A stretch of DNA of 64,000 nucleotides from Bacteroidia bacterium (GTDB taxonomy: Bacteria; Bacteroidota; Bacteroidia; J057): assembly GCA_033391075.1 (NCBI GenBank), contig JAWPMV010000001.1, positions 2,480,001 through 2,544,000 of the forward strand, written 5' to 3'. Below, one piece after another: positions 1 through 64,000 of this stretch (positions are counted from its first letter, which is position 1; each line of letters opens with the position of its first letter). The notes beneath the pieces were generated by a model. The model saw only the letters and a program-made list of their open reading frames with translations. It made no database searches and was not told where the DNA came from. A program made the translations under genes and the position numbers.

Positions 1-47
1 AAGAAGATCAGGATAATACCTCCTGTGAATAACAAGCCTTTGTACAT
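1..47 (-). CDS. N-terminal start of a membrane or exported protein (partial, runs off left edge)
   Basis: An ATG on the minus strand at 47-45 opens a frame that stays open to the window edge and reads MYKGLLFTGGIILIF, a hydrophobic run typical of a signal peptide or first membrane helix. It begins 5 bases after the stop of the DUF1080 gene, with TAAGG just upstream of the ATG as a possible ribosome site, so it is probably the next gene of the same minus-strand operon. Only 15 codons are visible, so no function can be given. Moderate confidence, based on the position and the hydrophobic start. Confidence 0.5.
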   Translation of the reverse strand, partial: MYKGLLFTGGIILIF

Positions 48-52
48 TGGCC

Positions 53-1087
53 TTATTTGAGGATAGGTTTAAGTACAATATCTTTATACATGACCTCTCC
101 ATGATCCCCTTGCAAATAAATGGGTCCCGGAGAGAACTCATCTGCAGTAAGGGCTCCACCTGTAACCCCCATGATGGCCTGATTGTCGATAATCTTCGTA
201 CCATTTAAAATGACTGTCAAATGCCGGTCGCAAAGGGTTATATCAAGTTCTTGCCATTTTCCTGGCTTTCTCTCGGCTGAAGCAGATGGAGTGATCCTAC
301 TATATAAGGCACCCATATGGTGGCTATCACGTTTTTTGCCATAGCTATCAAACACCTGAATCTCATAAATGCCTCGTAAATAAATCCCGCTATTGTTTCC
401 TTCCGGAACATTCACTTTTAGGCTGAGATTGAAATCTTCAAAAGTATCATTTGTTCTAAGGTTTCCATAGTTGATATGTTTTTCTCCTTTATGCTGAACG
501 GGCTTATTCATCAATACGCCTTTCTCCACAGACCAGGCACTCTTACTATTAGGGTCGACCAAGTGCCATCCTTCAGTGCTGTTATTGTCCAGTAAGTTGA
601 TGGATTTTCCATATTTGAGTTCTGCCAAATTGGGGGCTGCTGGTAGGTCGGGAATTCGAGTTGCGAGGAATACCGTAGTCTTTGCACCCTGACCATTAGG
701 ATCAGGCTGGACCATTTTACCAATCAACTCATCTCCGCTTCCCTCCAAAACCATTTGATAAACGGGCCTGTGCTTCCTCCCATTCTCTCTTTGAGCACTT
801 CTCCAGGCCAATTGATTGAGGAAGAGTTTCCCTTCATGTTTATAAACGTGGTTGACTGGTACCACACTTCCTCCGTACCAAAGTATATCCGCATCGAGGT
901 AGTCTCCTTCATCTCTGACTTCCAACCAACCCGCTCCATCAGGTAGATGAAGTGCCCAGCGCCCTAGATAGGGATTATCTTCGCTCGTCCTTATCTCTTG
1001 AGGAGGACTAAAGGCAAAAAGGGAGGAAATACTTAATAGTGCTGCTCCAATTAGCAGGCTTATTGAATAGGAATAATTAATTCTCAT
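53..1087 (-). CDS. Secreted DUF1080 (3-keto-disaccharide hydrolase family) protein
   Basis: A 344-residue exported protein. Residues 1-26 form a signal peptide. Residues about 35-145 form a small beta-rich domain, and about 155-342 are the DUF1080/3-keto-disaccharide hydrolase fold, a concanavalin-A-like jelly roll, with the family motifs SGIYLRG (233-239) and YEIQVFDSYG (241-250). Characterised members cleave 3-keto-glycosides after C3 oxidation of sugars; many others are uncharacterised carbohydrate-binding or hydrolytic proteins. It is the third gene after the PSD1 cytochrome and DUF1501 genes, 57 bases downstream of the latter. That trio is typical of Planctomycetes and is found in some Bacteroidota. 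The exact substrate is unknown. The family assignment is firm and the reaction is inferred. Confidence 0.85.
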   Translation of the reverse strand: MRINYSYSISLLIGAALLSISSLFAFSPPQEIRTSEDNPYLGRWALHLPDGAGWLEVRDEGDYLDADILWYGGSVVPVNHVYKHEGKLFLNQLAWRSAQRENGRKHRPVYQMVLEGSGDELIGKMVQPDPNGQGAKTTVFLATRIPDLPAAPNLAELKYGKSINLLDNNSTEGWHLVDPNSKSAWSVEKGVLMNKPVQHKGEKHINYGNLRTNDTFEDFNLSLKVNVPEGNNSGIYLRGIYEIQVFDSYGKKRDSHHMGALYSRITPSASAERKPGKWQELDITLCDRHLTVILNGTKIIDNQAIMGVTGGALTADEFSPGPIYLQGDHGEVMYKDIVLKPILK

Positions 1088-1144
1088 GATTCAGTAGTAG
1101 TTATAATAAATCTTAAGGTACAAAAGACCATTAACTGCTCAAAG

Positions 1145-2611
1145 CTAAGTCAGGATATCTTTGACGACATGGCCATGAACATCGGTAAGTCGATATCTGC
1201 GCCCCTGATGTTTGAAAGTAAGTCGTTCGTGATCTATCCCCAATAAATGTAAAAGGGTAGCTTGAAAATCATGGACATGGACCGGATTTTCGATTACATT
1301 ATATCCAAAGTCATCAGTTTTTCCGTAGCTGATTCCTTTTTTTACTCCGCCACCAGCCATCCAAATTGAAAAACAACGAGGATGATGATCTCTTCCATAA
1401 TTGTCTTTGGTCAGTTTTCCCTGTGAATAATTGGTCCTGCCAAATTCACCGCCCCAAACTACAAGCGTATCATCAAGTAAACCTCTTTGTTTAAGATCGA
1501 TAATGAGAGCTGCAGATGCCTGATCGGTTTCTCTGGATTGGTGGCGGATGCCTGGAGGAAGATTTCCATGATGGTCCCATCCCTGGTGATAAAGCTGCAC
1601 GAATTTTACATCTCTTTCAATGAGCCTGCGCGCCAACAGGCAATTGGCGGCATAGGTGCCGGGATTATTTGAATCTGGTCCATAGAGATCATAAATATGG
1701 TCGGGTTCACCTGAAACATCCATGACTTCAGGAACAGAACTTTGCATCTTGTAAGCCATTTCATATTGCGCTATCCTGGAATTGAGCTCAGGATCACCAG
1801 TGGTTTCCAACTGGATTTGATGCAATTCAATGAGTTTGTCGAGCATTTTCCTTCTGCTCTTTCCACTCACACCAGCCGGATTATTAAGATAAAGTACCGG
1901 ATCTTTTCCTGATCTAAATTGAACTCCCTGATGAAGGGAAGGCAAAAAACCATTTCCCCACAAACGAGAATATAAAGGCTGCCCACCTTTATCTTTACTC
2001 ACCAGTACACAAAAGGAAGGAAGATTTTCATTATCGCTCCCTAGCCCATAACTCAACCAGGAACCAATAGATGGACGACCTGCTTGTTGAGATCCCGTTT
2101 GAAAGAAAGTAATAGCAGGATCATGGTTGATGGCTTCTGTATGCATAGAATGGATGTAGCAAAGTTCATCCGAAATCTCTGCGATATGAGGCATCAGTTC
2201 ACTCACCCATGCACCACTTTTGCCATGCCTTTTAAACCGAAAGAAGGAACCGGCCAGAGGGAAACTGGATTGATTGACCGACATACCCGTAAGTCTCTGT
2301 CCTTTTCTTACCGAATCTGGCAATTCTTCTCCATGCATTTTGTTGAGAAGCGGTTTGTGGTCGAAAAGATCCATTTGAGAAGGACCACCACTTTGAAAGA
2401 GGTAGATGATCCTTTTGACTTTTGCAGAGAAATGGGGTTTGCTTAGGATTCCTCCTTTTCCATTTCCACTGATACCTGAATTGGCGAACATGGAAACCGG
2501 ATTCATAAGAGATGCTAAAGCCGCTCCTCCCAGACCCAGACTCATTTTTGAGAAAAAATGCCTACGGTTCATGAGTAGGCCGGGATTATATATTTGATCT
2601 TTCTTTTTCAT
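1145..2611 (-). CDS. Tat-exported DUF1501 protein (alkaline-phosphatase/sulfatase-fold)
   Basis: A 488-residue DUF1501 protein, distantly related to the alkaline phosphatase and sulfatase superfamily. The N-terminus has a twin-arginine signal (NRRHFF, arginines 16-17) followed by a glycine/alanine-rich hydrophobic stretch, so it should fold in the cytoplasm and be exported by Tat. Superfamily metal-site-like segments include QMDLFDH near residue 80, [10 protein letters not shown] around 345-355, GGEFGRT around 388 and GRDHHPR around 408. DUF1501 genes nearly always sit next to PSD1/DUF1549/DUF1553 cytochrome genes, and here it begins 4 bases after that gene's stop. The biochemical activity of the family is not established. 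An ATG at codon 14 is an alternative start that keeps the Tat motif. Confidence 0.88.
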
Positions 2612-2615
2612 GGGA

Positions 2616-5600
2616 TTATCTCAGCATTATACTTTCATCAAAATTCATAATGGCATTTGCTATAACAGTAGCTGTTGCCAGTTGTAAAGGGTCAAGAGAC
2701 TCATCTACGGAAGAATCACCTTCACTTAAGAGTTCATGCGCTGCCTCAGGCCTTTCCTTGAACTCTGTCAATTGTTCTGCATACATTTCGTTCAATACCT
2801 GGCTTTCCTCCGTGCTGGGCTGGCGACAAGTGAGCAGACTGAAAGCCATCCTGATTTGTTCCTCTGGTTTTTCAGAGGTATGTAACATCCTTTCCCCCAA
2901 CTTCCGAGATGCTTCTACAAATTGCACATCATTGAGTAATACGAGTGCCTGTAAAGGAGTACTGGTCGACTGCCTTTTTACAATACAGATATTTCGATCC
3001 GTAGCATCGAAGGTCATCATATTAGGCGGAGGAGATGTTCGTTTCCAAAAAGTATACAGGCTTTTTCTATACAGACCATCTCCTTTGTCGGCCAGGTATA
3101 TTTTTCCGGATTTTTCTTTCCAGAGGCCCTCCGGTTGGTAAGGCTTTACACTTGGCCCTCCTACTTTTTCCACTAATAAGCCTGAGGTCGCCAGGGCTTG
3201 ATCTCGTAACATTTCTGCACTCAACCTGAAAGCAGGTCCTCTTGCCAAAAGAACATTATCAGGATCCTTCTCTCTTAATTCGGCAGATGCATAAGAATCT
3301 TGTTGATAGGTAGCAGAGCTCAGAATAAGTTTATGCAAAGCTTTGATGTCCCAACCAGATTCTATAAAGCGAACAGCCAGAAAGTCCAGCAATTCCGGAT
3401 GAGAGGGTAAAGCTCCCTGGTTGCCAAAATCTTCTGGTGTAGAGACCAGACCTTTGCCAAAATGCATTTGCCATATTCGATTGACCATGACTCGTGCAGT
3501 TAAGGGATTTTCTGCATCAAATAACCAATCTGCAAGGCCCAATCTATTCGGAGGGAGTTCTTCTGAAAAGGCCAGAACTTTCGAAGGAGTTCCTGCATAT
3601 ACTTCTTCGCCTGGTTGATCATAAGCTCCTCGGTTGAGGACAAAGGTCGGACGAGCCTGAGGCAGGTCTTTCATAATCATGATTTCAGGAACGGTATCAA
3701 TCAGACTTCTTTCTTCATCTCTGAGCTTTCTGATTTCCTTTTCCCATTGCTGAAAGTCGGCATCGATATTTCGCAGGTAAAATTCTTTGAGTAATTCTCT
3801 TTCCTTTGGGGAAAGTTCCGCCATATTCTTTGCAGCAAGTTGATTCGCCAATCTTTTGCCCGCCAGTTCAGAGACTTCCAATTGACTTAGGCATCGATCA
3901 AACACCTTGAATTCATCGACTATGCCATTCTTAAATCCCTTCCCCCTAAACCTATAACCAATAGCGAGATGGACCTTTACCCTTTCGTATAGAATGTCTT
4001 TAGTCAGGTTGTCCTTAATTATGTCCATTTCAGTCTTTTCCCCATTGATAAAAAGAGATAGACCTCTGGCCTGGGAAGAACCATCATAAGTCATAGTCAG
4101 GTGGACCCATTCATTTATGGGAAATGCTTTTTTGCTGAGTTTCCTAATTTCATTGTGAGGCCACATATGGGTTAGTGCCAGGCTGATTTTTCCCTGATCA
4201 ATCATTAATTCATAGCCCCGGCTTCCTGCATCCAATACTGCCTGGGTTCTATGAACTATTACAGCTCTGTCCAGTTCCTCTTCTGCTTTGACCCAAATAG
4301 ATAGACTGAATGGATCACTCCGGCTAAAAACTCCTAAATCTTTGAAAGAGAGCCCATTCTCTCCACTTAGCTTAAGCCCTTTATTCTTATGCCCGGAAAC
4401 CAGAATGGGATCATCTACAATGCTTGCTGCAAAGCGGGGCCTGGCAGCATTTGCCAGTTTTTTATTGCTAATTCTGTCAAAGCTAAAATCACCCACTTTC
4501 CCTTTAGTTAAATTAGGCTTGATATTGCCTGAACGTGCTAACCAGTTCTTAAATCGTTCCTCACTTTGAGGAATTTGAGATTCCATTTTTTCTATACTGG
4601 CACGTATTTCGGCAGCTTTGCTATCTGTGTTCTGAGCTGTAAGTTTTAATGCTGGTACAGGGACTGCATCCGTAAAAAAGGAAGTTTGTCCTGATTCATC
4701 CACACTATTGAAAAAACTGAAGAGTTGATAGAATTCCTTTTGAGAAATGGGATCGTATTTATGATCATGGCAGCGGGCACATTCCATCGTGAGACCGAGA
4801 AAGGCCCGTGAGGTAGTGATGGTTCTGTCAGCCACATACTCAGCTCGAAACTCCTCTTCTACACTTCCTCCTTCTTCAGTCTGCATATGGTTGCGATTAA
4901 ATCCGGTTGCCAGAATTTGCTCTCTGCTGGGATTAGGCATCAGATCTCCGGCTAGTTGCCAGCGGCTAAATTCGTCATAGGGCATGTTGTTGTTGAAAGC
5001 CTTAATTACCCAATCTCGCCAGGGCCACATACGCCTTTCTCTGTCGGCCTGGTAGCCATGGGTATCTGCATAGCGAGCAACATCCAACCAGTCAATGGCC
5101 ATTCTTTCTCCATAAGCCTCCGAAGCCAACATTTCATCTATAACTTTCTCCAGAGCATCTTCAGAATCGTCCGCTTTAAAGGCTTCAAGCTCTTCAACTT
5201 GTGGAGGAATCCCTCTTAAGCCAAAACTGATCCTGCGCATCAGCCTTTCTTTTGATGCTTTATCTGTGAAACTAGTTCCTTCCTGTTCCAGGCGGGCTAG
5301 TACAAATTGATCGATCTCATTCTGGATTTTCCCCTCTTCTTTTACAGAAGGGAAATTGGATTTTTTGGGAGGAATAAAGGACCAATGTTCCTTCCATTCG
5401 GCTCCCTGGTCTATCCATTTTCCAATAAGGGCTATCTCCTGATTATTGAGGCTAAGATTGGATTCAGGGGGAGGCATGATGAATTCCTCATCTTTGGATA
5501 TAATTCGGTGCCAGACTTCACTGGCATCCAGATTACCCGCTTTGATAGCAAATCTTTTTTCAACTTCTCCTAATGCAGTGAAGGCGCCTTCTTCGGTATC

Positions 5601-5807
5601 CAGACGCAAATCTGCAGAACGTGCTTCTTCATCCGGTCCATGGCAGGCGAAACATCGATCCGAAAGAATAGGCTTAATATGGAAGTTGAAATCCACCCGA
5701 TCCGGCAGACTTTTGTCTGCTGCATATTGGGTGTAGGATCCATTTTGGCATGCAGAGAGCATGGCCCCTACAAGGATTAACAGTAGGCAGTAGTTATAGC
5801 AATTCAT
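2616..5807 (-). CDS. Planctomycete-type c-cytochrome lipoprotein, PSD1/DUF1549/LamG/DUF1553
   Basis: A 1063-residue lipoprotein. The lipobox LSAC has its cysteine at residue 20. A PSCyt1 domain follows with a c-type haem site CFACH (52-56). DUF1549 spans about 160-390 and carries a second CxxCH (CARCH, 343-347) in its hallmark CHDHKYDP segment. Residues about 455-640 look like a LamG/concanavalin-A domain (for example [20 protein letters not shown]), and about 750-1040 are DUF1553/PSD1. The protein should lie outside the inner membrane and bind haem covalently. The family is abundant in Planctomycetes and its role is unproven; involvement in polysaccharide oxidation or binding is suspected. 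It is the first gene of the operon with DUF1501 and DUF1080. Confidence 0.9.
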
Positions 5808-5973
5808 AAGTCCTTTAAATTAAAAAAAGACTGCCGAATAAGAAACCAAAAATTAAGCTATATCGAAGAACTTATTATTTTGATCTACGTAATTCCAAAT
5901 ACAACAAGCACCACCAAAGACAATTTATCTAATCTTGAATTAGTATGAATTACCTCTAAACGTCTTTGGTACC

Positions 5974-6897
5974 ATGAAAAGAAACACCTATTTATTAATT
6001 TCCTTAATTTTCCTTTTTCAATCTTGTGTAAGTTTCAAACCTTATGCCCAGTCTGAACTGGATTTTCCTTTAAAGCCCGTAACAGAAGTTGAAGTTTTCT
6101 TTCCCGGAGAACTTTTGCCCTATAAAGAATATATAGAAATTGGCAGCCTCGCTACCAATATGAGTGGGGCTACGAATAATCAGGCCTACGTCAGCCGACT
6201 TCAAAAAATAGCACGAGAAAATGGCGTTGATGCCCTTATGGATATCCAGGAAGATCAGGGATATTATGGCGGACGGATTTTAACCGCTTTGGGCATAAAG
6301 TATATCAAAAATCTGGATTATCTGGATGAGTATGTGAAGAAGGAATCCTTTTATAAGCTGGACAGCCTGGGGAAAAATAAAGAGTTGGTTGCAGTGATTG
6401 AAAGAAGCCCTATTGGGCGAACCTTGAGTAGTCGTTTTAGCAGTGATGAAGAAAAAGACTTTTATGAAACCTATATCCAAAATTATAGAGATCATCACCT
6501 AAGGGAAGAAAGAGATAATTGGACTTATAGAAAACATGCAAATACAGGGATGATTATTTCCCGGCAGTATTCCCGTTCGTCTCAATGGGTTGTCAAGACT
6601 TGTAGATTTAAATATGGAGAACAGGGATTGGAGAGAATTAAGATTTTCTACGAGGATGATTTTCGGCAAGAAGAAATCTTGTATATGTATGATGAAAAAT
6701 CTCGTATCTCCGGACGGCAATTGGATCTACCTTTCGGTCGCCAATTAATTGAGGGCTATAAATACGATACAGAAGGCAAGCTGTCCCAAAAACTTTTCAT
6801 CCTAAAAGTTCCCAATAAGGTTCAACCGCTGCAGTATGTGTCCGAGTTTGAGTATTATAAAAAGGAAGACATTCACGATTTCCTGACTCAGGAATAA
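5974..6897 (+). CDS. Hypothetical lipoprotein
   Basis: A 307-residue protein that I cannot assign to a named family. It starts with a lipoprotein signal (FLFQSC, cysteine 18). An early segment (about 30-100) contains an alternating motif around EVEVFFPGELLPYKEYIEIGS, followed by a region that looks like the small fold often seen in Bacteroidota lipoproteins (VSRLQKIARENGVDALMDI). The C-terminal half is rich in charged residues and tyrosine (for example YDEKSRISGRQLDLPF) and resembles RHS- or MORN-like beta repeats only loosely. It is divergent from the cytochrome operon and 74 bases upstream of the sialic acid genes. No functional link can be shown. Confidence 0.7.
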   Translation: MKRNTYLLISLIFLFQSCVSFKPYAQSELDFPLKPVTEVEVFFPGELLPYKEYIEIGSLATNMSGATNNQAYVSRLQKIARENGVDALMDIQEDQGYYGGRILTALGIKYIKNLDYLDEYVKKESFYKLDSLGKNKELVAVIERSPIGRTLSSRFSSDEEKDFYETYIQNYRDHHLREERDNWTYRKHANTGMIISRQYSRSSQWVVKTCRFKYGEQGLERIKIFYEDDFRQEEILYMYDEKSRISGRQLDLPFGRQLIEGYKYDTEGKLSQKLFILKVPNKVQPLQYVSEFEYYKKEDIHDFLTQE

Positions 6898-6971
6898 GGG
6901 ACAAGAATTGCTTCTATTTTAGGCAAGAAAAAATGTCTATTTTTAAGTAGAAATAGTCTCGAAAAAAGTTT

Positions 6972-9587
6972 GTGATCCGAAAACTACTCCTACTACTACT
7001 TTGCCTTTGGCCTATAATATCTCTGGGCCAAAGCCCTTCCTTTAATCTCGAATGGAAGGAATTAAGTCCTCTGATTCCTCCTCCGGAAGCAGCCAGACAA
7101 GCCGGTTTGGCGGGGCCTTTTGGCGGAGTTGTGGAAGAGTCGGTGATACTTGCAGGAGGAGCCAATTTTCCAGATGGCCCAGCCTGGGAGGGGGGGCAGA
7201 AAGTCTATCATCAGGACATCTATCTGCTGAATGATTCCCAATGGGAATTGTTGAATATTCAATTGCCCTATCCTATAGCTTATGGATTGAGCCTTTCTGG
7301 TCTGGATGCTATGTATTGGATAGGAGGGATGAATGGAGACTCTCTATGCCGAGCAGTTTTTAAAATAAAGCATAAAAAAAAGAAAGAGGATATTCAGATT
7401 GAATCTCTGCCTGCTTTGCCTATTGCTCTTGCAAATACGAGTGGAGGTATAATTGGCAATCAATTGTATGTCTTTGGGAGTAGGGAAGACTTAGGAGAAA
7501 GCTATTTCTTTAGGTTAAATCTGGCAGAAATAGAGAAAGGCTGGATAGCTTTGGCCGATTTGCCTGCTAGTCCCAGAACTCATGCCTATGGCAGTATCCA
7601 AAATGGGGGAGAAGGTCCAGCTTTTTATTTGTTCAAAGGACGTTGGAAAGGAGGAGGAGCACTGACCAAATTTCTTTCTGATGCCTGGGTTTATGAACCG
7701 CTGAAGGATGAATGGAAAGAACTCAAGCAAGACCAGGATTTTCCACTCGCTGCCGGAGGTGTCCTGGAGCTGGGAGCCAATCAAATTTTAATTTTTGGTG
7801 GGGATAGTGGAGAGAACTTTAACAGGATAGAGGAACTCAATCATAGGATAATTGAAACAGAAGCTGAGGGAAAGGAAAACTTGATCAAAGCGAGGGATTC
7901 CCTCATGAAGTTTCATCCTGGCTTCAGCTCTGAGATCTGGTCCTTTCATACCATCACTCAAAGTTGGCACTTACTTTCACAAATGCCAGCTTCCAGGGCA
8001 TTGACTACACCCGTTTTTTACAGAGGAAAGGATATCATAATCCCCTCAGGAGAAGTTTCTCCTTGCATTCGAACGGATCAAGTTTGGAAAGGGGAAATAA
8101 GAGAAGAAAATTCTATTTCATCTTTGAACATTTGGGTACTCGCAAGCTATTTCATCTTGTTGTTGGGATTGGGGATTTATTTTTCTGTCCGCCAGAAAAG
8201 CACGGATGACTTCTTTATGGCGGGGAGGCGAATTCCAGCCTGGGCAGCGGGTATGAGTATCTTTGGCACACAACTAAGCGCCATAACCTTTATGGCCATT
8301 CCAGCTAAGACCTTTGCTACAGATTGGCTCTATGTCGTGCTAAATCTTTGCATCATTCTGGTTGCCCCCTTTATCATTCGAATTTTCCTTCCCTTTTACC
8401 GGAGGTTCAAATTGCGAACTGCCTATGAGTATCTGGAATTGCGTTTCAATTTAGCGACTCGTCTTGCTGGATCCCTGATGTATATCTTCCTTCAAATTGG
8501 TCGACTGGGAATCGTCTTGTTATTGCCTTCTTTGGCCCTATCTGTCTTGACGGGAATAGGGGTAGAGTGGTGCATTCTTTCTATGGGAATTCTGAGTATC
8601 CTGTATACCGTATTAGGAGGAATAGAAGCCGTAATCTGGACAGATGTATTGCAAGTATTTGTTCTATTGGGAGGAGCACTGCTATGCTTTGTTTTACTAT
8701 TTCTCGATTTGGGGATGGGAGAAATCCTGCGAGTCGCTGGCGATTTTGACAAACTGAGGATGTTGGATGCAAGCCTGGATATTACGGAACCTACACTCTG
8801 GGTATTGCTCTTCGGGGGATTTGCCGTAAACTTCATTCAATATGGAAGTGATCAGACTGTAATCCAAAGATACCTGACCACCAAAGACGAAGCTGCTGCT
8901 GCCAAAAGTATAAGAATAGGTGCCTGGATGAGTCTTCCTGCAACGCTAATCTTCTTTTCATTGGGCACTTTATTGTTTGTCTTTTTCCGAAGCCAACCGG
9001 AAGCCATGCAGCCAACTTTAGCAAGTACCGATAGTATTTTCCCCTGGTACATCGTATCGCAATTGCCGGATGGAGTTTCAGGTCTTTTGCTGGCAGCTAT
9101 CTTTGCAGCTTCTATGTCCAGTTTGGATAGTAGTATGAACTCCGTTTCTACGGTGATTAGTGTTGATTTTGTGGAAAGACTTATGCCGTTGAAAAATTCA
9201 GCTCAATATCTGAGCCTGGCAAGAATAGTTACGGTAATTATTGGAGGATTGGGAACAGCTCTTGCCTGGTTCATGGCCAGTTGGGGAATCAGTTCCTTAT
9301 GGGATCAATTCAATATGATAATTGGACTATTCGCCGGAGGTCTGGGAGGAATTTTTCTTGCAGGAATTCTTATCCCCAAAGTCAATGGGCAAGCTGCAAT
9401 TCTTGCCCTCATACTGAGTGGTATGATTCAGTATTTGGTGAAAAGCTTTACAAACATTCATTTGCTTTTATATACGTTTACCGGTATGCTTTCTGCCATA
9501 TTATTGAGCGTCCTGTTCAGCCGGTTTTTCGGCCAAAACAAAGATTCATCTCAAGCATATACCTTTCGTCAACTTCCTCATCAATAA
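6972..9587 (+). CDS. Sialic acid mutarotase (Kelch propeller) fused to Na+:solute symporter
   Basis: An 871-residue two-domain protein. It starts at GTG 6972, the only plausible start, which gives a clean signal sequence (residues 1-19). Residues about 20-370 are a Kelch-type six-bladed propeller of the cyclically permuted NanM/YjhT family (AGPFGGVVEES, AGGANFPDG, repeated GG..Y/L blades). Residues about 385-870 are a sodium:solute symporter with the SSS signature region (DDFFMAGRRIPAW, IYTVLGGIEAVIWTD-like segment, ASMSSLDSSMNSV). The propeller should face the periplasm and equilibrate alpha- and beta-N-acetylneuraminate before uptake by the symporter. The lyase gene follows 5 bases later, which supports sialic acid as substrate. 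Fusions of this kind are known in the permuted mutarotase family; transport specificity here is inferred. Confidence 0.88.
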   Translation: MIRKLLLLLLCLWPIISLGQSPSFNLEWKELSPLIPPPEAARQAGLAGPFGGVVEESVILAGGANFPDGPAWEGGQKVYHQDIYLLNDSQWELLNIQLPYPIAYGLSLSGLDAMYWIGGMNGDSLCRAVFKIKHKKKKEDIQIESLPALPIALANTSGGIIGNQLYVFGSREDLGESYFFRLNLAEIEKGWIALADLPASPRTHAYGSIQNGGEGPAFYLFKGRWKGGGALTKFLSDAWVYEPLKDEWKELKQDQDFPLAAGGVLELGANQILIFGGDSGENFNRIEELNHRIIETEAEGKENLIKARDSLMKFHPGFSSEIWSFHTITQSWHLLSQMPASRALTTPVFYRGKDIIIPSGEVSPCIRTDQVWKGEIREENSISSLNIWVLASYFILLLGLGIYFSVRQKSTDDFFMAGRRIPAWAAGMSIFGTQLSAITFMAIPAKTFATDWLYVVLNLCIILVAPFIIRIFLPFYRRFKLRTAYEYLELRFNLATRLAGSLMYIFLQIGRLGIVLLLPSLALSVLTGIGVEWCILSMGILSILYTVLGGIEAVIWTDVLQVFVLLGGALLCFVLLFLDLGMGEILRVAGDFDKLRMLDASLDITEPTLWVLLFGGFAVNFIQYGSDQTVIQRYLTTKDEAAAAKSIRIGAWMSLPATLIFFSLGTLLFVFFRSQPEAMQPTLASTDSIFPWYIVSQLPDGVSGLLLAAIFAASMSSLDSSMNSVSTVISVDFVERLMPLKNSAQYLSLARIVTVIIGGLGTALAWFMASWGISSLWDQFNMIIGLFAGGLGGIFLAGILIPKVNGQAAILALILSGMIQYLVKSFTNIHLLLYTFTGMLSAILLSVLFSRFFGQNKDSSQAYTFRQLPHQ

Positions 9588-9592
9588 CTCTC

Positions 9593-10510
9593 ATGACTAC
9601 CAGAACATTTAAGGGTCTTATCGCAGCTCCTATTAGCCCAATGAAGAAGAATGGAGAAATTGACCTGGCACGGGTTGAAAATCTGGCAAAGCTCTATCGA
9701 AAAAATGGGGTTAATGGAGCCTTTATCTGCGGTACAACCGGGGAGGGAAGTTCTCTGAGTGTTGAAGAAGTAAAAGCCTATGCTCAAGAATGGAAAAGAG
9801 TAGGAGAGGGCTTGACTAAAATTCTGTGTGTAGGAGGGGATAATGTGCAGGAAATGCAGGAGTTGGCTGCTTATGGAGGAGAGCTGGACCTGGATGGAAT
9901 TTCTATGCTGAGTCCTTATTATTTCAAACCTAAATCAGAAGAGGATTTACTCGGACTTTGCAAAAGTGTTTCAGAAGCTGCTCCTGAAACTCCCTTATAT
10001 TATTATCATATTCCGACTTTAACGGCTGGGTATTTTTCCATGAGAAAGTTTTTGGGCCTGGCAAATACAGAATTACCTCAATTGAAAGGGATTAAATTTA
10101 CTTTCAATGATCTGTATGATTTTTACCGATGCAGAGCCTTTGAAGGGGAAAAGTATGAGATGTATTGGGGAACGGACGAAGTGCTTCTCTCTGCTTTGGT
10201 GGCAGGAGCAAATGGAGCGGTAGGTAGCACTTATAATTATGCTGCACCTTTATACAATCGAATCATCACTGCTTTTCAGAAAGGTGATATGGACAAAGCC
10301 AGAGAGTTGCAGGATAAAGCAGTTGAGATGGTTGAACTCCTAATTGCATATGGAGGCACGGGAGCGACCAAATCATTTATGAAGATCATAGGCCTGGATT
10401 GCGGAGAATACAGAGCACCCATTTCCAATCCCAATTCAAATGAGATCAAAGAACTAGAAGGGAAATTGAAGAAGATCGGATTCTTTGATTTCTGTAGTTC
10501 ACCCACCTAA
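9593..10510 (+). CDS. nanA: N-acetylneuraminate lyase (DapA/NAL family)
   Basis: A 305-residue class I aldolase that should split N-acetylneuraminate into N-acetylmannosamine and pyruvate in the cytoplasm. Visible hallmarks are GTTGEG (47-52) for the pyruvate carboxylate, a tyrosine cluster YYYHIP (136-141), the Schiff-base lysine in GIKFT (Lys168), and the lyase-typical GSTYNY segment. Length fits the family. I chose ATG 9593: the frame stays open back to 9281, but that part overlaps the symporter gene in another frame, and alignment with the family begins at TFKGLIAA. The 5-base gap to the mutarotase-symporter gene implies translational coupling. Epimerase and kinase genes of the pathway (nanE, nanK, nagA, nagB) are not in this window. 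Confidence 0.92.
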   Translation: MTTRTFKGLIAAPISPMKKNGEIDLARVENLAKLYRKNGVNGAFICGTTGEGSSLSVEEVKAYAQEWKRVGEGLTKILCVGGDNVQEMQELAAYGGELDLDGISMLSPYYFKPKSEEDLLGLCKSVSEAAPETPLYYYHIPTLTAGYFSMRKFLGLANTELPQLKGIKFTFNDLYDFYRCRAFEGEKYEMYWGTDEVLLSALVAGANGAVGSTYNYAAPLYNRIITAFQKGDMDKARELQDKAVEMVELLIAYGGTGATKSFMKIIGLDCGEYRAPISNPNSNEIKELEGKLKKIGFFDFCSSPT

Positions 10511-10515
10511 AACAA

Positions 10516-10547
10516 AAAAGGCCAGGCAATATTCTGCCTGACCTTTT
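10516..10547. terminator. Bidirectional intrinsic terminator between nanA and pntB
   Basis: The arms AAAAGGCCAGGCA (10516-10528) and TGCCTGACCTTTT (10535-10547) pair with one mismatch around a 6-base loop. A-rich and T-rich flanks make it usable in both directions. It lies exactly between two convergent genes, 6 bases after the nanA stop. Confidence 0.75.
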
Positions 10548-10566
10548 ATAAATGAGTATTATCTTT

Positions 10567-11955
10567 TTATATAGTCTTCAATTCTGAAACCAGTTTAGAT
10601 AAACTGTCTTTGGCATCTCCAAAGAGCATGCGGGTTCCATTGGCAAAGAAAAGTTCATTTTCAATTCCAGCATAGCCTTTTCCCATACTTCTTTTCATGA
10701 TGATGACATTCTTGGCATTGTGAACCTGAATGATAGGCATGCCATAAATCGAGCTACTGGGATCATTTTCTGCTGCAGGATTTACAACATCATTTGCTCC
10801 CACAACTATCGCTACATCTGTTGATCCCAGACTTTCATTTGCATCTTCCAGTTCTACCAGTTTGTCATAGGAAACATCCGCTTCGGCCAACAATACATTC
10901 ATATGTCCGGGCATACGACCAGCAACCGGATGAATGGCATAGGTAACTTCCACTCCTCTATCCGTTAGTAGTTTATCGAAATCATTGCAAACATGCTGTG
11001 CCTGTGCGACAGCTAATCCATAGCCGGGAACTACACATACACGATTGGCATAAGCACAGAGGATAGCGGCATCTGATAAAGCAATTTCTTTGACTACCTT
11101 TTCCGCAGCATCTCCTTTTGAACCACTTGAAACCGTACTAAATGATCCAAAAATAACATTAGCCAAAGAGCGATTCATTGCCTGGCACATGAGTATGGTA
11201 AGGATGGTCCCTGCGGACCCAACGAGAATACCTCCCGTAAGCATCACTTGATTGTCATAGAGGAATCCTCCAAAAGCTGCTGCAACTCCGGTGAAGGAGT
11301 TAAGTAAAGAAATCACAACCGGCATATCTGCCCCACCGATGGGCATCACAAAGGTGATTCCATAAACGAGAGAAATGCCAAGTAGAAGCCATAGCAATCC
11401 ATTGTCAAACAATTCAGGATTCATGACCCCATAAATTGTAAGCCCTGTAAGGGTCAAGGCAAATATCCCATTGATGATGGGCATGAGGTTATTGTAGATA
11501 TCCTTGATCCTTCCTTCCAGTTTGCCATAGGCAATCATTGATCCACTAAAGGAAACGGAACCAATAATTAAACTCACAGCTACTACAGATAGGAAACCTG
11601 CTTCGTGGGAAGGATGGGTGTCAAATTCTATCAATGCAATCAGGGCTGCACAGGCACCTCCCATTCCATTGAAAAAAGAAACCATTTGAGGCATGGCAGT
11701 CATCTGGACTTTTACTGCCATGAGATAGCCAATCACAGTTCCCACTGCCATTGCTAATATGATCCAGACATGGTTTTGGATGCCATTTCCGGCATCGTCT
11801 TTATGAAAAAGTATAGTCGCTACAATGGCCAGGCCCATACCAAAAGCTGCAAGCAGATTTCCTTTTCTTGCACTTTCAGGGCTACCCAGCATTTTCAATC
11901 CCAAAATGAAGGTGATCGAAGCGACCAGATATGAGAGTTCTAATGTAAATTCCAT
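10567..11955 (-). CDS. pntB: NAD(P) transhydrogenase subunit beta
   Basis: A membrane protein of 462 residues with about nine transmembrane helices, followed by the soluble NADP(H)-binding domain III (about 285-462). That domain contains VVPGYGLAVAQAQH, the fingerprint of the NADP site, and VVGANDVVNPAA. With the two alpha subunits it forms the proton-translocating transhydrogenase, which uses the proton gradient to make NADPH from NADH. The frame remains open to a TTG at 11964 that would overlap the upstream stop, but the ATG at 11955 gives the usual N-terminus (MEFTLELSYLVAS) and a 5-base gap. Third gene of the split pnt operon. Confidence 0.95.
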   Translation of the reverse strand: MEFTLELSYLVASITFILGLKMLGSPESARKGNLLAAFGMGLAIVATILFHKDDAGNGIQNHVWIILAMAVGTVIGYLMAVKVQMTAMPQMVSFFNGMGGACAALIALIEFDTHPSHEAGFLSVVAVSLIIGSVSFSGSMIAYGKLEGRIKDIYNNLMPIINGIFALTLTGLTIYGVMNPELFDNGLLWLLLGISLVYGITFVMPIGGADMPVVISLLNSFTGVAAAFGGFLYDNQVMLTGGILVGSAGTILTILMCQAMNRSLANVIFGSFSTVSSGSKGDAAEKVVKEIALSDAAILCAYANRVCVVPGYGLAVAQAQHVCNDFDKLLTDRGVEVTYAIHPVAGRMPGHMNVLLAEADVSYDKLVELEDANESLGSTDVAIVVGANDVVNPAAENDPSSSIYGMPIIQVHNAKNVIIMKRSMGKGYAGIENELFFANGTRMLFGDAKDSLSKLVSELKTI

Positions 11956-11960
11956 AGCGA

Positions 11961-12269
11961 TCAATCTTTCTTTTTAAACATTTCCAACATACGATTGGTG
12001 ACCACGAAGCCGCCAACCACATTGAGGGTACCTAAAACCACAGCTAAAAAGCCCAAAACCAGGGCAAGAATATTATCCGGAGCAGCATGACCCATCACAA
12101 TGATGGCTCCTATAATCACAACTCCGTGAATGGCATTGGCACCTGACATGAGCGGTGTATGCAGGATCGCTGGAACATTGGAGATGACTTCCACCCCCAG
12201 AAAAATGGAAAGAATGATTACATAAATGAATTCTTTATGCGCTAGAAATAGTTGAAATAGATCAGACAT
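11961..12269 (-). CDS. pntA2: NAD(P) transhydrogenase subunit alpha part 2 (membrane)
   Basis: A 102-residue, three-helix membrane protein equivalent to the C-terminal membrane part of E. coli PntA. It carries the typical SGANAIHGVVIIGAI segment (about 43-57) and a lysine-rich C-terminus (MFKKKD). In organisms with a three-gene transhydrogenase this part is encoded separately, as here. It lies 10 bases after the pntA1 gene and just before pntB. Together with PntB it forms the proton channel. Confidence 0.93.
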   Translation of the reverse strand: MSDLFQLFLAHKEFIYVIILSIFLGVEVISNVPAILHTPLMSGANAIHGVVIIGAIIVMGHAAPDNILALVLGFLAVVLGTLNVVGGFVVTNRMLEMFKKKD

Positions 12270-12279
12270 AGCAAGGGGG

Positions 12280-13407
12280 TTAAGAGGCGACAGAAGAAAA
12301 TTTATCTAATACACGGGGACTAATGATGGCTCCGCCATGCGACACACAGGTGTGTTGTATGATTTCATTTTCGAAATCAAAACTGATCGCTCCATCGTTT
12401 ATAACCTCCTTGAAAAAGTTGATCAGATTCTTCCCATACATCTTGGATGAATCCAAAGGTATACTGGAAGCCAGACTGGAGTCGCCTATAATGCTCACTC
12501 CATTTACAACTACGGTTTCATTATTTTTGGAGAACGCACAATTTCCTCCGCTGGAGGCAGCAAGATCTACCACCACAGAACCCGCTTTCATTTTATGAAG
12601 GGTTTCTTCCTGGATAAGCAGGGGGGCTTTACGACCCGGTATTTGTGCTGTACAAATAATAACATCGGACTTGGCTGCATGCTCCTGAATAAGGGCTGCT
12701 TGTCTCTGTTTATATTCTTCAGTTTGTTCAACTGCATATCCTCCCGCAGAAGTATCGTCAGTTGCTCCTTCCACTTCAACAAATTTAGCCCCTAAACTCA
12801 GGACCTCTTCTTTTGCTGCAGCTCGTACATCAAAAGCCTCGACGACAGCCCCCAACCTTTTTGCTGTTGAGATCGCCTGCAAGCCTGCTACACCTGCACC
12901 CAGGATCAAGACTTTAGCTGGTATAATCGTTCCAGCTGCCGTCATGAACATAGGGAAGAATTTGGGAAGATGAATTGCTGCTTGTAAAACTGCTTTGTAT
13001 CCTGCCGAAGTCGCCATAGAAGAAAGGACATCCATAGCCTGGGCCTTGGTGGTACGAGGTACCATGTCCATACTAAAAACAGAAACTCCTTTTTTTGCAA
13101 AATCCTGAGCGGTTTGAGGATTGCTCAGGGGATTCATTTGAGTAATCAGAATTTTCTCCGGAGAGATTTCGGATTGGTTCGGGGTCTGGATGCAGAGAAT
13201 TACCTGAGCATCTGCAAGAATGTCTTTTCTTGACTTAATTGAGGCTCCGGCATCTGAATAATTGCTGTCCTCTTGAAATGAAGCTTTGCCTGCACTAGTC
13301 TCCATCCATACTTCCGAATAACCAAGGTCCATGAGCTTTTTTACGTGCTCTGGAAGTATAGACACTCTTCGCTCAGGCTCTGCTTCTTTGAGTACGCCTA
13401 AGATCAT
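12280..13407 (-). CDS. pntA1: NAD(P) transhydrogenase subunit alpha part 1 (NAD-binding)
   Basis: A soluble 375-residue NAD(H)-binding domain I of transhydrogenase, homologous to alanine dehydrogenase. Recognisable segments are MILGVLKEAEPERRV at the start, NAD-binding VLILGAGVAGLQAI (about 167-180), the long insert ending GGYAVEQTEEYKQRQ, and IICTAQIPGRKAP, which distinguishes PntA from alanine dehydrogenase. It exchanges hydride with NAD(H) at the cytoplasmic face. First gene of the pntA1-pntA2-pntB operon. It lies 51 bases downstream of the ferredoxin oxidoreductase beta gene, on the same strand. Confidence 0.94.
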   Translation of the reverse strand: MILGVLKEAEPERRVSILPEHVKKLMDLGYSEVWMETSAGKASFQEDSNYSDAGASIKSRKDILADAQVILCIQTPNQSEISPEKILITQMNPLSNPQTAQDFAKKGVSVFSMDMVPRTTKAQAMDVLSSMATSAGYKAVLQAAIHLPKFFPMFMTAAGTIIPAKVLILGAGVAGLQAISTAKRLGAVVEAFDVRAAAKEEVLSLGAKFVEVEGATDDTSAGGYAVEQTEEYKQRQAALIQEHAAKSDVIICTAQIPGRKAPLLIQEETLHKMKAGSVVVDLAASSGGNCAFSKNNETVVVNGVSIIGDSSLASSIPLDSSKMYGKNLINFFKEVINDGAISFDFENEIIQHTCVSHGGAIISPRVLDKFSSVAS

Positions 13408-13458
13408 GGTGCGATAGTATTTTTAGTCTATAAAATTTCTTTAAGGCAAAAGTTATAA

Positions 13459-14511
13459 CTACCTGAAGCTCTGGTTGATATCTTCCAGTGCTTCAAGGCT
13501 TGGTGTTAGTTCTTTTTCCGTTAATTGATTCAATGCTGTATCCGATGTGTTCAGGATGTTGTGTAAATCCTGGGTTTTGGGATCCATATGGATTAAACCT
13601 GTAATAATTTCCCCTCTACTTTTTGCATCAAGTAGTTTATGCATGGCAGAATTCCTGTCATGAGGATCCCAACCCTGAACGGGTTTGCTTAGGCGAATTT
13701 TTGAGCCATCATGAAGTTCTACCTCTATACTGCTATCATCTTCATAGTCTACCAGGATTTCCTCTCTTTTGGGTACAAAGTCCATCTTGGAAGTAGCGGT
13801 CATATATTCCCGGGTAAATTCATAAGATTTGGTTGAACCTGCATTATTGTTAAAAGTAACACAAGGTGAAATCACATCTATGAAAGCGAAACCCGGATGA
13901 GCCATTGCGGCTTTGATTAGAGGGACCAATTGGGTTTTATCTCCCGAAAAGCTGCGAGCTACGAAACCAGCTCCTAATTCCAGAGCCAGACCAATAAGGT
14001 CAATGGCCTGATACATATTTTTGGAACCCGATTTACTTATTGAACCAAAATCTGCAGTAGCAGAGTCTTGTCCTTTGGTTAGGCCATAGCAGCCATTATT
14101 CATGACGATATAGGTCATGTTGAGGTTTCTCCTAATCGCATGAACATATTGTCCCATGCCTATTGAGGCAGTATCTCCATCCCCGGAAACTCCCAGATAA
14201 ATGAGATGTTTATTGGCAAGATTGGCTCCCGTAGCAACGGAAGGCATACGTCCGTGAACCGAATTAAAGCCATGCGAATTGCTTAGGAAATAAGTCGGAG
14301 TTTTGGAGGAACAACCTATACCAGAAAGCTTAGCCAGTCTGTGTGGCTCAATGTTCATTTCATAGCAGGCCTGAACGATAGATCCACTAATGGAATCATG
14401 TCCACATCCTGCACAAAGGGTAGAAATTGCTCCTTCATAGTCAGCTTTTCTATAGCCGACCTCATTTTTGGGGAGCAGGGGGTGGCTGAATGTTGGTTTA
14501 TAAAAACTCAT
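13459..14511 (-). CDS. korB: 2-oxoacid:ferredoxin oxidoreductase subunit beta
   Basis: A 350-residue thiamine-diphosphate-binding beta subunit. The N-terminal CAGCGHDS (about 33-40) supplies cysteines for an iron-sulfur cluster. The thiamine/magnesium motif appears as SGDGDTASIG followed by MNNGCYGLTKGQ. The enzyme oxidatively decarboxylates a 2-oxoacid, most likely 2-oxoglutarate judging by family resemblance, to the acyl-CoA while reducing ferredoxin. Its start overlaps the alpha-subunit stop by four bases (ATGA type), so the two are translationally coupled. Substrate choice between 2-oxoglutarate, pyruvate and branched-chain acids cannot be fixed from sequence by eye. Confidence 0.88.
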   Translation of the reverse strand: MSFYKPTFSHPLLPKNEVGYRKADYEGAISTLCAGCGHDSISGSIVQACYEMNIEPHRLAKLSGIGCSSKTPTYFLSNSHGFNSVHGRMPSVATGANLANKHLIYLGVSGDGDTASIGMGQYVHAIRRNLNMTYIVMNNGCYGLTKGQDSATADFGSISKSGSKNMYQAIDLIGLALELGAGFVARSFSGDKTQLVPLIKAAMAHPGFAFIDVISPCVTFNNNAGSTKSYEFTREYMTATSKMDFVPKREEILVDYEDDSSIEVELHDGSKIRLSKPVQGWDPHDRNSAMHKLLDAKSRGEIITGLIHMDPKTQDLHNILNTSDTALNQLTEKELTPSLEALEDINQSFR

Positions 14512-16337
14512 GATGCATCCATTTTGGGATTTAACTCGGTCAGGTTATGCCTAACAGTCTTGAAAATTTTATCTGCAGTAATCGGCATGCCATCATAATT
14601 CAATACGGATAGCATCTTTTCTGGCCTAATGCCTAATTCCTGAATCAAAACAGAACGCATTTGTGCATCTCTGTTTTGTTCAACCACAAATACATAAGTA
14701 TGTTGGTGGATAAAGTCCTCCACTTCATTATTAAATGGGAAGGCTCGAAGCCTCATTGAGTCCACACCGATTCCTTCTCCTTGCAATAAATCCATAGCTT
14801 CCAATGCCGCATAAGTTGTGGTTCCAAAGAAGAGCATTCCATAACTGGATTGATTCTTCTTGCCATAGAATTGAGGACTGGGAACCATGCTTTTTGCTGT
14901 CTCGAATTTGCGGCTAAGCCTATCTACATTTCTCACGTAGGCATCACCTTGTTCAGTATATCGAGCATATTCATCTCTGGAGGTACCTCTGGTAAAAAAG
15001 GAACCTTTTGTTGGGTGTGTACCTGGATAGGTTCTGTATGGAATACCATCCCCATCTACATCGAGGTATCTACCAAATTCTTTTACTTCCTCAAGGTCTT
15101 GAGCTGATAGAACTTTTCCTCTGTCATATTTTTTGCCTTCTTCCCATTTCAGGGGAGGAGAAACATGCTCATTCATCCCTATATCCAGGTCTGACATCAG
15201 GATGACAGGCGTTTGTAATCTATCTGCTAAATCCAGGGCTTTCGCTCCGAATTCAAAACACTCTGCAGGCGTACTTGGAAATAATAAAACATGTTTGGTA
15301 TCGCCATGTGAAGCATAGGCCGATGATATAATGTCAGCCTGCTGAGTCCTGGTAGGCATGCCGGTAGAAGGGCCTCCTCTTTGTACATTGACCAGGGTAA
15401 CGGGTATTTCCGCAAAATAGGCAAGGCCAATAAATTCATTCATCAAAGAAACTCCTGCTCCACTTGTAGCCGTAAATGCTCTTGCTCCATTCCAACAAGC
15501 ACCGATAACCATACCGATAGCAGCCAGTTCATCTTCTGCCTGTACAATGGCGACATTCTTTTTACCAGTCTCCGGATCTACTCTTAGTTTCTTGGCATAA
15601 TCTTCAAATGCCTTAGCAACAGATGTCGAAGGAGTAATGGGATACCAGGCAGCTACCGAGGCCCCACCATAGAGAAGTCCTAATGCCGTTGCAGTATTGC
15701 CATCCAGCATGATACTGTCTCCAATCTTGTCCCTTCTTTCTACTCGGATGTCCAGGGGGCAATCAAAGTGCTCTCTGGCATACTTTGCGCCCATATCCAG
15801 GGCCTCAAAGTTGGGAGGAACTAATTTAGGCTTTCTGGCAAATTGATCAGAGATGATTCCTTTAATCACTTCCATTTCGATATCCAAAAGAGCAGCAAGG
15901 GCACCCACATATACAACATTTTTGAATAGCTGTTGTTGACGGGGATTGCTATAGTGCTCCATACACATCTGCATCATCGGTATGCCGATGAAATTGATAT
16001 CTTCTCTCAAGAAAGAATCATGGAGTTTCTTGGAATTATCATATACCAGGTAACCGCCGCTTTTTACACTGGCTATATCCTGTTTAAGGCTCTGGGGATT
16101 TACGGCAACCAGGATGTCAATTCCTTCGCGCCTTCCGAGATAAGCGTTTTCATTTACCCTTACTTCATACCAGGTAGGTAGGCCCTGGATGTTTGAAGGG
16201 AAAATATTCTTAGGTGAAATAGGAAGCCCCATTCTGAATAGAGCTTTGGCAAAGATACCATTTGCACTTGCCGATCCTGTCCCGTTAACGTTTGCAAATC
16301 GAACGACGAAATCGTTCACTCCACTCCCTAATGGCAT
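14508..16337 (-). CDS. korA: 2-oxoacid:ferredoxin oxidoreductase, fused gamma-alpha subunit
   Basis: A 609-residue subunit. Residues about 1-190 are the gamma domain (GTGSASANGIFAKALFRMG, RREGIDILVAVNP). The pyrimidine-binding alpha domain follows, with the YPITPSTS motif, QAEDELAAIGM and ATSGAGVSLMNEF, and the C-terminal transketolase-like domain (FVVEQNRDAQM). The gamma-alpha fusion is the common form in aerobic and microaerobic two-subunit enzymes (KorAB). It overlaps the next gene (beta) by 4 bases and the upstream flavoprotein gene by 10 bases, so all three form one tight operon. No separate delta (ferredoxin-like) subunit is encoded nearby. Confidence 0.9.
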   Translation of the reverse strand: MPLGSGVNDFVVRFANVNGTGSASANGIFAKALFRMGLPISPKNIFPSNIQGLPTWYEVRVNENAYLGRREGIDILVAVNPQSLKQDIASVKSGGYLVYDNSKKLHDSFLREDINFIGIPMMQMCMEHYSNPRQQQLFKNVVYVGALAALLDIEMEVIKGIISDQFARKPKLVPPNFEALDMGAKYAREHFDCPLDIRVERRDKIGDSIMLDGNTATALGLLYGGASVAAWYPITPSTSVAKAFEDYAKKLRVDPETGKKNVAIVQAEDELAAIGMVIGACWNGARAFTATSGAGVSLMNEFIGLAYFAEIPVTLVNVQRGGPSTGMPTRTQQADIISSAYASHGDTKHVLLFPSTPAECFEFGAKALDLADRLQTPVILMSDLDIGMNEHVSPPLKWEEGKKYDRGKVLSAQDLEEVKEFGRYLDVDGDGIPYRTYPGTHPTKGSFFTRGTSRDEYARYTEQGDAYVRNVDRLSRKFETAKSMVPSPQFYGKKNQSSYGMLFFGTTTYAALEAMDLLQGEGIGVDSMRLRAFPFNNEVEDFIHQHTYVFVVEQNRDAQMRSVLIQELGIRPEKMLSVLNYDGMPITADKIFKTVRHNLTELNPKMDAS

Positions 16338-18121
16338 ACTTTAGTTGCTTTTGTGACACTGTAAAAGAATTGTTTCATATCCCAGGCGCTGGTTGGGCAC
16401 CTTTCTGAACAAAGCCCGCAATGCAAACAAACATTTTCATCTTTGATCATTACCCGGCTAGTCGGGAGGGTATCTGAAACATAAAGATCCTGACTTTCTT
16501 CAGGAGCTGGGGCATTTAATCGCGACCGAAGGTCCTCTTCTTCTCCATTATCAGTGAAGGTGATACAGGAGGTTGGACAGACATCCACACAGGCATCACA
16601 TTCAATACACAGATTGGTTGTGAAGACGGTTTGCACATCGCAATTAAGGCATCTTTGTGCCTCCTTAAATCCCAGCTGCTGGTCAAAGCCAAGTTCAACT
16701 TCTATTTTTCTATCCTTAAGGGATATTTCATTCTTTTCATGAGGCACCTGATATCGTTCATCCGAAACAACATCACTGTCATACATCCATTCATGTATGC
16801 CCATTTTCATGCTGGCGAGGTTGGTCATGGGATCAGGTCTTTCCATCAAATCTTTTCCACTGAGGTAAAGGTCTATGGAAATTGCTGCCTGATGTGCCTG
16901 AGCTACCGCAGTAATGATGTTTTCCGGACCAAATGCTGCATCTCCTGCAAAGAAAACTTTTGGAAGGCTGGATTGGAAAGTGGTTTTATCTAAAACCGGT
17001 AAATCCCATTTCCCAAACTCAATTCCTAAATCGCGTTCGATCCAGGGGAAAGCATTGTCCTGACCAATCGCAATGATTACGTCATCTGCTTCAATAAACT
17101 CATCCGGCTCACCGGTAGGAATCAATGAACGTCTTCCATTCTCATCATATTCGGCTCGAACTTTTTGAAATAATACCCCTTTGAGTTTGCCGTTTTCAAC
17201 AACAAATTCTTTGGGGGGCATATTATTATGGATGGGAATTCCTTCCCTTTGAGCATCCTCTATTTCCCAGGGAGAAGCCTTCATGTTTTCAAAAGGACTT
17301 CGTACAACTACATGTACTTCTTCTCCGCCTATTCTCTTGGAGGTCCGACAGCAATCCATTGCGGTATTTCCCCCACCAAGAATTATGACCTTTTTCCCAA
17401 TAGAATCTCTGTGCTCAAAAGCCACAGATTCCAGCCATTCAATCCCGATATGTACATTGGCATCCGCCTCCTGACGGCCAGGAAGTTTGCTTAGGTCTCT
17501 TCCTTTAGGAGCTCCAGTGCCTACGAGTACGGCATCATACTCCATTTCAAGAATCTCCTTCATGCTATTCACACGAGTCTTGAAATGGGTGTGAATTCCG
17601 AGATCAATGATGTAGTTGACCTCTTCATCCAGGACCTCTTCAGGAAGTCGGAAAGCAGGGATTTGTGTCCGCATCATTCCTCCTCCTTTATGCCATTCAT
17701 CGTAGAGATGAATTTCATATCCCAATGGAGCCAGATCTCTCGCTACGGTTAGGGAAGCAGGGCCTCCACCAATAAGCGCAATCTTTTTGCCATTAGAAGG
17801 AAAAGGTCCCTGCGGCATACGACTTTTTACATTGTCGCCGGTTTTATTATCGGCGGCAACGCGTTTTAGTCGGCATATGGCAACGGGTTCTTCTTCTTCC
17901 AGTCGACCTCTTCGGCAGGCAGGCTCACAAGGGCGGTCACAGGTTCTCCCCAGAATACCAGGAAAAACATTGGACTCCCAATTGACCATATAGGCATCGT
18001 CATACCTTCCTGCGGCAATAAGGCGGATATATTCGGGAACGGGCGTATGAGCCGGGCAAGCATACTGGCAATCCACAACTTTGTGGAAGTATTCCGGATC
18101 GTTAATATTTGTAGGTTTCAA
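16328..18121 (-). CDS. GltD-like FAD/NAD(P) oxidoreductase with C-terminal 2x[4Fe-4S] domain
   Basis: A 597-residue flavoprotein. The N-terminal cysteines C18, C22, C61, C65 and C69 match the iron-sulfur domain of glutamate synthase small subunits. FAD-binding KIALIGGGPASL lies around residue 113, NAD(P)-binding [13 protein letters not shown] around 250, and the second FAD motif VFFAGDAAFGPENI around 405. The C-terminus adds two 4Fe-4S motifs (CIECDACVDVCP and CLHCGLCSERCP). It probably passes electrons between ferredoxin or the 2-oxoacid oxidoreductase and NAD(P). The start is TTG 18121: no ATG or GTG lies upstream before the in-frame stop, and the first ATG inside would remove conserved cysteines. 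It is the first gene of the kor operon. Confidence 0.87.
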   Translation of the reverse strand: MKPTNINDPEYFHKVVDCQYACPAHTPVPEYIRLIAAGRYDDAYMVNWESNVFPGILGRTCDRPCEPACRRGRLEEEEPVAICRLKRVAADNKTGDNVKSRMPQGPFPSNGKKIALIGGGPASLTVARDLAPLGYEIHLYDEWHKGGGMMRTQIPAFRLPEEVLDEEVNYIIDLGIHTHFKTRVNSMKEILEMEYDAVLVGTGAPKGRDLSKLPGRQEADANVHIGIEWLESVAFEHRDSIGKKVIILGGGNTAMDCCRTSKRIGGEEVHVVVRSPFENMKASPWEIEDAQREGIPIHNNMPPKEFVVENGKLKGVLFQKVRAEYDENGRRSLIPTGEPDEFIEADDVIIAIGQDNAFPWIERDLGIEFGKWDLPVLDKTTFQSSLPKVFFAGDAAFGPENIITAVAQAHQAAISIDLYLSGKDLMERPDPMTNLASMKMGIHEWMYDSDVVSDERYQVPHEKNEISLKDRKIEVELGFDQQLGFKEAQRCLNCDVQTVFTTNLCIECDACVDVCPTSCITFTDNGEEEDLRSRLNAPAPEESQDLYVSDTLPTSRVMIKDENVCLHCGLCSERCPTSAWDMKQFFYSVTKATKVCH

Positions 18122-18279
18122 CGTAGCAGCTTTAAAATGGAACCGTGTACCAATATAAAAATGTTTTTTAATTTAACCTTGACTCATATTTAGAAATGAA
18201 AATATTCTATTATGAGTGGATTATTATATCACTTGTAAAGGATCTGAATTTAGCTACCAAAATCTACAAAATACCCATT

Positions 18280-19560
18280 ATGTTTAGTCGAAGAAGATTT
18301 TTAAGAAGATCTGTGGGGATGGGGTCTGCATTTGCTTTCTTGTCAAAGACTTATGCCAATCCGATTCCTCAAGATTTGCCTGCTGATTTGGGAACTTCCA
18401 GCGAAAAATACTGGAGATCCGTAAAATCCATGTTCCCCATGCCGATGGATGAGGCCTATTTCAATACAGGCACTATGGGCGCTCAACCAACTATGGTCTT
18501 GAATAAAGTGATTGAAAATCTTCGGTGGAATGCCGAGGCGATTGCTAGCTGTGATTATCAGGGGAATGGACCGCTTTTATTATCCGGCTATGAAGCATAT
18601 CCTGAAATAAGGAAAAAGATTGCCAGTTTGGTGGGAGCTGATTTCAAAGAAATAGCTTTAACTCAAAATGCTACCGCTGGCATGAACTATATTTCCAATG
18701 GGCTGGATCTCAAGCCGGGAGATGAAATTGTAAATACCGATCAGGAACATGGGGGAGGAAGAGCAGGATGGCAAGTAGCGGCCAAGCGATATGGACTGGT
18801 CTATAAACAAGCCAAAATCGAAATTCCTGCCAATGATCCCCAAAAAGTAATTGATAGCATTTTTAAGGAAGTAACGGCCAAAACCCGGGTGATCGCAGTT
18901 CCACATTTAAGTTCTGTTTATGGGATTGTATTGCCGGTAAAGGAAATTTGTGCAGAAGCTCGTAAAAGAGGAATCTTTACGATATTGGATGGAGCACAGA
19001 CCATTGGCCAAATTTCGGTGAACGTAAAAGAAATCGGATGCGATGCCTACTTTTCCAGTTTGCATAAATGGTTGCTGGCTCCTGCGGGCAATGGAATGCT
19101 CTACATCAACAAAGATTCCATTTCGGATATATGGACCACCCTGGCTAGTTATGCCTGGGAGAATGAAGAGGATCCGGGTTACAGGCTCACCCAAAGAGGA
19201 ACAGGGAATCATTCTTTAGTAGTAGGCCTGGATGCTGCGCTTGATTTTCATCAGCAAGTAGGAGCAGGGCAGGTTGTAAGCCGAATCAAGGAATTGGGAG
19301 ATTACCTCCGGGCAGGATTAAAAGAGATACCCGGAGTTAGCATCTATTCTTCCGTCCATCCGGATATGTGTGCAGGGATTACGACTTATGGAATAGAGGG
19401 CGTAAGTGGGAAAGACTTACAGAATACAATGTGGAAACGTAAAAAATTACAGCCACGAGCGGTTGGGGAACATATGATCCGACACAGTGTGCATATTTAC
19501 AATCTAAAAAGCGAAATTGCAGCCGCTTTAGAAATTGTAAAAGAGCTCGCTGAGAGCTAA
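18280..19560 (+). CDS. Tat-exported class V aminotransferase (cysteine-desulfurase fold)
   Basis: A 426-residue PLP-fold protein with a twin-arginine signal at its start (SRRRFLRRSVGMGSA) ending near TYANP. The class V aminotransferase core shows TGTMGAQP near the N-terminus, TQNATAGMNYI, the DQEHGG segment, the aspartate in ILDGAQTIGQ, and the Schiff-base lysine in SSLHKWLLAP. Relatives are annotated as isopenicillin-N epimerase-like or cysteine-desulfurase-like. ATG 18280 is chosen because an upstream in-frame ATG (18196) would put 28 hydrophobic or irrelevant residues before the Tat motif. An exported PLP enzyme is unusual because the cofactor must be loaded before Tat export. Substrate unknown. 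It lies 4 bases before the TRIC-channel gene. Confidence 0.85.
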   Translation: MFSRRRFLRRSVGMGSAFAFLSKTYANPIPQDLPADLGTSSEKYWRSVKSMFPMPMDEAYFNTGTMGAQPTMVLNKVIENLRWNAEAIASCDYQGNGPLLLSGYEAYPEIRKKIASLVGADFKEIALTQNATAGMNYISNGLDLKPGDEIVNTDQEHGGGRAGWQVAAKRYGLVYKQAKIEIPANDPQKVIDSIFKEVTAKTRVIAVPHLSSVYGIVLPVKEICAEARKRGIFTILDGAQTIGQISVNVKEIGCDAYFSSLHKWLLAPAGNGMLYINKDSISDIWTTLASYAWENEEDPGYRLTQRGTGNHSLVVGLDAALDFHQQVGAGQVVSRIKELGDYLRAGLKEIPGVSIYSSVHPDMCAGITTYGIEGVSGKDLQNTMWKRKKLQPRAVGEHMIRHSVHIYNLKSEIAAALEIVKELAES

Positions 19561-19564
19561 CTGC

Positions 19565-20167
19565 ATGGAATTAGTTTATAGCCTCGACCTGATCGGAACC
19601 TTTGTATTTGCCATTAGTGGTGCTTTGGCAGCCTCTGAAAAGAAGTTTGACATTTTTGGAGCCGCTATATTAGCCTTACTTACTGCAGTGGGGGGAGGTA
19701 CTCTGCGTGATGTATTGATAGGAAGTACGCCTGTTGCCTGGCTGCAAGATCTCAACTACCTAATCCTGATCGCGATTGCTGTTCCAACAAGTTATTTCTT
19801 CAAAAGAATCATATTAAAGCTACGCCGAACCATGTTTCTTTTTGATACTATAGGAATTGGCTTGTTTACCATCATGGGTTTACAAAAAACCCTGAGTCTG
19901 GGACTTTCTCCAATAATAGCCGTCATGATGGGAGCGGTTTCTGCGGTTTTTGGGGGAGTCCTGAGGGATGTTTTTTCAAATGAAGTTCCTCTTATTTTTC
20001 GGAAAGAGATTTATGCTACCGCTTGCCTTTCTGGAGGTGCCCTTTTCATATTGCTTGAAAGCTTTCACGACTGGCAAGTCTTCAATATGATATTTTCTAT
20101 CCTTTTTATTGTAGGAATCAGAATATTGGCGGTTTTGAAAAAGTGGTCCCTGCCTGTTCTCAAATGA
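19565..20167 (+). CDS. TRIC-type cation channel family membrane protein (UPF0126/YadS)
   Basis: A 200-residue integral membrane protein with seven predicted helices made of two inverted repeats, each carrying the family motif: GGGTLRDVL (about 41-49) and FGGVLRDVF (about 127-135). Bacterial homologues of trimeric intracellular cation channels conduct K+ or Na+, and some members of this UPF family have been linked to small-molecule uptake. It is 4 bases downstream of the exported aminotransferase gene, so the two are probably co-transcribed. A channel role for a product or substrate of that enzyme is only a guess. Confidence 0.88.
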   Translation: MELVYSLDLIGTFVFAISGALAASEKKFDIFGAAILALLTAVGGGTLRDVLIGSTPVAWLQDLNYLILIAIAVPTSYFFKRIILKLRRTMFLFDTIGIGLFTIMGLQKTLSLGLSPIIAVMMGAVSAVFGGVLRDVFSNEVPLIFRKEIYATACLSGGALFILLESFHDWQVFNMIFSILFIVGIRILAVLKKWSLPVLK

Positions 20168-20169
20168 GC

Positions 20170-20191
20170 ATATTCATCGTTTAATGAATAT
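20170..20191. terminator. AT-rich hairpin between convergent genes, possible terminator
   Basis: ATATTCAT (20170-20177) and ATGAATAT (20184-20191) pair perfectly around a 6-base loop and are followed by TTT on the plus strand. It begins 3 bases after the stop of the TRIC-type gene and faces the stop of the convergent propeller gene. The stem is weak because it is AT-rich. Confidence 0.4.
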
Positions 20192-20236
20192 TTTAAGCAC
20201 ATACCTAATGGTATTTAAATTCGAAATTATCAAGTC

Positions 20237-22876
20237 TTAATTTTCCTCAACAATTAATGTTTGTTCTACTTTTTTATCCCCCCATTCTAATACAAGCCGA
20301 TAAGTTCCTGTCTCTATAAATTGGTCATAGTGGACGAAATATGGTTTAAGACTTTCTTCCTTTTTTGTGATAAGGTCCCATCGATATTGATTCAGGCCTT
20401 TCCTTCCCAGAAGTTCCTTTCTCCACATAATTCCATCTCTTTCATCTCTGATACTTAAACTTATTTCCCCTGCTTCCGGGAGGAAATAAGTAAAGCTTGT
20501 GGGTTCCAAACTTTTATAATCAATGTCTCTGTGTGTATCATTAAGCTTGGGACGGATCAAAGTTGCCGGATGAAATACTTGAGGGGCATTTCTATTTTTG
20601 CTTTCCAGGAATTCATATAGGGAGGAAAGATTTGTTTTGTAGATGCCTCGTCCATGCGTTGCTATGATCAGATCAGAACTTTCCTCCTGAATAATCATAT
20701 CTGCTATGGCCATCGCCGCCAGATTATGCCCCATTAACTGCCAGCTTTTCCCTCTATCGATAGATATGTAGACTCCTCTGTATAAACCGGCATACAAAAC
20801 ATTTTCAAATCGGGGATCCTCTAGAATCACATTGGCTGTCTCATTGGGTAGGTTTGATCTAATGGATTTCCACTTCTTCCCATAATTATCCGAGACAAAA
20901 AGATATCCATTTAAGTCATCATAATTCATCCCATTTAGTGCAAGATAAAGTCGGGATTTTTTATGCCGGGAAGGATAAATGCTTCTGATGTATGCATTGG
21001 GAAGGCCTTCTGAAAATTCCCTCCAGTTTTCTCCATCGTCTTTACTGTTCCAAAAAGAACCTTTATCAGTCCCTACATACAAGAGACCTTCCTCAAGATG
21101 GGATTCCGCTATTGCGCCTGCAGCCAGAGCTTTCTTATCTGGAATAGCCGAAAGCGAAATATCTGGACTAATTCTTTTCCAATTATCTCCTCGATCCTCA
21201 CTTTTCCAAAGATAATTCCCCCCTAAATACATTCTTTTTGAATTATGCGGAGATAGCAGATAAGGTGCTACGAAATTAAAATCCAGTTCCTCCTCAGATT
21301 CCTCGGGAAGTTTAGGGCGAATAGATACAGACTTATCGGCTTTCATATCCTTTCTTCTTAGGGCTCCATGCTGCATACTAAAGTAGACCGTATTAGGATC
21401 CTCGGGATCAACTTGGGTGTAACACCCATCTCCTCCGCTCCAGGCATCGATCCATAGATATTTCCAATGACCCTGAAAAGCCGGATTCCATTCCCTGGCT
21501 GTCCCCATTACCGTAGCATCATCTTGTGTGCCTGCGTAAATATTGTAAGGCTCTTGTTTGTCGACGGTTAGCTGGTAAAATTCACCGGTGGGGATATTGT
21601 TGAAATGGAACCAGCTCTTTCCTTTATCAAAACTTTGGTAGAGTCCTCCATCATTTCCCAAAAGTAGATGCTCTGGATTTTGAGGGTTGATCCAAAGCTC
21701 ACAGTGGTCCAGATGTAAATGATCAGCTGCGCTGGGAAACATATGAAAAACATCTCCGCCCAGGTAGCTAAAATTTCTTCCTCCATCTGTACTATGTGCC
21801 AATCTGACGCCCAATGCAAATATCTCTTCATCATCTTTCGGATTGACATATATATCGGTGAAATACCATCCTATTCCTGGAAAAAAGAGCAATTCTTCTT
21901 CATGCATCTTTCTCCAGCTTTTTCCTCCATCTTCTGTACGATATACTTCTGCAGATCTTTGTTTATTCTTATTCAGGTTATCAATGAGCGCATAGGCTTT
22001 TTGGGGATTCTGATAAGAAACAGCTAAACCAGTTCTTCCGGTTTGTAATCCTTCAGGAAGTCCTATTGTGCATTTTTCCCAGTTTTTTCCTCCATCAGTA
22101 CTACTATAAATGCCTGTGTTAGGTCCATATATGCCTGGATTGTTTTCCCACATACTGGCATACACATAATTGGGATCTGATGGGGAAATGACAATATCAT
22201 TTGCAGCGGTTTTTTCATCAAGGTAAAGCACTTGCTCCCAATTTTCCCCACCATCCTCTGTTCGATAAATGCCTCTATTTTTATTCGTGGACCAAAAATG
22301 TCCCATTACGGCTACGAGCACGATATCCGGATTTTTGGGATGAACACTAATCTCTCCAATATGCCAGGAATCTGAAAGACCCAAATGCTTCCAGCTTTCG
22401 CCCCCATCACCTGACCGATACATACCTGTTCCCGGCATGGTAAAGTTTCTGGCCTTCTTCAAACTTTCCCCACTTCCTAGATAAATGATGTTCGGCTCAG
22501 AAGGGGCCAGAGCGATATCCCCAATTCCCAGGGCGGCCTGGTCCTCGAATATGGGATCCCAGTGATTTCCATTATTCGTGCTCTTCCATAGGTTACCAGA
22601 ACCAAAAGCAGCATAGAGGGTGCCAGGCCTATTTGGGTCGGCCTGGACGGATTCGACTCTGGCAGAATTTACCACTGGGCCCAAAGAAATCCATTCTATT
22701 CCGAATTCAGTCTCTGCTTTCATTTCTTTATAGCGCTCAAATGACTTCAATAGAGGAGAGGGAGCCATTTCGGAAGATTGACTAAAACATTTTAGACAGA
22801 AAAAGGAAATTAATAGAAAAGATAAAGTGGCGAATTTGATAGTAGCTGAATGGCCGGGTATCTTGGCTAGGAACAT
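20237..22876 (-). CDS. Secreted BNR/sortilin-type beta-propeller protein
   Basis: An 879-residue exported protein (hydrophobic signal about 13-32) with many Asp-box/BNR repeats of the form S.DGG..W (for example SGDGGESWKH, TEDGGENWEQ, SSTDGGKNWEK, STDGGRNFSY, SEDRGDNWKR). These make up one or two sortilin/Vps10-like propellers over about 60-730. The last roughly 110 residues look like an immunoglobulin-like FlgD/Por-type domain (FTYFLPEAGEISLSIRDE...). Such proteins are often called glycosyl hydrolases, but no sialidase FRIP motif is visible. Convergent with the TRIC gene and divergent from the SMP-30 gene (47-base gap). Function unknown; binding of extracellular carbohydrate or protein is likely. 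Confidence 0.82.
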   Translation of the reverse strand: MFLAKIPGHSATIKFATLSFLLISFFCLKCFSQSSEMAPSPLLKSFERYKEMKAETEFGIEWISLGPVVNSARVESVQADPNRPGTLYAAFGSGNLWKSTNNGNHWDPIFEDQAALGIGDIALAPSEPNIIYLGSGESLKKARNFTMPGTGMYRSGDGGESWKHLGLSDSWHIGEISVHPKNPDIVLVAVMGHFWSTNKNRGIYRTEDGGENWEQVLYLDEKTAANDIVISPSDPNYVYASMWENNPGIYGPNTGIYSSTDGGKNWEKCTIGLPEGLQTGRTGLAVSYQNPQKAYALIDNLNKNKQRSAEVYRTEDGGKSWRKMHEEELLFFPGIGWYFTDIYVNPKDDEEIFALGVRLAHSTDGGRNFSYLGGDVFHMFPSAADHLHLDHCELWINPQNPEHLLLGNDGGLYQSFDKGKSWFHFNNIPTGEFYQLTVDKQEPYNIYAGTQDDATVMGTAREWNPAFQGHWKYLWIDAWSGGDGCYTQVDPEDPNTVYFSMQHGALRRKDMKADKSVSIRPKLPEESEEELDFNFVAPYLLSPHNSKRMYLGGNYLWKSEDRGDNWKRISPDISLSAIPDKKALAAGAIAESHLEEGLLYVGTDKGSFWNSKDDGENWREFSEGLPNAYIRSIYPSRHKKSRLYLALNGMNYDDLNGYLFVSDNYGKKWKSIRSNLPNETANVILEDPRFENVLYAGLYRGVYISIDRGKSWQLMGHNLAAMAIADMIIQEESSDLIIATHGRGIYKTNLSSLYEFLESKNRNAPQVFHPATLIRPKLNDTHRDIDYKSLEPTSFTYFLPEAGEISLSIRDERDGIMWRKELLGRKGLNQYRWDLITKKEESLKPYFVHYDQFIETGTYRLVLEWGDKKVEQTLIVEEN

Positions 22877-22923
22877 AGGAGTGAAATTTTACCTAATATC
22901 CATTTTCAAGAAGAAATAAAAAA

Positions 22924-23781
22924 ATGAGCATGAAAGCTGAACTTCTTTTGCATGTGCCTGATACAAAACTGGCTGAGGGACCTGTTTGGGATCATCGCTC
23001 TGGTCTTTTGCATTGGGTAGATATCCCAAATGGGCGCTTGCATACTTATGATCCTTCAAATGGAGAAAACCAATGGATTGAATTTGACCAGATGATTGGA
23101 GCTGCCGTCCCGTCTGAAAAGGGAGGATTTATTCTGGCCTTACAGCATGGGTTTTACAAGTTGAAGGAAGGAGGAGAATTAATGGCTTTGATGGATCCTG
23201 AAGCCAATGAACCCTTGAATCGATTTAATGATGGTAAATGTGATCCTGCGGGAAGATTCTGGGCGGGGAGTATGAGAATAGAGCTTCCACGCTTGCCGGT
23301 TTCAGCTTTGTATTGTTTGGATGAAAGAATGGGAGTAGAGAAAAAAGTAGCGGGAGTTCAGCTAAGCAATGGAATGGCCTGGACCCGGGATCATAGAACA
23401 ATGTATTATATAGATACCCATTTATTGAGATTGGATGCTTTTGATTTTGAGTTGACAAGTGGAAAAATTGATAATAGAAGGACAGTTTTGGAATTCGCAG
23501 AAGATGAATTTCCTGATGGGATGTGTATAGATGAAGAAGATCATGTGTGGATTGCTTTTTATGGAAAAGGTAAGGTGGTATGTTTTGATGTAGAAAGGAA
23601 GGAAAGACTCCTGGAGATCGAAGTCCCGGCAGCACGAACTACTTCCTGTTGTTTTGGGGGAAGAGCATTCGATACCTTATTCATTACAACTGCTTCGGGA
23701 GATGGTAAACCTTATGAGGGAGCTTTATTTTACGTAAAACCGGGAGTAAAAGGCCGGCCTGCAAATTTTTTCAAAGCTTGA
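22924..23781 (+). CDS. SMP-30/gluconolactonase family lactonase
   Basis: A 285-residue six-bladed propeller of the SMP-30/regucalcin/LRE family, which hydrolyses sugar lactones using one divalent metal. Expected metal-site segments are visible: LAEGPVWD (Glu near residue 18), NRFNDGKCDPAGRFWAG (Asn and Asp around 101-104), SNGMAW (Asn near 147) and DEFPDGMCID (Asp near 198). There is no signal peptide, so it should be cytoplasmic. Its 3' end overlaps the convergent sulfatase gene by 11 bases. With the neighbouring sulfatases it may act in breakdown of sulfated sugars after oxidation to lactones, which is inference from context. Confidence 0.88.
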   Translation: MSMKAELLLHVPDTKLAEGPVWDHRSGLLHWVDIPNGRLHTYDPSNGENQWIEFDQMIGAAVPSEKGGFILALQHGFYKLKEGGELMALMDPEANEPLNRFNDGKCDPAGRFWAGSMRIELPRLPVSALYCLDERMGVEKKVAGVQLSNGMAWTRDHRTMYYIDTHLLRLDAFDFELTSGKIDNRRTVLEFAEDEFPDGMCIDEEDHVWIAFYGKGKVVCFDVERKERLLEIEVPAARTTSCCFGGRAFDTLFITTASGDGKPYEGALFYVKPGVKGRPANFFKA

Positions 23782-25219
23782 TTTGATCCCGGTATCTTTC
23801 TGGAATGAATCCTGCTTCATATTCAGGATTCAAACTGTCCGGAACAGGAGCATTCATTTTGACTCTCCAGGCTTCCAACAGATCAAGTAGTTCCTGGGTT
23901 TTTGCTGGATTGCTTTCAGCCAAATTATTTCTTTCCCCTAAATCTTCTTCAAGATTATATAACTCCAAACCTCCATCTTCAAAGTATTGATGCAGTTTCC
24001 AGTTTCCACTTCTGATAACTGAACCGGGCCGAGTTCTAAATAAAGGGTCTCTGCCATCATCATCAAGAGGCCTGTAGGCTTGCAAATAGATAGGGAAATG
24101 CCAGTAGAAATTCCTTTCCGGGATATTTTTGCCTTTTAGTAAAGGGAAGATATTTTTCCCATCCAGTTCTCCATCTTTGACTTCTTTTCCTAAAATATGA
24201 GCCAGACTTGGGAAGATATCGAGGTTGACTATAGGGGTATTGCATTTGCTTGACTTAGCGATCTTCCCAGGCCAGGAAAATATATATGGAACTCGAATCC
24301 CTCCTTCATAATAAGAACCTTTCCCTGCCCTCAATGGGTCCTGATTTGAAATAGATCGAATCCCTCCATTATCCGAAGTAAAAATAATCAGGGTATTCTC
24401 TCTAAGTCTTAATTGATCCAATGTGGATAGGATACGCCCTATTTGAGTATCCATATTTTCTACCATTGCGGCATAAACGGGATTCTTTTGACCCTTAGAT
24501 CCTGCTTTGTTTTGATATTTTTTGAGCAAACTATCCTTGGCAATCAGGGGAGTATGGACGGTGAAGTAGGGCAAATAGAGAAAGAATTTTTCAGCAGCAT
24601 GGCTTTTTAAAAAATGGATTGCTTCAGTAGTAAGTCGATCCGTTAGGTATTCGCCTTCTGGAGCTTCTTTTAGACCGGGCAGATTGTTATAGGGAGCCAA
24701 GTAGCCTTCTCTGCCGGGCGAGCCGGCTTTGGTGCCCCCAAAATTTATATCGAAACCATCTCTTAAAGGATCTTCACTAATATGCCATTTGCCGAAAGTC
24801 GCAGTTTTATAGCCTTCAGCTTTTAAGAGCTCTGCCAGGGTAAATTCAGAGTCTTTGATGTGGAGGGTATTGCGAGTGGGAATGATCTTCCTCGTTTTTA
24901 CATTTCCTCTTTCAGAAGCTGCGACCGTATAAACTCCATGTGCAGGGGTATTTTTTCCTGTCATAAGGCAGGCTCTACTTGGAGCGCAATTAGCCGCACC
25001 TGCATATCCCTGAGTGAAAATCATCCCACTGGCCGCCAGAGCATCCAGGTTTGGGGTTTCGTAGTAGTCACTGCCCATAAAAGCCAGATCTTTATATCCC
25101 AGATCATCTATTTGTATATAGACAATATTGGGTTTTTCGATCGCAGCCTTTTTTGATGCCTTTTCAGATTCGCAGGCAAGAAGGTTCAGGGATAAAAGCA
25201 ATACTATAATTCTGTTCAT
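23771..25219 (-). CDS. Sulfatase lipoprotein, S1 family (arylsulfatase A type), copy 3 of 3
   Basis: A 482-residue type I sulfatase. The lipobox LLAC has its cysteine at residue 16. Metal-binding DD pair 38-39 lies in IQIDDLGYKD, and the formylglycine motif is CAPSR (Cys78), which must be oxidised by a formylglycine-generating enzyme encoded elsewhere. Further signatures are GKWHISEDP and FTSDNGG. It should hydrolyse sulfate esters of glycans at the cell surface or in the periplasm. It is last in a three-sulfatase operon, 9 bases after the preceding gene. The specific glycan is unknown, and subfamily assignment in SulfAtlas would need a search. Confidence 0.92.
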   Translation of the reverse strand: MNRIIVLLLSLNLLACESEKASKKAAIEKPNIVYIQIDDLGYKDLAFMGSDYYETPNLDALAASGMIFTQGYAGAANCAPSRACLMTGKNTPAHGVYTVAASERGNVKTRKIIPTRNTLHIKDSEFTLAELLKAEGYKTATFGKWHISEDPLRDGFDINFGGTKAGSPGREGYLAPYNNLPGLKEAPEGEYLTDRLTTEAIHFLKSHAAEKFFLYLPYFTVHTPLIAKDSLLKKYQNKAGSKGQKNPVYAAMVENMDTQIGRILSTLDQLRLRENTLIIFTSDNGGIRSISNQDPLRAGKGSYYEGGIRVPYIFSWPGKIAKSSKCNTPIVNLDIFPSLAHILGKEVKDGELDGKNIFPLLKGKNIPERNFYWHFPIYLQAYRPLDDDGRDPLFRTRPGSVIRSGNWKLHQYFEDGGLELYNLEEDLGERNNLAESNPAKTQELLDLLEAWRVKMNAPVPDSLNPEYEAGFIPERYRDQIKL

Positions 25220-25228
25220 GCTATTTCC

Positions 25229-26647
25229 TTAATTCATGGAATGATTCTTTATCTGCATATCTGCCCAGTGCTCCCAATCTCTACCATCATACCACCTGGG
25301 AGGAGCAAGACCAGACTCCCAGTTCTCCAAAGCTTGCAGGAGTTCATCTCTAATTTCCGGATGGGAGCTAGCATAGTTTCTTTCTTCGGCAGGATCTTCT
25401 TTCAGGTTTACCAGAATCAAAGGTGCCAGCAGTTCTCTTCCATTTTGTAAAGGGTCTTCGGCAATTCGTATCAATTTCCAATCTCCCTTTCTAACAGCTG
25501 CTGCTCTCCAAAGTCTCCAAAATAGATAAGGCCTTTCTTTTGCGACCTCATTGTCGTCTGCGAGTGCAAACAGATCACGACCATCCAAATTGTCCGGGAT
25601 GTCTTCTGCACCTGCAGCCTGCAGGAAGCTGGGCATTAGGTCGAGGGTACTAATGGGAGTATGGATATCAGCAGCCTTGATTTTTTTGGGCCAATGGAGG
25701 AAAAAGGGAATGCGTATTCCCCCTTCCCAATAACTGCCTTTAAAACCTTTTAATGGGCTGTTTTGAGAAGCATTATTCCCGGCACCTCCATTGTCATTGA
25801 TAAAAGCGATGAGAGTGTTATCCAATAAATTTATCGATTCAAGGTATTGGACAAGTTTCCCGACATTCTCATCCATATTCTGGGTCATTGCTGCATAAAT
25901 TTTTCGCTTCTCTGATCCTTCAATAGATTGCTGTTCTATATCCTCTTCTTTCGCATGCATGGGAGTATGAACTGCATTATAGGATAGATAAATGAAAAAG
26001 GGATTTTCCTTGTTTTTTTCTATGAAATGAATGCTCTCCTCAGTGAGGTCATCGGTGAGGTATTGAATCTCCTTACTTTCATTTACTAAGTCCCGATTTC
26101 TATAAATTTTATGAGGCCTCGCGGGATCTTCCAGGGGCCAATAACTTCTGGATCCTCCCAGAAAGCCATAAAATTCGTCAAACCCTCGATCGAGGGGATG
26201 ATATTTTGGCGCCAAACCCAAATGCCATTTCCCTGCAAGGAAAGTCTTATATCCCTGCTGCTGCAAAAGATTGCCCATTGTTTGCTCGTCTACATCCATT
26301 CCCAGATCTTGTTTGCTATAACCAGGTGTAGGAATAGTAGGTACATTGCATTCTGCCCCAAAACGTTGTTGATAGCGGCCACTCATAAGGCCCATGCGAG
26401 AGGGACAACAAACAGATGCTGTAACGTAGGCCTGTTTGTAATTCCATCCATTTTCGGCAAGTTGATCCAGATTAGGGGTATTCATTTCCTGACTACCCGT
26501 AAAACCAAAATCGGCATAGCCAGCATCATCTGAAATGATTAAGATGATATTAGGCTGTGGGGCATTTTTAACTTCCTGTATATCAGCTGCGGATTTACAG
26601 GAGCTCAGGATAGACAGCAATGCGAAAATTCTCAGAAGTTGCTTCAT
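25229..26647 (-). CDS. Sulfatase lipoprotein, S1 family, copy 2 of 3
   Basis: A 472-residue type I sulfatase. ATG 26647 is chosen because it overlaps the stop of the upstream sulfatase as ATGA and gives a clean lipoprotein signal (LSSC, Cys17); a longer frame from 26677 would overlap the neighbour by 34 bases. The metal pair lies in ISDDAGYADFG, the formylglycine motif is CCPSR (Cys80), and GKWHLGL and FINDNGGAG complete the site. The wording of the active-site segments resembles sulfatases acting on marine or host polysaccharides, but substrate cannot be read by eye. The tight spacing shows co-expression with copies 1 and 3. Confidence 0.92.
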   Translation of the reverse strand: MKQLLRIFALLSILSSCKSAADIQEVKNAPQPNIILIISDDAGYADFGFTGSQEMNTPNLDQLAENGWNYKQAYVTASVCCPSRMGLMSGRYQQRFGAECNVPTIPTPGYSKQDLGMDVDEQTMGNLLQQQGYKTFLAGKWHLGLAPKYHPLDRGFDEFYGFLGGSRSYWPLEDPARPHKIYRNRDLVNESKEIQYLTDDLTEESIHFIEKNKENPFFIYLSYNAVHTPMHAKEEDIEQQSIEGSEKRKIYAAMTQNMDENVGKLVQYLESINLLDNTLIAFINDNGGAGNNASQNSPLKGFKGSYWEGGIRIPFFLHWPKKIKAADIHTPISTLDLMPSFLQAAGAEDIPDNLDGRDLFALADDNEVAKERPYLFWRLWRAAAVRKGDWKLIRIAEDPLQNGRELLAPLILVNLKEDPAEERNYASSHPEIRDELLQALENWESGLAPPRWYDGRDWEHWADMQIKNHSMN

Positions 26648-28116
26648 TGGGATTTTGCTTTGATCCTTTTTTGCCAATGCTCTAATGCCTGCTTCAAGTC
26701 TTCAGCCTGCTGACTTTCTACTTCACTATAATCTTCTTTTTCTCCTACATCTTCTTGTAAATTTCTCAAGTAGGCTCCCAGTTCCAGTTCTACCATTTCA
26801 TAGATGGCACTTCTGTCATTGCTTGCTTCATGCCATTTCCAGTTCGAAGTTTTAATGGCTCTTTCGTGTCCGGTATCGAAGAAAAGGGTATCATGACCAA
26901 TGCTCATATCTTCCCCCTTCAACAAAGGATAAAGGTCCAAACCGTCCAGAATCTTTGGCTTTTCGATACCTGTAAAACTGCAAATACTGGGAAGGATATC
27001 CATCGCACTCACCCAATTGGAAAGTACCTGATCTGCTGCTATTTGGCCCGGATAAGAAACAATCAACGGCACTTTAATTCCTCCTTCGTACAAAACATAC
27101 TTAGAACCTCTCAGGGGAGTATTATTGGCATAGATTGGAGTAGAACCTCCATTATCAGCAATATAAATTACCAGGGTTTCTTCTCTCAGACCCAAGTCCT
27201 CGAGACTTTGCATTAGTTTGCCTATCTCCTGATCTAGATAGTATAATTGACCTAAATATTGTTCTCTTCCTTCTGGATTATTAGGATAGCGCCCTTTTTG
27301 GTACCAGTCATAATACTCTTCAGTATTTGGATCCCAGTCATGATAACCCTTTAGCCCTTTTTCTGCTAGATAGGATGCTGGGAGTTGATGGGTGAAATTG
27401 TGAACGGCATTAAAAGAGACCTGGAGAAAGAAAGGATCTTCCTGATGCTTTTCAATAAAGGCTCTGGCTTCATTGCCAATCATTTGGGTGCTGAAACTCA
27501 TGGTATCTACCTTCTTTTTGTTTCTCCAAAATGATTGTTTTCTCAAGGTCTGTCCTTGACGGTTTAGTTCTTCTTTCAGCGCAATAAATGCCTCTTCCTC
27601 TTCATCACTATGTCGCAGATAATGTTTCCGGGCTGAAGTATGCCCAAAGAAATAATCGAAACCATGATTTAGGGGAAAATTCCTATGCTCAGGATCGGCA
27701 TCAAATTGGCCGCTGCCGTAATGGACCTTTCCTATATAGCCGCTTGCATATCCTTTGGTTTTCAACAATTCTGCGATGGTGGGATATTGTTCATCATGGA
27801 TGCCTTTCCCTCCATACCAATAGGTACCAAATCGCTGATGATGGACTCCTGTCATGATTGCCATGCGAGAAGGACTGCAGATAGGGGAACTTGCATGAGC
27901 TTCTGTAAAACGGATTCCACTTTGTGCAAGTTCATCCAAATGGGGCGTTTGAACATCAGCTAATCTTCCTAAAGAACTCATGTCAGCAGAACCATGATCG
28001 TCAGAAACAATCAAAAGGATATTAGGAGTAGAGTTCTGTTTTTGCTCTTGTTGTGAGCAGGATGAGATGAGGAAACAAAAGGAAAAAATCCACAAGAGAC
28101 TTCTGAAAGCTTTCAT
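26644..28116 (-). CDS. Sulfatase lipoprotein, S1 family, copy 1 of 3
   Basis: A 490-residue type I sulfatase and the first gene of the three-sulfatase operon. The lipobox ISSC places the lipid cysteine at residue 20. Metal-binding aspartates are in IVSDDHGSAD (39-40), the formylglycine motif is CSPSR (Cys80), and GKVHYGSG and YIADNGGST are further active-site segments. GKVHYG instead of the usual GKWHLG marks it as a different subfamily from its two neighbours, so the three enzymes probably attack different sulfate positions of one glycan. It is divergently arranged with the DUF5916 gene, 119 bases apart. Confidence 0.92.
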   Translation of the reverse strand: MKAFRSLLWIFSFCFLISSCSQQEQKQNSTPNILLIVSDDHGSADMSSLGRLADVQTPHLDELAQSGIRFTEAHASSPICSPSRMAIMTGVHHQRFGTYWYGGKGIHDEQYPTIAELLKTKGYASGYIGKVHYGSGQFDADPEHRNFPLNHGFDYFFGHTSARKHYLRHSDEEEEAFIALKEELNRQGQTLRKQSFWRNKKKVDTMSFSTQMIGNEARAFIEKHQEDPFFLQVSFNAVHNFTHQLPASYLAEKGLKGYHDWDPNTEEYYDWYQKGRYPNNPEGREQYLGQLYYLDQEIGKLMQSLEDLGLREETLVIYIADNGGSTPIYANNTPLRGSKYVLYEGGIKVPLIVSYPGQIAADQVLSNWVSAMDILPSICSFTGIEKPKILDGLDLYPLLKGEDMSIGHDTLFFDTGHERAIKTSNWKWHEASNDRSAIYEMVELELGAYLRNLQEDVGEKEDYSEVESQQAEDLKQALEHWQKRIKAKSQ

Positions 28117-28235
28117 TTGAAATGTTAGTAGTTAGTAGTAATTACAAATAAGGAAGCCTTTGTGCTTCTTCCAAATGCCAGGGCAAGTATCTTTCTCTGC
28201 ATTTCCCTGATAGCCCATACTATTTATGGAATAAT

Positions 28236-30515
28236 ATGAAATTCTTACATTTGCTGGGAAACCTACACAAACGTATGCGAAAACTACTAGGACTCCTTTT
28301 TATAGCTTCGGTAATTTACCCATTGCAGCCAATTCAGGCCCAACAGAATGATCCTATTTCAGGTCTAAGTCAAAGGCCAGTTGTCAAAGCCCATGAAATC
28401 CAGGAGATTCCATTGATTGACGGGAATGTTTTAGAGGATGAGATTTGGCAAAATGTGCCTGCTTTTGATGAGCTGATACAACTTAGGCCCAATGCCGGAG
28501 AAAAATCTTCAGAACGAACGGAAATCCGAATCGCCTTAACTGCCACTACCTTTTACATGGCCGTCGTATGCCATGATGCGAATCCTGAGAAGTTGGTCGT
28601 TACTGATGCCCGTAGAGATGCTTCTTTGGACAATACAGATGCGGTCCTTTTTATTCTGGATACCTACCATGATGGGCAAAATGGGTTTGTATTTGGGACC
28701 AATTCGGTTGGGGTGCAATATGATGCTCAGGTAGATAATGAAGGGCAGGGAAATTTCAATCAGAATCGTCAGCAAGGAGGAATGATTGGAGGCTTCAATC
28801 TGAACTGGGATGCTTCCTGGAAAGTAGAGACGGAAGTAGGCAGCTATGGATGGAGTGCAGAATTTGAAATCCCTCTCAGAACCTTAAGATTCAAATCGGG
28901 TGAAAACCAAACCTGGGGATTTAACTTTCGCCGCAATATTCGCAAAACCAATGAGATAGTTTATTGGGCGCCGCTACCGATCCAATTTACCCTGAACAGA
29001 CTTTCCCTGGCAGGAGATCTTACCGGATTAAAGCTGAAAAAACCAGGTAATCTTAAATTGATTCCCTATGTATTAGGGCAGGCTAGTTCAAATCATGAAG
29101 TGGATCCCACAGAAAATTCATTGCGAGGAGATGCCGGGGTGGACCTGAAATATAGTATCACTCCTGCTATTACCCTTGACTTAACCTATAATACAGACTT
29201 TGCCCAGGTTGAAGTTGATGACCAGCAGGTTAACCTTGATAGATTCAATCTTTTCTTTCCTGAGAAAAGGCCTTTCTTTTTGGAAAATGCAGGCCTCTTC
29301 AGCGTGGGAAGTCCCGGAGAAGTTGATCTCTTTTTTAGTAGGCGAATCGGAATTGGAGAGGGAGGAAAGGTAGTGCCTATAATTGGAGGAGGCAGAGTTT
29401 CTGGTAAAGTAAATCAAACCAATATCGGCTTCCTCAGCATGTTTACTGAAGGAATCGATGGAGAAGTTGATCCCAATAATTTTACCGTAGCCCGTGTCAA
29501 CCATCAATTCAAGGGTACTCGATCAGCTTTAGGGGGAGCCTTCATTTCGCGGACAGCTACCAATGGAGAAGCTGATAATTACAATCGAGTTTTTGCTGCA
29601 GACGGTAGATGGGGCATTGGAAAGAAAGCCCAGGTCTTTGGGTTCTTTGCTAAATCCGAAACTCCAGGCATAGAAAGTGGGGATCACTCCTTTCATTTGA
29701 AGTCTGCCTATGAGTGGGATGGACTCATTTTGCAAGGAGCCTACACGGAAGTTGGAGAAGGCTTTAATCCGGAAGTTGGATTTCTTCAGAGAACCGCTTT
29801 CCGCAAACCTGAATTCTTAGTCCTGCAAAGAATAAGACCTAAAAATATGGGAGGTATCCTGGAACTCCGCCCTCACATATCCTATAGAGGCTACTGGGAC
29901 TTCGAAGGCTTCAATGTAACCAGCTTCCTCCATATTGATAATCACTGGGAATGGAAAAATGGAATTGAATTGCATACCGGGATAAACTTTACCCGAGAGG
30001 GAGTAGTTCAGGATTTTGACATTGTTGATGATGTGACGGTCCCGGCCGGAACCTATGATCATAAGGAAGCGCAAATCGTATTTTTTACCAATCCCAGCAA
30101 GGCAGTATCTATTAGTATGCGTTCGGTTATGGGGGGATTTTTCGGAGGAAATAGATTGGCCAATTCCGGTACCCTTAGCCTTCGATTTGGAGATAAGTTC
30201 AATTCTTCTTTTACCCTCTTGAGGAATGATATCAGCTTTCCTACGGGGCCTCAGACTAATCCGGAGAATATTAAATTTAACACCAATGTCTTCATAGGTC
30301 GGGTAGCTTATGCATTCAAACCCAATATTTTCACCCAAAGCCTGATTCAATACAATAATGTGATTGATTTATGGTCCGCCAATATTCGTTTTGGTTGGCT
30401 ACAAAAAGCAAATACAGGACTTTTTCTGGTTTACAATGAAAATAGAGGCTCGGGTGCACTCAGCAATCGGAGCTTTACCATCAAATATTCCTATGTGTTT
30501 GATATCCTGAAATAG
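28236..30515 (+). CDS. DUF5916 outer-membrane-type protein with N-terminal CBM9-like domain
   Basis: A 759-residue protein. A signal peptide follows either the ATG at 28236 or, more classically, the ATG at 28275 (MRKLLGLLF... cleaved near QAQQ). Residues about 50-235 resemble a carbohydrate-binding module 9/DOMON-like domain (IDGNVLEDEIWQNVPAF, RTEIRIALTATTFYMAVVC). The rest is the DUF5916 region, predicted as a beta-barrel (alternating aromatic strands, FFPEKRPFFLENAG is the family hallmark, terminal KYSYVFDILK). Such proteins are common in Bacteroidota and are of unknown function, possibly cell-surface carbohydrate or metabolite passage. Followed after 8 bases by the acyl-CoA synthetase gene. 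Confidence 0.85.
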   Translation: MKFLHLLGNLHKRMRKLLGLLFIASVIYPLQPIQAQQNDPISGLSQRPVVKAHEIQEIPLIDGNVLEDEIWQNVPAFDELIQLRPNAGEKSSERTEIRIALTATTFYMAVVCHDANPEKLVVTDARRDASLDNTDAVLFILDTYHDGQNGFVFGTNSVGVQYDAQVDNEGQGNFNQNRQQGGMIGGFNLNWDASWKVETEVGSYGWSAEFEIPLRTLRFKSGENQTWGFNFRRNIRKTNEIVYWAPLPIQFTLNRLSLAGDLTGLKLKKPGNLKLIPYVLGQASSNHEVDPTENSLRGDAGVDLKYSITPAITLDLTYNTDFAQVEVDDQQVNLDRFNLFFPEKRPFFLENAGLFSVGSPGEVDLFFSRRIGIGEGGKVVPIIGGGRVSGKVNQTNIGFLSMFTEGIDGEVDPNNFTVARVNHQFKGTRSALGGAFISRTATNGEADNYNRVFAADGRWGIGKKAQVFGFFAKSETPGIESGDHSFHLKSAYEWDGLILQGAYTEVGEGFNPEVGFLQRTAFRKPEFLVLQRIRPKNMGGILELRPHISYRGYWDFEGFNVTSFLHIDNHWEWKNGIELHTGINFTREGVVQDFDIVDDVTVPAGTYDHKEAQIVFFTNPSKAVSISMRSVMGGFFGGNRLANSGTLSLRFGDKFNSSFTLLRNDISFPTGPQTNPENIKFNTNVFIGRVAYAFKPNIFTQSLIQYNNVIDLWSANIRFGWLQKANTGLFLVYNENRGSGALSNRSFTIKYSYVFDILK

Positions 30516-30523
30516 AATTAGAG

Positions 30524-32002
30524 ATGTTGGAATTGATTCAAAGAGCCTATAGCCATCCCACAGCTACGGCCATTATAGATACAAAGGGAAGTTACACCTA
30601 TAGGGAGTTGTTGGATGCCTCAGCTTCTGTGGCGAATGAACTACTGGCAGGCAAAAAAGATCTGGAGGAGTCAAGAGTAGCATTTTTAGTTCCTCCAGGT
30701 TTCGACTATGTAAAGATTCAATGGGGAATTTGGCAGGCCGGAGGTATAGCTGTTCCTCTCTGCACCCTACATCCTTTGCCCTCCCTTACCTATGTGATAG
30801 AAAACAGCCGGGCGGATATGCTTATCCTTGCACCTGAATTCGAATCTCTGCTTGGCGAGTATGCCAATAAAAATGAGATTCGGTTAATTCGGACAGAAGA
30901 GATTAGGCATAATACAACTATCGATTTTCCTGAAATTGATATTTCTCGAAGAGCCATGATTCTCTACACCAGTGGGACAACCAATTTGCCCAAAGGAGTA
31001 GTTACAACTCATGCAAATATCCAGGCTCAAATTACAACCTTAGTAAAAGCCTGGGAATGGAGTTCAGCAGATCATATTCTTTGCATCCTGCCCCTACATC
31101 ATGTGCATGGGATTATTAATGTAGTAGCTTGTGCTTTATGGTCAGGTGCAAAAGTTGAATTCTTGCCGAAATTTGAGGCGAAAGCGGTATACCAACTTTT
31201 TCTCAAAGGAGATATCAATCTCTTCATGGCCGTTCCGACCATTTATTACAAACTGATTTCCTATTGGGAAGGCCTGGGAGAAGATCAGCAGCAAGCTATT
31301 TCTGAAAGTTTGAAAGCTTTTCGTTTAATGGTTTCTGGTTCTGCCGCTCTACCTATTTCGGTGCTGGAAAAATGGAGAAGCATTAGTGGCCAAACCTTAT
31401 TGGAAAGATATGGAATGACGGAAATAGGAATGGCAGTTTCAAATTCCTACAAGGGTGAAAGAAGAGCCGGGCATATTGGTCTTCCATTGCCGGGAGTCGA
31501 GCTGAGATTGGTGGATGAAGAGGATCGATTGATCGCTGATGGGGAACAAGGCGAAATACAGGTGAAGGGACCTAATATTTTTCTGGAATATTGGGAGAAA
31601 CCAGAAGCTTCAGAGCATGCATTTACTCAGGATGGGTGGTTCCGAACGGGAGATATGGCGATTTACAATACAGGGAGCTACCGAATTTTGGGAAGAAACT
31701 CTGTAGATATCATCAAAAGTGGAGGCTACAAAATATCAGCCCTCGAGATCGAAGAAGTTTTGCGCAAACATCCCCTGATCAGAGATTGTGGAGTAGTGGG
31801 AATAGCCGATGAAGAATGGGGAGAAATTGTGGCCGCCAGTCTCATCGTCGAAGAGGAAAAACCGGATCTAGATGAACTGGGCAATTGGCTGAAAGAACGG
31901 ATGCCTGCATACCGCATCCCCCGCAAATATATTTTTCAGGATGACTTGCCAAGAAATACCCTAGGCAAGGTTACCAAGAATGAACTCAAGAAATTGTTTT
32001 AA
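30524..32002 (+). CDS. Acyl-CoA synthetase, malonyl-CoA-synthetase-like (ANL family)
   Basis: A 492-residue adenylate-forming enzyme. The P-loop-like A3 motif is LYTSGTTNLPKGVV (about 148-161). A5 is ERYGMTEIGMA, A7 is WFRTGDMAIY, A8 is ILGRNSVDIIKSGGYKIS, and the acceptor lysine near the end is in NTLGKVTKNEL. The combination YGMTEIGMA and HIGLPLPGVE resembles malonyl-CoA synthetases (MatB/ACSF3), so a small dicarboxylate or short acyl substrate is likely. It activates the acid with ATP and transfers it to CoA. Its stop overlaps by 4 bases the stop of the convergent pterin-synthase-like gene. Confidence 0.85.
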   Translation: MLELIQRAYSHPTATAIIDTKGSYTYRELLDASASVANELLAGKKDLEESRVAFLVPPGFDYVKIQWGIWQAGGIAVPLCTLHPLPSLTYVIENSRADMLILAPEFESLLGEYANKNEIRLIRTEEIRHNTTIDFPEIDISRRAMILYTSGTTNLPKGVVTTHANIQAQITTLVKAWEWSSADHILCILPLHHVHGIINVVACALWSGAKVEFLPKFEAKAVYQLFLKGDINLFMAVPTIYYKLISYWEGLGEDQQQAISESLKAFRLMVSGSAALPISVLEKWRSISGQTLLERYGMTEIGMAVSNSYKGERRAGHIGLPLPGVELRLVDEEDRLIADGEQGEIQVKGPNIFLEYWEKPEASEHAFTQDGWFRTGDMAIYNTGSYRILGRNSVDIIKSGGYKISALEIEEVLRKHPLIRDCGVVGIADEEWGEIVAASLIVEEEKPDLDELGNWLKERMPAYRIPRKYIFQDDLPRNTLGKVTKNELKKLF

Positions 32003-32376
32003 ACTTCTCCTTCATATCCCGCCCAGGCTACATGGGATTCTCCCAGTGTAACATAGATTTTTCCTGAGAAAAAACCGGATACCTTTGCCGCAACTTTGTC
32101 AAAAATGTATTTGGCCAAAAACTCTGTAGTAGTCAGTTTTCCCTGCATCTCCGGATGCTCATCAAGATTTTGATAGGATAGAGGAGCAAGTACCTCTTTA
32201 GCTACTTCATGTGCTTTACCAATGTCGATCACTACATTATGGGGATCTAATTCCTTTGAAGAAAATTGGACATCTACCACATAGGTTGCTCCGTGCATAT
32301 TTTGTGCAGGGCCGAAAAAAGGATGTGGCAATGAATGGGCGATCATAATATGATCTCGAATCTTGACGTGAAACAT
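31999..32376 (-). CDS. Atypical 6-pyruvoyltetrahydropterin synthase/QueD homologue
   Basis: A 125-residue T-fold protein of the PTPS/QueD family. Against QueD the zinc ligand in AH (His14) and the first histidine of the HGH pair (His28) are present, but the second is alanine (HGATY, 28-32). The catalytic cysteine expected just before it is also missing (FGPAQN). The later NLDEHPE and TTTEFLAKYIFD segments and a C-terminal glutamate (GESHVAW) are kept. It is therefore unlikely to make standard 6-carboxytetrahydropterin. Last gene of the operon with a dehydrogenase (5 bases upstream) and GTP cyclohydrolase II. A branch from GTP to a modified pterin or pyrimidine is suggested but unproven. Confidence 0.8.
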   Translation of the reverse strand: MFHVKIRDHIMIAHSLPHPFFGPAQNMHGATYVVDVQFSSKELDPHNVVIDIGKAHEVAKEVLAPLSYQNLDEHPEMQGKLTTTEFLAKYIFDKVAAKVSGFFSGKIYVTLGESHVAWAGYEGEV

Positions 32377-32381
32377 AAAGT

Positions 32382-33332
32382 TTATGAATGATAATCAATC
32401 AACCAGTTTAAGCCGGGGCCAATAGCTGATTTTCTAAGTTTTTCAAAAAAGAGGGGACTATCCGAAAAGGGAATTCTATGTGAAAGGAGTTCATCATATG
32501 CAGGATGCCTGAGGTAATTAATCGCCAGGTCTTTCCTTGTAGCATAATTATATTCTTCCTGCATATGAGTAGGAATCAGGGAAACCTGAGAGCTAATGAT
32601 GGATTTGCGACCATAATGAAAAGAGTCCCCCAGACTTAGCTCGACTTTTTTATTTCCATACCAACTCAATTCTATTACTTTCCCTTCAATCCCACATACA
32701 TCAATTGCTTGCTGAAGGCCTTCCTGGCTGGCAGTGGTATGAAAAACACAGTCAAAATCTCCTTTGCCTTTCCATAGATTCAAGCCCATACCCTGTATTT
32801 TATCCTGTTTCCATTCATCCAAATCCCAGACTTCAAATTCCAGATCAAAATGCAGTTTAAGGGTGATTGTTAATAAAGAACCTATAGCTCCAAATCCCAT
32901 AATCAGAACTTTTGAATTTGCGTTCAATCGAGCATCCCAGAGGGCATTGATCACCGTTTCCATATTGGAGATAAGGCATGCGCGATCTGCAGGTAAGCTT
33001 TCCGGAATAGGGGTTAGCTTGCCAGGATCAATCAGGCATTGACTTTGATGGGGATGCATGAGATGAAAGTACTGAGCTGGATCAGCAGCTTTCGCTCCAA
33101 TAAGGCTGTATCCATACTTCACGGGTAATTCAAAACAACCTTCCATATACGGAACAGCCATTTTGTCCAGGAAGCGATCATCACAACAAGCACTTGCTAC
33201 CGTTTTTTCTGTACCCAGGCTAATCAGGGAAAAGCGTGAAACAAGTAAAATCTGTTCAGAATCATCTTCTGTTAGAGTTACTTCACGCAATTCTGATTGT
33301 GAAGCATTGATATGCCATAAAGCCTGGGACAT
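32382..33332 (-). CDS. BchC-like medium-chain dehydrogenase/reductase
   Basis: A 316-residue member of the zinc-type alcohol dehydrogenase (MDR) superfamily. The N-terminal SLISLGTEK (about 37-45) is the form seen in BchC-like and related branches, not the catalytic-zinc GHE motif. No structural-zinc cysteine quartet is visible. The nucleotide-binding loop VLIMGFGAIGSL lies around 143-154, and an acidic VWDLDE follows at the end of beta-2, which favours NAD(H). It probably oxidises or reduces a hydroxyl on the pathway intermediate. It sits between ribA and the pterin-synthase-like gene with gaps of 18 and 5 bases. Substrate unknown. Confidence 0.78.
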   Translation of the reverse strand: MSQALWHINASQSELREVTLTEDDSEQILLVSRFSLISLGTEKTVASACCDDRFLDKMAVPYMEGCFELPVKYGYSLIGAKAADPAQYFHLMHPHQSQCLIDPGKLTPIPESLPADRACLISNMETVINALWDARLNANSKVLIMGFGAIGSLLTITLKLHFDLEFEVWDLDEWKQDKIQGMGLNLWKGKGDFDCVFHTTASQEGLQQAIDVCGIEGKVIELSWYGNKKVELSLGDSFHYGRKSIISSQVSLIPTHMQEEYNYATRKDLAINYLRHPAYDELLSHRIPFSDSPLFFEKLRKSAIGPGLNWLIDYHS

Positions 33333-33350
33333 AAGCTTGGTATCTGAAGT

Positions 33351-33974
33351 TTACGATAAATCCAGGTAATGTCCCATCAAATCCTGTTTGGTTTTCAGAT
33401 AATCCAGATTTTCTTCTTTTGGTTTTATCAGTAGGGGAACTCTTTCAACAATCCGGATGGGGCTATCATTGAAAGCTTCTACTTTGAGGGGATTGTTTGT
33501 GAGGAGTTTGATTTGATAAAGTCCTAAATCAGATAAAATCCGAATAGCGGCTTCATAACTTCTTGCATCACTCTCAAATCCCAAAACATGATTGGCAGCT
33601 ACCGTGTCGTAGCCTTCATCTTGTTTTTGATAGGCATGCAGTTTATTGATGATACCTATTCCCCGTCCTTCCTGTCGCAGGTAAATCAGGACTCCGCCTT
33701 CTTTGGAAATGAGTTCCATTGAACGCTTGAGCTGTTCTCCACATTCGCATCTGTGAGAAGAAAAAAGATCTCCCGTCAGGCACTCAGAATGAATGCGTAC
33801 CAAAACGGGAGCATGGGTCAAGGTGTTTTCTTTTAGTAGGGCGAAGTGAGGCATCCGATCAGCATGATGGGTTGAATAACTGATCATGTTGAATTTTCCC
33901 CAATCAGTCGGCATTATCGCTTCGCTTTGTTTTCGTAGAGTAGAGACTTGCTCTTCTTTCATCCAGGAGATCAT
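33351..33974 (-). CDS. ribA: GTP cyclohydrolase II (RibA-type)
   Basis: A 207-residue stand-alone GTP cyclohydrolase II without the DHBP synthase (RibB) domain. The zinc cysteines are in ECLTGDLFSSHRCECG (C-x10-C-x-C), followed by YLRQEGRGIGI, the catalytic segment, and LTNNPLKVEAF near the C-terminus. It opens GTP to a 2,5-diamino-6-ribosylamino-pyrimidinone phosphate. No ribB, ribD, ribE or ribH gene is near. It is in an operon with a dehydrogenase and a PTPS homologue, so it may be a dedicated second copy feeding another pathway and not the housekeeping riboflavin enzyme. That reading needs the whole genome. Confidence 0.9.
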   Translation of the reverse strand: MISWMKEEQVSTLRKQSEAIMPTDWGKFNMISYSTHHADRMPHFALLKENTLTHAPVLVRIHSECLTGDLFSSHRCECGEQLKRSMELISKEGGVLIYLRQEGRGIGIINKLHAYQKQDEGYDTVAANHVLGFESDARSYEAAIRILSDLGLYQIKLLTNNPLKVEAFNDSPIRIVERVPLLIKPKEENLDYLKTKQDLMGHYLDLS

Positions 33975-34037
33975 GACTTTTTATCTTTTAATTCACAATC
34001 ATTGGATAAGCGAGGAAATGTTCGGTTACAGAAAAAA

Positions 34038-35480
34038 TCAGGATTTTTGAAGACCTTCTTTCATCTGAAATAGCATGCGCCATTGCTTTCTGAAAAGAAA
34101 AAGGATAAGGCTAAGTAAGAGGGCAAATTGCAAGGGCGATCTGAATCTCCACTCAAGGACTTCCCAGCTGCTGGCTATCAAAAAGATAGCTCCACTAATG
34201 AGTAAAATATCGAGGGCAGGAAAAGCGGGAATATCTGCTGATCTGTAGACATTGCTTCGATAGGCAAAAAGTAGGAGGGAAAGTAAATTGCTCGCAGCGA
34301 TTGAGGCGATGGCTCCCATTATTCCATGCGCCGGAACCCAAAAATAAAAGCCTGCCAGGAGGACTATCAAATTGAGAAATCCCAAACTTGATATTTCATA
34401 GGCCTTTTTTACAAATACCAATTGAAGATTATAAACCCGGATGAGAATTCCTGGTAAAAGGGCCAGGGCACCCCAGCTGAAATAAGGAATGACCTCCAGG
34501 AAGTCAGTTTTATCTGTCAATAGAGGAAGAAAGGCAGATAACATAAGGATAGCAGACAGAAAAAGACAAGATACAGCTACATAATATCGAAGCAGAATAT
34601 GGGCCTCTTTTAATGATTCCGCATCTCCCGCTTTTAACCTGCTAAATAAAAATGGACGTATAGCATTATCCATGGCATTCAGAAGGATACGCGAAAAACC
34701 CAGGATCGCCATAAGCAAGGCATATTTACCTACTTCCTTAAGTTCGCTGAATTGCTCGAAGAGGATGCGATCTCCCCGGATAATCATCCAGTTCATGAGA
34801 ATAAATGGAATGATTCCCAGAGAATACCTTAAGGAAGGTCTGAGGAAATCTAATTCGATTTTCCACTTCAGTAGCCTGAAATTTAATAGGAAAAACAAAA
34901 GAAAAATGAAAGCCTGTGCTATCAAACTTCCCAAAAGAGCACCTTCCACTCCTTTTCCCAAAACCAGAATGAAATAGGCTTGCAAGGCAAAGATTAAGGA
35001 AAATTCCCCCAGATTGTAAAAGGCAAATTCCTTGAGCCTGATCTGATTTTTTAAGAAGATCATATAGGGACTTTTGGCCAGGGAAAGGAAGCTTGCGGCA
35101 AGCGCATAGAAGCCAAATGGATAAAAACTCAATGCTTCCGAACGGAAAATGAAGCCAAACAGGAAAGGACCGATTATCAGCATCAATCCAAAAAAGAAGA
35201 TGAGGAGGATCAAGCCAAAACTAAATATCTGACTCAGGTAATTATTAAGTTTTTCTGGCTCCTGTTCATAGTCAAAATAGAAAGTCCGCATGGCGGCATC
35301 TAGTTTTAAATTACCGAGCATAGCAGCAAATCCGGCAAAAATTATGACCAGATTCATAATTGCATATTCCTCACTACTAAGTTGATTGAGGTATAAAGGC
35401 AATAAAAAAATCCCAGCCAATGCAGGAATAAATCCCAAAGCGGTTAGTACAAGACTTGATATGAAGGGACTTTTAGGCAT
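34038..35480 (-). CDS. Polysaccharide/lipid-linked saccharide flippase (MOP superfamily)
   Basis: A 480-residue integral membrane protein with about 12-14 helices, of the polysaccharide-synthase/O-antigen flippase type (Wzx-like). The N-terminal segment SPFISSLVLTALGFIPALAG and a conserved central RGDRILFEQFSELKEVGKYALL are typical of this group. It should flip a lipid-linked glycan from the cytoplasmic to the outer face of the inner membrane. Its start overlaps the end of the upstream glycosyltransferase gene by 8 bases. It is 63 bases before ribA on the same strand, so the whole set is probably one transcript. Confidence 0.85.
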   Translation of the reverse strand: MPKSPFISSLVLTALGFIPALAGIFLLPLYLNQLSSEEYAIMNLVIIFAGFAAMLGNLKLDAAMRTFYFDYEQEPEKLNNYLSQIFSFGLILLIFFFGLMLIIGPFLFGFIFRSEALSFYPFGFYALAASFLSLAKSPYMIFLKNQIRLKEFAFYNLGEFSLIFALQAYFILVLGKGVEGALLGSLIAQAFIFLLFFLLNFRLLKWKIELDFLRPSLRYSLGIIPFILMNWMIIRGDRILFEQFSELKEVGKYALLMAILGFSRILLNAMDNAIRPFLFSRLKAGDAESLKEAHILLRYYVAVSCLFLSAILMLSAFLPLLTDKTDFLEVIPYFSWGALALLPGILIRVYNLQLVFVKKAYEISSLGFLNLIVLLAGFYFWVPAHGIMGAIASIAASNLLSLLLFAYRSNVYRSADIPAFPALDILLISGAIFLIASSWEVLEWRFRSPLQFALLLSLILFLFRKQWRMLFQMKEGLQKS

Positions 35481-36504
35481 CTACATATTTTCGAAATTCC
35501 TTCAACATCAACTTTGCGGATTTTTCCCAATTAAATGCTTCGTATCTGGAGGGATGAAATGAGAATGAATATTCGCCCGCTTTAATCTTCCATAATTCTT
35601 GCAGCATTTCGTCCACATCAAAAGGAGGGATCAAGATACCCGTTTTTCCATGATCTACGACTTCCGCAATGCCGCCTACTTCATAACTCAAAACCGGGGT
35701 GTGATTTTGTAAAGCTTCCAGCATAGAGATGGGGAGATTTTCGATGAAAGAGCAGGAAAGCAGGAGATGATAGTTTCTCAAGTCTATATCAGCCTGAAAA
35801 CCTTTGAGCTGAACGAAGGGGAATTCTTCTAAAGCAGCTTCAATTTCTGGATCAACACTATGTCCATAAATATGCACTTCCAGATTTGAAGCTGCCGGTA
35901 TTTTTCGGAACAATTCGATCGCATAGTGATATTTGCGCTTGTCGAGATTGCCCATCATGAGCAGCTTGAAATTGCTTCCTGCTTTTCTTTTTGTTTGAGA
36001 AAAAGCATGTATGGGATGAAAAGCTCCATTTCGGATCAATACATGTCGAGCCGTAGCTTTTTGGATGAATCTTCGCTTAAACTCGCTTACCGAAAAAACC
36101 TGGATAGCAGCTGAAAATATCTCTTGATAAGAAGCAATCCTTTCTTGCGCCATCAATTGAGAGGCTTCATCCAGGTCTTGTTGCTCCGGCCAATTGTCAT
36201 GGTAGGTGAAAAAGAAAGGGAGATGGCTATCGACCAGAAGCTTTGCGTCTACGAAATCTCCATAAAAAATGCTGTCAGCTGAGGAAAGTTTGAGCAGTTC
36301 CTGCTGGGCCTGCTTTTCATTTTCCCAATAAATCAGGTTTACATTCTTTCGAAAAGGCAAAGCTCCTAATTCCCGACAAACAATATATACCTCATCGAAG
36401 TATGGAACTATATGTTGAAAGAGTAAGACGGTAGCATTGCTGCCACCGGAAAAATTCAATCCGATTCGTGTTCCAAAAAGTATGAGTCTGCCTGAGGGAT
36501 GCAT
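35473..36504 (-). CDS. Glycosyltransferase, GT-B fold (GT4 family)
   Basis: A 343-residue GT-B glycosyltransferase. The N-terminal domain begins LILFGTRIGLNFSGGSN. The C-terminal domain shows FKLLMMGNLDKRKYHYAIELF (sugar-nucleotide domain start), VQLKGFQ, LLSCSFIENLPISMLEALQ and VGGIAEVVDHGKTGIL, the E-x7-E-like donor site of GT4 enzymes. ATG 36504 is taken as start; a TTG one codon upstream is also possible. First gene of the minus-strand operon with flippase, ribA, dehydrogenase and PTPS homologue. Donor and acceptor cannot be predicted. Confidence 0.85.
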   Translation of the reverse strand: MHPSGRLILFGTRIGLNFSGGSNATVLLFQHIVPYFDEVYIVCRELGALPFRKNVNLIYWENEKQAQQELLKLSSADSIFYGDFVDAKLLVDSHLPFFFTYHDNWPEQQDLDEASQLMAQERIASYQEIFSAAIQVFSVSEFKRRFIQKATARHVLIRNGAFHPIHAFSQTKRKAGSNFKLLMMGNLDKRKYHYAIELFRKIPAASNLEVHIYGHSVDPEIEAALEEFPFVQLKGFQADIDLRNYHLLLSCSFIENLPISMLEALQNHTPVLSYEVGGIAEVVDHGKTGILIPPFDVDEMLQELWKIKAGEYSFSFHPSRYEAFNWEKSAKLMLKEFRKYVDA

Positions 36505-36518
36505 CAAACGAAATTAAA

Positions 36519-36526
36519 TAAATTTG
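36519..36526 (+). promoter_or_regulatory. Candidate Bacteroidota -7 promoter element (TAnnTTTG)
   Basis: TAAATTTG matches the Bacteroidota -7 consensus TAnnTTTG exactly and lies 85 bases upstream of the sulfotransferase start, in the divergent spacer after the glycosyltransferase gene. A convincing -33 TTG is not seen, so it is only a candidate. Confidence 0.35.
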
Positions 36527-36611
36527 AGATGGAGAAATAAAGCCAATGCAACGCTTTGTATTTTCAACCATCTAATGGAAGCGAAATATTTCTGAAATCT
36601 CTTTTCTTTTT

Positions 36612-37442
36612 ATGGCAAAACATCTCGATCCTTCTTTCATCATTATGGGTGGCGTAAAATGCGGTACTTCTTCATTGTACCGATATCTGAATGCCCATCC
36701 GCTGGTGTTGCCCTGCAAAAGTAAAGAGCCCAATTATTTTTCCTTTCGTCCCTGGTATCAGATTCCTTTCAGCTATGGGCGTTACAAAAAAATGTTTCCC
36801 TTGAAAAATGCTGAAGGAGAGATAAAGGCGGATTGGTTAGATTTGGGAGAGGACGAAAAAATGCATGCTTCACATTTCGTTAAAATTGCTGAAACAGGAA
36901 AAAACTATATTACAGGTGAAGCAACGGCCACGACCTTTTTCGCGGCAAGTCCAAGGCTCATCAAGTTCCTTTTGCCGAATTTGAAATTGATCATGCTTAT
37001 GCGTGATCCCATTGAAAGATATGTGTCTCATTATCGCATGTATCAGCGCTTTAAGCAGGAAGGAAGACAGGGATATGATTTTAAACCTTTGCCTGAATAT
37101 ATAGATGATGAAATCGAAGCTTTTCATCAAGGAAAGAAAACCCGGATTCTGCATCAGGGTTTATACACGACTTATCTGCAGAAATGGGAAGAGGTATTTG
37201 GTCGAGAAAAGCTGCTTTTGCTAAGGACGCTGGATTTTGAAGAAGTTGGGCTGGCTCAGCATGAGATGGAGAAGGTCTGTGAATTCCTGGGATTGACCGA
37301 ATATAATTTCAGAGAAGCTCTGGGGGAAAGGTATAATCAGGCACAAACTCAGGAGATTGCTCCGAAGGTCTCAGAAAAGCTCAGGAAATTTTATGCAGAT
37401 TCTTTAGAAGAATTAAGATTGAGATACCAAATCAAGCTCTAA
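36612..37442 (+). CDS. Sulfotransferase (heparan-sulfate sulfotransferase-like)
   Basis: A 276-residue PAPS-dependent sulfotransferase. The 5'-phosphosulfate loop is MGGVKCGTSSL (12-22), preceded by a beta-strand FII. The 3'-phosphate site is LIMLMRDPIERYVSHY (about 124-139). KEPNYFS (about 38-44) and the C-terminal LRKFYADSLEEL match the bacterial group related to N-deacetylase/sulfotransferases. It transfers sulfate from PAPS to a hydroxyl or amino group, here most likely of a glycan or lipid head group judging by neighbours. It is divergent from the glycosyltransferase/flippase operon, and one base separates its stop from the CDP-alcohol transferase start. Confidence 0.88.
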   Translation: MAKHLDPSFIIMGGVKCGTSSLYRYLNAHPLVLPCKSKEPNYFSFRPWYQIPFSYGRYKKMFPLKNAEGEIKADWLDLGEDEKMHASHFVKIAETGKNYITGEATATTFFAASPRLIKFLLPNLKLIMLMRDPIERYVSHYRMYQRFKQEGRQGYDFKPLPEYIDDEIEAFHQGKKTRILHQGLYTTYLQKWEEVFGREKLLLLRTLDFEEVGLAQHEMEKVCEFLGLTEYNFREALGERYNQAQTQEIAPKVSEKLRKFYADSLEELRLRYQIKL

Positions 37443-37443
37443 G

Positions 37444-38151
37444 ATGACTCGAATTAAGATTGAACACATCCTGAAATGGAGCGAAAGACATACTTATGTG
37501 CTTCTGCTGGGGATTGGTCTTTTTCTTTTTTATGGAATATTATGGCCAATGATCAGCCTGGCATTGCTGTCTTTCATTTTCTATATCCGCCAACACCTCG
37601 ACTATCTAAAAGGCCTGAGTCCTTTTGGAGGCTATGCAAACTGGGTAACTTTTTTTCGACTGTTGCTGGTTAGCTTTGGGGGCTATTCTTATCAAGTCTG
37701 GCCGGATCCCTATCTATTTGCAATTTTTACGCTGGCAGTATTACTGGATGTCCTGGATGGATATTTGGCAAGAAGATTTGAGCAAAGCAGTGATTTTGGA
37801 TTGTACCTGGACATGGAAAGTGATGCCTTTTTTGTAGCACTCATTGCCAGCCTGCTGTATGCAAAAGGCCTATTGGAAGCCTGGTTATTATTTCCGGCTT
37901 ATTTACGCTATTTGTATATGATTTTTCTGAAAGTCCTGCCAGGCGAACCTAAAAAAGAGCCCAAGCGTTCCTATGCCAGTATAATTGCAGGCTGTTTTTT
38001 TGTGGCTCTTTTGCTTCCTTTTATCCTACCCTTTGAATTGTATAGTTGGCCACTGAGAATTTGTGGAGCTTTGATTGTCATTTCTTTTGGGATTTCCTTC
38101 TGGTATCAACTATTCAGTCCCGTTTCTCAAACTGAAATAGCCGATATCTAA
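37444..38151 (+). CDS. CDP-alcohol phosphatidyltransferase family protein
   Basis: A 235-residue membrane enzyme with about six helices and a perfect CDP-alcohol phosphatidyltransferase motif D-x2-D-G-x2-A-R-x8-G-x3-D-x3-D: D102, D105, G106, A109, R110, G119, D123 and D127. It joins a CDP-activated alcohol (CDP-diacylglycerol, CDP-polyol or similar) to an acceptor alcohol at the inner membrane. Housekeeping PgsA or PssA enzymes are usually shorter and lie elsewhere. Coupling to a sulfotransferase gene suggests a specialised phospholipid or phospho-glycan. Its last 38 bases overlap the convergent methyltransferase gene. Confidence 0.9.
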   Translation: MTRIKIEHILKWSERHTYVLLLGIGLFLFYGILWPMISLALLSFIFYIRQHLDYLKGLSPFGGYANWVTFFRLLLVSFGGYSYQVWPDPYLFAIFTLAVLLDVLDGYLARRFEQSSDFGLYLDMESDAFFVALIASLLYAKGLLEAWLLFPAYLRYLYMIFLKVLPGEPKKEPKRSYASIIAGCFFVALLLPFILPFELYSWPLRICGALIVISFGISFWYQLFSPVSQTEIADI

Positions 38152-38926
38152 AATGACCTTTGGCATATAAATAATCCATCCAAAGTCCTCCTTCATAAAT
38201 TCGGATCAAATGTTTCCATTTTTCTTTTCGACTCAGGAAAGCCAATAGGCGGGAAATGCTGGCCAGAAACTTACTGAGGAAGGCAGATTTTTGGGGTAAA
38301 GCCTGATCCAGCTCATAACTTTTGATCAAATGGAGTTGATTAGATTGGCTTGCTGTGAGGAATTCTTTTTCAGTATAAAGCTCTGGTACTGACCAGAGTT
38401 CCTGAAACCTTCTTCCGACCTTTGGCGGGAGCTTTGGCCCTGCATAATCTTCCAATACAAAAAAACTGCCACCTACTTTTAAATGGGCGGCCAGATTCTT
38501 AAAGCTATTTCTCCAGGAAGGAGCATGTTTGAGGGATTCCATGCTAAAGATTGCATCGAAGGGACCTCCCAAATCATCATCAAAACTTAATTCCCTAAAC
38601 TGCAATTGGTGGCCCAGCTTCTTTTTGTCCCGACTTTCTCTTGCCTTCTCTAACTCTTTTTTACTCAGGCTAATTCCTAATCCACTATGTCCACTTTGGG
38701 AACAGATTTGGATTAAACTATAGCCAACCCCGCATCCCGCATCCAGAATTTTCAAAGCTTCCGCTGATGGTAGCAATTGGAAGATGAGTTCGGTAATATC
38801 ATCCATGCCTTCAGCTCCTTTTATTTGCTGAAAGTCCAGTTTTTTATGAATAGGGTATGCCTCTCCGGATCGTTTTTCCTTCTCAAACTCAAAGAGTCGA
38901 TCGTAGATTTGGCTTACCTGGTTCAA
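38114..38926 (-). CDS. Class I SAM-dependent methyltransferase
   Basis: A 270-residue methyltransferase. Motif I is LDAGCGVGYSL (about 61-71), with post-I GLGISLSKKELEKA around 84-97 and motif II-like FDAIFSMESLKHAP around 119-132. The arrangement (SMESLKH, then a loop ending FFVLEDYAG) resembles sterol/tocopherol and small-molecule C- or O-methyltransferases. Translation must start at TTG 38926: an in-frame TAG lies three codons upstream and the next internal ATG would remove 40 residues. It begins 9 bases after the stop of the second methyltransferase gene. Its 3' end overlaps the convergent CDP-alcohol transferase by 38 bases. Confidence 0.84.
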   Translation of the reverse strand: MNQVSQIYDRLFEFEKEKRSGEAYPIHKKLDFQQIKGAEGMDDITELIFQLLPSAEALKILDAGCGVGYSLIQICSQSGHSGLGISLSKKELEKARESRDKKKLGHQLQFRELSFDDDLGGPFDAIFSMESLKHAPSWRNSFKNLAAHLKVGGSFFVLEDYAGPKLPPKVGRRFQELWSVPELYTEKEFLTASQSNQLHLIKSYELDQALPQKSAFLSKFLASISRLLAFLSRKEKWKHLIRIYEGGLWMDYLYAKGHFRYRLFQFEKRD

Positions 38927-38935
38927 ATTTCTGGA

Positions 38936-39646
38936 CTAGCTAAGGCCTAAATGGAAAATGAATTCATAGGCAAATTTTATAGAATCATCAGCTTCCTCTT
39001 TTCTCTTATAATCAACGGGAAACAATCTGCCTCCCAGAGAGAACCAATGTGCCCATCTTCGAGAGGGCCATATATCCGGATAAACCGCCTTGAGCTTGAA
39101 ACCTGCATCCTCGAAGATTTCCTGCCATTGCTCTAGGGTGTTGGCGCCTTGATGACCTTTCTTGTTGATAATGCCTAAATGCTCTTTCACCAACTTCCAA
39201 CTGGCGCGATTTGAATTTCTCACCATAAAACAAACTTCGGCATCAGCTTTACTTACTCTTCGAATTTCTTGCAATACCTTCTGGAGCTGAAGCATTCGTT
39301 CCAGGGAACCTATGCAAGTAATATATTCAAAGCTGTTATTGGCAAAAGGCAATTGTTCGGCATTGGCAACTCTCAGGTCTGCATCCGGCAAAGCTTCTTT
39401 TGCCATCTGGATTCCTATGTCCGAAATGTCTACTCCATGGAGGTCCAGTTCGTACTCCTTTGCAATCTTTAATAATTGTCCGGGACCACAAGCCACATCC
39501 AGGATGGAAGCTCCTTTTCTGACTTTTAGAATCTCCAGGAAAACATAATAGGCTTCCCTGGGTCTTAGATAACTAAGGCCTCTGTTTTGGTAGGTTTTAT
39601 TAAACCATTCCCTTACGCTTTGTTGTTCTACTATATTTGTAACCAT
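38936..39646 (-). CDS. Class I SAM-dependent methyltransferase (UbiE/Methyltransf_11 type)
   Basis: A 236-residue methyltransferase with motif I LDVACGPGQLL (about 45-55), the acidic post-I GVDISDIGIQMA, motif II in NAEQLPFANNSFEYITCIGSLE, and VLQEIRRVSK. There is no similarity beyond the Rossmann core to the next gene, so this is not a recent duplication. It is first of a two-gene minus-strand operon, divergent from the second sulfotransferase gene (75-base gap). The substrate is unknown; by context a sugar, lipid or head-group hydroxyl. Confidence 0.86.
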   Translation of the reverse strand: MVTNIVEQQSVREWFNKTYQNRGLSYLRPREAYYVFLEILKVRKGASILDVACGPGQLLKIAKEYELDLHGVDISDIGIQMAKEALPDADLRVANAEQLPFANNSFEYITCIGSLERMLQLQKVLQEIRRVSKADAEVCFMVRNSNRASWKLVKEHLGIINKKGHQGANTLEQWQEIFEDAGFKLKAVYPDIWPSRRWAHWFSLGGRLFPVDYKRKEEADDSIKFAYEFIFHLGLS

Positions 39647-39721
39647 ATGTATTTGATCTCATCCATATACTTGGATACTCGTTCCGCTTTTTGGTTACCA
39701 AAAAAATAATTTTCCTGGTAG

Positions 39722-40465
39722 ATGTACCGAATTCATGCTTCATATCACAAATGCCTGACCCAATACTATATGCGTATCATGCGCAAGGTCTTCAATTGGC
39801 TACCCGGAAAGGAAGCTTATCGGCATTTCGAAAGCATCGAAGGCGTCTTTTATAACAACTTGCATCGCTACAAGGTTTTATCAACCAACAATTTTCGAAT
39901 AGAGCCAGAACGAATAGATGGAGACTTTCGAATTTCGCGCTTCATTCGTGATCCTCGTGACCTGATTGTCTCTGGATATTTTTATCACAAAAGAGGAGCA
40001 GAGCCCTGGTTTAGAATGAAAAACCCTAGTCCAAAATATTGGGAAGCTCTCAATGGAAATGTTCCTCAGGGGCAGCCGACTGATCTTTCTTATGCCGAGT
40101 ATCTGGAAAGTCTGGATAAGGAAACAGGACTTCTGGCAGAAATTGAATGGCGGAAATACCATTTGGAATCCATGAGAAACTGGCTGGAGGACGAACGGGT
40201 GAAACTCTTTAAATACGAAGATATCCTGGGAAATGAGGTAGCGGTATTTGAAGAGATCATGGAGCATTACGGATTTCATGGATTGACTTTGAGTCGAGTT
40301 AAGTATCTGGCAGAGAAGTATCGATTCAAATCAGGTGGGCGTAAGGACAAACACATTCGCAATCCTAAACCTCAACAATGGAAGGAACATTTCACCCCCA
40401 GAGTTGAAGCAGTTTTTATGGAACAATACGGAGACATCCTGGAGTTATACGATTATCCAACATAG
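39722..40465 (+). CDS. Second sulfotransferase, with atypical phosphosulfate loop
   Basis: A 247-residue protein of the sulfotransferase fold. The N-terminal HASYHKCLTQYY (5-16) takes the place of the usual P-K-x-G-T loop; the lysine and threonine are kept but the glycine is leucine. The 3'-phosphate site is clear: FIRDPRDLIVSGYFYH (about 77-92). The C-terminal VKYLAEKYRFKSGGRK and QQWKEHFTP correspond to the PAPS-contacting RKG-like region of cytosolic sulfotransferases. It probably sulfates a different position from the first enzyme at 36612. It lies 21 bases upstream of the LtaS-like gene. Confidence 0.75.
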   Translation: MYRIHASYHKCLTQYYMRIMRKVFNWLPGKEAYRHFESIEGVFYNNLHRYKVLSTNNFRIEPERIDGDFRISRFIRDPRDLIVSGYFYHKRGAEPWFRMKNPSPKYWEALNGNVPQGQPTDLSYAEYLESLDKETGLLAEIEWRKYHLESMRNWLEDERVKLFKYEDILGNEVAVFEEIMEHYGFHGLTLSRVKYLAEKYRFKSGGRKDKHIRNPKPQQWKEHFTPRVEAVFMEQYGDILELYDYPT

Positions 40466-40486
40466 ATAGATCATTTTAGAAACATC

Positions 40487-42214
40487 ATGAATCAGGTACA
40501 GACATTTTGGGCCTTCTTTTTTCTGATCAATCTCCTGCTTTTTTTGCCAGGATACTTCTTTGATCTGAAGACTTCTTCTTTACTTCCGATTAGAAAGTTG
40601 TTTAGACAGAAAAGCCTTAAACAAAAGATCAATTACTTTTTCGTGCGTGAAAATCAGGACCCCTTCAAGCTCAATGGAGATCTGATTACAGCTATTGCAT
40701 TTATGCTGCTGGTTTCTGCTTTTCTGGGGGAAAGTATACCGGGGCTAATCTTAGGCCTGGTCTCTGCAATGAGTTTCCTTTATCTGATCTATTACTATGC
40801 AATGGTCAATGTCTATCAGACCGTTCCGGTTCTATACAATGATCTGCAATTTGCTAAAGTAGGTTGGAGTATCGCTACGCAGAGATTCCCGCTTCTTTTT
40901 GCTGTAGGCATATTGGGACTGATAGCTGTACTTGCTCTTTTCTTTTGGTTAGGTCAATCTTTAGCTGGCTTTTTATCGGCTATTGAACTCTCTTCTTTTT
41001 CAGGAGTACTGCTTTGCATATTGGGAGTCTATAATGTGTATAGGGGAATGAGGCAGAAATATGTGATCATCCACAAAAAACTCATGGTCGCTCCTTTGAT
41101 CCATTTCATAAAAAACATCAAAGTAAGTATAGAAAGTCGGGCGAAAATGAAGGCCTGGAAGCCTGAGTTTTTCAATAGCCTGAACATTTATAAGGATTCT
41201 CAACTCAATCAAAGACCAAATATCATCATCGCATCTCTTGAGTCTTATGGTGCTATCATCCATGAACTCCCGGAACTGCGAGAATTCTTTGGGCCGAAAC
41301 TCATAGAGGAAGGGAAATTATTGGAAGAGTCGGGATGGCATAGCAGTACCATTCTCAGCAAAGCTCCACGTATATCCGGAGGTAGCTGGCTGAGCCATTC
41401 TTCTTTTTTATATGGGATTTTTATCAATGAATTTGCCATCTATGAATCCCTGATGAACAATCCGGTATTCGAGAAGTATCAGTCACTTCTGCATGTCTTG
41501 AAAGATAAAGGTTACGCCAATTACTATGTCAATCCATTGGGAGGCTATGATATGAGTCGGATTAATTGGGACCAAATCCAGCGTATGTTCGCCGCAGATG
41601 AAATCATCAATGATGAAGCCATCAATTACCAGGGGAAAAGGACCGGCTCTATGGGCGATTCTGCTCCGGATCAGTATGGTTTTCGCTTTGCTTTCGACCG
41701 CATCCAAAAAGAAGAGACCGATCCCTGGTCTATGTTTTTCATCAGCAATAATTCCCATTATTCCTGGTTGAGTCCGAAAAATGTGGAAGAAGATTGGCGC
41801 AGGTTAAACCGGGATAAACATAGCTATGAAGAAACAGAAGCCGGTTCAACAGGATTACTGGAAAAGTACAAAGACTCGATCAATTATCAATTAGATATTT
41901 TTCTCCAATTTATTCAGCAAGAAGATCCGGAAAATACAGTATTGGTGCTCTTTGGCGATCATCAACCCCCAGCCATTACGACTAAAGATTCAACTTTTCA
42001 TTCGCCTATACACATCATTTCCCGGGATAAAAGATTTGTGAACGGCTTTGAAAAATATGGCTTCAAAAAGGGCTTACTTCATGATGATCCTTTTGAAGGA
42101 ATTGCTCATCAGTCTTTCTTCTCGCTCTTTATGAAAGAGATGATTGAGACCTATGGCGTGCAAGGAATAGAGGATTTGAAATACTTACCAAATGGGCATC
42201 AGATTTTGGGATAA
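40487..42214 (+). CDS. LtaS-like membrane sulfatase/phosphotransferase
   Basis: A 575-residue protein with about five N-terminal membrane helices (residues about 5-190) and a large extracytoplasmic alkaline-phosphatase-fold domain (about 245-570). Metal-site segments are IIASLESYG (Glu), RISGGSWLSHSSFLYG (Ser/Thr nucleophile region), LFGDHQPP (Asp-His) and a late histidine in GIAHQSFF. Family members transfer phosphoglycerol or phosphoethanolamine to lipoteichoic acid, glucans or lipids. There is no cysteine formylglycine motif, so this is not a classic sulfatase. In this locus it may decorate or polymerise an exported glycan. Substrate unknown. Confidence 0.82.
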   Translation: MNQVQTFWAFFFLINLLLFLPGYFFDLKTSSLLPIRKLFRQKSLKQKINYFFVRENQDPFKLNGDLITAIAFMLLVSAFLGESIPGLILGLVSAMSFLYLIYYYAMVNVYQTVPVLYNDLQFAKVGWSIATQRFPLLFAVGILGLIAVLALFFWLGQSLAGFLSAIELSSFSGVLLCILGVYNVYRGMRQKYVIIHKKLMVAPLIHFIKNIKVSIESRAKMKAWKPEFFNSLNIYKDSQLNQRPNIIIASLESYGAIIHELPELREFFGPKLIEEGKLLEESGWHSSTILSKAPRISGGSWLSHSSFLYGIFINEFAIYESLMNNPVFEKYQSLLHVLKDKGYANYYVNPLGGYDMSRINWDQIQRMFAADEIINDEAINYQGKRTGSMGDSAPDQYGFRFAFDRIQKEETDPWSMFFISNNSHYSWLSPKNVEEDWRRLNRDKHSYEETEAGSTGLLEKYKDSINYQLDIFLQFIQQEDPENTVLVLFGDHQPPAITTKDSTFHSPIHIISRDKRFVNGFEKYGFKKGLLHDDPFEGIAHQSFFSLFMKEMIETYGVQGIEDLKYLPNGHQILG

Positions 42215-42238
42215 AGACTATTAGCCCTAATTTGAGCT

Positions 42239-43759
42239 ATGCCGTTCAAAAACTCGCTCAAAAAGGAAGTCTTTTTCCCACCTTTCATATTTCTGCTGAT
42301 AGCTACTGCCTATAGTGTCATCGATCAAGATGGATTTTTAGAAAGTGCCAAAAGCATCAATAATTGGATATTACAGCACTTTGACTGGTTGTTTTCCTGG
42401 AGTACCTTTCTCTTTTTACTCCTTCTCATTTTTATCTATTTCTCTCCCCTGGCAAAAATCAGAATAGGAGGGAAGGATGCAAAGCCTATTTTAACGAAAT
42501 GGAAGTGGTTTGCTATTACCTTGTGCACAACTGTTGCTACGGGTATCCTCTTTTGGGGAAGTGCCGAACCCCTCTTTCATTTGCATCAACCTCCCCTGGG
42601 AGGTGGAGCAGCTTCTGCTGAAGCCAAAGAGTTTGCCATGTCCACCATGTTTATGCATTGGACATTTACGCCTTATGGGATTTATACCACAGCGGCTCTT
42701 CTCTTTGCGCTGACCTATTATAATATGAAGCAGCCTTTCAGTCTGGCGAGTTTGTTGTATCCCTTGATTGGCAAACGGGCCTATGGAGGAATAGGAGTTG
42801 CCACAGATGTTATTTGTCTTTTTGCTTTGGTAGCGGGAATGGCCGCTTCTTTGGGAACGGGAATTCTGACCCTATCCGGAGGTTTACACAAAGTATTTGG
42901 CCTAACGGAAAGCAACTTCCTGACAGCCATAATTGCCTTGACGATAGTATGTGTTTTTATTGCTTCAGCTGCCAGTGGACTGCAGAAAGGAATTCGACTT
43001 TTATCGGATATCAATATCCGCGCGTTTTTTGTGATAGCGGGCTTTGTATTGATCTTTGGTCCGACCATGGATATGTTGAAAACTGGAGGGATCGGCTTAT
43101 TGGATTATTTCCAGAACTTCTTTCAAAGAAGTACAGGTATAGGCTCTGATATTCCGGATAGCTGGAGCCATAGTTGGACGGTATTTTATTGGGCGAATTG
43201 GATGGCCTGGACGCCTATTACAGCTTTATTCCTTGGGAGATTGGGAGTAGGATATACCGTAAGAGATTTTATCCATTTCAATCTGGTATTTCCATCCATA
43301 TTCGGCGGTTTCTGGATGGTGATATTTAGCGGAGCGGCTATGAATCTTGATTTGGGGGGAACTGAATTTCCCTTGTATGAAATTTTGCAAGCACAAGGAG
43401 AGCAAAATGTGATCTTCGAACTATTCTCTAAACTCCCCTTAAGCAATATCATCAGTATGTTTTTCGTGCTGACCATTTTCATTTCTTATGTAACTGCTGC
43501 TGATTCCAATACTTCTGCTATGAGTGGGATAAGTGCCAAAGGAATCAATCCCGAAAATCCTGAAGCACCTTTATTGATCAAAATCGCCTGGGGACTGATG
43601 ATCGGTATTGTCTCTTACATCATGATCAGTTTTGCCGGAGTGGATGGGATACGGATGACTTCGAATCTTGGAGGATTTCCAGCTTTATTCCTCGTGATTT
43701 TTGTTGCGATTGGTTTGGTTAGGATGCTGCTCAGGCGGGAAGAGATGTTGGGGGAATAG
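42239..43759 (+). CDS. BCCT family betaine/carnitine/choline transporter
   Basis: A 506-residue transporter with 12 helices. It shows the BCCT substrate-box region GILFWGSAEPLFHL and the signature WTVFYWANWMAWTPITALFLGRLG in transmembrane segment 8. The typical glycine betaine box tryptophans are present. It should take up a quaternary ammonium compound such as choline, betaine or carnitine with Na+ or H+, probably for osmoprotection. The spacing of 24 bases to the LtaS-like gene permits co-transcription. A choline-dehydrogenase-like GMC enzyme is encoded about 17 kb away, but no direct link is shown. Confidence 0.92.
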   Translation: MPFKNSLKKEVFFPPFIFLLIATAYSVIDQDGFLESAKSINNWILQHFDWLFSWSTFLFLLLLIFIYFSPLAKIRIGGKDAKPILTKWKWFAITLCTTVATGILFWGSAEPLFHLHQPPLGGGAASAEAKEFAMSTMFMHWTFTPYGIYTTAALLFALTYYNMKQPFSLASLLYPLIGKRAYGGIGVATDVICLFALVAGMAASLGTGILTLSGGLHKVFGLTESNFLTAIIALTIVCVFIASAASGLQKGIRLLSDINIRAFFVIAGFVLIFGPTMDMLKTGGIGLLDYFQNFFQRSTGIGSDIPDSWSHSWTVFYWANWMAWTPITALFLGRLGVGYTVRDFIHFNLVFPSIFGGFWMVIFSGAAMNLDLGGTEFPLYEILQAQGEQNVIFELFSKLPLSNIISMFFVLTIFISYVTAADSNTSAMSGISAKGINPENPEAPLLIKIAWGLMIGIVSYIMISFAGVDGIRMTSNLGGFPALFLVIFVAIGLVRMLLRREEMLGE

Positions 43760-43861
43760 ACGGAGCAAATACTGTCAAAATTCTAAATCCATCTCAAAAA
43801 TCCACTTATTACCTCAAATTTTGATGGACGTCAACACCTATAGATTCCTTTGGAAGCTATG

Positions 43862-44407
43862 TTAAATTGAAATGCCTTCAAGAATCTTTTCAAAATACTC
43901 ACTTCCCAATTTCTGTGCGTGCTCGATATTTCTTTGGGGAATGGCCTCTGTATTGGGGTGCAATTGGATGGCTTTTTCGACGCTTTCTTCTCTCAGGAGA
44001 TGGAGCATAGGGTAGGGGGAGCGGTTGGTGTAATTGGAGGCATCTGATTTTTCAGCGCCTTCAAATTGATAGTGAGGGTGAAAGCTGGCGATTTGAAAGA
44101 CGCCCTCGTATCCCTGTTCTTCAGAAAGCTCCATAGCCATAGCCAGGAAATCGAGGTAGTCTTCAAATGCTTCCAAAGCCTGAGGAAAAATCAGAAGACT
44201 GGTCTCAATTTCTTCATGTTGATCCAAATGCTCAAGTTCTCTAACAAGTATTTCCAAATGCTCTTCCTGATCTATTCCTTTAAGCACCCAATAACGTATT
44301 TTATCCTGCTCAAAAGGTACTTTGGCAAAAGGGCAGAATTGCTCAGCAATTACGACTTGTTCGATCCAGTCTTTGGATTGGGAAATGGCAGCTTCTTCTT
44401 TGGACAT
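43862..44407 (-). CDS. DUF1415 family protein
   Basis: A cytoplasmic protein of 181 residues in the DUF1415 family, recognisable by WIEQVVIAEQFCPFAK near the start, PFLIFPQA-like LLIFPQALEAFEDYL in the middle, QIASFHPHYQF, and NRSPYPMLHLLREESVE. Function of the family is unknown. I start at ATG 44407 (MSKEEAA). The frame also has an ATG at 44467, but that lies inside the palindromic repeat at 44461-44565, and the extra 20 residues are not family-like. Convergent with the BCCT gene. Confidence 0.85.
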   Translation of the reverse strand: MSKEEAAISQSKDWIEQVVIAEQFCPFAKVPFEQDKIRYWVLKGIDQEEHLEILVRELEHLDQHEEIETSLLIFPQALEAFEDYLDFLAMAMELSEEQGYEGVFQIASFHPHYQFEGAEKSDASNYTNRSPYPMLHLLREESVEKAIQLHPNTEAIPQRNIEHAQKLGSEYFEKILEGISI

Positions 44408-44460
44408 GACGCAAGTACGTAAAAAGCGGGGAATATTCTTGCTGTCTAAGCCAAACAGCT

Positions 44461-44565
44461 CTGTCATTGCGAGTCCTTATTAAGGACGAAGCAATCTCCT
44501 TGACTCTATAAGATTTTTTGATTCAAGGGGATTGCTTCGCTCAAATCTTGAGCTCGCAATGACAG
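44461..44565. repeat. 105-bp palindromic repeat element with two internal mini-hairpins
   Basis: Two 46-base arms, 44461-44506 and 44520-44565, are inverted copies separated by a 13-base T-rich spacer. Outer 13 bases (CTGTCATTGCGAG) are identical and the inner 20 bases (starting CGAAGCAATC) differ at two positions. Between them each arm holds a different 13-base segment, TCCTT-att-AAGGA on the left and CTCAA-gat-TTGAG on the right; each is self-complementary. The whole can fold as a four-armed cross or cloverleaf. The CATTGCGAG...GAAGCAAT pattern resembles dispersed palindromic repeats seen in many genomes. No second copy occurs in the window. Confidence 0.85.
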
Positions 44566-44576
44566 TTTGTTTTGCT

Positions 44577-44610
44577 TAATAAAATCCCGACCTTTTTTCA
44601 AAGACCGGGA
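44577..44610 (-). terminator. Intrinsic terminator of the DUF2330/RnfD-like operon
   Basis: On the minus strand TCCCGGTCTTT (from 44610) pairs with AAAGGTCGGGA using two G.U wobbles around a short loop and is followed by TTTTATT. It lies 33 bases beyond the stop of the DUF2330 gene at 44643 and directly beside the palindromic repeat. Confidence 0.7.
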
Positions 44611-44642
44611 CGACACGATTATGCTTGAAATGTAAGTCTTCT

Positions 44643-46154
44643 TTAGCTGATTTGTGGCTTGAGTTTCTCTCGCTTTCGTAAACTTAATCCTATCAATACC
44701 ATCACAAACAGTCCCAGTAAAATATAAGGAACCCATTTGAACCAATTAGGAAGAACGGGAAGGATAAATTCTCCTTTGTCTTCTTTTTCTGGTAAGGGCT
44801 CCAGATAGCCCCAATCTATGATGTGATGATCATATTCTTCGATATAATCCTGATATCCGATAGCGGGCCAGTCAGTTAAGGATTCCAGAGATTTTACTTC
44901 TTCTATTCTCCTTTTTCTTAAGCTTTTCAAGTAGGTCTGTGCTGCATCGCAATTATAAAGTCCAGTCGTAGATTTGCCCGGATACCTGAGCACATATCTT
45001 CCCTGAAAGTTTTCCCAATTAGGGGTTTCCTGGAAAGTCAGATCCTGAGGGAAGGTCTCTCGATTGTAGCGCACATGCATGCGGCTGATATAAAGTTTTC
45101 CGGAATAATTGAAATTGTTCCTGCTATTTAGCCAATCCACTCCTGCATCTACCAATTGAGGGTAGGTAAGGGCTGGAGTAGGACAAGGATCGCATTTGAC
45201 AGGATTGCTACCTGTAATGTTCCATCCGTATTCAAACATGACTCCGTCTTTTCCTTTTTCTGCCCAGGACTTATCGAAAAGTGAGCTGTAAAAATTGTCG
45301 AATAATCCTGCTACGGCTAAGGGGACGTCCATATTGCTGGGAATTTCATGGGTCTGATAATTGGTGCATTCGATTCTTCCCTTCTTGGAAAAAGCATAGA
45401 CGATCATATCCTGATCTCCTTTTGCATTGGCCATGCCTAGTCGGATGGGAAGCATAAATCGCTCCGAATTATAAGTGATTTGAAGAGGGTGCAGGTATTT
45501 ATTCCGCTGCTTTTCGAAGGCTTTCTCATTGACTTTTACCACAAAGAATTTCATTCCGCTTTTGATATAAGGTTCCAAAACCTCGGAGGCTCCTTTCGGA
45601 ATTTGATAGTCATGATCTTTTAGCCATTCTTCAAGGCCCTTTGATTTTTTAGCCGAAAGTATGAGGATGTCATATCCTCCGATGGTGTATTTTTTTTGAA
45701 CTTTGACCTTATATTTTTTCCTTTTACCTGCTACTACCACTTCATCCAGACTGGTGACGGCCATACTCAGTTGTCTATGCTCTCTAATTGATTCCCCAAC
45801 TATGGTTATTTCATTTTCTGCATTGGGTAAGGGACAATAGAAGTTAGGGTCATGGTACTTCACCAATCTTGGACCTGTATAATCGTTGAGTCGGGTGAAA
45901 ATATCTTTCTCTATGACTTTGATCTGCTCTTTTTGCAGCACTTCCGGAACGGGAACTACCATGGCGAAATCCTTGATATCTCCGTGGAAATCGCTGTACA
46001 TGGTTACTGTCATCTTATTCCCATCCTTTACCAGTATGACCTGTGAGGCATGGTTGAATAGATCCAGAGAAGCTTTTGCTACGTAAAATCCGCAAAAAGC
46101 CTGGCTGTGCTGGAATCCAAATAGGACCAGCAGAATCGCTAGTATGTTTTTCAT
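44643..46154 (-). CDS. DUF2330 membrane-anchored protein, copy B
   Basis: A 503-residue exported protein. The start is ATG 46154 (an upstream TTG at 46178 is less likely); residues 1-20 are a signal peptide ending QAFCGFYVAKA. Nearly the whole length is DUF2330: DFHGDIKDFAMVVPVPEVL near residue 60, FFVVKVNEKAF, LPIRLGMANAKGDQDMIVYAFSKKGRIECTNY in short conserved pieces. The C-terminus carries one membrane helix followed by a basic tail (SLRKREKLKPQ), so the domain faces the periplasm. It is a paralogue of the next gene upstream (46206-47705). The family has no known function. Third gene of an operon that starts with an RnfD-like membrane protein. Confidence 0.85.
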   Translation of the reverse strand: MKNILAILLVLFGFQHSQAFCGFYVAKASLDLFNHASQVILVKDGNKMTVTMYSDFHGDIKDFAMVVPVPEVLQKEQIKVIEKDIFTRLNDYTGPRLVKYHDPNFYCPLPNAENEITIVGESIREHRQLSMAVTSLDEVVVAGKRKKYKVKVQKKYTIGGYDILILSAKKSKGLEEWLKDHDYQIPKGASEVLEPYIKSGMKFFVVKVNEKAFEKQRNKYLHPLQITYNSERFMLPIRLGMANAKGDQDMIVYAFSKKGRIECTNYQTHEIPSNMDVPLAVAGLFDNFYSSLFDKSWAEKGKDGVMFEYGWNITGSNPVKCDPCPTPALTYPQLVDAGVDWLNSRNNFNYSGKLYISRMHVRYNRETFPQDLTFQETPNWENFQGRYVLRYPGKSTTGLYNCDAAQTYLKSLRKRRIEEVKSLESLTDWPAIGYQDYIEEYDHHIIDWGYLEPLPEKEDKGEFILPVLPNWFKWVPYILLGLFVMVLIGLSLRKREKLKPQIS

Positions 46155-46205
46155 GTCAGGTAAAATTAAAATGGGCAAGGACAGGACGCCCTTGCCCGAT
46201 TATGT

Positions 46206-47705
46206 TTAGCTTAGTTGGAAATTTCTTTGTCTATTCCTGATCAGAATTCCCGTTAGCAGGATGCTCAGGATACTAAGCACAATGAGTGCCCAGAAGAGGG
46301 CCCCTTGAGAAGCCGGGCCAAATAGGAAGAAGAAGCCGCCTTTTCCATTGTTCTTTTTCTCGGGCAATGGTTGGAGATAGGGGCTATTCCCATTTTTCAT
46401 CATCTTATCATACTCACGAATATAGCCTTGATATTCTGCTATGCTCCAATTGGTCAGATCAGCAAGGTTTTTCACTTCCTGAACTCTGCGATCATGAAGA
46501 TTTTGTAGATAATTCTGACCAGCACTACAGCTCAAATCTCCCTTGGCAGGATGTCTCATGATGTAGCGTCCCTGGAAATTCTCTTTGTTAGGCGTTATCT
46601 GAAACATCAGGTCTTGAGGAAATGTCTTGCGATTGTATCTCACATGCAGGCGCGTCATAAATACATCTCCGGTATAATTGCTTCCCGCAGTTCTTTGATT
46701 GTTTACCCAGAAGACTCCTGCTTCTCTCAAATCTGCATATTGGGGAGGAGTGCCTACACAGGGATCACATTTTACATAATTTCTGGAGCTTAGGTCCCAG
46801 GCGTATTCCAGCATCAGGGCATTCTTTCCAGCATCTGCCCAGGCTTTATCGAAAAGTGACTTATAAAAGGGGCCGAATTTGGGTTGGATAGCCAAAGGAA
46901 TTTCAATATTTGAGGGGATTTCAAGGGTACGGTAATTGGTGGACTCAATCCGACCTTTTTGGGAGAAAGAATAGACAATCATGTCTTGATCTCCATTGGC
47001 ATTGGCCATACCCAAACGGATAGGTAGCATGAATTTCTCTGAACGGAAAGTCATTTGAATGGGACGAAGATTTTCTAATCCCTGGCTCTGAAAATTTTCC
47101 AGATTAACTTTCACCACGAAAAACTTCATGTCGCTTTTGATGTAGGGTTCTAAAACAGAAGCGGCTTTCTCAGGGATTTTGTATCCATTTTTCGTTAGCC
47201 ATCTTTCCAGCCCATTAGATTCTTCTGCTGAAAGGATGAGGATGTCATATTCCCCTATGGTATAGGTTTCCAGAATAGTAACTCCATCATCTTTAGCTTC
47301 TTCCATCATCATTTCCATTTCCATATCTTCAACCGGTGCAGCTGCCATTTCCATGCTTGTACTTTTATTATAATACACTCGCTGACAGGGATTGGGATCA
47401 TAATATTCTACCAATCTTGGACCGCTATAGGCATCGAGGATATCGAATATGCTTTGCTTGCTTATCCTGATTTGGTTTCTCTGCAAAACTTCAGCTACTG
47501 GAACTACCATAGCGAAATCTTTTACATCTCCTTCAAAGTCGCTGGACATGGTAATGGCCACTTGTGTTCCATCACGGGCAATGATTACCTGAGAAGTCTT
47601 GTTGAATAATTTTGCATCTGCTTTTGCTACATAGAAGCCACAGAAAGCGAAGCTTTGTATTGCGTGAGCAAAAAAGAACAATGATGTTAATACGGTTGTA
47701 CGCAT
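46206..47705 (-). CDS. DUF2330 membrane-anchored protein, copy A
   Basis: A 499-residue paralogue of the downstream DUF2330 protein, collinear with it throughout (AFCGFYVAKAD, DFEGDVKDFAMVVPVAEVLQ, LGMANANGDQDMIVYSFS, SSRNYVKCDPC). A distinguishing insert around residues 118-140 is methionine- and glutamate-rich (MEMEMMMEEAKDD), which could bind metal. It has an N-terminal signal peptide and a C-terminal helix followed by a basic tail (RNRQRNFQLS). Conserved paired cysteines (CDPC) in both copies may bind a cofactor or form a disulfide. 9 bases after the RnfD-like gene and 51 bases before copy B. Confidence 0.85.
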   Translation of the reverse strand: MRTTVLTSLFFFAHAIQSFAFCGFYVAKADAKLFNKTSQVIIARDGTQVAITMSSDFEGDVKDFAMVVPVAEVLQRNQIRISKQSIFDILDAYSGPRLVEYYDPNPCQRVYYNKSTSMEMAAAPVEDMEMEMMMEEAKDDGVTILETYTIGEYDILILSAEESNGLERWLTKNGYKIPEKAASVLEPYIKSDMKFFVVKVNLENFQSQGLENLRPIQMTFRSEKFMLPIRLGMANANGDQDMIVYSFSQKGRIESTNYRTLEIPSNIEIPLAIQPKFGPFYKSLFDKAWADAGKNALMLEYAWDLSSRNYVKCDPCVGTPPQYADLREAGVFWVNNQRTAGSNYTGDVFMTRLHVRYNRKTFPQDLMFQITPNKENFQGRYIMRHPAKGDLSCSAGQNYLQNLHDRRVQEVKNLADLTNWSIAEYQGYIREYDKMMKNGNSPYLQPLPEKKNNGKGGFFFLFGPASQGALFWALIVLSILSILLTGILIRNRQRNFQLS

Positions 47706-47714
47706 GCTTAATGA

Positions 47715-48566
47715 TTATTTGTTGTATGATTTAGACGATTGTTTGATCCAGTGAAAACTCTTTCCTCCGTATTTCTTATTGAGGAAAACGGTGAGTGGAC
47801 TTACGATAATGAGGGCCCAAATGGGCGCATCAAAAGTGTAAAACCAGCTGCTGAGGATATAGGTAAAAACTCCGATGATTACAGCCCAGATGATGCGGGC
47901 TTTGGGAGCCTTTGGAGTTGTTTTGGGGTCGGTGATCATGAAGAAGGTGAACAGTAAGAGGGTTCCGCTACTCATGCTGTGAAAAAAATGATCCAAAGGC
48001 CAACCCTTATAGATCACCTGTTCGATAAATATGAGTCCACCAAAACTGAATAGGAATCCCAGGCTTGTATCTATTCTTCCGACCTTGAGCAAGACGATCA
48101 AGGCTGCTGCTCCCATCATAAAGAGAAGGACAACATCACTGCCCCATTGTCCGGGAGAAACCCAGGCTTTCCCCGTAAGTAAGATCGCTCCAATGATGCC
48201 GATATTGGCGGGATTGAACAGATGGGAATCCTTGTAACGAATCAAGAATTTGGAACTGATGGCAATGAAAGCAGCCAGGCCCAATACCCATAAATCAGAA
48301 GATTTGCAGAGAAGGCATAAACCCAGAGCGGTAATCATGGCACTCTTGAGTCCCTGCATGCTGAGTTTATGCTTCTTGAGGAATACAAATTGCGTGAAAA
48401 GAGAGACTGATATGAGCAGCGCATAGGCGGCCAGATTTGCCTGCCAACCCAGAGCAAATATGCCATAAAGCAAAAATCCTCCCAGGTATATAATCTGAAA
48501 ATGCCGGGCATCTTTCAGCAAGTGAAAGTTGGGAACTTTTGGCAAAGTAAGGCTCAGTGAACTCAT
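47715..48566 (-). CDS. RnfD/NqrB-like integral membrane protein (stand-alone)
   Basis: A 283-residue protein with about eight or nine membrane helices related to the NQR2/RnfD/RnfE family. Family-like segments are HLFNPANIGIIGAI (about 117-130) and FFMITDPKTTPKAPKAR (about 216-232), which in NqrB/RnfD lie near the covalent flavin and quinone path. No other rnf or nqr genes are nearby. The threonine flavinylation motif of true RnfD (SGAT-type) is replaced by SSGTL (about 206-210), so flavin attachment is uncertain. It is the first gene of an operon with two DUF2330 proteins, suggesting a membrane electron-transfer partner for them. Confidence 0.78.
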   Translation of the reverse strand: MSSLSLTLPKVPNFHLLKDARHFQIIYLGGFLLYGIFALGWQANLAAYALLISVSLFTQFVFLKKHKLSMQGLKSAMITALGLCLLCKSSDLWVLGLAAFIAISSKFLIRYKDSHLFNPANIGIIGAILLTGKAWVSPGQWGSDVVLLFMMGAAALIVLLKVGRIDTSLGFLFSFGGLIFIEQVIYKGWPLDHFFHSMSSGTLLLFTFFMITDPKTTPKAPKARIIWAVIIGVFTYILSSWFYTFDAPIWALIIVSPLTVFLNKKYGGKSFHWIKQSSKSYNK

Positions 48567-48721
48567 ATCTTATCGTGTTTATGGATAGGATATGTTCTCT
48601 GGACTTATTCCATAAAATTATTTTTTATCAGGCGAGATTTTAGGCAAAAAACAAGCCTGGAAAATCAGCTAAGAAACCAAGCTAGGAAGCTGATAAAGAG
48701 GTATTTGTGAAGAATGCTGTA

Positions 48722-48757
48722 CAAAAAAAGGCAAAGCCTAAAAATTAGGTCTTTGCC
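48722..48757 (-). terminator. Intrinsic terminator after the small membrane protein gene
   Basis: GGCAAAG-CCTAA (48730-48741) pairs with TTAGGTCTTTGCC (48745-48757) with one bulged base, and on the minus strand is followed by a run of T. It lies 27 bases beyond the stop of the 86-residue gene and separates it from the RnfD-like operon. Confidence 0.65.
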
Positions 48758-48783
48758 GTTAATATTTTAACAGTAAAATACGA

Positions 48784-49044
48784 TTAGTTGTATCTTCCTG
48801 TATGTTTTTCTATGGTTTTTTGGCTTGGAAAAAGGGCAAGCAAAATGCCGGTAAAGAAAGCTCCTAATCCCATAAAGGATCTCCAGTTCCACTGATAATA
48901 ATCCATATTATTTAAGGAGACTTCATACCCATTAATGTTCTGTTCAATTACTTCTCCTCCAATTCCCATTCCCCAAAGGGTAACAAATAGGCCTATGATG
49001 ATCAGGCTTAAAGCGATTGAGTTTTTTGCGTCAAGATTTGGCAT
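48784..49044 (-). CDS. Small two-helix membrane protein
   Basis: An 86-residue protein with two membrane helices (about 11-30 and 56-72) joined by a roughly 25-residue polar loop (EQNINGYEVSLNNMDYYQW), and a basic C-terminal tail. I do not recognise a family. It has its own terminator downstream, and a hairpin upstream separates it from the MoxR operon, so it appears to be a single-gene unit. Start is ATG 49044; no ribosome-binding site of note. Confidence 0.65.
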   Translation of the reverse strand: MPNLDAKNSIALSLIIIGLFVTLWGMGIGGEVIEQNINGYEVSLNNMDYYQWNWRSFMGLGAFFTGILLALFPSQKTIEKHTGRYN

Positions 49045-49086
49045 GTCGAGTGACTTTGTTTTTGATTTCGCTGGCGAAGTTAGGAA

Positions 49087-49115
49087 AGGAAAAGCAGCTT
49101 AGCAAGGCTTTTCCT
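49087..49115 (-). terminator. Hairpin terminator of the MoxR/vWA-like operon
   Basis: AGGAAAAGC (49087-49095) and GCTTTTCCT (49107-49115) form a perfect 9-base stem with an 11-base loop, 27 bases beyond the stop of the 863-residue gene. The T-run after the stem on the minus strand is short (TTTCC), so efficiency is uncertain. Confidence 0.5.
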
Positions 49116-49142
49116 ATGCTTTTAAGTAGTTATTAAACATAG

Positions 49143-51734
49143 TTAAAAGCGCCAGAAATTGTTCAGGTCCCGAGAAAGGCTTTTTGCCTGAAAATAGTAC
49201 CTATTGTTGGGATCGCTTTTGATTCGCTGAAGATGGCTTTGGCTTATCTCGCTTTCTCCTTTTGCTAAATATGCCAAAGATAAATACCAGTCTTTGAGCT
49301 CAGAAGCAAAACCATCCAATTGACTATTCTCCAGAACTTCGCTTGCGTCTTCATAATCCCCATTGCTAAAAGCAGCCATTGCGAAGCGAAATCTATCGGC
49401 CTCATGCAGGGAATTAAGATCCTGCTTACTTATGCCAAACACTTCTGTAGGTCCATGAAATGAATCGAAATATTTATCAAATAAATGCTGATCGCTGTAC
49501 TTTTTGCTTTGAACAGCTGAAAAAGCCAGAAAGGCTCCCAGGATCAGGCTGAGAAGTGCGGGACTGATAAAGCGATTGTATTTGCTGAGGTAGTCGCTTA
49601 TGCTCCAGCTGGAGTTTCGCTTCATGAGACTTTGCATAGAGCTGTTTAACATATTATGGCTCCATAGAAAGCGCAGCTTTTCCTGAAGTTTTTGATCCTC
49701 CGGATACAGGGCCGCTTCATGTATGCTTTTCTGAATTTGTTTTTGTTGATAAGCTTGCGAACCTGGAGGTACTTCCGTTTCCTCCAAAAGCTCAAGAATG
49801 GCTTGTCTGGCAAGCTCTTCGGTTTGTGGATCAAGTTCCTTTAGCAAGTCTTTTTTAAGCTGCAAAGGAGCTTCTCCGCTTTGCATCCAGGGGATACGAC
49901 TGAGTTTAAGGAGCTTGTCATAAGAAACCAGTTTATTGGCATCTGTTTCCAGACCGGATGCTTTATCAAGGGCTTTTCCGATTTTCAAGGTCATGGCCCA
50001 GGAAGGTTCGGCCGAAAGCATGCTTGCGGTTACCCATTTGTATAAAGCATCTCCCAGATAATCTTGTAGATCTTCTTTGGATTCAAAATCATAATCCTCC
50101 AGCGGGGGTTTAGCATTACTGCTAGCCAGTGCTTCCGATTTCATGCTCTCGAAATCCTGAATATCATCAGCTAATAAGGCTTCCAGGATTCCTTCCTGTT
50201 GACTAAGGTTTGCTTCCAGGACCTTGAATTGTCCCTGCAATTCCCTTTCTCTAAATCCCCAGGAATTGATAGGCTCTGGAGTGAGAATTACTTTTTCAGA
50301 CCAGGCTTCAAAACTGCTTTCCGCCCAATCAGCCAATTGATGAGTCTTAAGATCTATCAAGTAAGAAGCTTTACTGAAAATCAACAACCTATCTGCCCGT
50401 ATCTTTTTATCTATTAAGTCTAGTTCTATGCCTTCCGGAAAGTCTTCGTTATAGCAAAAACGAGGATCATTTCGGAAACGGAAACTGACAATGGGAACCT
50501 CTTCTTTTTTCAAGAGGAGCATCAATTGCTCAAATAATTCAGCCAGATGGTCCGAAGGTCCACTTTCGTCTATCAAAACCAGGTATTCACAACTCTCTTT
50601 TTCTGCCTCATAGACCAAAGCCGGAAATCCTCCGCTCCGAACCGTTTCATAAAGGGTATGCTTGATGTCCAGTTGCAAGTTTTCGGAGGCCCTCCTTTTT
50701 TTGAGTTTCTCGGCCAAACTATACATGCCAGCTTCTGCTTGCAATTCTTCTTCCCAATCCGGATAAGGAAGGCTGTAAGGAGCTTCTGAACCTGATTGGA
50801 AAAATTGCTTGAAATGGAAGCTGTATTGATTATGTTTCAGACTTTCAAGGTAGGACTCTACGCCAATAATCAACACAAGCGCCAAGAGAAAAACAGACCA
50901 TTTGATCATCGTTAATTTGTCGACTTGCTCCTGAAGTTGCTGATTGTTGTAGGCAATATGATCTACTGCTAAATCATACACAGGCAGACTCATTATTTTA
51001 CTTTCGTCTCCTATGCTAAGTCTTACAGTATAGATGCCCGGATCTTTATAAAGATGTTTGGGTTTCAAGAGTTGGGAAGAGGTATTGTCTCCAAAATCCC
51101 AGCGTAGCTCATATTGACTTAGGTCTTGTGGGCTTTCTATGATGAAATCAAAAGCTTCAGAAGCAATTACATGTCTAGGGCCGGGATGAAAGTCAAATTC
51201 TACTAATTTATCAGACTTTTCCTTACTGCTTTGGGTAGCTAACTGATCTGAAGAAGTTTCTTCCTGTCTTTTTATGATGTTTAGGTTTTCAGAAGCATTT
51301 TCCAGTATGTTTACGATTTCATTGCTTTCACTTGGTGGAAGAGGAGCTACATAATCGGAAGGAGTTTGTTGGTAGAGGAGAAAAGCATAGGTTCCAATCA
51401 GAAATAAAACAGCCAGTGCATACAGTCCGATTCGCTTTTTATTGAGCTCTTTTTTTATGACTTCTTTATCCGGAAACTCCCAATCCTCCGTAGCGACTGG
51501 AGCAAGTTCTTTCAATTCTGTATGATAAGCCTTAAAAGCATGTTTGAACTTTTCCTGTTCTTCTACATTCTTTGCAATAACAGGACTCAGGATTTGACTT
51601 AATTTTTCGGCTTGGCCCAGGTAATCGGCTCCCAGTTTTTGTAGAACTTCCTGTACCTTCAATTGCTCTGAGGGGCTTAGGTGAATGCCATATTGCTCGA
51701 GCTTGGTAAGGAGGCTACTGAGTGGGAGTTTCAT
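49143..51734 (-). CDS. Membrane protein with PKD domain and vWA-like domain, MoxR partner
   Basis: An 863-residue protein. Residues 1-80 are a helical domain ending in VEEQEKFKHAF, similar to the N-termini of vWA partners of MoxR ATPases. TM helix 1 is 102-121. A PKD domain spans about 180-255 (LRWDFGDNTSS, GIYTVRLS). TM2 is about 277-296. A vWA-like Rossmann domain spans about 383-500: YLVLIDESGPSD resembles a degenerate MIDAS (D389, S391, S394), then LLIFSKASYLID and LTPEPINSWGF. Residues 500-730 are helical, TM3 is about 735-755, and the end is TPR-like. No catalytic domain is recognised. It follows the ATPase gene by 5 bases. It probably transmits ATP-driven conformational change across the membrane; function unknown. 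Confidence 0.72.
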   Translation of the reverse strand: MKLPLSSLLTKLEQYGIHLSPSEQLKVQEVLQKLGADYLGQAEKLSQILSPVIAKNVEEQEKFKHAFKAYHTELKELAPVATEDWEFPDKEVIKKELNKKRIGLYALAVLFLIGTYAFLLYQQTPSDYVAPLPPSESNEIVNILENASENLNIIKRQEETSSDQLATQSSKEKSDKLVEFDFHPGPRHVIASEAFDFIIESPQDLSQYELRWDFGDNTSSQLLKPKHLYKDPGIYTVRLSIGDESKIMSLPVYDLAVDHIAYNNQQLQEQVDKLTMIKWSVFLLALVLIIGVESYLESLKHNQYSFHFKQFFQSGSEAPYSLPYPDWEEELQAEAGMYSLAEKLKKRRASENLQLDIKHTLYETVRSGGFPALVYEAEKESCEYLVLIDESGPSDHLAELFEQLMLLLKKEEVPIVSFRFRNDPRFCYNEDFPEGIELDLIDKKIRADRLLIFSKASYLIDLKTHQLADWAESSFEAWSEKVILTPEPINSWGFRERELQGQFKVLEANLSQQEGILEALLADDIQDFESMKSEALASSNAKPPLEDYDFESKEDLQDYLGDALYKWVTASMLSAEPSWAMTLKIGKALDKASGLETDANKLVSYDKLLKLSRIPWMQSGEAPLQLKKDLLKELDPQTEELARQAILELLEETEVPPGSQAYQQKQIQKSIHEAALYPEDQKLQEKLRFLWSHNMLNSSMQSLMKRNSSWSISDYLSKYNRFISPALLSLILGAFLAFSAVQSKKYSDQHLFDKYFDSFHGPTEVFGISKQDLNSLHEADRFRFAMAAFSNGDYEDASEVLENSQLDGFASELKDWYLSLAYLAKGESEISQSHLQRIKSDPNNRYYFQAKSLSRDLNNFWRF

Positions 51735-51739
51735 GGGAC

Positions 51740-52696
51740 TTATAGATTTTGGATACGATTTAGGTCTTCCTTGTTCTTAGCTAATACGGAATAACTGAGC
51801 TTAAGGATGCTTTTCTGTCGGGGACTCAACCGTCTAAAATTGAGGCCTTCTTTCAGAAATTCGTTTAACTCTAATATACGCAACCAGGCAATAAGTTCGG
51901 CGGTTGCCGGTTTTTTCTTTTTCACCAGTTCTCTGATCTTTTCAAAATGCAGGATGAGGTCTTCATCTGCATAGTCCGATCTTTTCCCTAATTGACTTAA
52001 GGCTATTTCTGTTAATTGTTTTCTTTTGGGGAAAGGGATATGGTAAAACACACATCTTCGCAAAAAGGGTTCTGGCAGATTCTTTTCAGAATTGCTGGTC
52101 ATGATGACAATGATCTTCCCTTTATTCCCTTTTCGGATGATGTGATTATTGGATTCCTTGATCTCAAAACTATTGTTCTCAATCTCGTGGAGAATGTCAT
52201 TGGGGAAATCTCTGGGAGCTTTATCGATCTCGTCAATTAAAACAACAGAACTTTTAGGGGCTTTCTCTGATATAAAAGTACCCTTCTTTATCTCATCTGC
52301 ATTACTAAGGGCAATGGCTTTTCCCATAGCTCTAAGGTCAATATAATTTGAACTCTCAGGAGCTTCTGTTCCAGCCGCTTTGCTGAGGTTCGCATCATGG
52401 AAATGCCGAAGCGCATCGTAATTGTAGAAAAGATCCTGGGCCTTGGAAGCTGTTTTCGTATGGAAGACGAGGGGTTCTGGTAAAAAATTCTCATGATCCC
52501 TTGAAAGATCCCAGGCAATCTTATGGGCAAGACGAGTTTTTCCTGTTCCGGGTTCTCCCGTCAATAGCAGAGGTTGTCCCAAAGCTACTGCAACTTCCAC
52601 GGCTGCAGCTAAATCTACGTGGAGGATGTAGTTCTCAGGATTGTGAGCATACTGCTGGAATGCCTTGTCTCCAAGATCCAGATTGATTTTGGCCAT
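51740..52696 (-). CDS. MoxR-family AAA+ ATPase
   Basis: A 318-residue AAA+ ATPase. Walker A is GEPGTGKT (47-54), Walker B VVLIDEID (151-158), sensor 1 is VIMTSNSEKNLPEPFLRR around 200-217 with the arginine-finger region, and the C-terminal helical lid follows. MoxR ATPases act as chaperone-like remodelling machines with vWA-domain partners, for example in metal-cofactor insertion or conflict systems. One base separates its start from the stop of the upstream DUF350 gene, and its stop is 5 bases before the vWA-like gene, so the three are translationally coupled. Confidence 0.9.
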   Translation of the reverse strand: MAKINLDLGDKAFQQYAHNPENYILHVDLAAAVEVAVALGQPLLLTGEPGTGKTRLAHKIAWDLSRDHENFLPEPLVFHTKTASKAQDLFYNYDALRHFHDANLSKAAGTEAPESSNYIDLRAMGKAIALSNADEIKKGTFISEKAPKSSVVLIDEIDKAPRDFPNDILHEIENNSFEIKESNNHIIRKGNKGKIIVIMTSNSEKNLPEPFLRRCVFYHIPFPKRKQLTEIALSQLGKRSDYADEDLILHFEKIRELVKKKKPATAELIAWLRILELNEFLKEGLNFRRLSPRQKSILKLSYSVLAKNKEDLNRIQNL

Positions 52697-52697
52697 A

Positions 52698-53606
52698 CTA
52701 TATGATGAAGAAAAGAACCAGGGAGAAGCAAATGGCTACTACCATTTCCAAAAGGCCTGCTCCTATATTTTGATCCTGAGCTATTTCTGTATTCAGGTCA
52801 GAGTTGCGCAGGATAAATTTGTCGAATATAAATCTGACAGCAATCAGGTAAACAAAAACCACCAGAACTTCTACCGCAAGCAAGCTAAGGTCTTCTACCC
52901 ATCCGCTGAAGTTGCCGGAGACTGCTTGCATAACAATGATACCGATAGAGATCAATCCCCCGGCAAATCCCAATCCCGCAGCAAGATTATCTTTCTCTAT
53001 TTCGTCATGGACTGAATAAGGAGTAAGCTTTGCATAGATCCTCGCAAAGAGAATAAGACACAATTGACCGAGAATAAAGAAAACGAGAGAAATAAAGAGA
53101 TTACTCCCTTCCCCATGTAGGGCTCCAGCTATAATTAAACCTGAGGCTATATATGAGGCAGCTTCAACTACGCCCGTTCCGGGATTCTGGTCCTTAATGA
53201 TCTCTTTATCAACTGAAAACTCTGTCAGAATCAGTTTGCGATTGACAAGCCTGGCTCCATGCAGTAAGAGGATACCTGCTATGGCTATTCCCACCGAAAG
53301 GGAAAGATCCAGAAAAGTATCCATATCGAAGGCAGATATATTGGGACTGATAGCGGCTCTTTCAGCCAGGGTAAGATTAGGGGCTGGATCAACAATGGCT
53401 CCTATAAATACAGCTGTGACCCCCACAAAATAACCTGCGGTACTTACAGATACAGCATTATTGTCATAGTGGGTAAGTTGTTCATCCAAATTATAACTCG
53501 AGAATGCTCCTTTCAGCCATTTGGCAAAAAAGAATAAGCCGATGTAGGATAGGATGAATAAAGTATTGACAATTATCGTAGTAGGTTCGGGCAGAAAGTC
53601 CGGCAT
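52698..53606 (-). CDS. DUF350 multispan membrane protein
   Basis: A 302-residue inner-membrane protein with eight predicted helices arranged as four repeats. Each repeat begins with an acidic-polar lead such as DEQLTHYDNNAVS, DKEIIKDQNPGTG, HDEIEKDNLAAGL or NTEIAQDQNIGAG, followed by a helix; the repeated N-x-[AG]-x-G pattern is the DUF350 hallmark. Stand-alone DUF350 proteins are shorter, so this is a duplicated form. DUF350 proteins are found with PspA-like and spermidine-synthase-like envelope genes and have no proven activity. Here the gene precedes the MoxR ATPase gene by one base, which suggests it is the membrane platform of the system. Confidence 0.82.
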   Translation of the reverse strand: MPDFLPEPTTIIVNTLFILSYIGLFFFAKWLKGAFSSYNLDEQLTHYDNNAVSVSTAGYFVGVTAVFIGAIVDPAPNLTLAERAAISPNISAFDMDTFLDLSLSVGIAIAGILLLHGARLVNRKLILTEFSVDKEIIKDQNPGTGVVEAASYIASGLIIAGALHGEGSNLFISLVFFILGQLCLILFARIYAKLTPYSVHDEIEKDNLAAGLGFAGGLISIGIIVMQAVSGNFSGWVEDLSLLAVEVLVVFVYLIAVRFIFDKFILRNSDLNTEIAQDQNIGAGLLEMVVAICFSLVLFFII

Positions 53607-53659
53607 ATTGTGTGAATTTTCCTGAAAATAAGGAGAAAAATACTGAAAAAAGAAATCTA

Positions 53660-53678
53660 AAGCCTTGAGAAAAGGCTT
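53660..53678 (-). terminator. Hairpin over the stop codon of the repeat/TM gene (attenuator-like)
   Basis: AAGCCTT (53660-53666) and AAGGCTT (53672-53678) form a perfect 7-base stem. It includes two bases of the TAA of the upstream gene and, on the minus strand, is followed by a T-rich tract (TTAGATTTCTTTTTTC). It sits in the only sizeable gap (70 bases) of the four-gene operon and may reduce read-through into the DUF350-MoxR-vWA part. Confidence 0.4.
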
Positions 53679-54771
53679 ATTGCTGTTTGGCTTCTTTTTG
53701 AGGGAGGTTAAATCCTTCTACATATTTAAGTAGGATCACGAGAGCACCCAATGCAATTACGCTTGCAAATACCCAACAAAGGACTGGCTGAAATCCCAAA
53801 AAGCCAAAAAGCTCATTGCTGGATACCCATACAGCCAGGCAAATACCATAGCCGTATATGCTTAGTTCCCGATTACTCAGTTGTTTGCTTCGGGTATACA
53901 TAAAATAGCCCGCGGATAAGAGGGCAAGTGCCATCACAAAATGCAGAAAAACAGGAGCCAGTAAAAAAACAACTGCAGCATTGATAACAAAAAGTGCAAG
54001 CCATACATAGGCAAGGCTCATGGCACTTTTCTCTTCTATGTCTTTTTCTTTTTTATGTTGCTTGATAATTTCAAATAGAGGACTGGAATTGGGATTGATG
54101 GCTATTTTTTCTGGCTCAGTCTTATTAGGAATTGCTTTTCTGACTACTTTTTCTCCAAATGCCTCCAGACGCTGGGCAGCTAAATTTGAAAATTTTCCTG
54201 CAGGAAATTTTTCCAGAAAATCCCGATAGGCGAGTGCTGTATTTAATTTGTCTGCTCGTTCCCAATTTTGCAATTCTATTTCCAGAAATCGGTATTGAAC
54301 AGCCAGGCGAGATTCCAGCTGGTGCATGCGCTCCCGAATTTGCTTTCCATAAGCACTATGAGGGAAACTTTTCAGGAAATGATTATAGGCAGCTATGCTG
54401 TCAAGGTTGGTGGCTTCTTCCAGAGCCAACTCCTCCAGTTGAATTTCTGCTGAATTGCCGGTTTCTTCCTGAGGCTTCTTTAATTGATTTTTCTCAAGTT
54501 TGATGATTCGTTTCCCCGCGAGTTTTGCGAATTTACCATTGGGGTAATCATCCAGGAATTTTTCATAGGTGTAAATCCGGTCGCTTCTTTGAGCTATTCG
54601 CCAGGCCCTTTCTTCCTCGAGTTCTTCTCTTCTCTGGATCGCGGATTCTCGGTAATTACTATTTGGGAATTGGGATAGGAACCTCAGGTATGCGGTAAGG
54701 GTATCTTGCTCACACGCATTTAACCAGGCATCATGTTCGTGCCTTTCTTTAATGTTAGAGGTTTCGTTCAT
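53677..54771 (-). CDS. Helical-repeat protein with C-terminal membrane helices
   Basis: A 364-residue protein. The N-terminal two thirds hold four short helical repeats of about 45 residues with the pattern W..A...D...AY..FL..FP.G.[FY]...A..R: around residues 12-55, 55-100, 115-155 and 165-210 (for example YEKFLDDYPNGKFAKLAGKR, YRDFLEKFPAGKFSNLAAQR). Repeats of this type occur in bacterial signalling and conflict proteins and probably bind partners. Residues about 248-355 contain four membrane helices. No signal peptide, so the repeats are cytoplasmic. First gene of the minus-strand operon with DUF350, MoxR and vWA-like proteins. Confidence 0.72.
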   Translation of the reverse strand: MNETSNIKERHEHDAWLNACEQDTLTAYLRFLSQFPNSNYRESAIQRREELEEERAWRIAQRSDRIYTYEKFLDDYPNGKFAKLAGKRIIKLEKNQLKKPQEETGNSAEIQLEELALEEATNLDSIAAYNHFLKSFPHSAYGKQIRERMHQLESRLAVQYRFLEIELQNWERADKLNTALAYRDFLEKFPAGKFSNLAAQRLEAFGEKVVRKAIPNKTEPEKIAINPNSSPLFEIIKQHKKEKDIEEKSAMSLAYVWLALFVINAAVVFLLAPVFLHFVMALALLSAGYFMYTRSKQLSNRELSIYGYGICLAVWVSSNELFGFLGFQPVLCWVFASVIALGALVILLKYVEGFNLPQKEAKQQ

Positions 54772-54864
54772 TGGCTATTTCCCAATCCAATCCTATATAC
54801 TTGCAATATACGAATTCTATTCCTGATTTGGAGAGGCTTTCTGGGATTACTTACTTTATGTTTC

Positions 54865-56187
54865 ATGAGCAATGGTCGTACCAAATATCTCTGGATTGGA
54901 ATGATTCTTATCCATTTCTGCTTTCTCCTTTACCAGGGATTCGAAGGGGGCTACTTTTTAGTCGATTCTGAGGACTATATACAAGCCAGTAAAAACCTAT
55001 GGGAAAAGCAAAGTCTATATTCCGCTGAAATGGATGAAGGGAATTTGTATGAAGGGAATTTTAGCCGTAGACCTCCCCTATATCCTGCCTTCTTACTCCC
55101 TGCATATATCTTAAATGAAAGCTGGATAATCGGCCTTATTCTGCAAAATCTTATCAGTTTGCTCTCTATCGGGCTTTTTTTAAAGATTTACCAACTCTTG
55201 TATCCCGATAAAAATATCCCTTATCTGCTTATTGCATGCCTTTTCTTTTACCCTGCCCAATTTATTTATGCCAACTTGATCATGAGTGAAAGCCTCTTTC
55301 AGCTTTTGCTAACGGCTAGTTTATTTTATTTGTTGAAAGGAGAAAAAGAAGATTCAAAAAAATATTTTCTCTTGCATGCATGTTGTTTGGCGGCAGCCCT
55401 ATTAACAAAGCCTGTACTATATTTATTCATTCCTGTCCATGCTTTGTATTTTTTGTTTCGTGGAGTTAGAAAAAGAAAAAGTTATTTTTTTCTAACAGCC
55501 CTTATTCCCCTGATTGTTCTCTTTTCCTATTCATGGAGAAATTATTTACAGACAGATTACCTACACGTTTCAAGTGTTCAGAATATCAATTTGTTGCAAT
55601 ATCCCGTTACTTATATCCTTTCACAGGAGATGGAAGTAGAAAAAGCGGATAGTCTCATCGATCATTTTCATGTTGAAGCTCGAAAAAAGGAGAGTTTTAA
55701 AGAAGAACAAAAGTATTGGAGCGAAAAAAACAGGGAAGTCCTCTTTCGCTATCCGGGAACTTTTATAAAACTTCAAGTGCGGGGCATGCTAAATTTCTTT
55801 CTGGATCCGGGGAGATTTGATGTGTATCATTTCTTTGGGATAAAAGCTTCGGCTGGAGAAGGATTGATGGCTACTTTTGGAAAAGATGGTTATCGTGGAA
55901 TTTGGAATTATTTAGCTCGGCAGCCCCTGGGGATTCTCTTTTTACTATTTGGAGTGCTGCTAATCAATGGGATAAAGTTTCTCGGGCTTTTGGCTTTCCC
56001 TTTTCAGAAAGAAATTCCCCTTAGGTCCCGGCTTTATATTTGGCTTCCTGTGATTTACCTCGCAGCTGTAACTGGAGTCATGGGAGCTTCAAGATTTTCG
56101 CTTCCTGTTTTTTTCTTTTTGCTGCTTATGCTTGTCCCTTTTATTGAAAAGTTGCACTCCCTTTATTTGAAGATCAGATCCCAGTAA
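54865..56187 (+). CDS. GT-C fold membrane glycosyltransferase (GT39/PMT-like)
   Basis: A 440-residue integral membrane protein with about 10-12 helices. The first extracytoplasmic loop contains VDSEDYIQ, equivalent in place to the catalytic acidic motif of GT-C enzymes (ArnT/PMT), followed by FSRRPPLYPAF, as is usual in this family (R..P..P). A roughly 70-residue soluble loop lies around 240-310. It should transfer sugar from a polyprenyl-phosphate donor on the outer side of the inner membrane. The frame is open from 54733, but that would overlap the divergent gene; ATG 54865 (MSNGRTKYL) gives the expected N-terminal helix. Its 3' end overlaps the convergent reductase gene by 25 bases. Confidence 0.78.
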   Translation: MSNGRTKYLWIGMILIHFCFLLYQGFEGGYFLVDSEDYIQASKNLWEKQSLYSAEMDEGNLYEGNFSRRPPLYPAFLLPAYILNESWIIGLILQNLISLLSIGLFLKIYQLLYPDKNIPYLLIACLFFYPAQFIYANLIMSESLFQLLLTASLFYLLKGEKEDSKKYFLLHACCLAAALLTKPVLYLFIPVHALYFLFRGVRKRKSYFFLTALIPLIVLFSYSWRNYLQTDYLHVSSVQNINLLQYPVTYILSQEMEVEKADSLIDHFHVEARKKESFKEEQKYWSEKNREVLFRYPGTFIKLQVRGMLNFFLDPGRFDVYHFFGIKASAGEGLMATFGKDGYRGIWNYLARQPLGILFLLFGVLLINGIKFLGLLAFPFQKEIPLRSRLYIWLPVIYLAAVTGVMGASRFSLPVFFFLLLMLVPFIEKLHSLYLKIRSQ

Positions 56188-57395
56188 AAAGAAGGTTTAG
56201 AGAGTTCTTTTCGGATATCGAGATTCTCAAACATCATGGTAAACATGGTTCTGAGAGAAGGATTTCGATTGGCTTTGTTGACGATGAAATTGAATAACCA
56301 GGGGAAGCGCACCAGTTTTTGCATTTTGTAGCTTAGGTCCAGTTCTTTACCCAGGCGTCTATATACTTCCGCATCATACTTCTGGAAAAAGGAAGAAGAT
56401 TGATCCTGATCGCTGATCGATTTCTGAGCCCATTCTGCTGCAAATATTCCACTCATCATGGCATTGCTGATACCTTCTCCCGTGAAAGGGTCAATTAAAG
56501 AGGCCGCATCTCCCACCAACATATAATTATCTCCTGATATCTTTCTCTTTTTTGAGCCCAGAGGTAATCCAAATCCTTTGATGGAATCCACCATTTCAGC
56601 ATCCTCAAAGCGCTCTTTGAGATGAGGGTGATTTTCTATTAGTTCATGGAGTTTGCTTTTGAGATTGATCTTGTGTTTGCTCACATGTTCACTGAGCATA
56701 CCCAGACCCACATTAGCCATATCTTTGTCCAGGGGAAAAATCCATAAGTAGCCGGGAAGTAAATCCTTGAGGTAATGGAGTTCAATGAAGTTTTCTTCAT
56801 TAAAACCTTTGACTCCCTTATAATAAGCCCGGATTCCTGCGCTATGATGCTTTTTATCCATCTTCTCGTCCGCGAGGAGCTTGCTCAATCTGGACTGAGC
56901 ACCATCAGCTGCAATTACGATCTTGGCCTGGATATCCTCTTTTCCATTTGATAAGCAAATCTTTCCTGATTCACGTCGAGCTTCCTGGACTTTGAAGTTC
57001 TGTTTAATTTGGATATTCTTTTTCTCCTGAATCAATTTGAAGAGAAAACTATCAAACGCTATTCTTTTACTGATGAAACCAGGGGACCTGCTTTCTGCAG
57101 TTCGCTTGCTATAGAAAGGTATATCCAGGGCTCTTTTATTCGGGGCAAAGAAGCGAATGCCCCAGGTATCCAGTTTCTCCGAAAATTGATAAAGGGATTC
57201 TTTGTAGGAAGGATCAATCATTCTCAATGCGTCCAGCACCTTGCCGCTTAAGGCATCGCCACAAATTTTATCTCGGGGGAAAACATCCTTTTCAAGCAGG
57301 ATTACGGACAAATCTGTCTCAGCCAATTTAAGGGCTGCTGCTACACCGCCCGGACCGGCTCCTGCAATTGCAACATCAAATTCTTTGGTCATCAT
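56163..57395 (-). CDS. Geranylgeranyl-reductase-family FAD oxidoreductase
   Basis: A 410-residue flavoprotein. The FAD dinucleotide motif is AIAGAGPGGVAAA (about 9-21), the family loop FPRDKICGDALSG (about 39-51), ADGAQSRL around 160, and the second FAD motif MLVGDAASLIDPFTGEGI around 280-297. Members reduce isoprenoid chains (archaeal lipids, chlorophyll or menaquinone side chains) or hydroxylate small molecules. In Bacteroidota they are common but mostly uncharacterised. The start overlaps the upstream stop by 4 bases (ATGA), so it is translated together with the YVTN-SPOR protein. Substrate unknown. Confidence 0.85.
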   Translation of the reverse strand: MMTKEFDVAIAGAGPGGVAAALKLAETDLSVILLEKDVFPRDKICGDALSGKVLDALRMIDPSYKESLYQFSEKLDTWGIRFFAPNKRALDIPFYSKRTAESRSPGFISKRIAFDSFLFKLIQEKKNIQIKQNFKVQEARRESGKICLSNGKEDIQAKIVIAADGAQSRLSKLLADEKMDKKHHSAGIRAYYKGVKGFNEENFIELHYLKDLLPGYLWIFPLDKDMANVGLGMLSEHVSKHKINLKSKLHELIENHPHLKERFEDAEMVDSIKGFGLPLGSKKRKISGDNYMLVGDAASLIDPFTGEGISNAMMSGIFAAEWAQKSISDQDQSSSFFQKYDAEVYRRLGKELDLSYKMQKLVRFPWLFNFIVNKANRNPSLRTMFTMMFENLDIRKELSKPSFYWDLIFK

Positions 57396-59026
57396 TGTTT
57401 GAGCACCCAGGCTTGTATACCGGTTTTCTTGCGAAAATCTTTGGCTGCATCACTTGCAAGCTCTTTCGCAGAATAATTGCCAGCACTCACTCTGAAACCT
57501 CCTTGTTCATTAGGAAGTACCTTGGTATCATAGCCATCTTTTGAAAGCTCGCGGGCTTTCTTTTGCGCAGATCGATCATTTTGATAACTGCCAACGATAA
57601 CATGATAGGATTGGGTTTCCAGGGCTCGATTGAGGGCCATTTCCGGAAGCCGGGCATTGCTTGGGTTTTTTTGTTTGCTTTCTTTGCTTGCCAATTGCCT
57701 TTGAGGCGCCTGGTTAATTTTATTCGTGTCCGCTTTCTTAAGGGGAGTATCAGGGCTTTCTTCTATGCTTTTTTCCCTGTATACATAAAAAGTGGGATCA
57801 ACAGCTGTTCTTTTTCTGGGTACATAATAAAAGGAACTGGGTCGTTTTCTTTTCTCCTGTACAGCTGGAGGATTTGAAGCCAGATCCGGAGATTCTAAGG
57901 GAATGTCTGCCCATTCATCTTCCAACAAATCTGCATCTTCAAATACCATGATGCTACCGGTATAGCAGGCGACCCAGATGAGTTTGCTTACCGGGTCGAA
58001 GGTAATACCAATAGGTTTTTCATGGGTTTTGATATCTTCCAGAACTACCATGCTGTCTGTGGCAACTTTACTCAATTTATCGTCTTCATAATTGACGACA
58101 TAGAGGTAGTTGGAATTTCCGGAAAGGGTAATGCTCCGGGCTTCTTTACCTGTATTTATTTTTTTTACCAATTCTCTTTTAACCAGATCAATTTTTGCTA
58201 CTTCTCCCTCTCTACTCAAGCTTACATATAAAAAGCGGTCTGAGGGGTCAAGTATAAGATGTCTGGGCGTCTTTCCATAAGCATCCATCCAGTTCATGGA
58301 ATAGTCCAGCAGGTTCAGTACTGCAATCTCATCTTCTCCCATAATACTGATATAGGCGAAACTGGATTTTGAATCAATGGCTATACCTCTGGGGTATTTC
58401 CCCAGTTTGATCCTGCGTAACTCTTCTTCGGTTTCCAGGTCAATAACACTTAAATCCCCACTGCACCAATTAGAAACCAAGAGGATTTTTCCATTGGGAC
58501 TAACTGACAGAAACTTTGGTACAGAACCCACCTCTATCATGGATTCTATTTCTAGGGACTGGGTATTTATTTTGTAAATAAAGCTGGGGTCGTAGGTCTC
58601 ACTGATGACGCAATTATCCTGTCCGGGATTGTTATATCCGGGTCCATACATTTTGTAATTGCTGACATAGGCATAAACTCCTTCTTTATCGAATGCAACT
58701 TCTACGGGAGAACCTTTGAGACTGGAGGGTAAGTCTTCCTGCCCCAATTTTTTGGGATTGACCTGATCTCTGATGGTTTTCAGAAGAGTATAGTTTCGGT
58801 CATAAACTGTAATGCTATGACGATACATCATGTTTTGGGCGAAAAATCTCCCATTGCCTGAATACACAATAGATTTTGGCCGGATGTTTCCTCTAATGAT
58901 TTTCTTAAGCTGGAGACTTTGGCTCAATTCGGTTTCTTGCTGATCACTCCAATCCTGAGGAACTGGTACAAAGCCCCCGATAAAAAATATCAATAGTGCA
59001 GCTAAAAGAATCCGATATAAGTACAT
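57392..59026 (-). CDS. Secreted YVTN beta-propeller protein with C-terminal SPOR domain
   Basis: A 544-residue exported protein (signal 1-22). Residues about 40-375 form a YncE-like seven-bladed propeller (VSPNGKILLVSNW, AYISIMGEDEIAVLNL, LYVVNYEDDKLSKV). A proline/lysine-rich linker follows (about 380-465), and residues about 470-544 are a SPOR domain (YHVIVGSYQNDRSAQKKA, GGFRVSAGNYS). SPOR domains bind peptidoglycan lacking stem peptides at division sites, so the propeller may be held at septal cell wall. It is upstream of, and overlapping, the geranylgeranyl-reductase-like gene. Its own role is unknown. Confidence 0.85.
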   Translation of the reverse strand: MYLYRILLAALLIFFIGGFVPVPQDWSDQQETELSQSLQLKKIIRGNIRPKSIVYSGNGRFFAQNMMYRHSITVYDRNYTLLKTIRDQVNPKKLGQEDLPSSLKGSPVEVAFDKEGVYAYVSNYKMYGPGYNNPGQDNCVISETYDPSFIYKINTQSLEIESMIEVGSVPKFLSVSPNGKILLVSNWCSGDLSVIDLETEEELRRIKLGKYPRGIAIDSKSSFAYISIMGEDEIAVLNLLDYSMNWMDAYGKTPRHLILDPSDRFLYVSLSREGEVAKIDLVKRELVKKINTGKEARSITLSGNSNYLYVVNYEDDKLSKVATDSMVVLEDIKTHEKPIGITFDPVSKLIWVACYTGSIMVFEDADLLEDEWADIPLESPDLASNPPAVQEKRKRPSSFYYVPRKRTAVDPTFYVYREKSIEESPDTPLKKADTNKINQAPQRQLASKESKQKNPSNARLPEMALNRALETQSYHVIVGSYQNDRSAQKKARELSKDGYDTKVLPNEQGGFRVSAGNYSAKELASDAAKDFRKKTGIQAWVLKQ

Positions 59027-59080
59027 GCAGCGTTTCGTGGAACAAGATTATGGTATGCAAGTTACGAAATAAACAAGGAA

Positions 59081-59104
59081 AAGGCGTGAATAATTTCACG
59101 CCTT
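59081..59104. terminator. Hairpin terminator candidate between the two SPOR-protein genes
   Basis: AAGGCGTGAA (59081-59090) and TTCACGCCTT (59095-59104) form a perfect 10-base stem with a 4-base loop. It lies between the start of the YVTN-SPOR gene and the stop of the thioredoxin-fold gene, 118 bases beyond the latter. The T-run on the minus strand is short. Confidence 0.5.
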
Positions 59105-59221
59105 ATTCCTACAATAGGTACTATTTCATGGGCTTTGTTTGGGTTTCATCAATTTGCTTTTAAACACTAAGCAATTCGCAGGGATTAAACATCCTGCACC
59201 TATTCAACCATTCAAAAAAAT

Positions 59222-60178
59222 CTAATTTATTAATTGATCAAGATCGAGGATCGATGGATTTGATTTATCGATCTTGTAAATGACATGGGCATAAATTTCA
59301 GCCTCCTCACGTGAAGTGTAATTTCCCAGTACCAATTTATAAACAGGAATCTGGTTCACTTCCTCGGCAAAGACCCACATATTTCCTTTCCACACCCGTT
59401 GGAAGCGACTGACCATTTGACGGAGCTGCTTATAGCTGGTGTAGCTTCCAATCAGTAAGCCCAGAGACTGATCTGCTTCTCTTGCTTGCTGTTTATTCAT
59501 GAGACTATACTCATGCATACCCGGCACATCAAGGTGTAAGAGGGATTGTCCTCGGCTTACTTGCCTTAAAGGAGCCGCTTTGACAGCTTCTTTTACTTCT
59601 TGCCCACGTGAGACTGAGTTGTTTGTTGACTTTGTTTGGGTTTGGGACCGACTTACTGAAACAGCAGGCATATTTGGGATCACCTCGCTTTGATTCGAAG
59701 CAGCAGGAGCGGCCGCAATAAGAGAGGGGATTTCTACCGTTTCTACCTGTCTTTCGGCAATAAACTTTTCATGCTTCTCCAATATACTTCTGAGGGAAGC
59801 TGAAGCTGCAAAACCCTGTACTTTTCCTATCAAATTACCTTCAGGGGTAAAAACCAGGGTAGTGGGAAGTTTGAATACCTGGTGTTTTTGCACCAATTGA
59901 GCATCTTTCTTCCCGGAAAATACATTTACTCGACCTACTTGATAGTGTTGGGCCAGATACTTGCGTACCTGTTTATTCGCCCAAGTCTTTCTGAGCATCT
60001 TCCGATGTTCCTTGGAGTTGTGTTTAAAAAGGTAAATAAGGAAGGGTTGTTGCTTGCTTGAAGCAATTGCCTGGATCTCCTGGAATGATCCATCTTTAAA
60101 AGGCAGGGATTGTCCGCTTGAAAGAACGGTCAGGACAATCGTAAAGAGAGCAAAGAGCGATAAGGTTTTACGAACCAT
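59222..60178 (-). CDS. Exported thioredoxin-fold protein lacking CxxC, with SPOR-like C-terminus
   Basis: A 318-residue exported protein (signal 1-23). Residues about 27-150 are a thioredoxin-like fold. The strand FLIYLFKHNSKEH occupies the place of the redox loop but has no cysteine, while the cis-proline segment FKLPTTLVF and PEGNLIGKVQGF are kept. A low-complexity linker follows (150-215). Residues about 228-305 resemble a SPOR domain (SLGLLIGSYTSYKQLRQM, YKLVLGNYTSREEAEIYA). It cannot be a thiol oxidoreductase and more likely binds a partner or client. It is upstream of the YVTN-SPOR gene on the same strand, with a hairpin between, so co-transcription is uncertain. Confidence 0.75.
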   Translation of the reverse strand: MVRKTLSLFALFTIVLTVLSSGQSLPFKDGSFQEIQAIASSKQQPFLIYLFKHNSKEHRKMLRKTWANKQVRKYLAQHYQVGRVNVFSGKKDAQLVQKHQVFKLPTTLVFTPEGNLIGKVQGFAASASLRSILEKHEKFIAERQVETVEIPSLIAAAPAASNQSEVIPNMPAVSVSRSQTQTKSTNNSVSRGQEVKEAVKAAPLRQVSRGQSLLHLDVPGMHEYSLMNKQQAREADQSLGLLIGSYTSYKQLRQMVSRFQRVWKGNMWVFAEEVNQIPVYKLVLGNYTSREEAEIYAHVIYKIDKSNPSILDLDQLIN

Positions 60179-60410
60179 AGAGCTAGGGGTAAAGGTGATA
60201 ATTGTTTGGTTAACAAAAGCGTAAATGAAACAAAAGCAATTTGTCTTCGACTGAATACTATTCTTCGCACTCAGTCTAACAGGTTAATTCAAGAATGCGC
60301 GTTTAAAAACTAAAAAATTAATGACCCCAATCGTGTTTACATGATTATAACTTTATCTATATCGAATTTATTTAAAATCCGACATAATTCCTCCAAATAA
60401 AACTTAAAAC

Positions 60411-60446
60411 TTCCTGGCTTTTCCTGTCAATTCCTGCTAATTCCTT
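60411..60446. repeat. Four TTCCT repeats with exact 10-base period
   Basis: TTCCTG, TTCCTG, TTCCTG and TTCCTT begin at 60411, 60421, 60431 and 60441, one DNA helical turn apart. The last two fall within or next to the 3' end of the GMC gene (stop at 60437). The rest of the 258-base spacer 60179-60436 is AT-rich and otherwise shows nothing I can name. Confidence 0.6.
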
Positions 60447-62077
60447 ACATCAGACCCTTCACGCATACTATTTAGGGCGATTTTTTGCTCAGAATCGTCG
60501 TTTTTGACCATTTGCGCAGCTTTTTCGGCAATCATGATAACAGCAGCATTCGTGTTACCTGATATGATTTGTGGCATGATAGAAGCATCTGCAATTCTTA
60601 TTCCCTCTAAGCCCCTGATTCTCAGCTTGGCGTCAACTACCGACTCTGCTTTATTCCCCATTTTACAAGTACCCACAGGATGGTAGCAACTTTGAACATG
60701 CTCGAGTATATGTTTCTTTAAATCTTCGTCGCTTTTATAGGTTTCCGGAAAGGCTAATCGCTTGCGGTTTTGCGAAAATGCCTGGCTAAAGAACAAATCC
60801 CGCGCTATCCGTGCTCCTTCTAACATGGTGTCGAAGTCTTTTTTCTCTTCAAAATAGCGTGGGTCTATCTTTGGGGCTGCAAATGGATCATTTGAGTATA
60901 GACGAATTTCCCCTTTGCTTTCAGGACGAAGCAGGGTAGGGAAGATGCTACAGCCATCCAGATTTTTCGGAATAGAATCATAATCGTGCATGTCAGTACC
61001 AAATGCAGGGCTAAAATGTAGCTGCAAGTCTGGTCGGTCAAGTTCTGGCTGAGTTTTTAAAAAGGCATTGGCTTCTAATGGACCGGAAGCAAGGGGACCT
61101 TTTTTGAATAGCAAATATTTCAGGTAGTTTTTTAGGGATTCCTGGGTATTAAGAGAGGACCCTTTGGGTCGAGCAATTATTCCCATTCCTAAAATGAGGT
61201 GATCCTGCAAATTTTGTCCTATTCCGGGCAGTTTGTGATGTAGGGGGATACCATGCTTTTTCAGTTCCTCTTCGGGTCCGATTCCGGAAAGCATCAGGAG
61301 TTGAGGGGAGGCGAAAGCACCTGCAGAGAGAATTACCTCTTCATTGGCATATGCCCGTTTTTGCTTCTTTTTTTTGTGCAAAAATTCGATGCCTTTGACT
61401 TTCTTTCCTTCCAGTATCAGAGCACTGGCATGAGCATGGGTTATAACCGTTAGGTTGGGTCGAGATAAAACGGGTTTGAGATAAGCACTGGCTGTACTCC
61501 ATCTACGCCCGTTTTTGATAGTGAACTGAAGAAAACCATAACCTTCCTGTTTTTCTCCATTAAAGTCATCATTTGCCTTTAATCCATATTCTTTGCAGGC
61601 ATCCAGAAAAACGCCACCTAAGGGAGATTGATAGGCGGGATTACTGCCAACATAAAGGGGACCTTCTTTGCCATGATAGTTATCTAAATGTTCGGCATTG
61701 GATTCTGCTTTTCGAAAAAAAGGAAGTACTTCTTCATACGCCCATCCTTGATTTCCCATGGCAGCCCAATCATCATAATCGAGGGCATTCCCCCGGATGT
61801 AAGCCATCGCATTCGTAGAACTTGATCCTCCAAGTACTTTTCCCCGAGGCTGAAACATGCGACGATTGTTTACATGCTGTTGAGGGACTGTTTCAAAGGC
61901 CCAGTCTACTTTAGAGCGATGCAATTTTATGTATGCACTGGGTACATGGATCTCAAACTTTTGATCCTTTCCTCCTGCCTCCAGTAATAATACCTTTGCC
62001 TGAGGATCTTCAGATAGTCGATTAGCAAGTACACAACCCGCGGAGCCAGCCCCAACGATTATATAATCAAATGTCAT
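60437..62077 (-). CDS. GMC oxidoreductase, choline-dehydrogenase-like
   Basis: A 546-residue flavin-dependent alcohol oxidoreductase of the GMC family. FAD-binding VGAGSAGCVLANRL (about 7-20), GMC signature 1 GKVLGGSSSTNAMAYIRG (about 80-97), signature 2 SAGAFASPQLLMLSGIGP (about 255-272) and the C-terminal SCYHPVGTCKMG with active-site His are all visible. It is closest in style to choline dehydrogenase (BetA) and related alcohol dehydrogenases; no betaine aldehyde dehydrogenase is near. It overlaps the upstream SSS symporter gene by 11 bases, so the transported solute is probably its substrate. Confidence 0.9.
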   Translation of the reverse strand: MTFDYIIVGAGSAGCVLANRLSEDPQAKVLLLEAGGKDQKFEIHVPSAYIKLHRSKVDWAFETVPQQHVNNRRMFQPRGKVLGGSSSTNAMAYIRGNALDYDDWAAMGNQGWAYEEVLPFFRKAESNAEHLDNYHGKEGPLYVGSNPAYQSPLGGVFLDACKEYGLKANDDFNGEKQEGYGFLQFTIKNGRRWSTASAYLKPVLSRPNLTVITHAHASALILEGKKVKGIEFLHKKKKQKRAYANEEVILSAGAFASPQLLMLSGIGPEEELKKHGIPLHHKLPGIGQNLQDHLILGMGIIARPKGSSLNTQESLKNYLKYLLFKKGPLASGPLEANAFLKTQPELDRPDLQLHFSPAFGTDMHDYDSIPKNLDGCSIFPTLLRPESKGEIRLYSNDPFAAPKIDPRYFEEKKDFDTMLEGARIARDLFFSQAFSQNRKRLAFPETYKSDEDLKKHILEHVQSCYHPVGTCKMGNKAESVVDAKLRIRGLEGIRIADASIMPQIISGNTNAAVIMIAEKAAQMVKNDDSEQKIALNSMREGSDVRN

Positions 62078-63908
62078 CTAATTCTTTAACTTCTGCTCTG
62101 GGTAGAAATGTTTGGAAAATATATGCGAAGATCATTACCGTGAAACATCCCAAAGGAGTATACCAAAGGAAAGCCAGGGCTTTAGGCTGGAAGAAATACA
62201 TATAAAGTATGATACACTCAGCCAGAATCGCCGCATAAAAAACAGCTGTTCCCTGTATCCTTTTCATAAAAAAGGCAACCATGAAAATCCCCAGGATGGT
62301 ACCATATACCAAAGAGCCCAGGATATTTACTGCCTGTATGAGGTTTTCAAGTTGATCGGCAAATAGAGAGAAACCTATAGCATATACGCCCCACATAATG
62401 GTAAGCCCTTTGGAGGCATTGAGATAATGATTGTCATCCTTGTCTTTCACCAACATGCGTTTATATATATCGACCACGGAAGTTGTGCCCAATGCATTCA
62501 GTTCTGAGGAAGTGGAAGACATAGAAGCAGCCAGAATCATGGCGATAAGGAGACCGACTACCCCTACAGGTAGATGATCCAGGATAAAGGTGAGGAAAAT
62601 TCTATCTGAATCTCGCTTCAAATTATCTTTGAGTTCCTGGATATTTGACTCCGCTTCTTTTAGTTGAAGGCTGTCGACACTATTTGCCAATTGAGACTCA
62701 AGAATATATGCTTCTGCTTCTTCGTATTTTGTAATAGATTCACCTGCATTCAGCATTTCTGCTTTTGCAATCAGAATCTTTGCTTTCTCCCGCACTTCAC
62801 TCAGGTTCTCATCCAGGGATTGAGCCTCTGCTTGCTTTTGCTCAACTGCAGCCTGATCATTATTATCAAGCGCCTCATCCCAGGCTTGTAGGGCATCCCT
62901 TTGTCTGGCATGAATAGCCGCATAGGTATTTTCAAGCTGCTTATAAGTATCTGCATACTGGCTATTCTGGACAATTGTCGTAGAAGTCTTATTGAAGTTT
63001 ATAGGAGGACGTTCAAATTGATAGAAAACAAAGAGCAATACTCCCACTAAGAGGATAAGAAATTGCATAGGTACTTTCACCAAACCATTGAGGAGCAATC
63101 CCATCCTGCTTTCGGTAATGGATTTACCTCCCAGATAGCGTTGAACCTGAGATTGGTCTGTGCCGAAATAGGAAAGCATGAGGAAAGTTCCTGCCAGAAT
63201 CCCTGACCAGACATTATATCGGTTTTCTAAATCAAAATTGAAATCAATGACCTCCATTTTGCCCATTTTCCCCGCAATGCCCAAAGCATTGGAGAAGGAA
63301 ATATTTTCTGGCAGTTTGAGGACCAGCATCACACCGGCGATCACCATCCCAGCCAGAATCACACCCATTTGGAGTTTCTGGGTTTGGCTAACGGCCTGCG
63401 TCCCTCCTAATACAGTATAAGTAGTTACAACTACTCCTATCAATACACAGGCCCAGGTCGTATCCCAGGGAAGGACAGTGGAAAGGATAAGGGCTGGAGC
63501 ATATATAGTAAATCCAGCTGCAAGACCCCTTTGAATCAGGAATAAGATAGCTGCAACCCCTCTTGTTTTAAGATCAAAGCGTTTCTCCAGAAATTCATAG
63601 GCCGTAAATACCTTTAATCTATGATAGAGAGGAATGGCAACAATAGATAATACTACTGCAGCAATCGGCAGCCCAAAGTAGAACTGCACAAAACCCATCC
63701 CATCATCATATCCCTGACCGGGCGTTGAAAGGAAGGTGATCGCACTTGCCTGGGTAGCCATGATGGATAGACCAATGGTCCACCATTTCATGCTTTTATT
63801 GGCGAGTACATAATCACTGAGATTGCTGGCTCCCCAGCTTTTCCAAATGCCATATGCTACGATAAAGAAGGTCGTTGCCCCCAATACCATCCAGTCGATC
63901 CAACTCAT
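62067..63908 (-). CDS. Sodium:solute symporter with ~135-residue coiled-coil insert
   Basis: A 613-residue SSS-family transporter. The usual helices are interrupted at about residues 298-430 by a charged, alanine- and glutamate-rich segment predicted as coiled coil (for example AVEQKQAEAQSLDENLSEV, EAESNIQELKDNLKRD). It sits after the FVFYQFERPPINFN segment and before FILDHLPVGVVGLL. The Na+-site region is AASMSSTSSELNALGTTSV. Normal SSS proteins have only a short loop here. It overlaps the GMC gene (11 bases) and the preceding small membrane protein gene (4 bases). The substrate is unknown but is probably the alcohol or sugar used by the GMC enzyme. Confidence 0.88.
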   Translation of the reverse strand: MSWIDWMVLGATTFFIVAYGIWKSWGASNLSDYVLANKSMKWWTIGLSIMATQASAITFLSTPGQGYDDGMGFVQFYFGLPIAAVVLSIVAIPLYHRLKVFTAYEFLEKRFDLKTRGVAAILFLIQRGLAAGFTIYAPALILSTVLPWDTTWACVLIGVVVTTYTVLGGTQAVSQTQKLQMGVILAGMVIAGVMLVLKLPENISFSNALGIAGKMGKMEVIDFNFDLENRYNVWSGILAGTFLMLSYFGTDQSQVQRYLGGKSITESRMGLLLNGLVKVPMQFLILLVGVLLFVFYQFERPPINFNKTSTTIVQNSQYADTYKQLENTYAAIHARQRDALQAWDEALDNNDQAAVEQKQAEAQSLDENLSEVREKAKILIAKAEMLNAGESITKYEEAEAYILESQLANSVDSLQLKEAESNIQELKDNLKRDSDRIFLTFILDHLPVGVVGLLIAMILAASMSSTSSELNALGTTSVVDIYKRMLVKDKDDNHYLNASKGLTIMWGVYAIGFSLFADQLENLIQAVNILGSLVYGTILGIFMVAFFMKRIQGTAVFYAAILAECIILYMYFFQPKALAFLWYTPLGCFTVMIFAYIFQTFLPRAEVKELDDI

Positions 63909-64000
63909 GCGTAGTGATTACTAAACAGGTAAAACAAAACGATCAGAACTACCAGTTCGGCGATCACAAAAATGTATAGACTTTTCCAGGTCTTGAAAAA
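63905..64000 (-). CDS. Small membrane protein, C-terminal part (runs off right edge)
   Basis: The last 31 codons of a minus-strand gene whose TGA overlaps the symporter ATG (ATGA). The visible peptide contains FFKTWKSLYIFVIAELVV and a strongly hydrophobic helix LIVLFYLFS before NHYA. Short single-helix proteins with a similar end often precede SSS symporters in Bacteroidota, probably as accessory subunits; this is from recollection and not tested. Its start is outside the window. Confidence 0.6.
   Translation of the reverse strand, partial: FFKTWKSLYIFVIAELVVLIVLFYLFSNHYA

What the first reader, a model, noticed from the sequence alone, without database searches (positions are those of the whole stretch)
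49143..54771. Four-gene membrane system: repeat/TM protein, DUF350, MoxR ATPase, PKD/vWA-like partner
Seen: gaps of 70, 1 and 5 bases link a helical-repeat/TM protein, an eight-helix DUF350 protein, a canonical MoxR AAA+ ATPase and an 863-residue TM-PKD-TM protein with a degenerate vWA-like domain (DESGPS). Known: MoxR ATPases work with vWA partners, and MoxR-vWA modules with helical repeats occur in NTP-dependent conflict systems. Inference: here the vWA partner is membrane-spanning with an extracytoplasmic PKD sensor and a DUF350 platform, giving an ATP-driven envelope surveillance or conflict machine I cannot match to a described system.
Basis: partly seen in the sequence, partly recalled or inferred. 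Interest (0 to 1): 0.72.

Follow-up and report, generated by a model that had tools for sequence, protein, structure and literature searches.

The report
Stripped-down membrane MoxR–vWA pair
A Bacteroidota genome carries a membrane-anchored version of a bacterial conflict machine (an ATPase plus its partner) that seems to have shed its usual sensor and weapon, while the two membrane genes in front of it appear to be older neighbours rather than true parts.

Summary
The four minus-strand genes are real and tightly packed (gaps 70, 1, 5). The 863-aa protein holds a vWA domain: profile match to CoxE proteins and a confident AlphaFold core whose best structural matches include midasin and NorD vWA, at modest Z. 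It has three predicted TM segments, not two. But no sign was found that the four genes form one conserved system. The MoxR–vWA pair belongs to the lineage of iSTAND ternary conflict systems (Kaur et al. 2020). This genome has two other loci with all three core parts, and its only two detected iSTAND genes sit there. The window protein falls in a supported group of four short partners (863–946 aa) without a detected iSTAND or recognised effector. DUF350 was seen beside MoxR–vWA nowhere else: 0 of 80 MoxR loci, 0 of 16 DUF350 loci (one with its downstream side off the contig). Its neighbours in two relatives, and those of the repeat/TM gene in a third, are an older block that also flanks the window. 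Best reading: a reduced membrane-spanning MoxR–vWA pair next to unrelated envelope genes; a new variant of a known kind. Function is inferred, not shown.

The parts
49143..51734 (-). 863-aa membrane-spanning vWA partner (three predicted TM segments)
51495..51734 (-). N-terminal helical domain (residues 1-80), related to MadC-type N-termini
   Evidence: NCBIfam MadC residues 12-77, 9.4e-6, under its cut-off; helices 5-14, 21-38, 42-53, 57-80 in the full-length model
51375..51431 (-). TM1 (residues 102-120)
   Evidence: hydropathy scan; 6 K/R in the 15 residues before, 0 in the 15 after
51000..51155 (-). PKD domain (residues 194-245), predicted periplasmic
   Evidence: PKD_4 1e-10
50859..50915 (-). 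TM2 (residues 274-292)
   Evidence: hydropathy scan; charges on the two sides do not tell its direction
50172..50735 (-). vWA domain (residues 334-521); D389 kept, no complete DxSxS, K455 where 25 of 45 rows have Asp
   Evidence: hhalign against CoxE-type alignment, AlphaFold core and PDB comparison, residue counts
49620..50078 (-). all-helical domain after the vWA domain (residues 553-705), conserved in the family; position of the 'vWA-L' linker described for ternary systems
   Evidence: model helices; within the conserved core; vWA-L named in PMC8195603 (passage), identity not tested
49512..49568 (-). TM3 (residues 723-741)
   Evidence: hydropathy scan
49143..49427 (-). helical, TPR-like tail (residues 770-863), predicted periplasmic
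   Evidence: short-clade alignment; model helices, block pLDDT about 31-77; no TPR match in the window protein itself, sub-cut-off TPR matches at this place in L038 and L042
51740..52696 (-). MoxR AAA+ ATPase, 318 aa
   Evidence: Pfam AAA/AAA_5; NCBIfam MadB 2.1e-18 under its cut-off; 53-61% identity to seven relatives' MoxR
52698..53606 (-). DUF350 (YjfL-type) 8-TM protein; adjacent, probably not a conserved part of the machine
   Evidence: Pfam 1.3e-45; relatives of 57-61% identity not seen beside MoxR-vWA
53677..54771 (-). 364-aa YfiO/TPR-like repeat protein with C-terminal TM segments; by synteny part of the upstream block
53660..53678 (-). weak hairpin with T-rich tail at the end of the 364-aa gene (possible terminator; not significant)
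   Evidence: fold of 53628-53676, which cuts the hairpin short, z -1.43
54733..56187 (+). PMT_2-like gene of the older flanking block
56163..57395 (-). FAD oxidoreductase gene of the older flanking block
57392..59026 (-). beta-propeller plus SPOR gene of the older flanking block
48784..49044 (-). 86-aa ORF with hydrophobic segments; relative near the same block in L064

Best explanation
The functional unit is the two-gene MoxR-vWA pair, a reduced offshoot of the membrane-anchored branch of iSTAND ternary conflict systems. Inferred working: MoxR forms a cytoplasmic AAA+ ring that engages the helical N-terminus and the vWA domain of the partner. The partner crosses the inner membrane three times, so its PKD domain and helical tail lie in the periplasm. 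ATP hydrolysis remodels the partner or a protein bound to it, coupling a state sensed in the periplasm to work inside, or the reverse. The iSTAND regulator and the C-terminal effector of its relatives are missing, so it probably acts as an envelope remodelling or sensing chaperone rather than as a complete kill switch. DUF350 and the repeat/TM gene precede it because the pair came to lie next to an older envelope-gene block. Shown by computation: domain content, lineage, no detected iSTAND at the locus, the short group in the vWA tree, no co-conservation in what was searched. Inferred: ring formation, topology, direction of signalling, biological role, and the order of events.
For: vWA core related to CoxE, folded like midasin/NorD vWA. 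iSTAND genes adjoin MoxR and vWA in L038, L039, L043 and L044; FGE-sulfatase in L039 and Amidase_3 in L042 follow TM3. PF19995 in the own genome: two matches, both in its two other loci. Tree of 42 vWA cores: window, L040, L041 and L045 in one group, support 100/97; no iSTAND found in any of the four stretches, and PKD is the only Pfam family over its cut-off in them. Full-length matches in 395 class genomes: four, the same loci (at most two candidates scored per genome). DUF350 in 0 of 80 loci, MoxR/vWA in 0 of 16 DUF350 loci. Flank synteny with G005, G006, G007.
Against: The MoxR tree does not recover the four loci as one group, nor reject it (p-AU 0.186). A missing iSTAND is not special to this group: 10 of 38 other rows of the vWA tree show none, some cut by contig ends. 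My iSTAND profiles may miss divergent forms, and the other third components described (VMAP, iSTAND2, TERNS3; PMC7159879, PMC8195603) were looked for only by Pfam on six neighbours. Some iSTAND systems encode the effector in a separate gene (PMC8195603 passage). L042 has an effector but no detected iSTAND, with about 1.5 kb upstream. DUF350 stands 5' of MoxR, where ternary systems keep their third component, and the 1- and 5-base gaps suggest co-transcription, so a real link in this genome is possible. In two of four DUF350 relatives (L061, L063) the FAD/PMT block was not seen. Full-length model only moderate (pLDDT 73.7, pTM 0.54). PKD is found by Pfam in the window and L040 but not in L041 or L045. 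Insertion of the pair is inferred; gene loss in relatives would also fit.
Confidence: 0.55

Rival explanations
1. Four-gene machine: MoxR and vWA act on or through DUF350 and the repeat/TM protein, with DUF350 as platform, output or replacement third component.
For: Gaps of 70, 1 and 5 bases, same strand. [quoted passage not shown] YjfL-type DUF350 proteins occur in envelope-stress (PSP) operons (PMC11237479, passages).
Against: 0 of 80 MoxR loci with DUF350, 0 of 16 DUF350 loci with MoxR/vWA, none around L040, L041, L045, L148. In G006 and G005 DUF350 keeps company with the FAD/PMT or FAD/propeller genes instead.
Confidence: 0.15
2. A complete conflict system in which an unlinked iSTAND and effector from the two other loci serve this pair in trans.
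For: The genome has two loci with MoxR, iSTAND and vWA; the L038 MoxR is 54-57% identical.
Against: Both iSTAND genes lie beside their own MoxR and vWA; the four short loci, from four genomes, all lack a detected iSTAND.
Confidence: 0.12
3. An ancestral two-gene CoxD-CoxE-like maturation pair rather than a derivative of conflict systems.
For: CoxE homology.
Against: The short group lies among mostly iSTAND-linked proteins in the vWA tree (root at the midpoint only); no metalloenzyme to be matured among the six neighbouring proteins scanned.
Confidence: 0.1
4. A decaying remnant of an iSTAND system without function.
For: No detected iSTAND or effector; K455 where 25 of 45 rows have Asp.
Against: Full-length open frames and intact ATPase motifs; invariant positions through the tail in four proteins of 27-33% identity to the window's.
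Confidence: 0.08

Closest known systems
iSTAND MoxR-vWA ternary conflict systems (Kaur et al. 2020, PMC7159879)
   Same: MoxR beside a vWA protein with a helical N-terminus and membrane segments; paralogous loci in the same genome carry PF19995 iSTAND
   Different: No detected iSTAND gene at the locus and no recognised C-terminal effector; the protein ends with a helical tail
CoxD-CoxE (MoxR plus vWA) pairs
   Same: Two-gene MoxR-vWA unit; vWA domain homologous to CoxE-type proteins
   Different: Three predicted TM segments, PKD, extra helical domain; no Cox enzyme genes among the six neighbours scanned
NorQ-NorD
   Same: AAA+ plus vWA partner; NorD vWA among the best structural matches
   Different: No nitric oxide reductase gene among the six neighbours scanned; the PKD and membrane layout is not known to me from NorD (recalled)
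YjfL/DUF350 proteins of PSP-type operons (PMC11237479, passages)
   Same: 8-TM double DUF350 protein
   Different: No PspA, CesT or spermine synthase among the scanned proteins

Membership tests
iSTAND ternary conflict system | MoxR AAA+ ATPase | tested here: met
iSTAND ternary conflict system | vWA partner with helical N-terminal domain | tested here: met
iSTAND ternary conflict system | iSTAND third component | tested here: not met
   own-genome PF19995 search finds two, both in other loci; none in the window by two profiles; a highly divergent one is not excluded
iSTAND ternary conflict system | variable C-terminal effector on the vWA protein | tested here: not met
   PKD is the only family over cut-off; an undescribed effector in the tail, or one in a separate gene, is not excluded
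iSTAND ternary conflict system | both vWA aspartates (kept in most, not all, ternary systems: PMC7159879 section 8) | tested here: not met
   D389 present, K455 at the second site
CoxD-CoxE pair | CoxE-type vWA domain | tested here: met
   Pfam VWA_CoxE itself E=0.22, under cut-off
CoxD-CoxE pair | genes of the enzyme it matures nearby | tested here: not met
   six neighbouring proteins scanned; the rest of the window was not
NCBIfam MadB/MadC | score over the curated cut-off | tested here: not met
   66.5 against 475 bits; 24.7 against 600 bits
NorQ-NorD | NorD-like vWA fold | tested here: inconclusive
   Z 5.9-6.1, tied with unrelated folds; Foldseek top row at E 0.01
Conflict (anti-phage) system | protection against phage | not testable with these tools
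   needs an assay; the cited papers predict it by computation in what I read
PSP-type DUF350 operon | PspA/CesT/spermine synthase neighbours | tested here: not met
   proteins only

The most novel reading that the evidence does not exclude
Probability: 0.12. Interest if true: 0.65.

Novelty: new variant of a known kind. Interest (0 to 1): 0.42.

Why it matters
If right, it is a natural experiment: the MoxR-vWA engine of a predicted conflict system, kept in four divergent genomes without the parts proposed to sense and kill. That lets one test what the engine itself does, and gives a minimal two-protein target for structure and ATPase work. It also corrects the tempting inference that tight gene spacing here defines a four-part system.

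Tried and rejected
Four-gene co-conservation: searched from the vWA, DUF350, repeat-protein and MoxR sides and not found. Limits: 15 of the 80 MoxR loci are under 8 kb; among the 16 DUF350 loci, L060 shows only 120 bases downstream of DUF350 and L160 only 821. For L060 (G006) the MoxR matches of that genome lie on other contigs (C5, C95), well inside them.

Paper searches: DUF350 with MoxR, 0 papers; MadB/MadC with VWA and ATPase, three listed, none relevant; methylation-associated defence or MAD8, 8 of 32 listed, none relevant; DUF350 alone, 30 of 35 listed; MoxR, vWA, anti-phage, transmembrane, Saprospira, three listed, none seen to describe this arrangement. They cover only the held open-licence library, and most listed papers were seen as listings.

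The 48 of 60 tally is inflated by PKD domains; residues 270-863 give 12 of 22 order genomes, all 12 in the family of 13. Promoter-like sites were fewer than in shuffles (11 against 18.0) and terminator-like sites 15 against 9.6, sd 3.2; the hairpin after the 364-aa gene is weak. A Bacteroidota-type promoter pattern (recalled) matched once, at 34339, no more than chance. Sequence search of solved structures with the vWA core gave no vWA (best E 0.0025, annotated as a lipase-related protein); with MoxR the best was midasin. Foldseek gave no match at E 0.001 or better. MoxR tree: grouping of the short forms neither shown nor rejected; L058, L059 and L066 in it are copies of the window locus. L148, cut by a contig end, may be a fifth short member; not counted.

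Rows dropped: alignment A3 holds 44 of the 80 loci (core match E up to 1e-15 over at least 250 profile positions) plus the window; A4 holds 29 of those 44 plus the window. The tree holds the window, the 20 loci L038-L057 and 21 of the 80 named loci (core E under 1e-60).
Full report
What is there. The four genes lie on the minus strand at 54771-53677, 53606-52698, 52696-51740 and 51734-49143, with gaps of 70, 1 and 5 bases. Pfam finds YfiO-type repeats in the first, DUF350 (two stretches) in the second, AAA families in the third and a PKD domain in the fourth. PADLOC gives matches only to the ATPase, the best 1.1e-7 to mad8. GC content does not set the region apart.

The 863-residue protein. 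Hydropathy shows three TM segments, 102-120, 274-292 and 723-741. With N-in (6 K/R before TM1, 0 after; TM2 and TM3 give no clear sign) the PKD and the tail would be periplasmic and the vWA domain cytoplasmic; this is a prediction. The N-terminus weakly matches MadC. AlphaFold on residues 300-720 with 44 relatives gives pLDDT 90.4 and pTM 0.88. Among its PDB matches by VIA-align the midasin vWA domain is first (Z 7.4, rmsd 3.7, 159 residues), with NorD vWA at Z 5.9-6.1 and integrin I domains at 5.6-5.8; response-regulator receiver domains reach 6.7 and dehydroquinases 6.0. So structure alone shows a Rossmann-like fold. Homology is the stronger line: hhalign of the core against ten CoxE-type partners gives 98.6% and E 1.2e-15 over 186 columns; three of those ten were checked by Pfam and are VWA_CoxE. 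DxSxS is complete in 0 of 45 rows, the first Asp is present in 34 of 45, the strand-4 Asp in 25 of 45, with Lys in the window.

The lineage. Own-genome search shows two paralogous loci. In L038, L039, L043 and L044 an iSTAND gene adjoins MoxR and vWA, in three of the four with a CHAT domain. FGE-sulfatase (L039) and Amidase_3 (L042) were recognised at the C-terminus of long partners. This is the iSTAND ternary system of Kaur et al. (PMC7159879; outline, sections 8 and 20, and passages seen), predicted there by comparative genomics to be a conflict system. PF19995 occurs in 10 of 13 family genomes; the own genome has two matches, both at the paralogous loci. Of 80 MoxR loci from named genomes, 63 have an ORF matching the core profile; of 46 with a strong match, 32 have a detected iSTAND by an iterated profile that also spans part of the CHAT region.

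The short group. In a tree of 42 vWA cores the window protein groups with L040 (G010), L041 (G002) and L045 (G006), support 100/97. All four are 863-946 aa, without detected iSTAND in the stretches held and without a recognised effector. Among 395 genomes of the class only these four match over full length (at most two candidates scored per genome). Against this: the MoxR tree leaves the grouping open (p-AU 0.186); 10 of 38 other tree rows also show no iSTAND; and other short partners without detected iSTAND exist outside the group, such as L147, L076 and L085, so reduction may have occurred more than once, or my profiles miss some third components.

The neighbours. DUF350 relatives of 57-61% identity occur in 4 other genomes of 22 in the order, with no MoxR or vWA in the stretches held. 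In G006 (L060) DUF350 lies next to the PMT and FAD genes, in G005 (L062) directly after the propeller-SPOR and FAD genes, the same genes that flank the window; in G003 and G009 (L063, L061) these were not seen. The repeat/TM gene has a relative in G007 (L064, 30% over 319 residues) beside the same block, and there the 86-aa ORF also has a relative. In the class sample DUF350 of this kind was found in 14 of 395 genomes at E 1e-30; I fetched the 12 loci outside the family, none with MoxR, vWA or iSTAND. Flank lengths are given; L060 is blind downstream, but that genome's MoxR matches lie on other contigs.

Reading. The simplest account is two modules side by side: an older envelope block (propeller-SPOR, FAD, PMT, repeat/TM, DUF350) and a reduced MoxR-vWA pair. 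Whether DUF350 is transcribed with the pair, as the 1-base gap suggests, was not testable here. DUF350 does stand where ternary systems keep their third component, which keeps the bolder reading alive for this one genome. That the pair now serves the envelope rather than defence is inference.

Literature. DUF350 as YjfL in PSP operons: PMC11237479, passages. DGR-linked MoxR-vWA systems: PMC10907252, passages. iSTAND as predicted sensor: PMC12839542, passages. Further third components (iSTAND2, TERNS3), the vWA-L linker, and effectors in a separate gene: PMC8195603, passages. No paper seen in the listings, or in these passages, describes this arrangement; supplements were not available.

Noticed in passing
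window 44643-48566: Two tandem DUF2330 proteins with an RnfD/NqrB-like membrane protein beside them.
   Followed up: no
window 54733-59026: PMT_2, FAD oxidoreductase and propeller-SPOR genes form a block partly kept in G005, G006 and G007.
   Followed up: partly
window 48784-49044: 86-aa ORF with hydrophobic segments, relative in L064 (42% identity); no Pfam match.
   Followed up: partly
L042 2526-7067; L039 6888-11507: In these long relatives the recognised effector (Amidase_3, FGE-sulfatase) follows the third TM segment, so it is predicted to be periplasmic.
   Followed up: partly
L147 8560-12117: Another short partner (862 aa) with MoxR and no detected iSTAND; its MoxR falls in a different part of the tree.
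   Followed up: no
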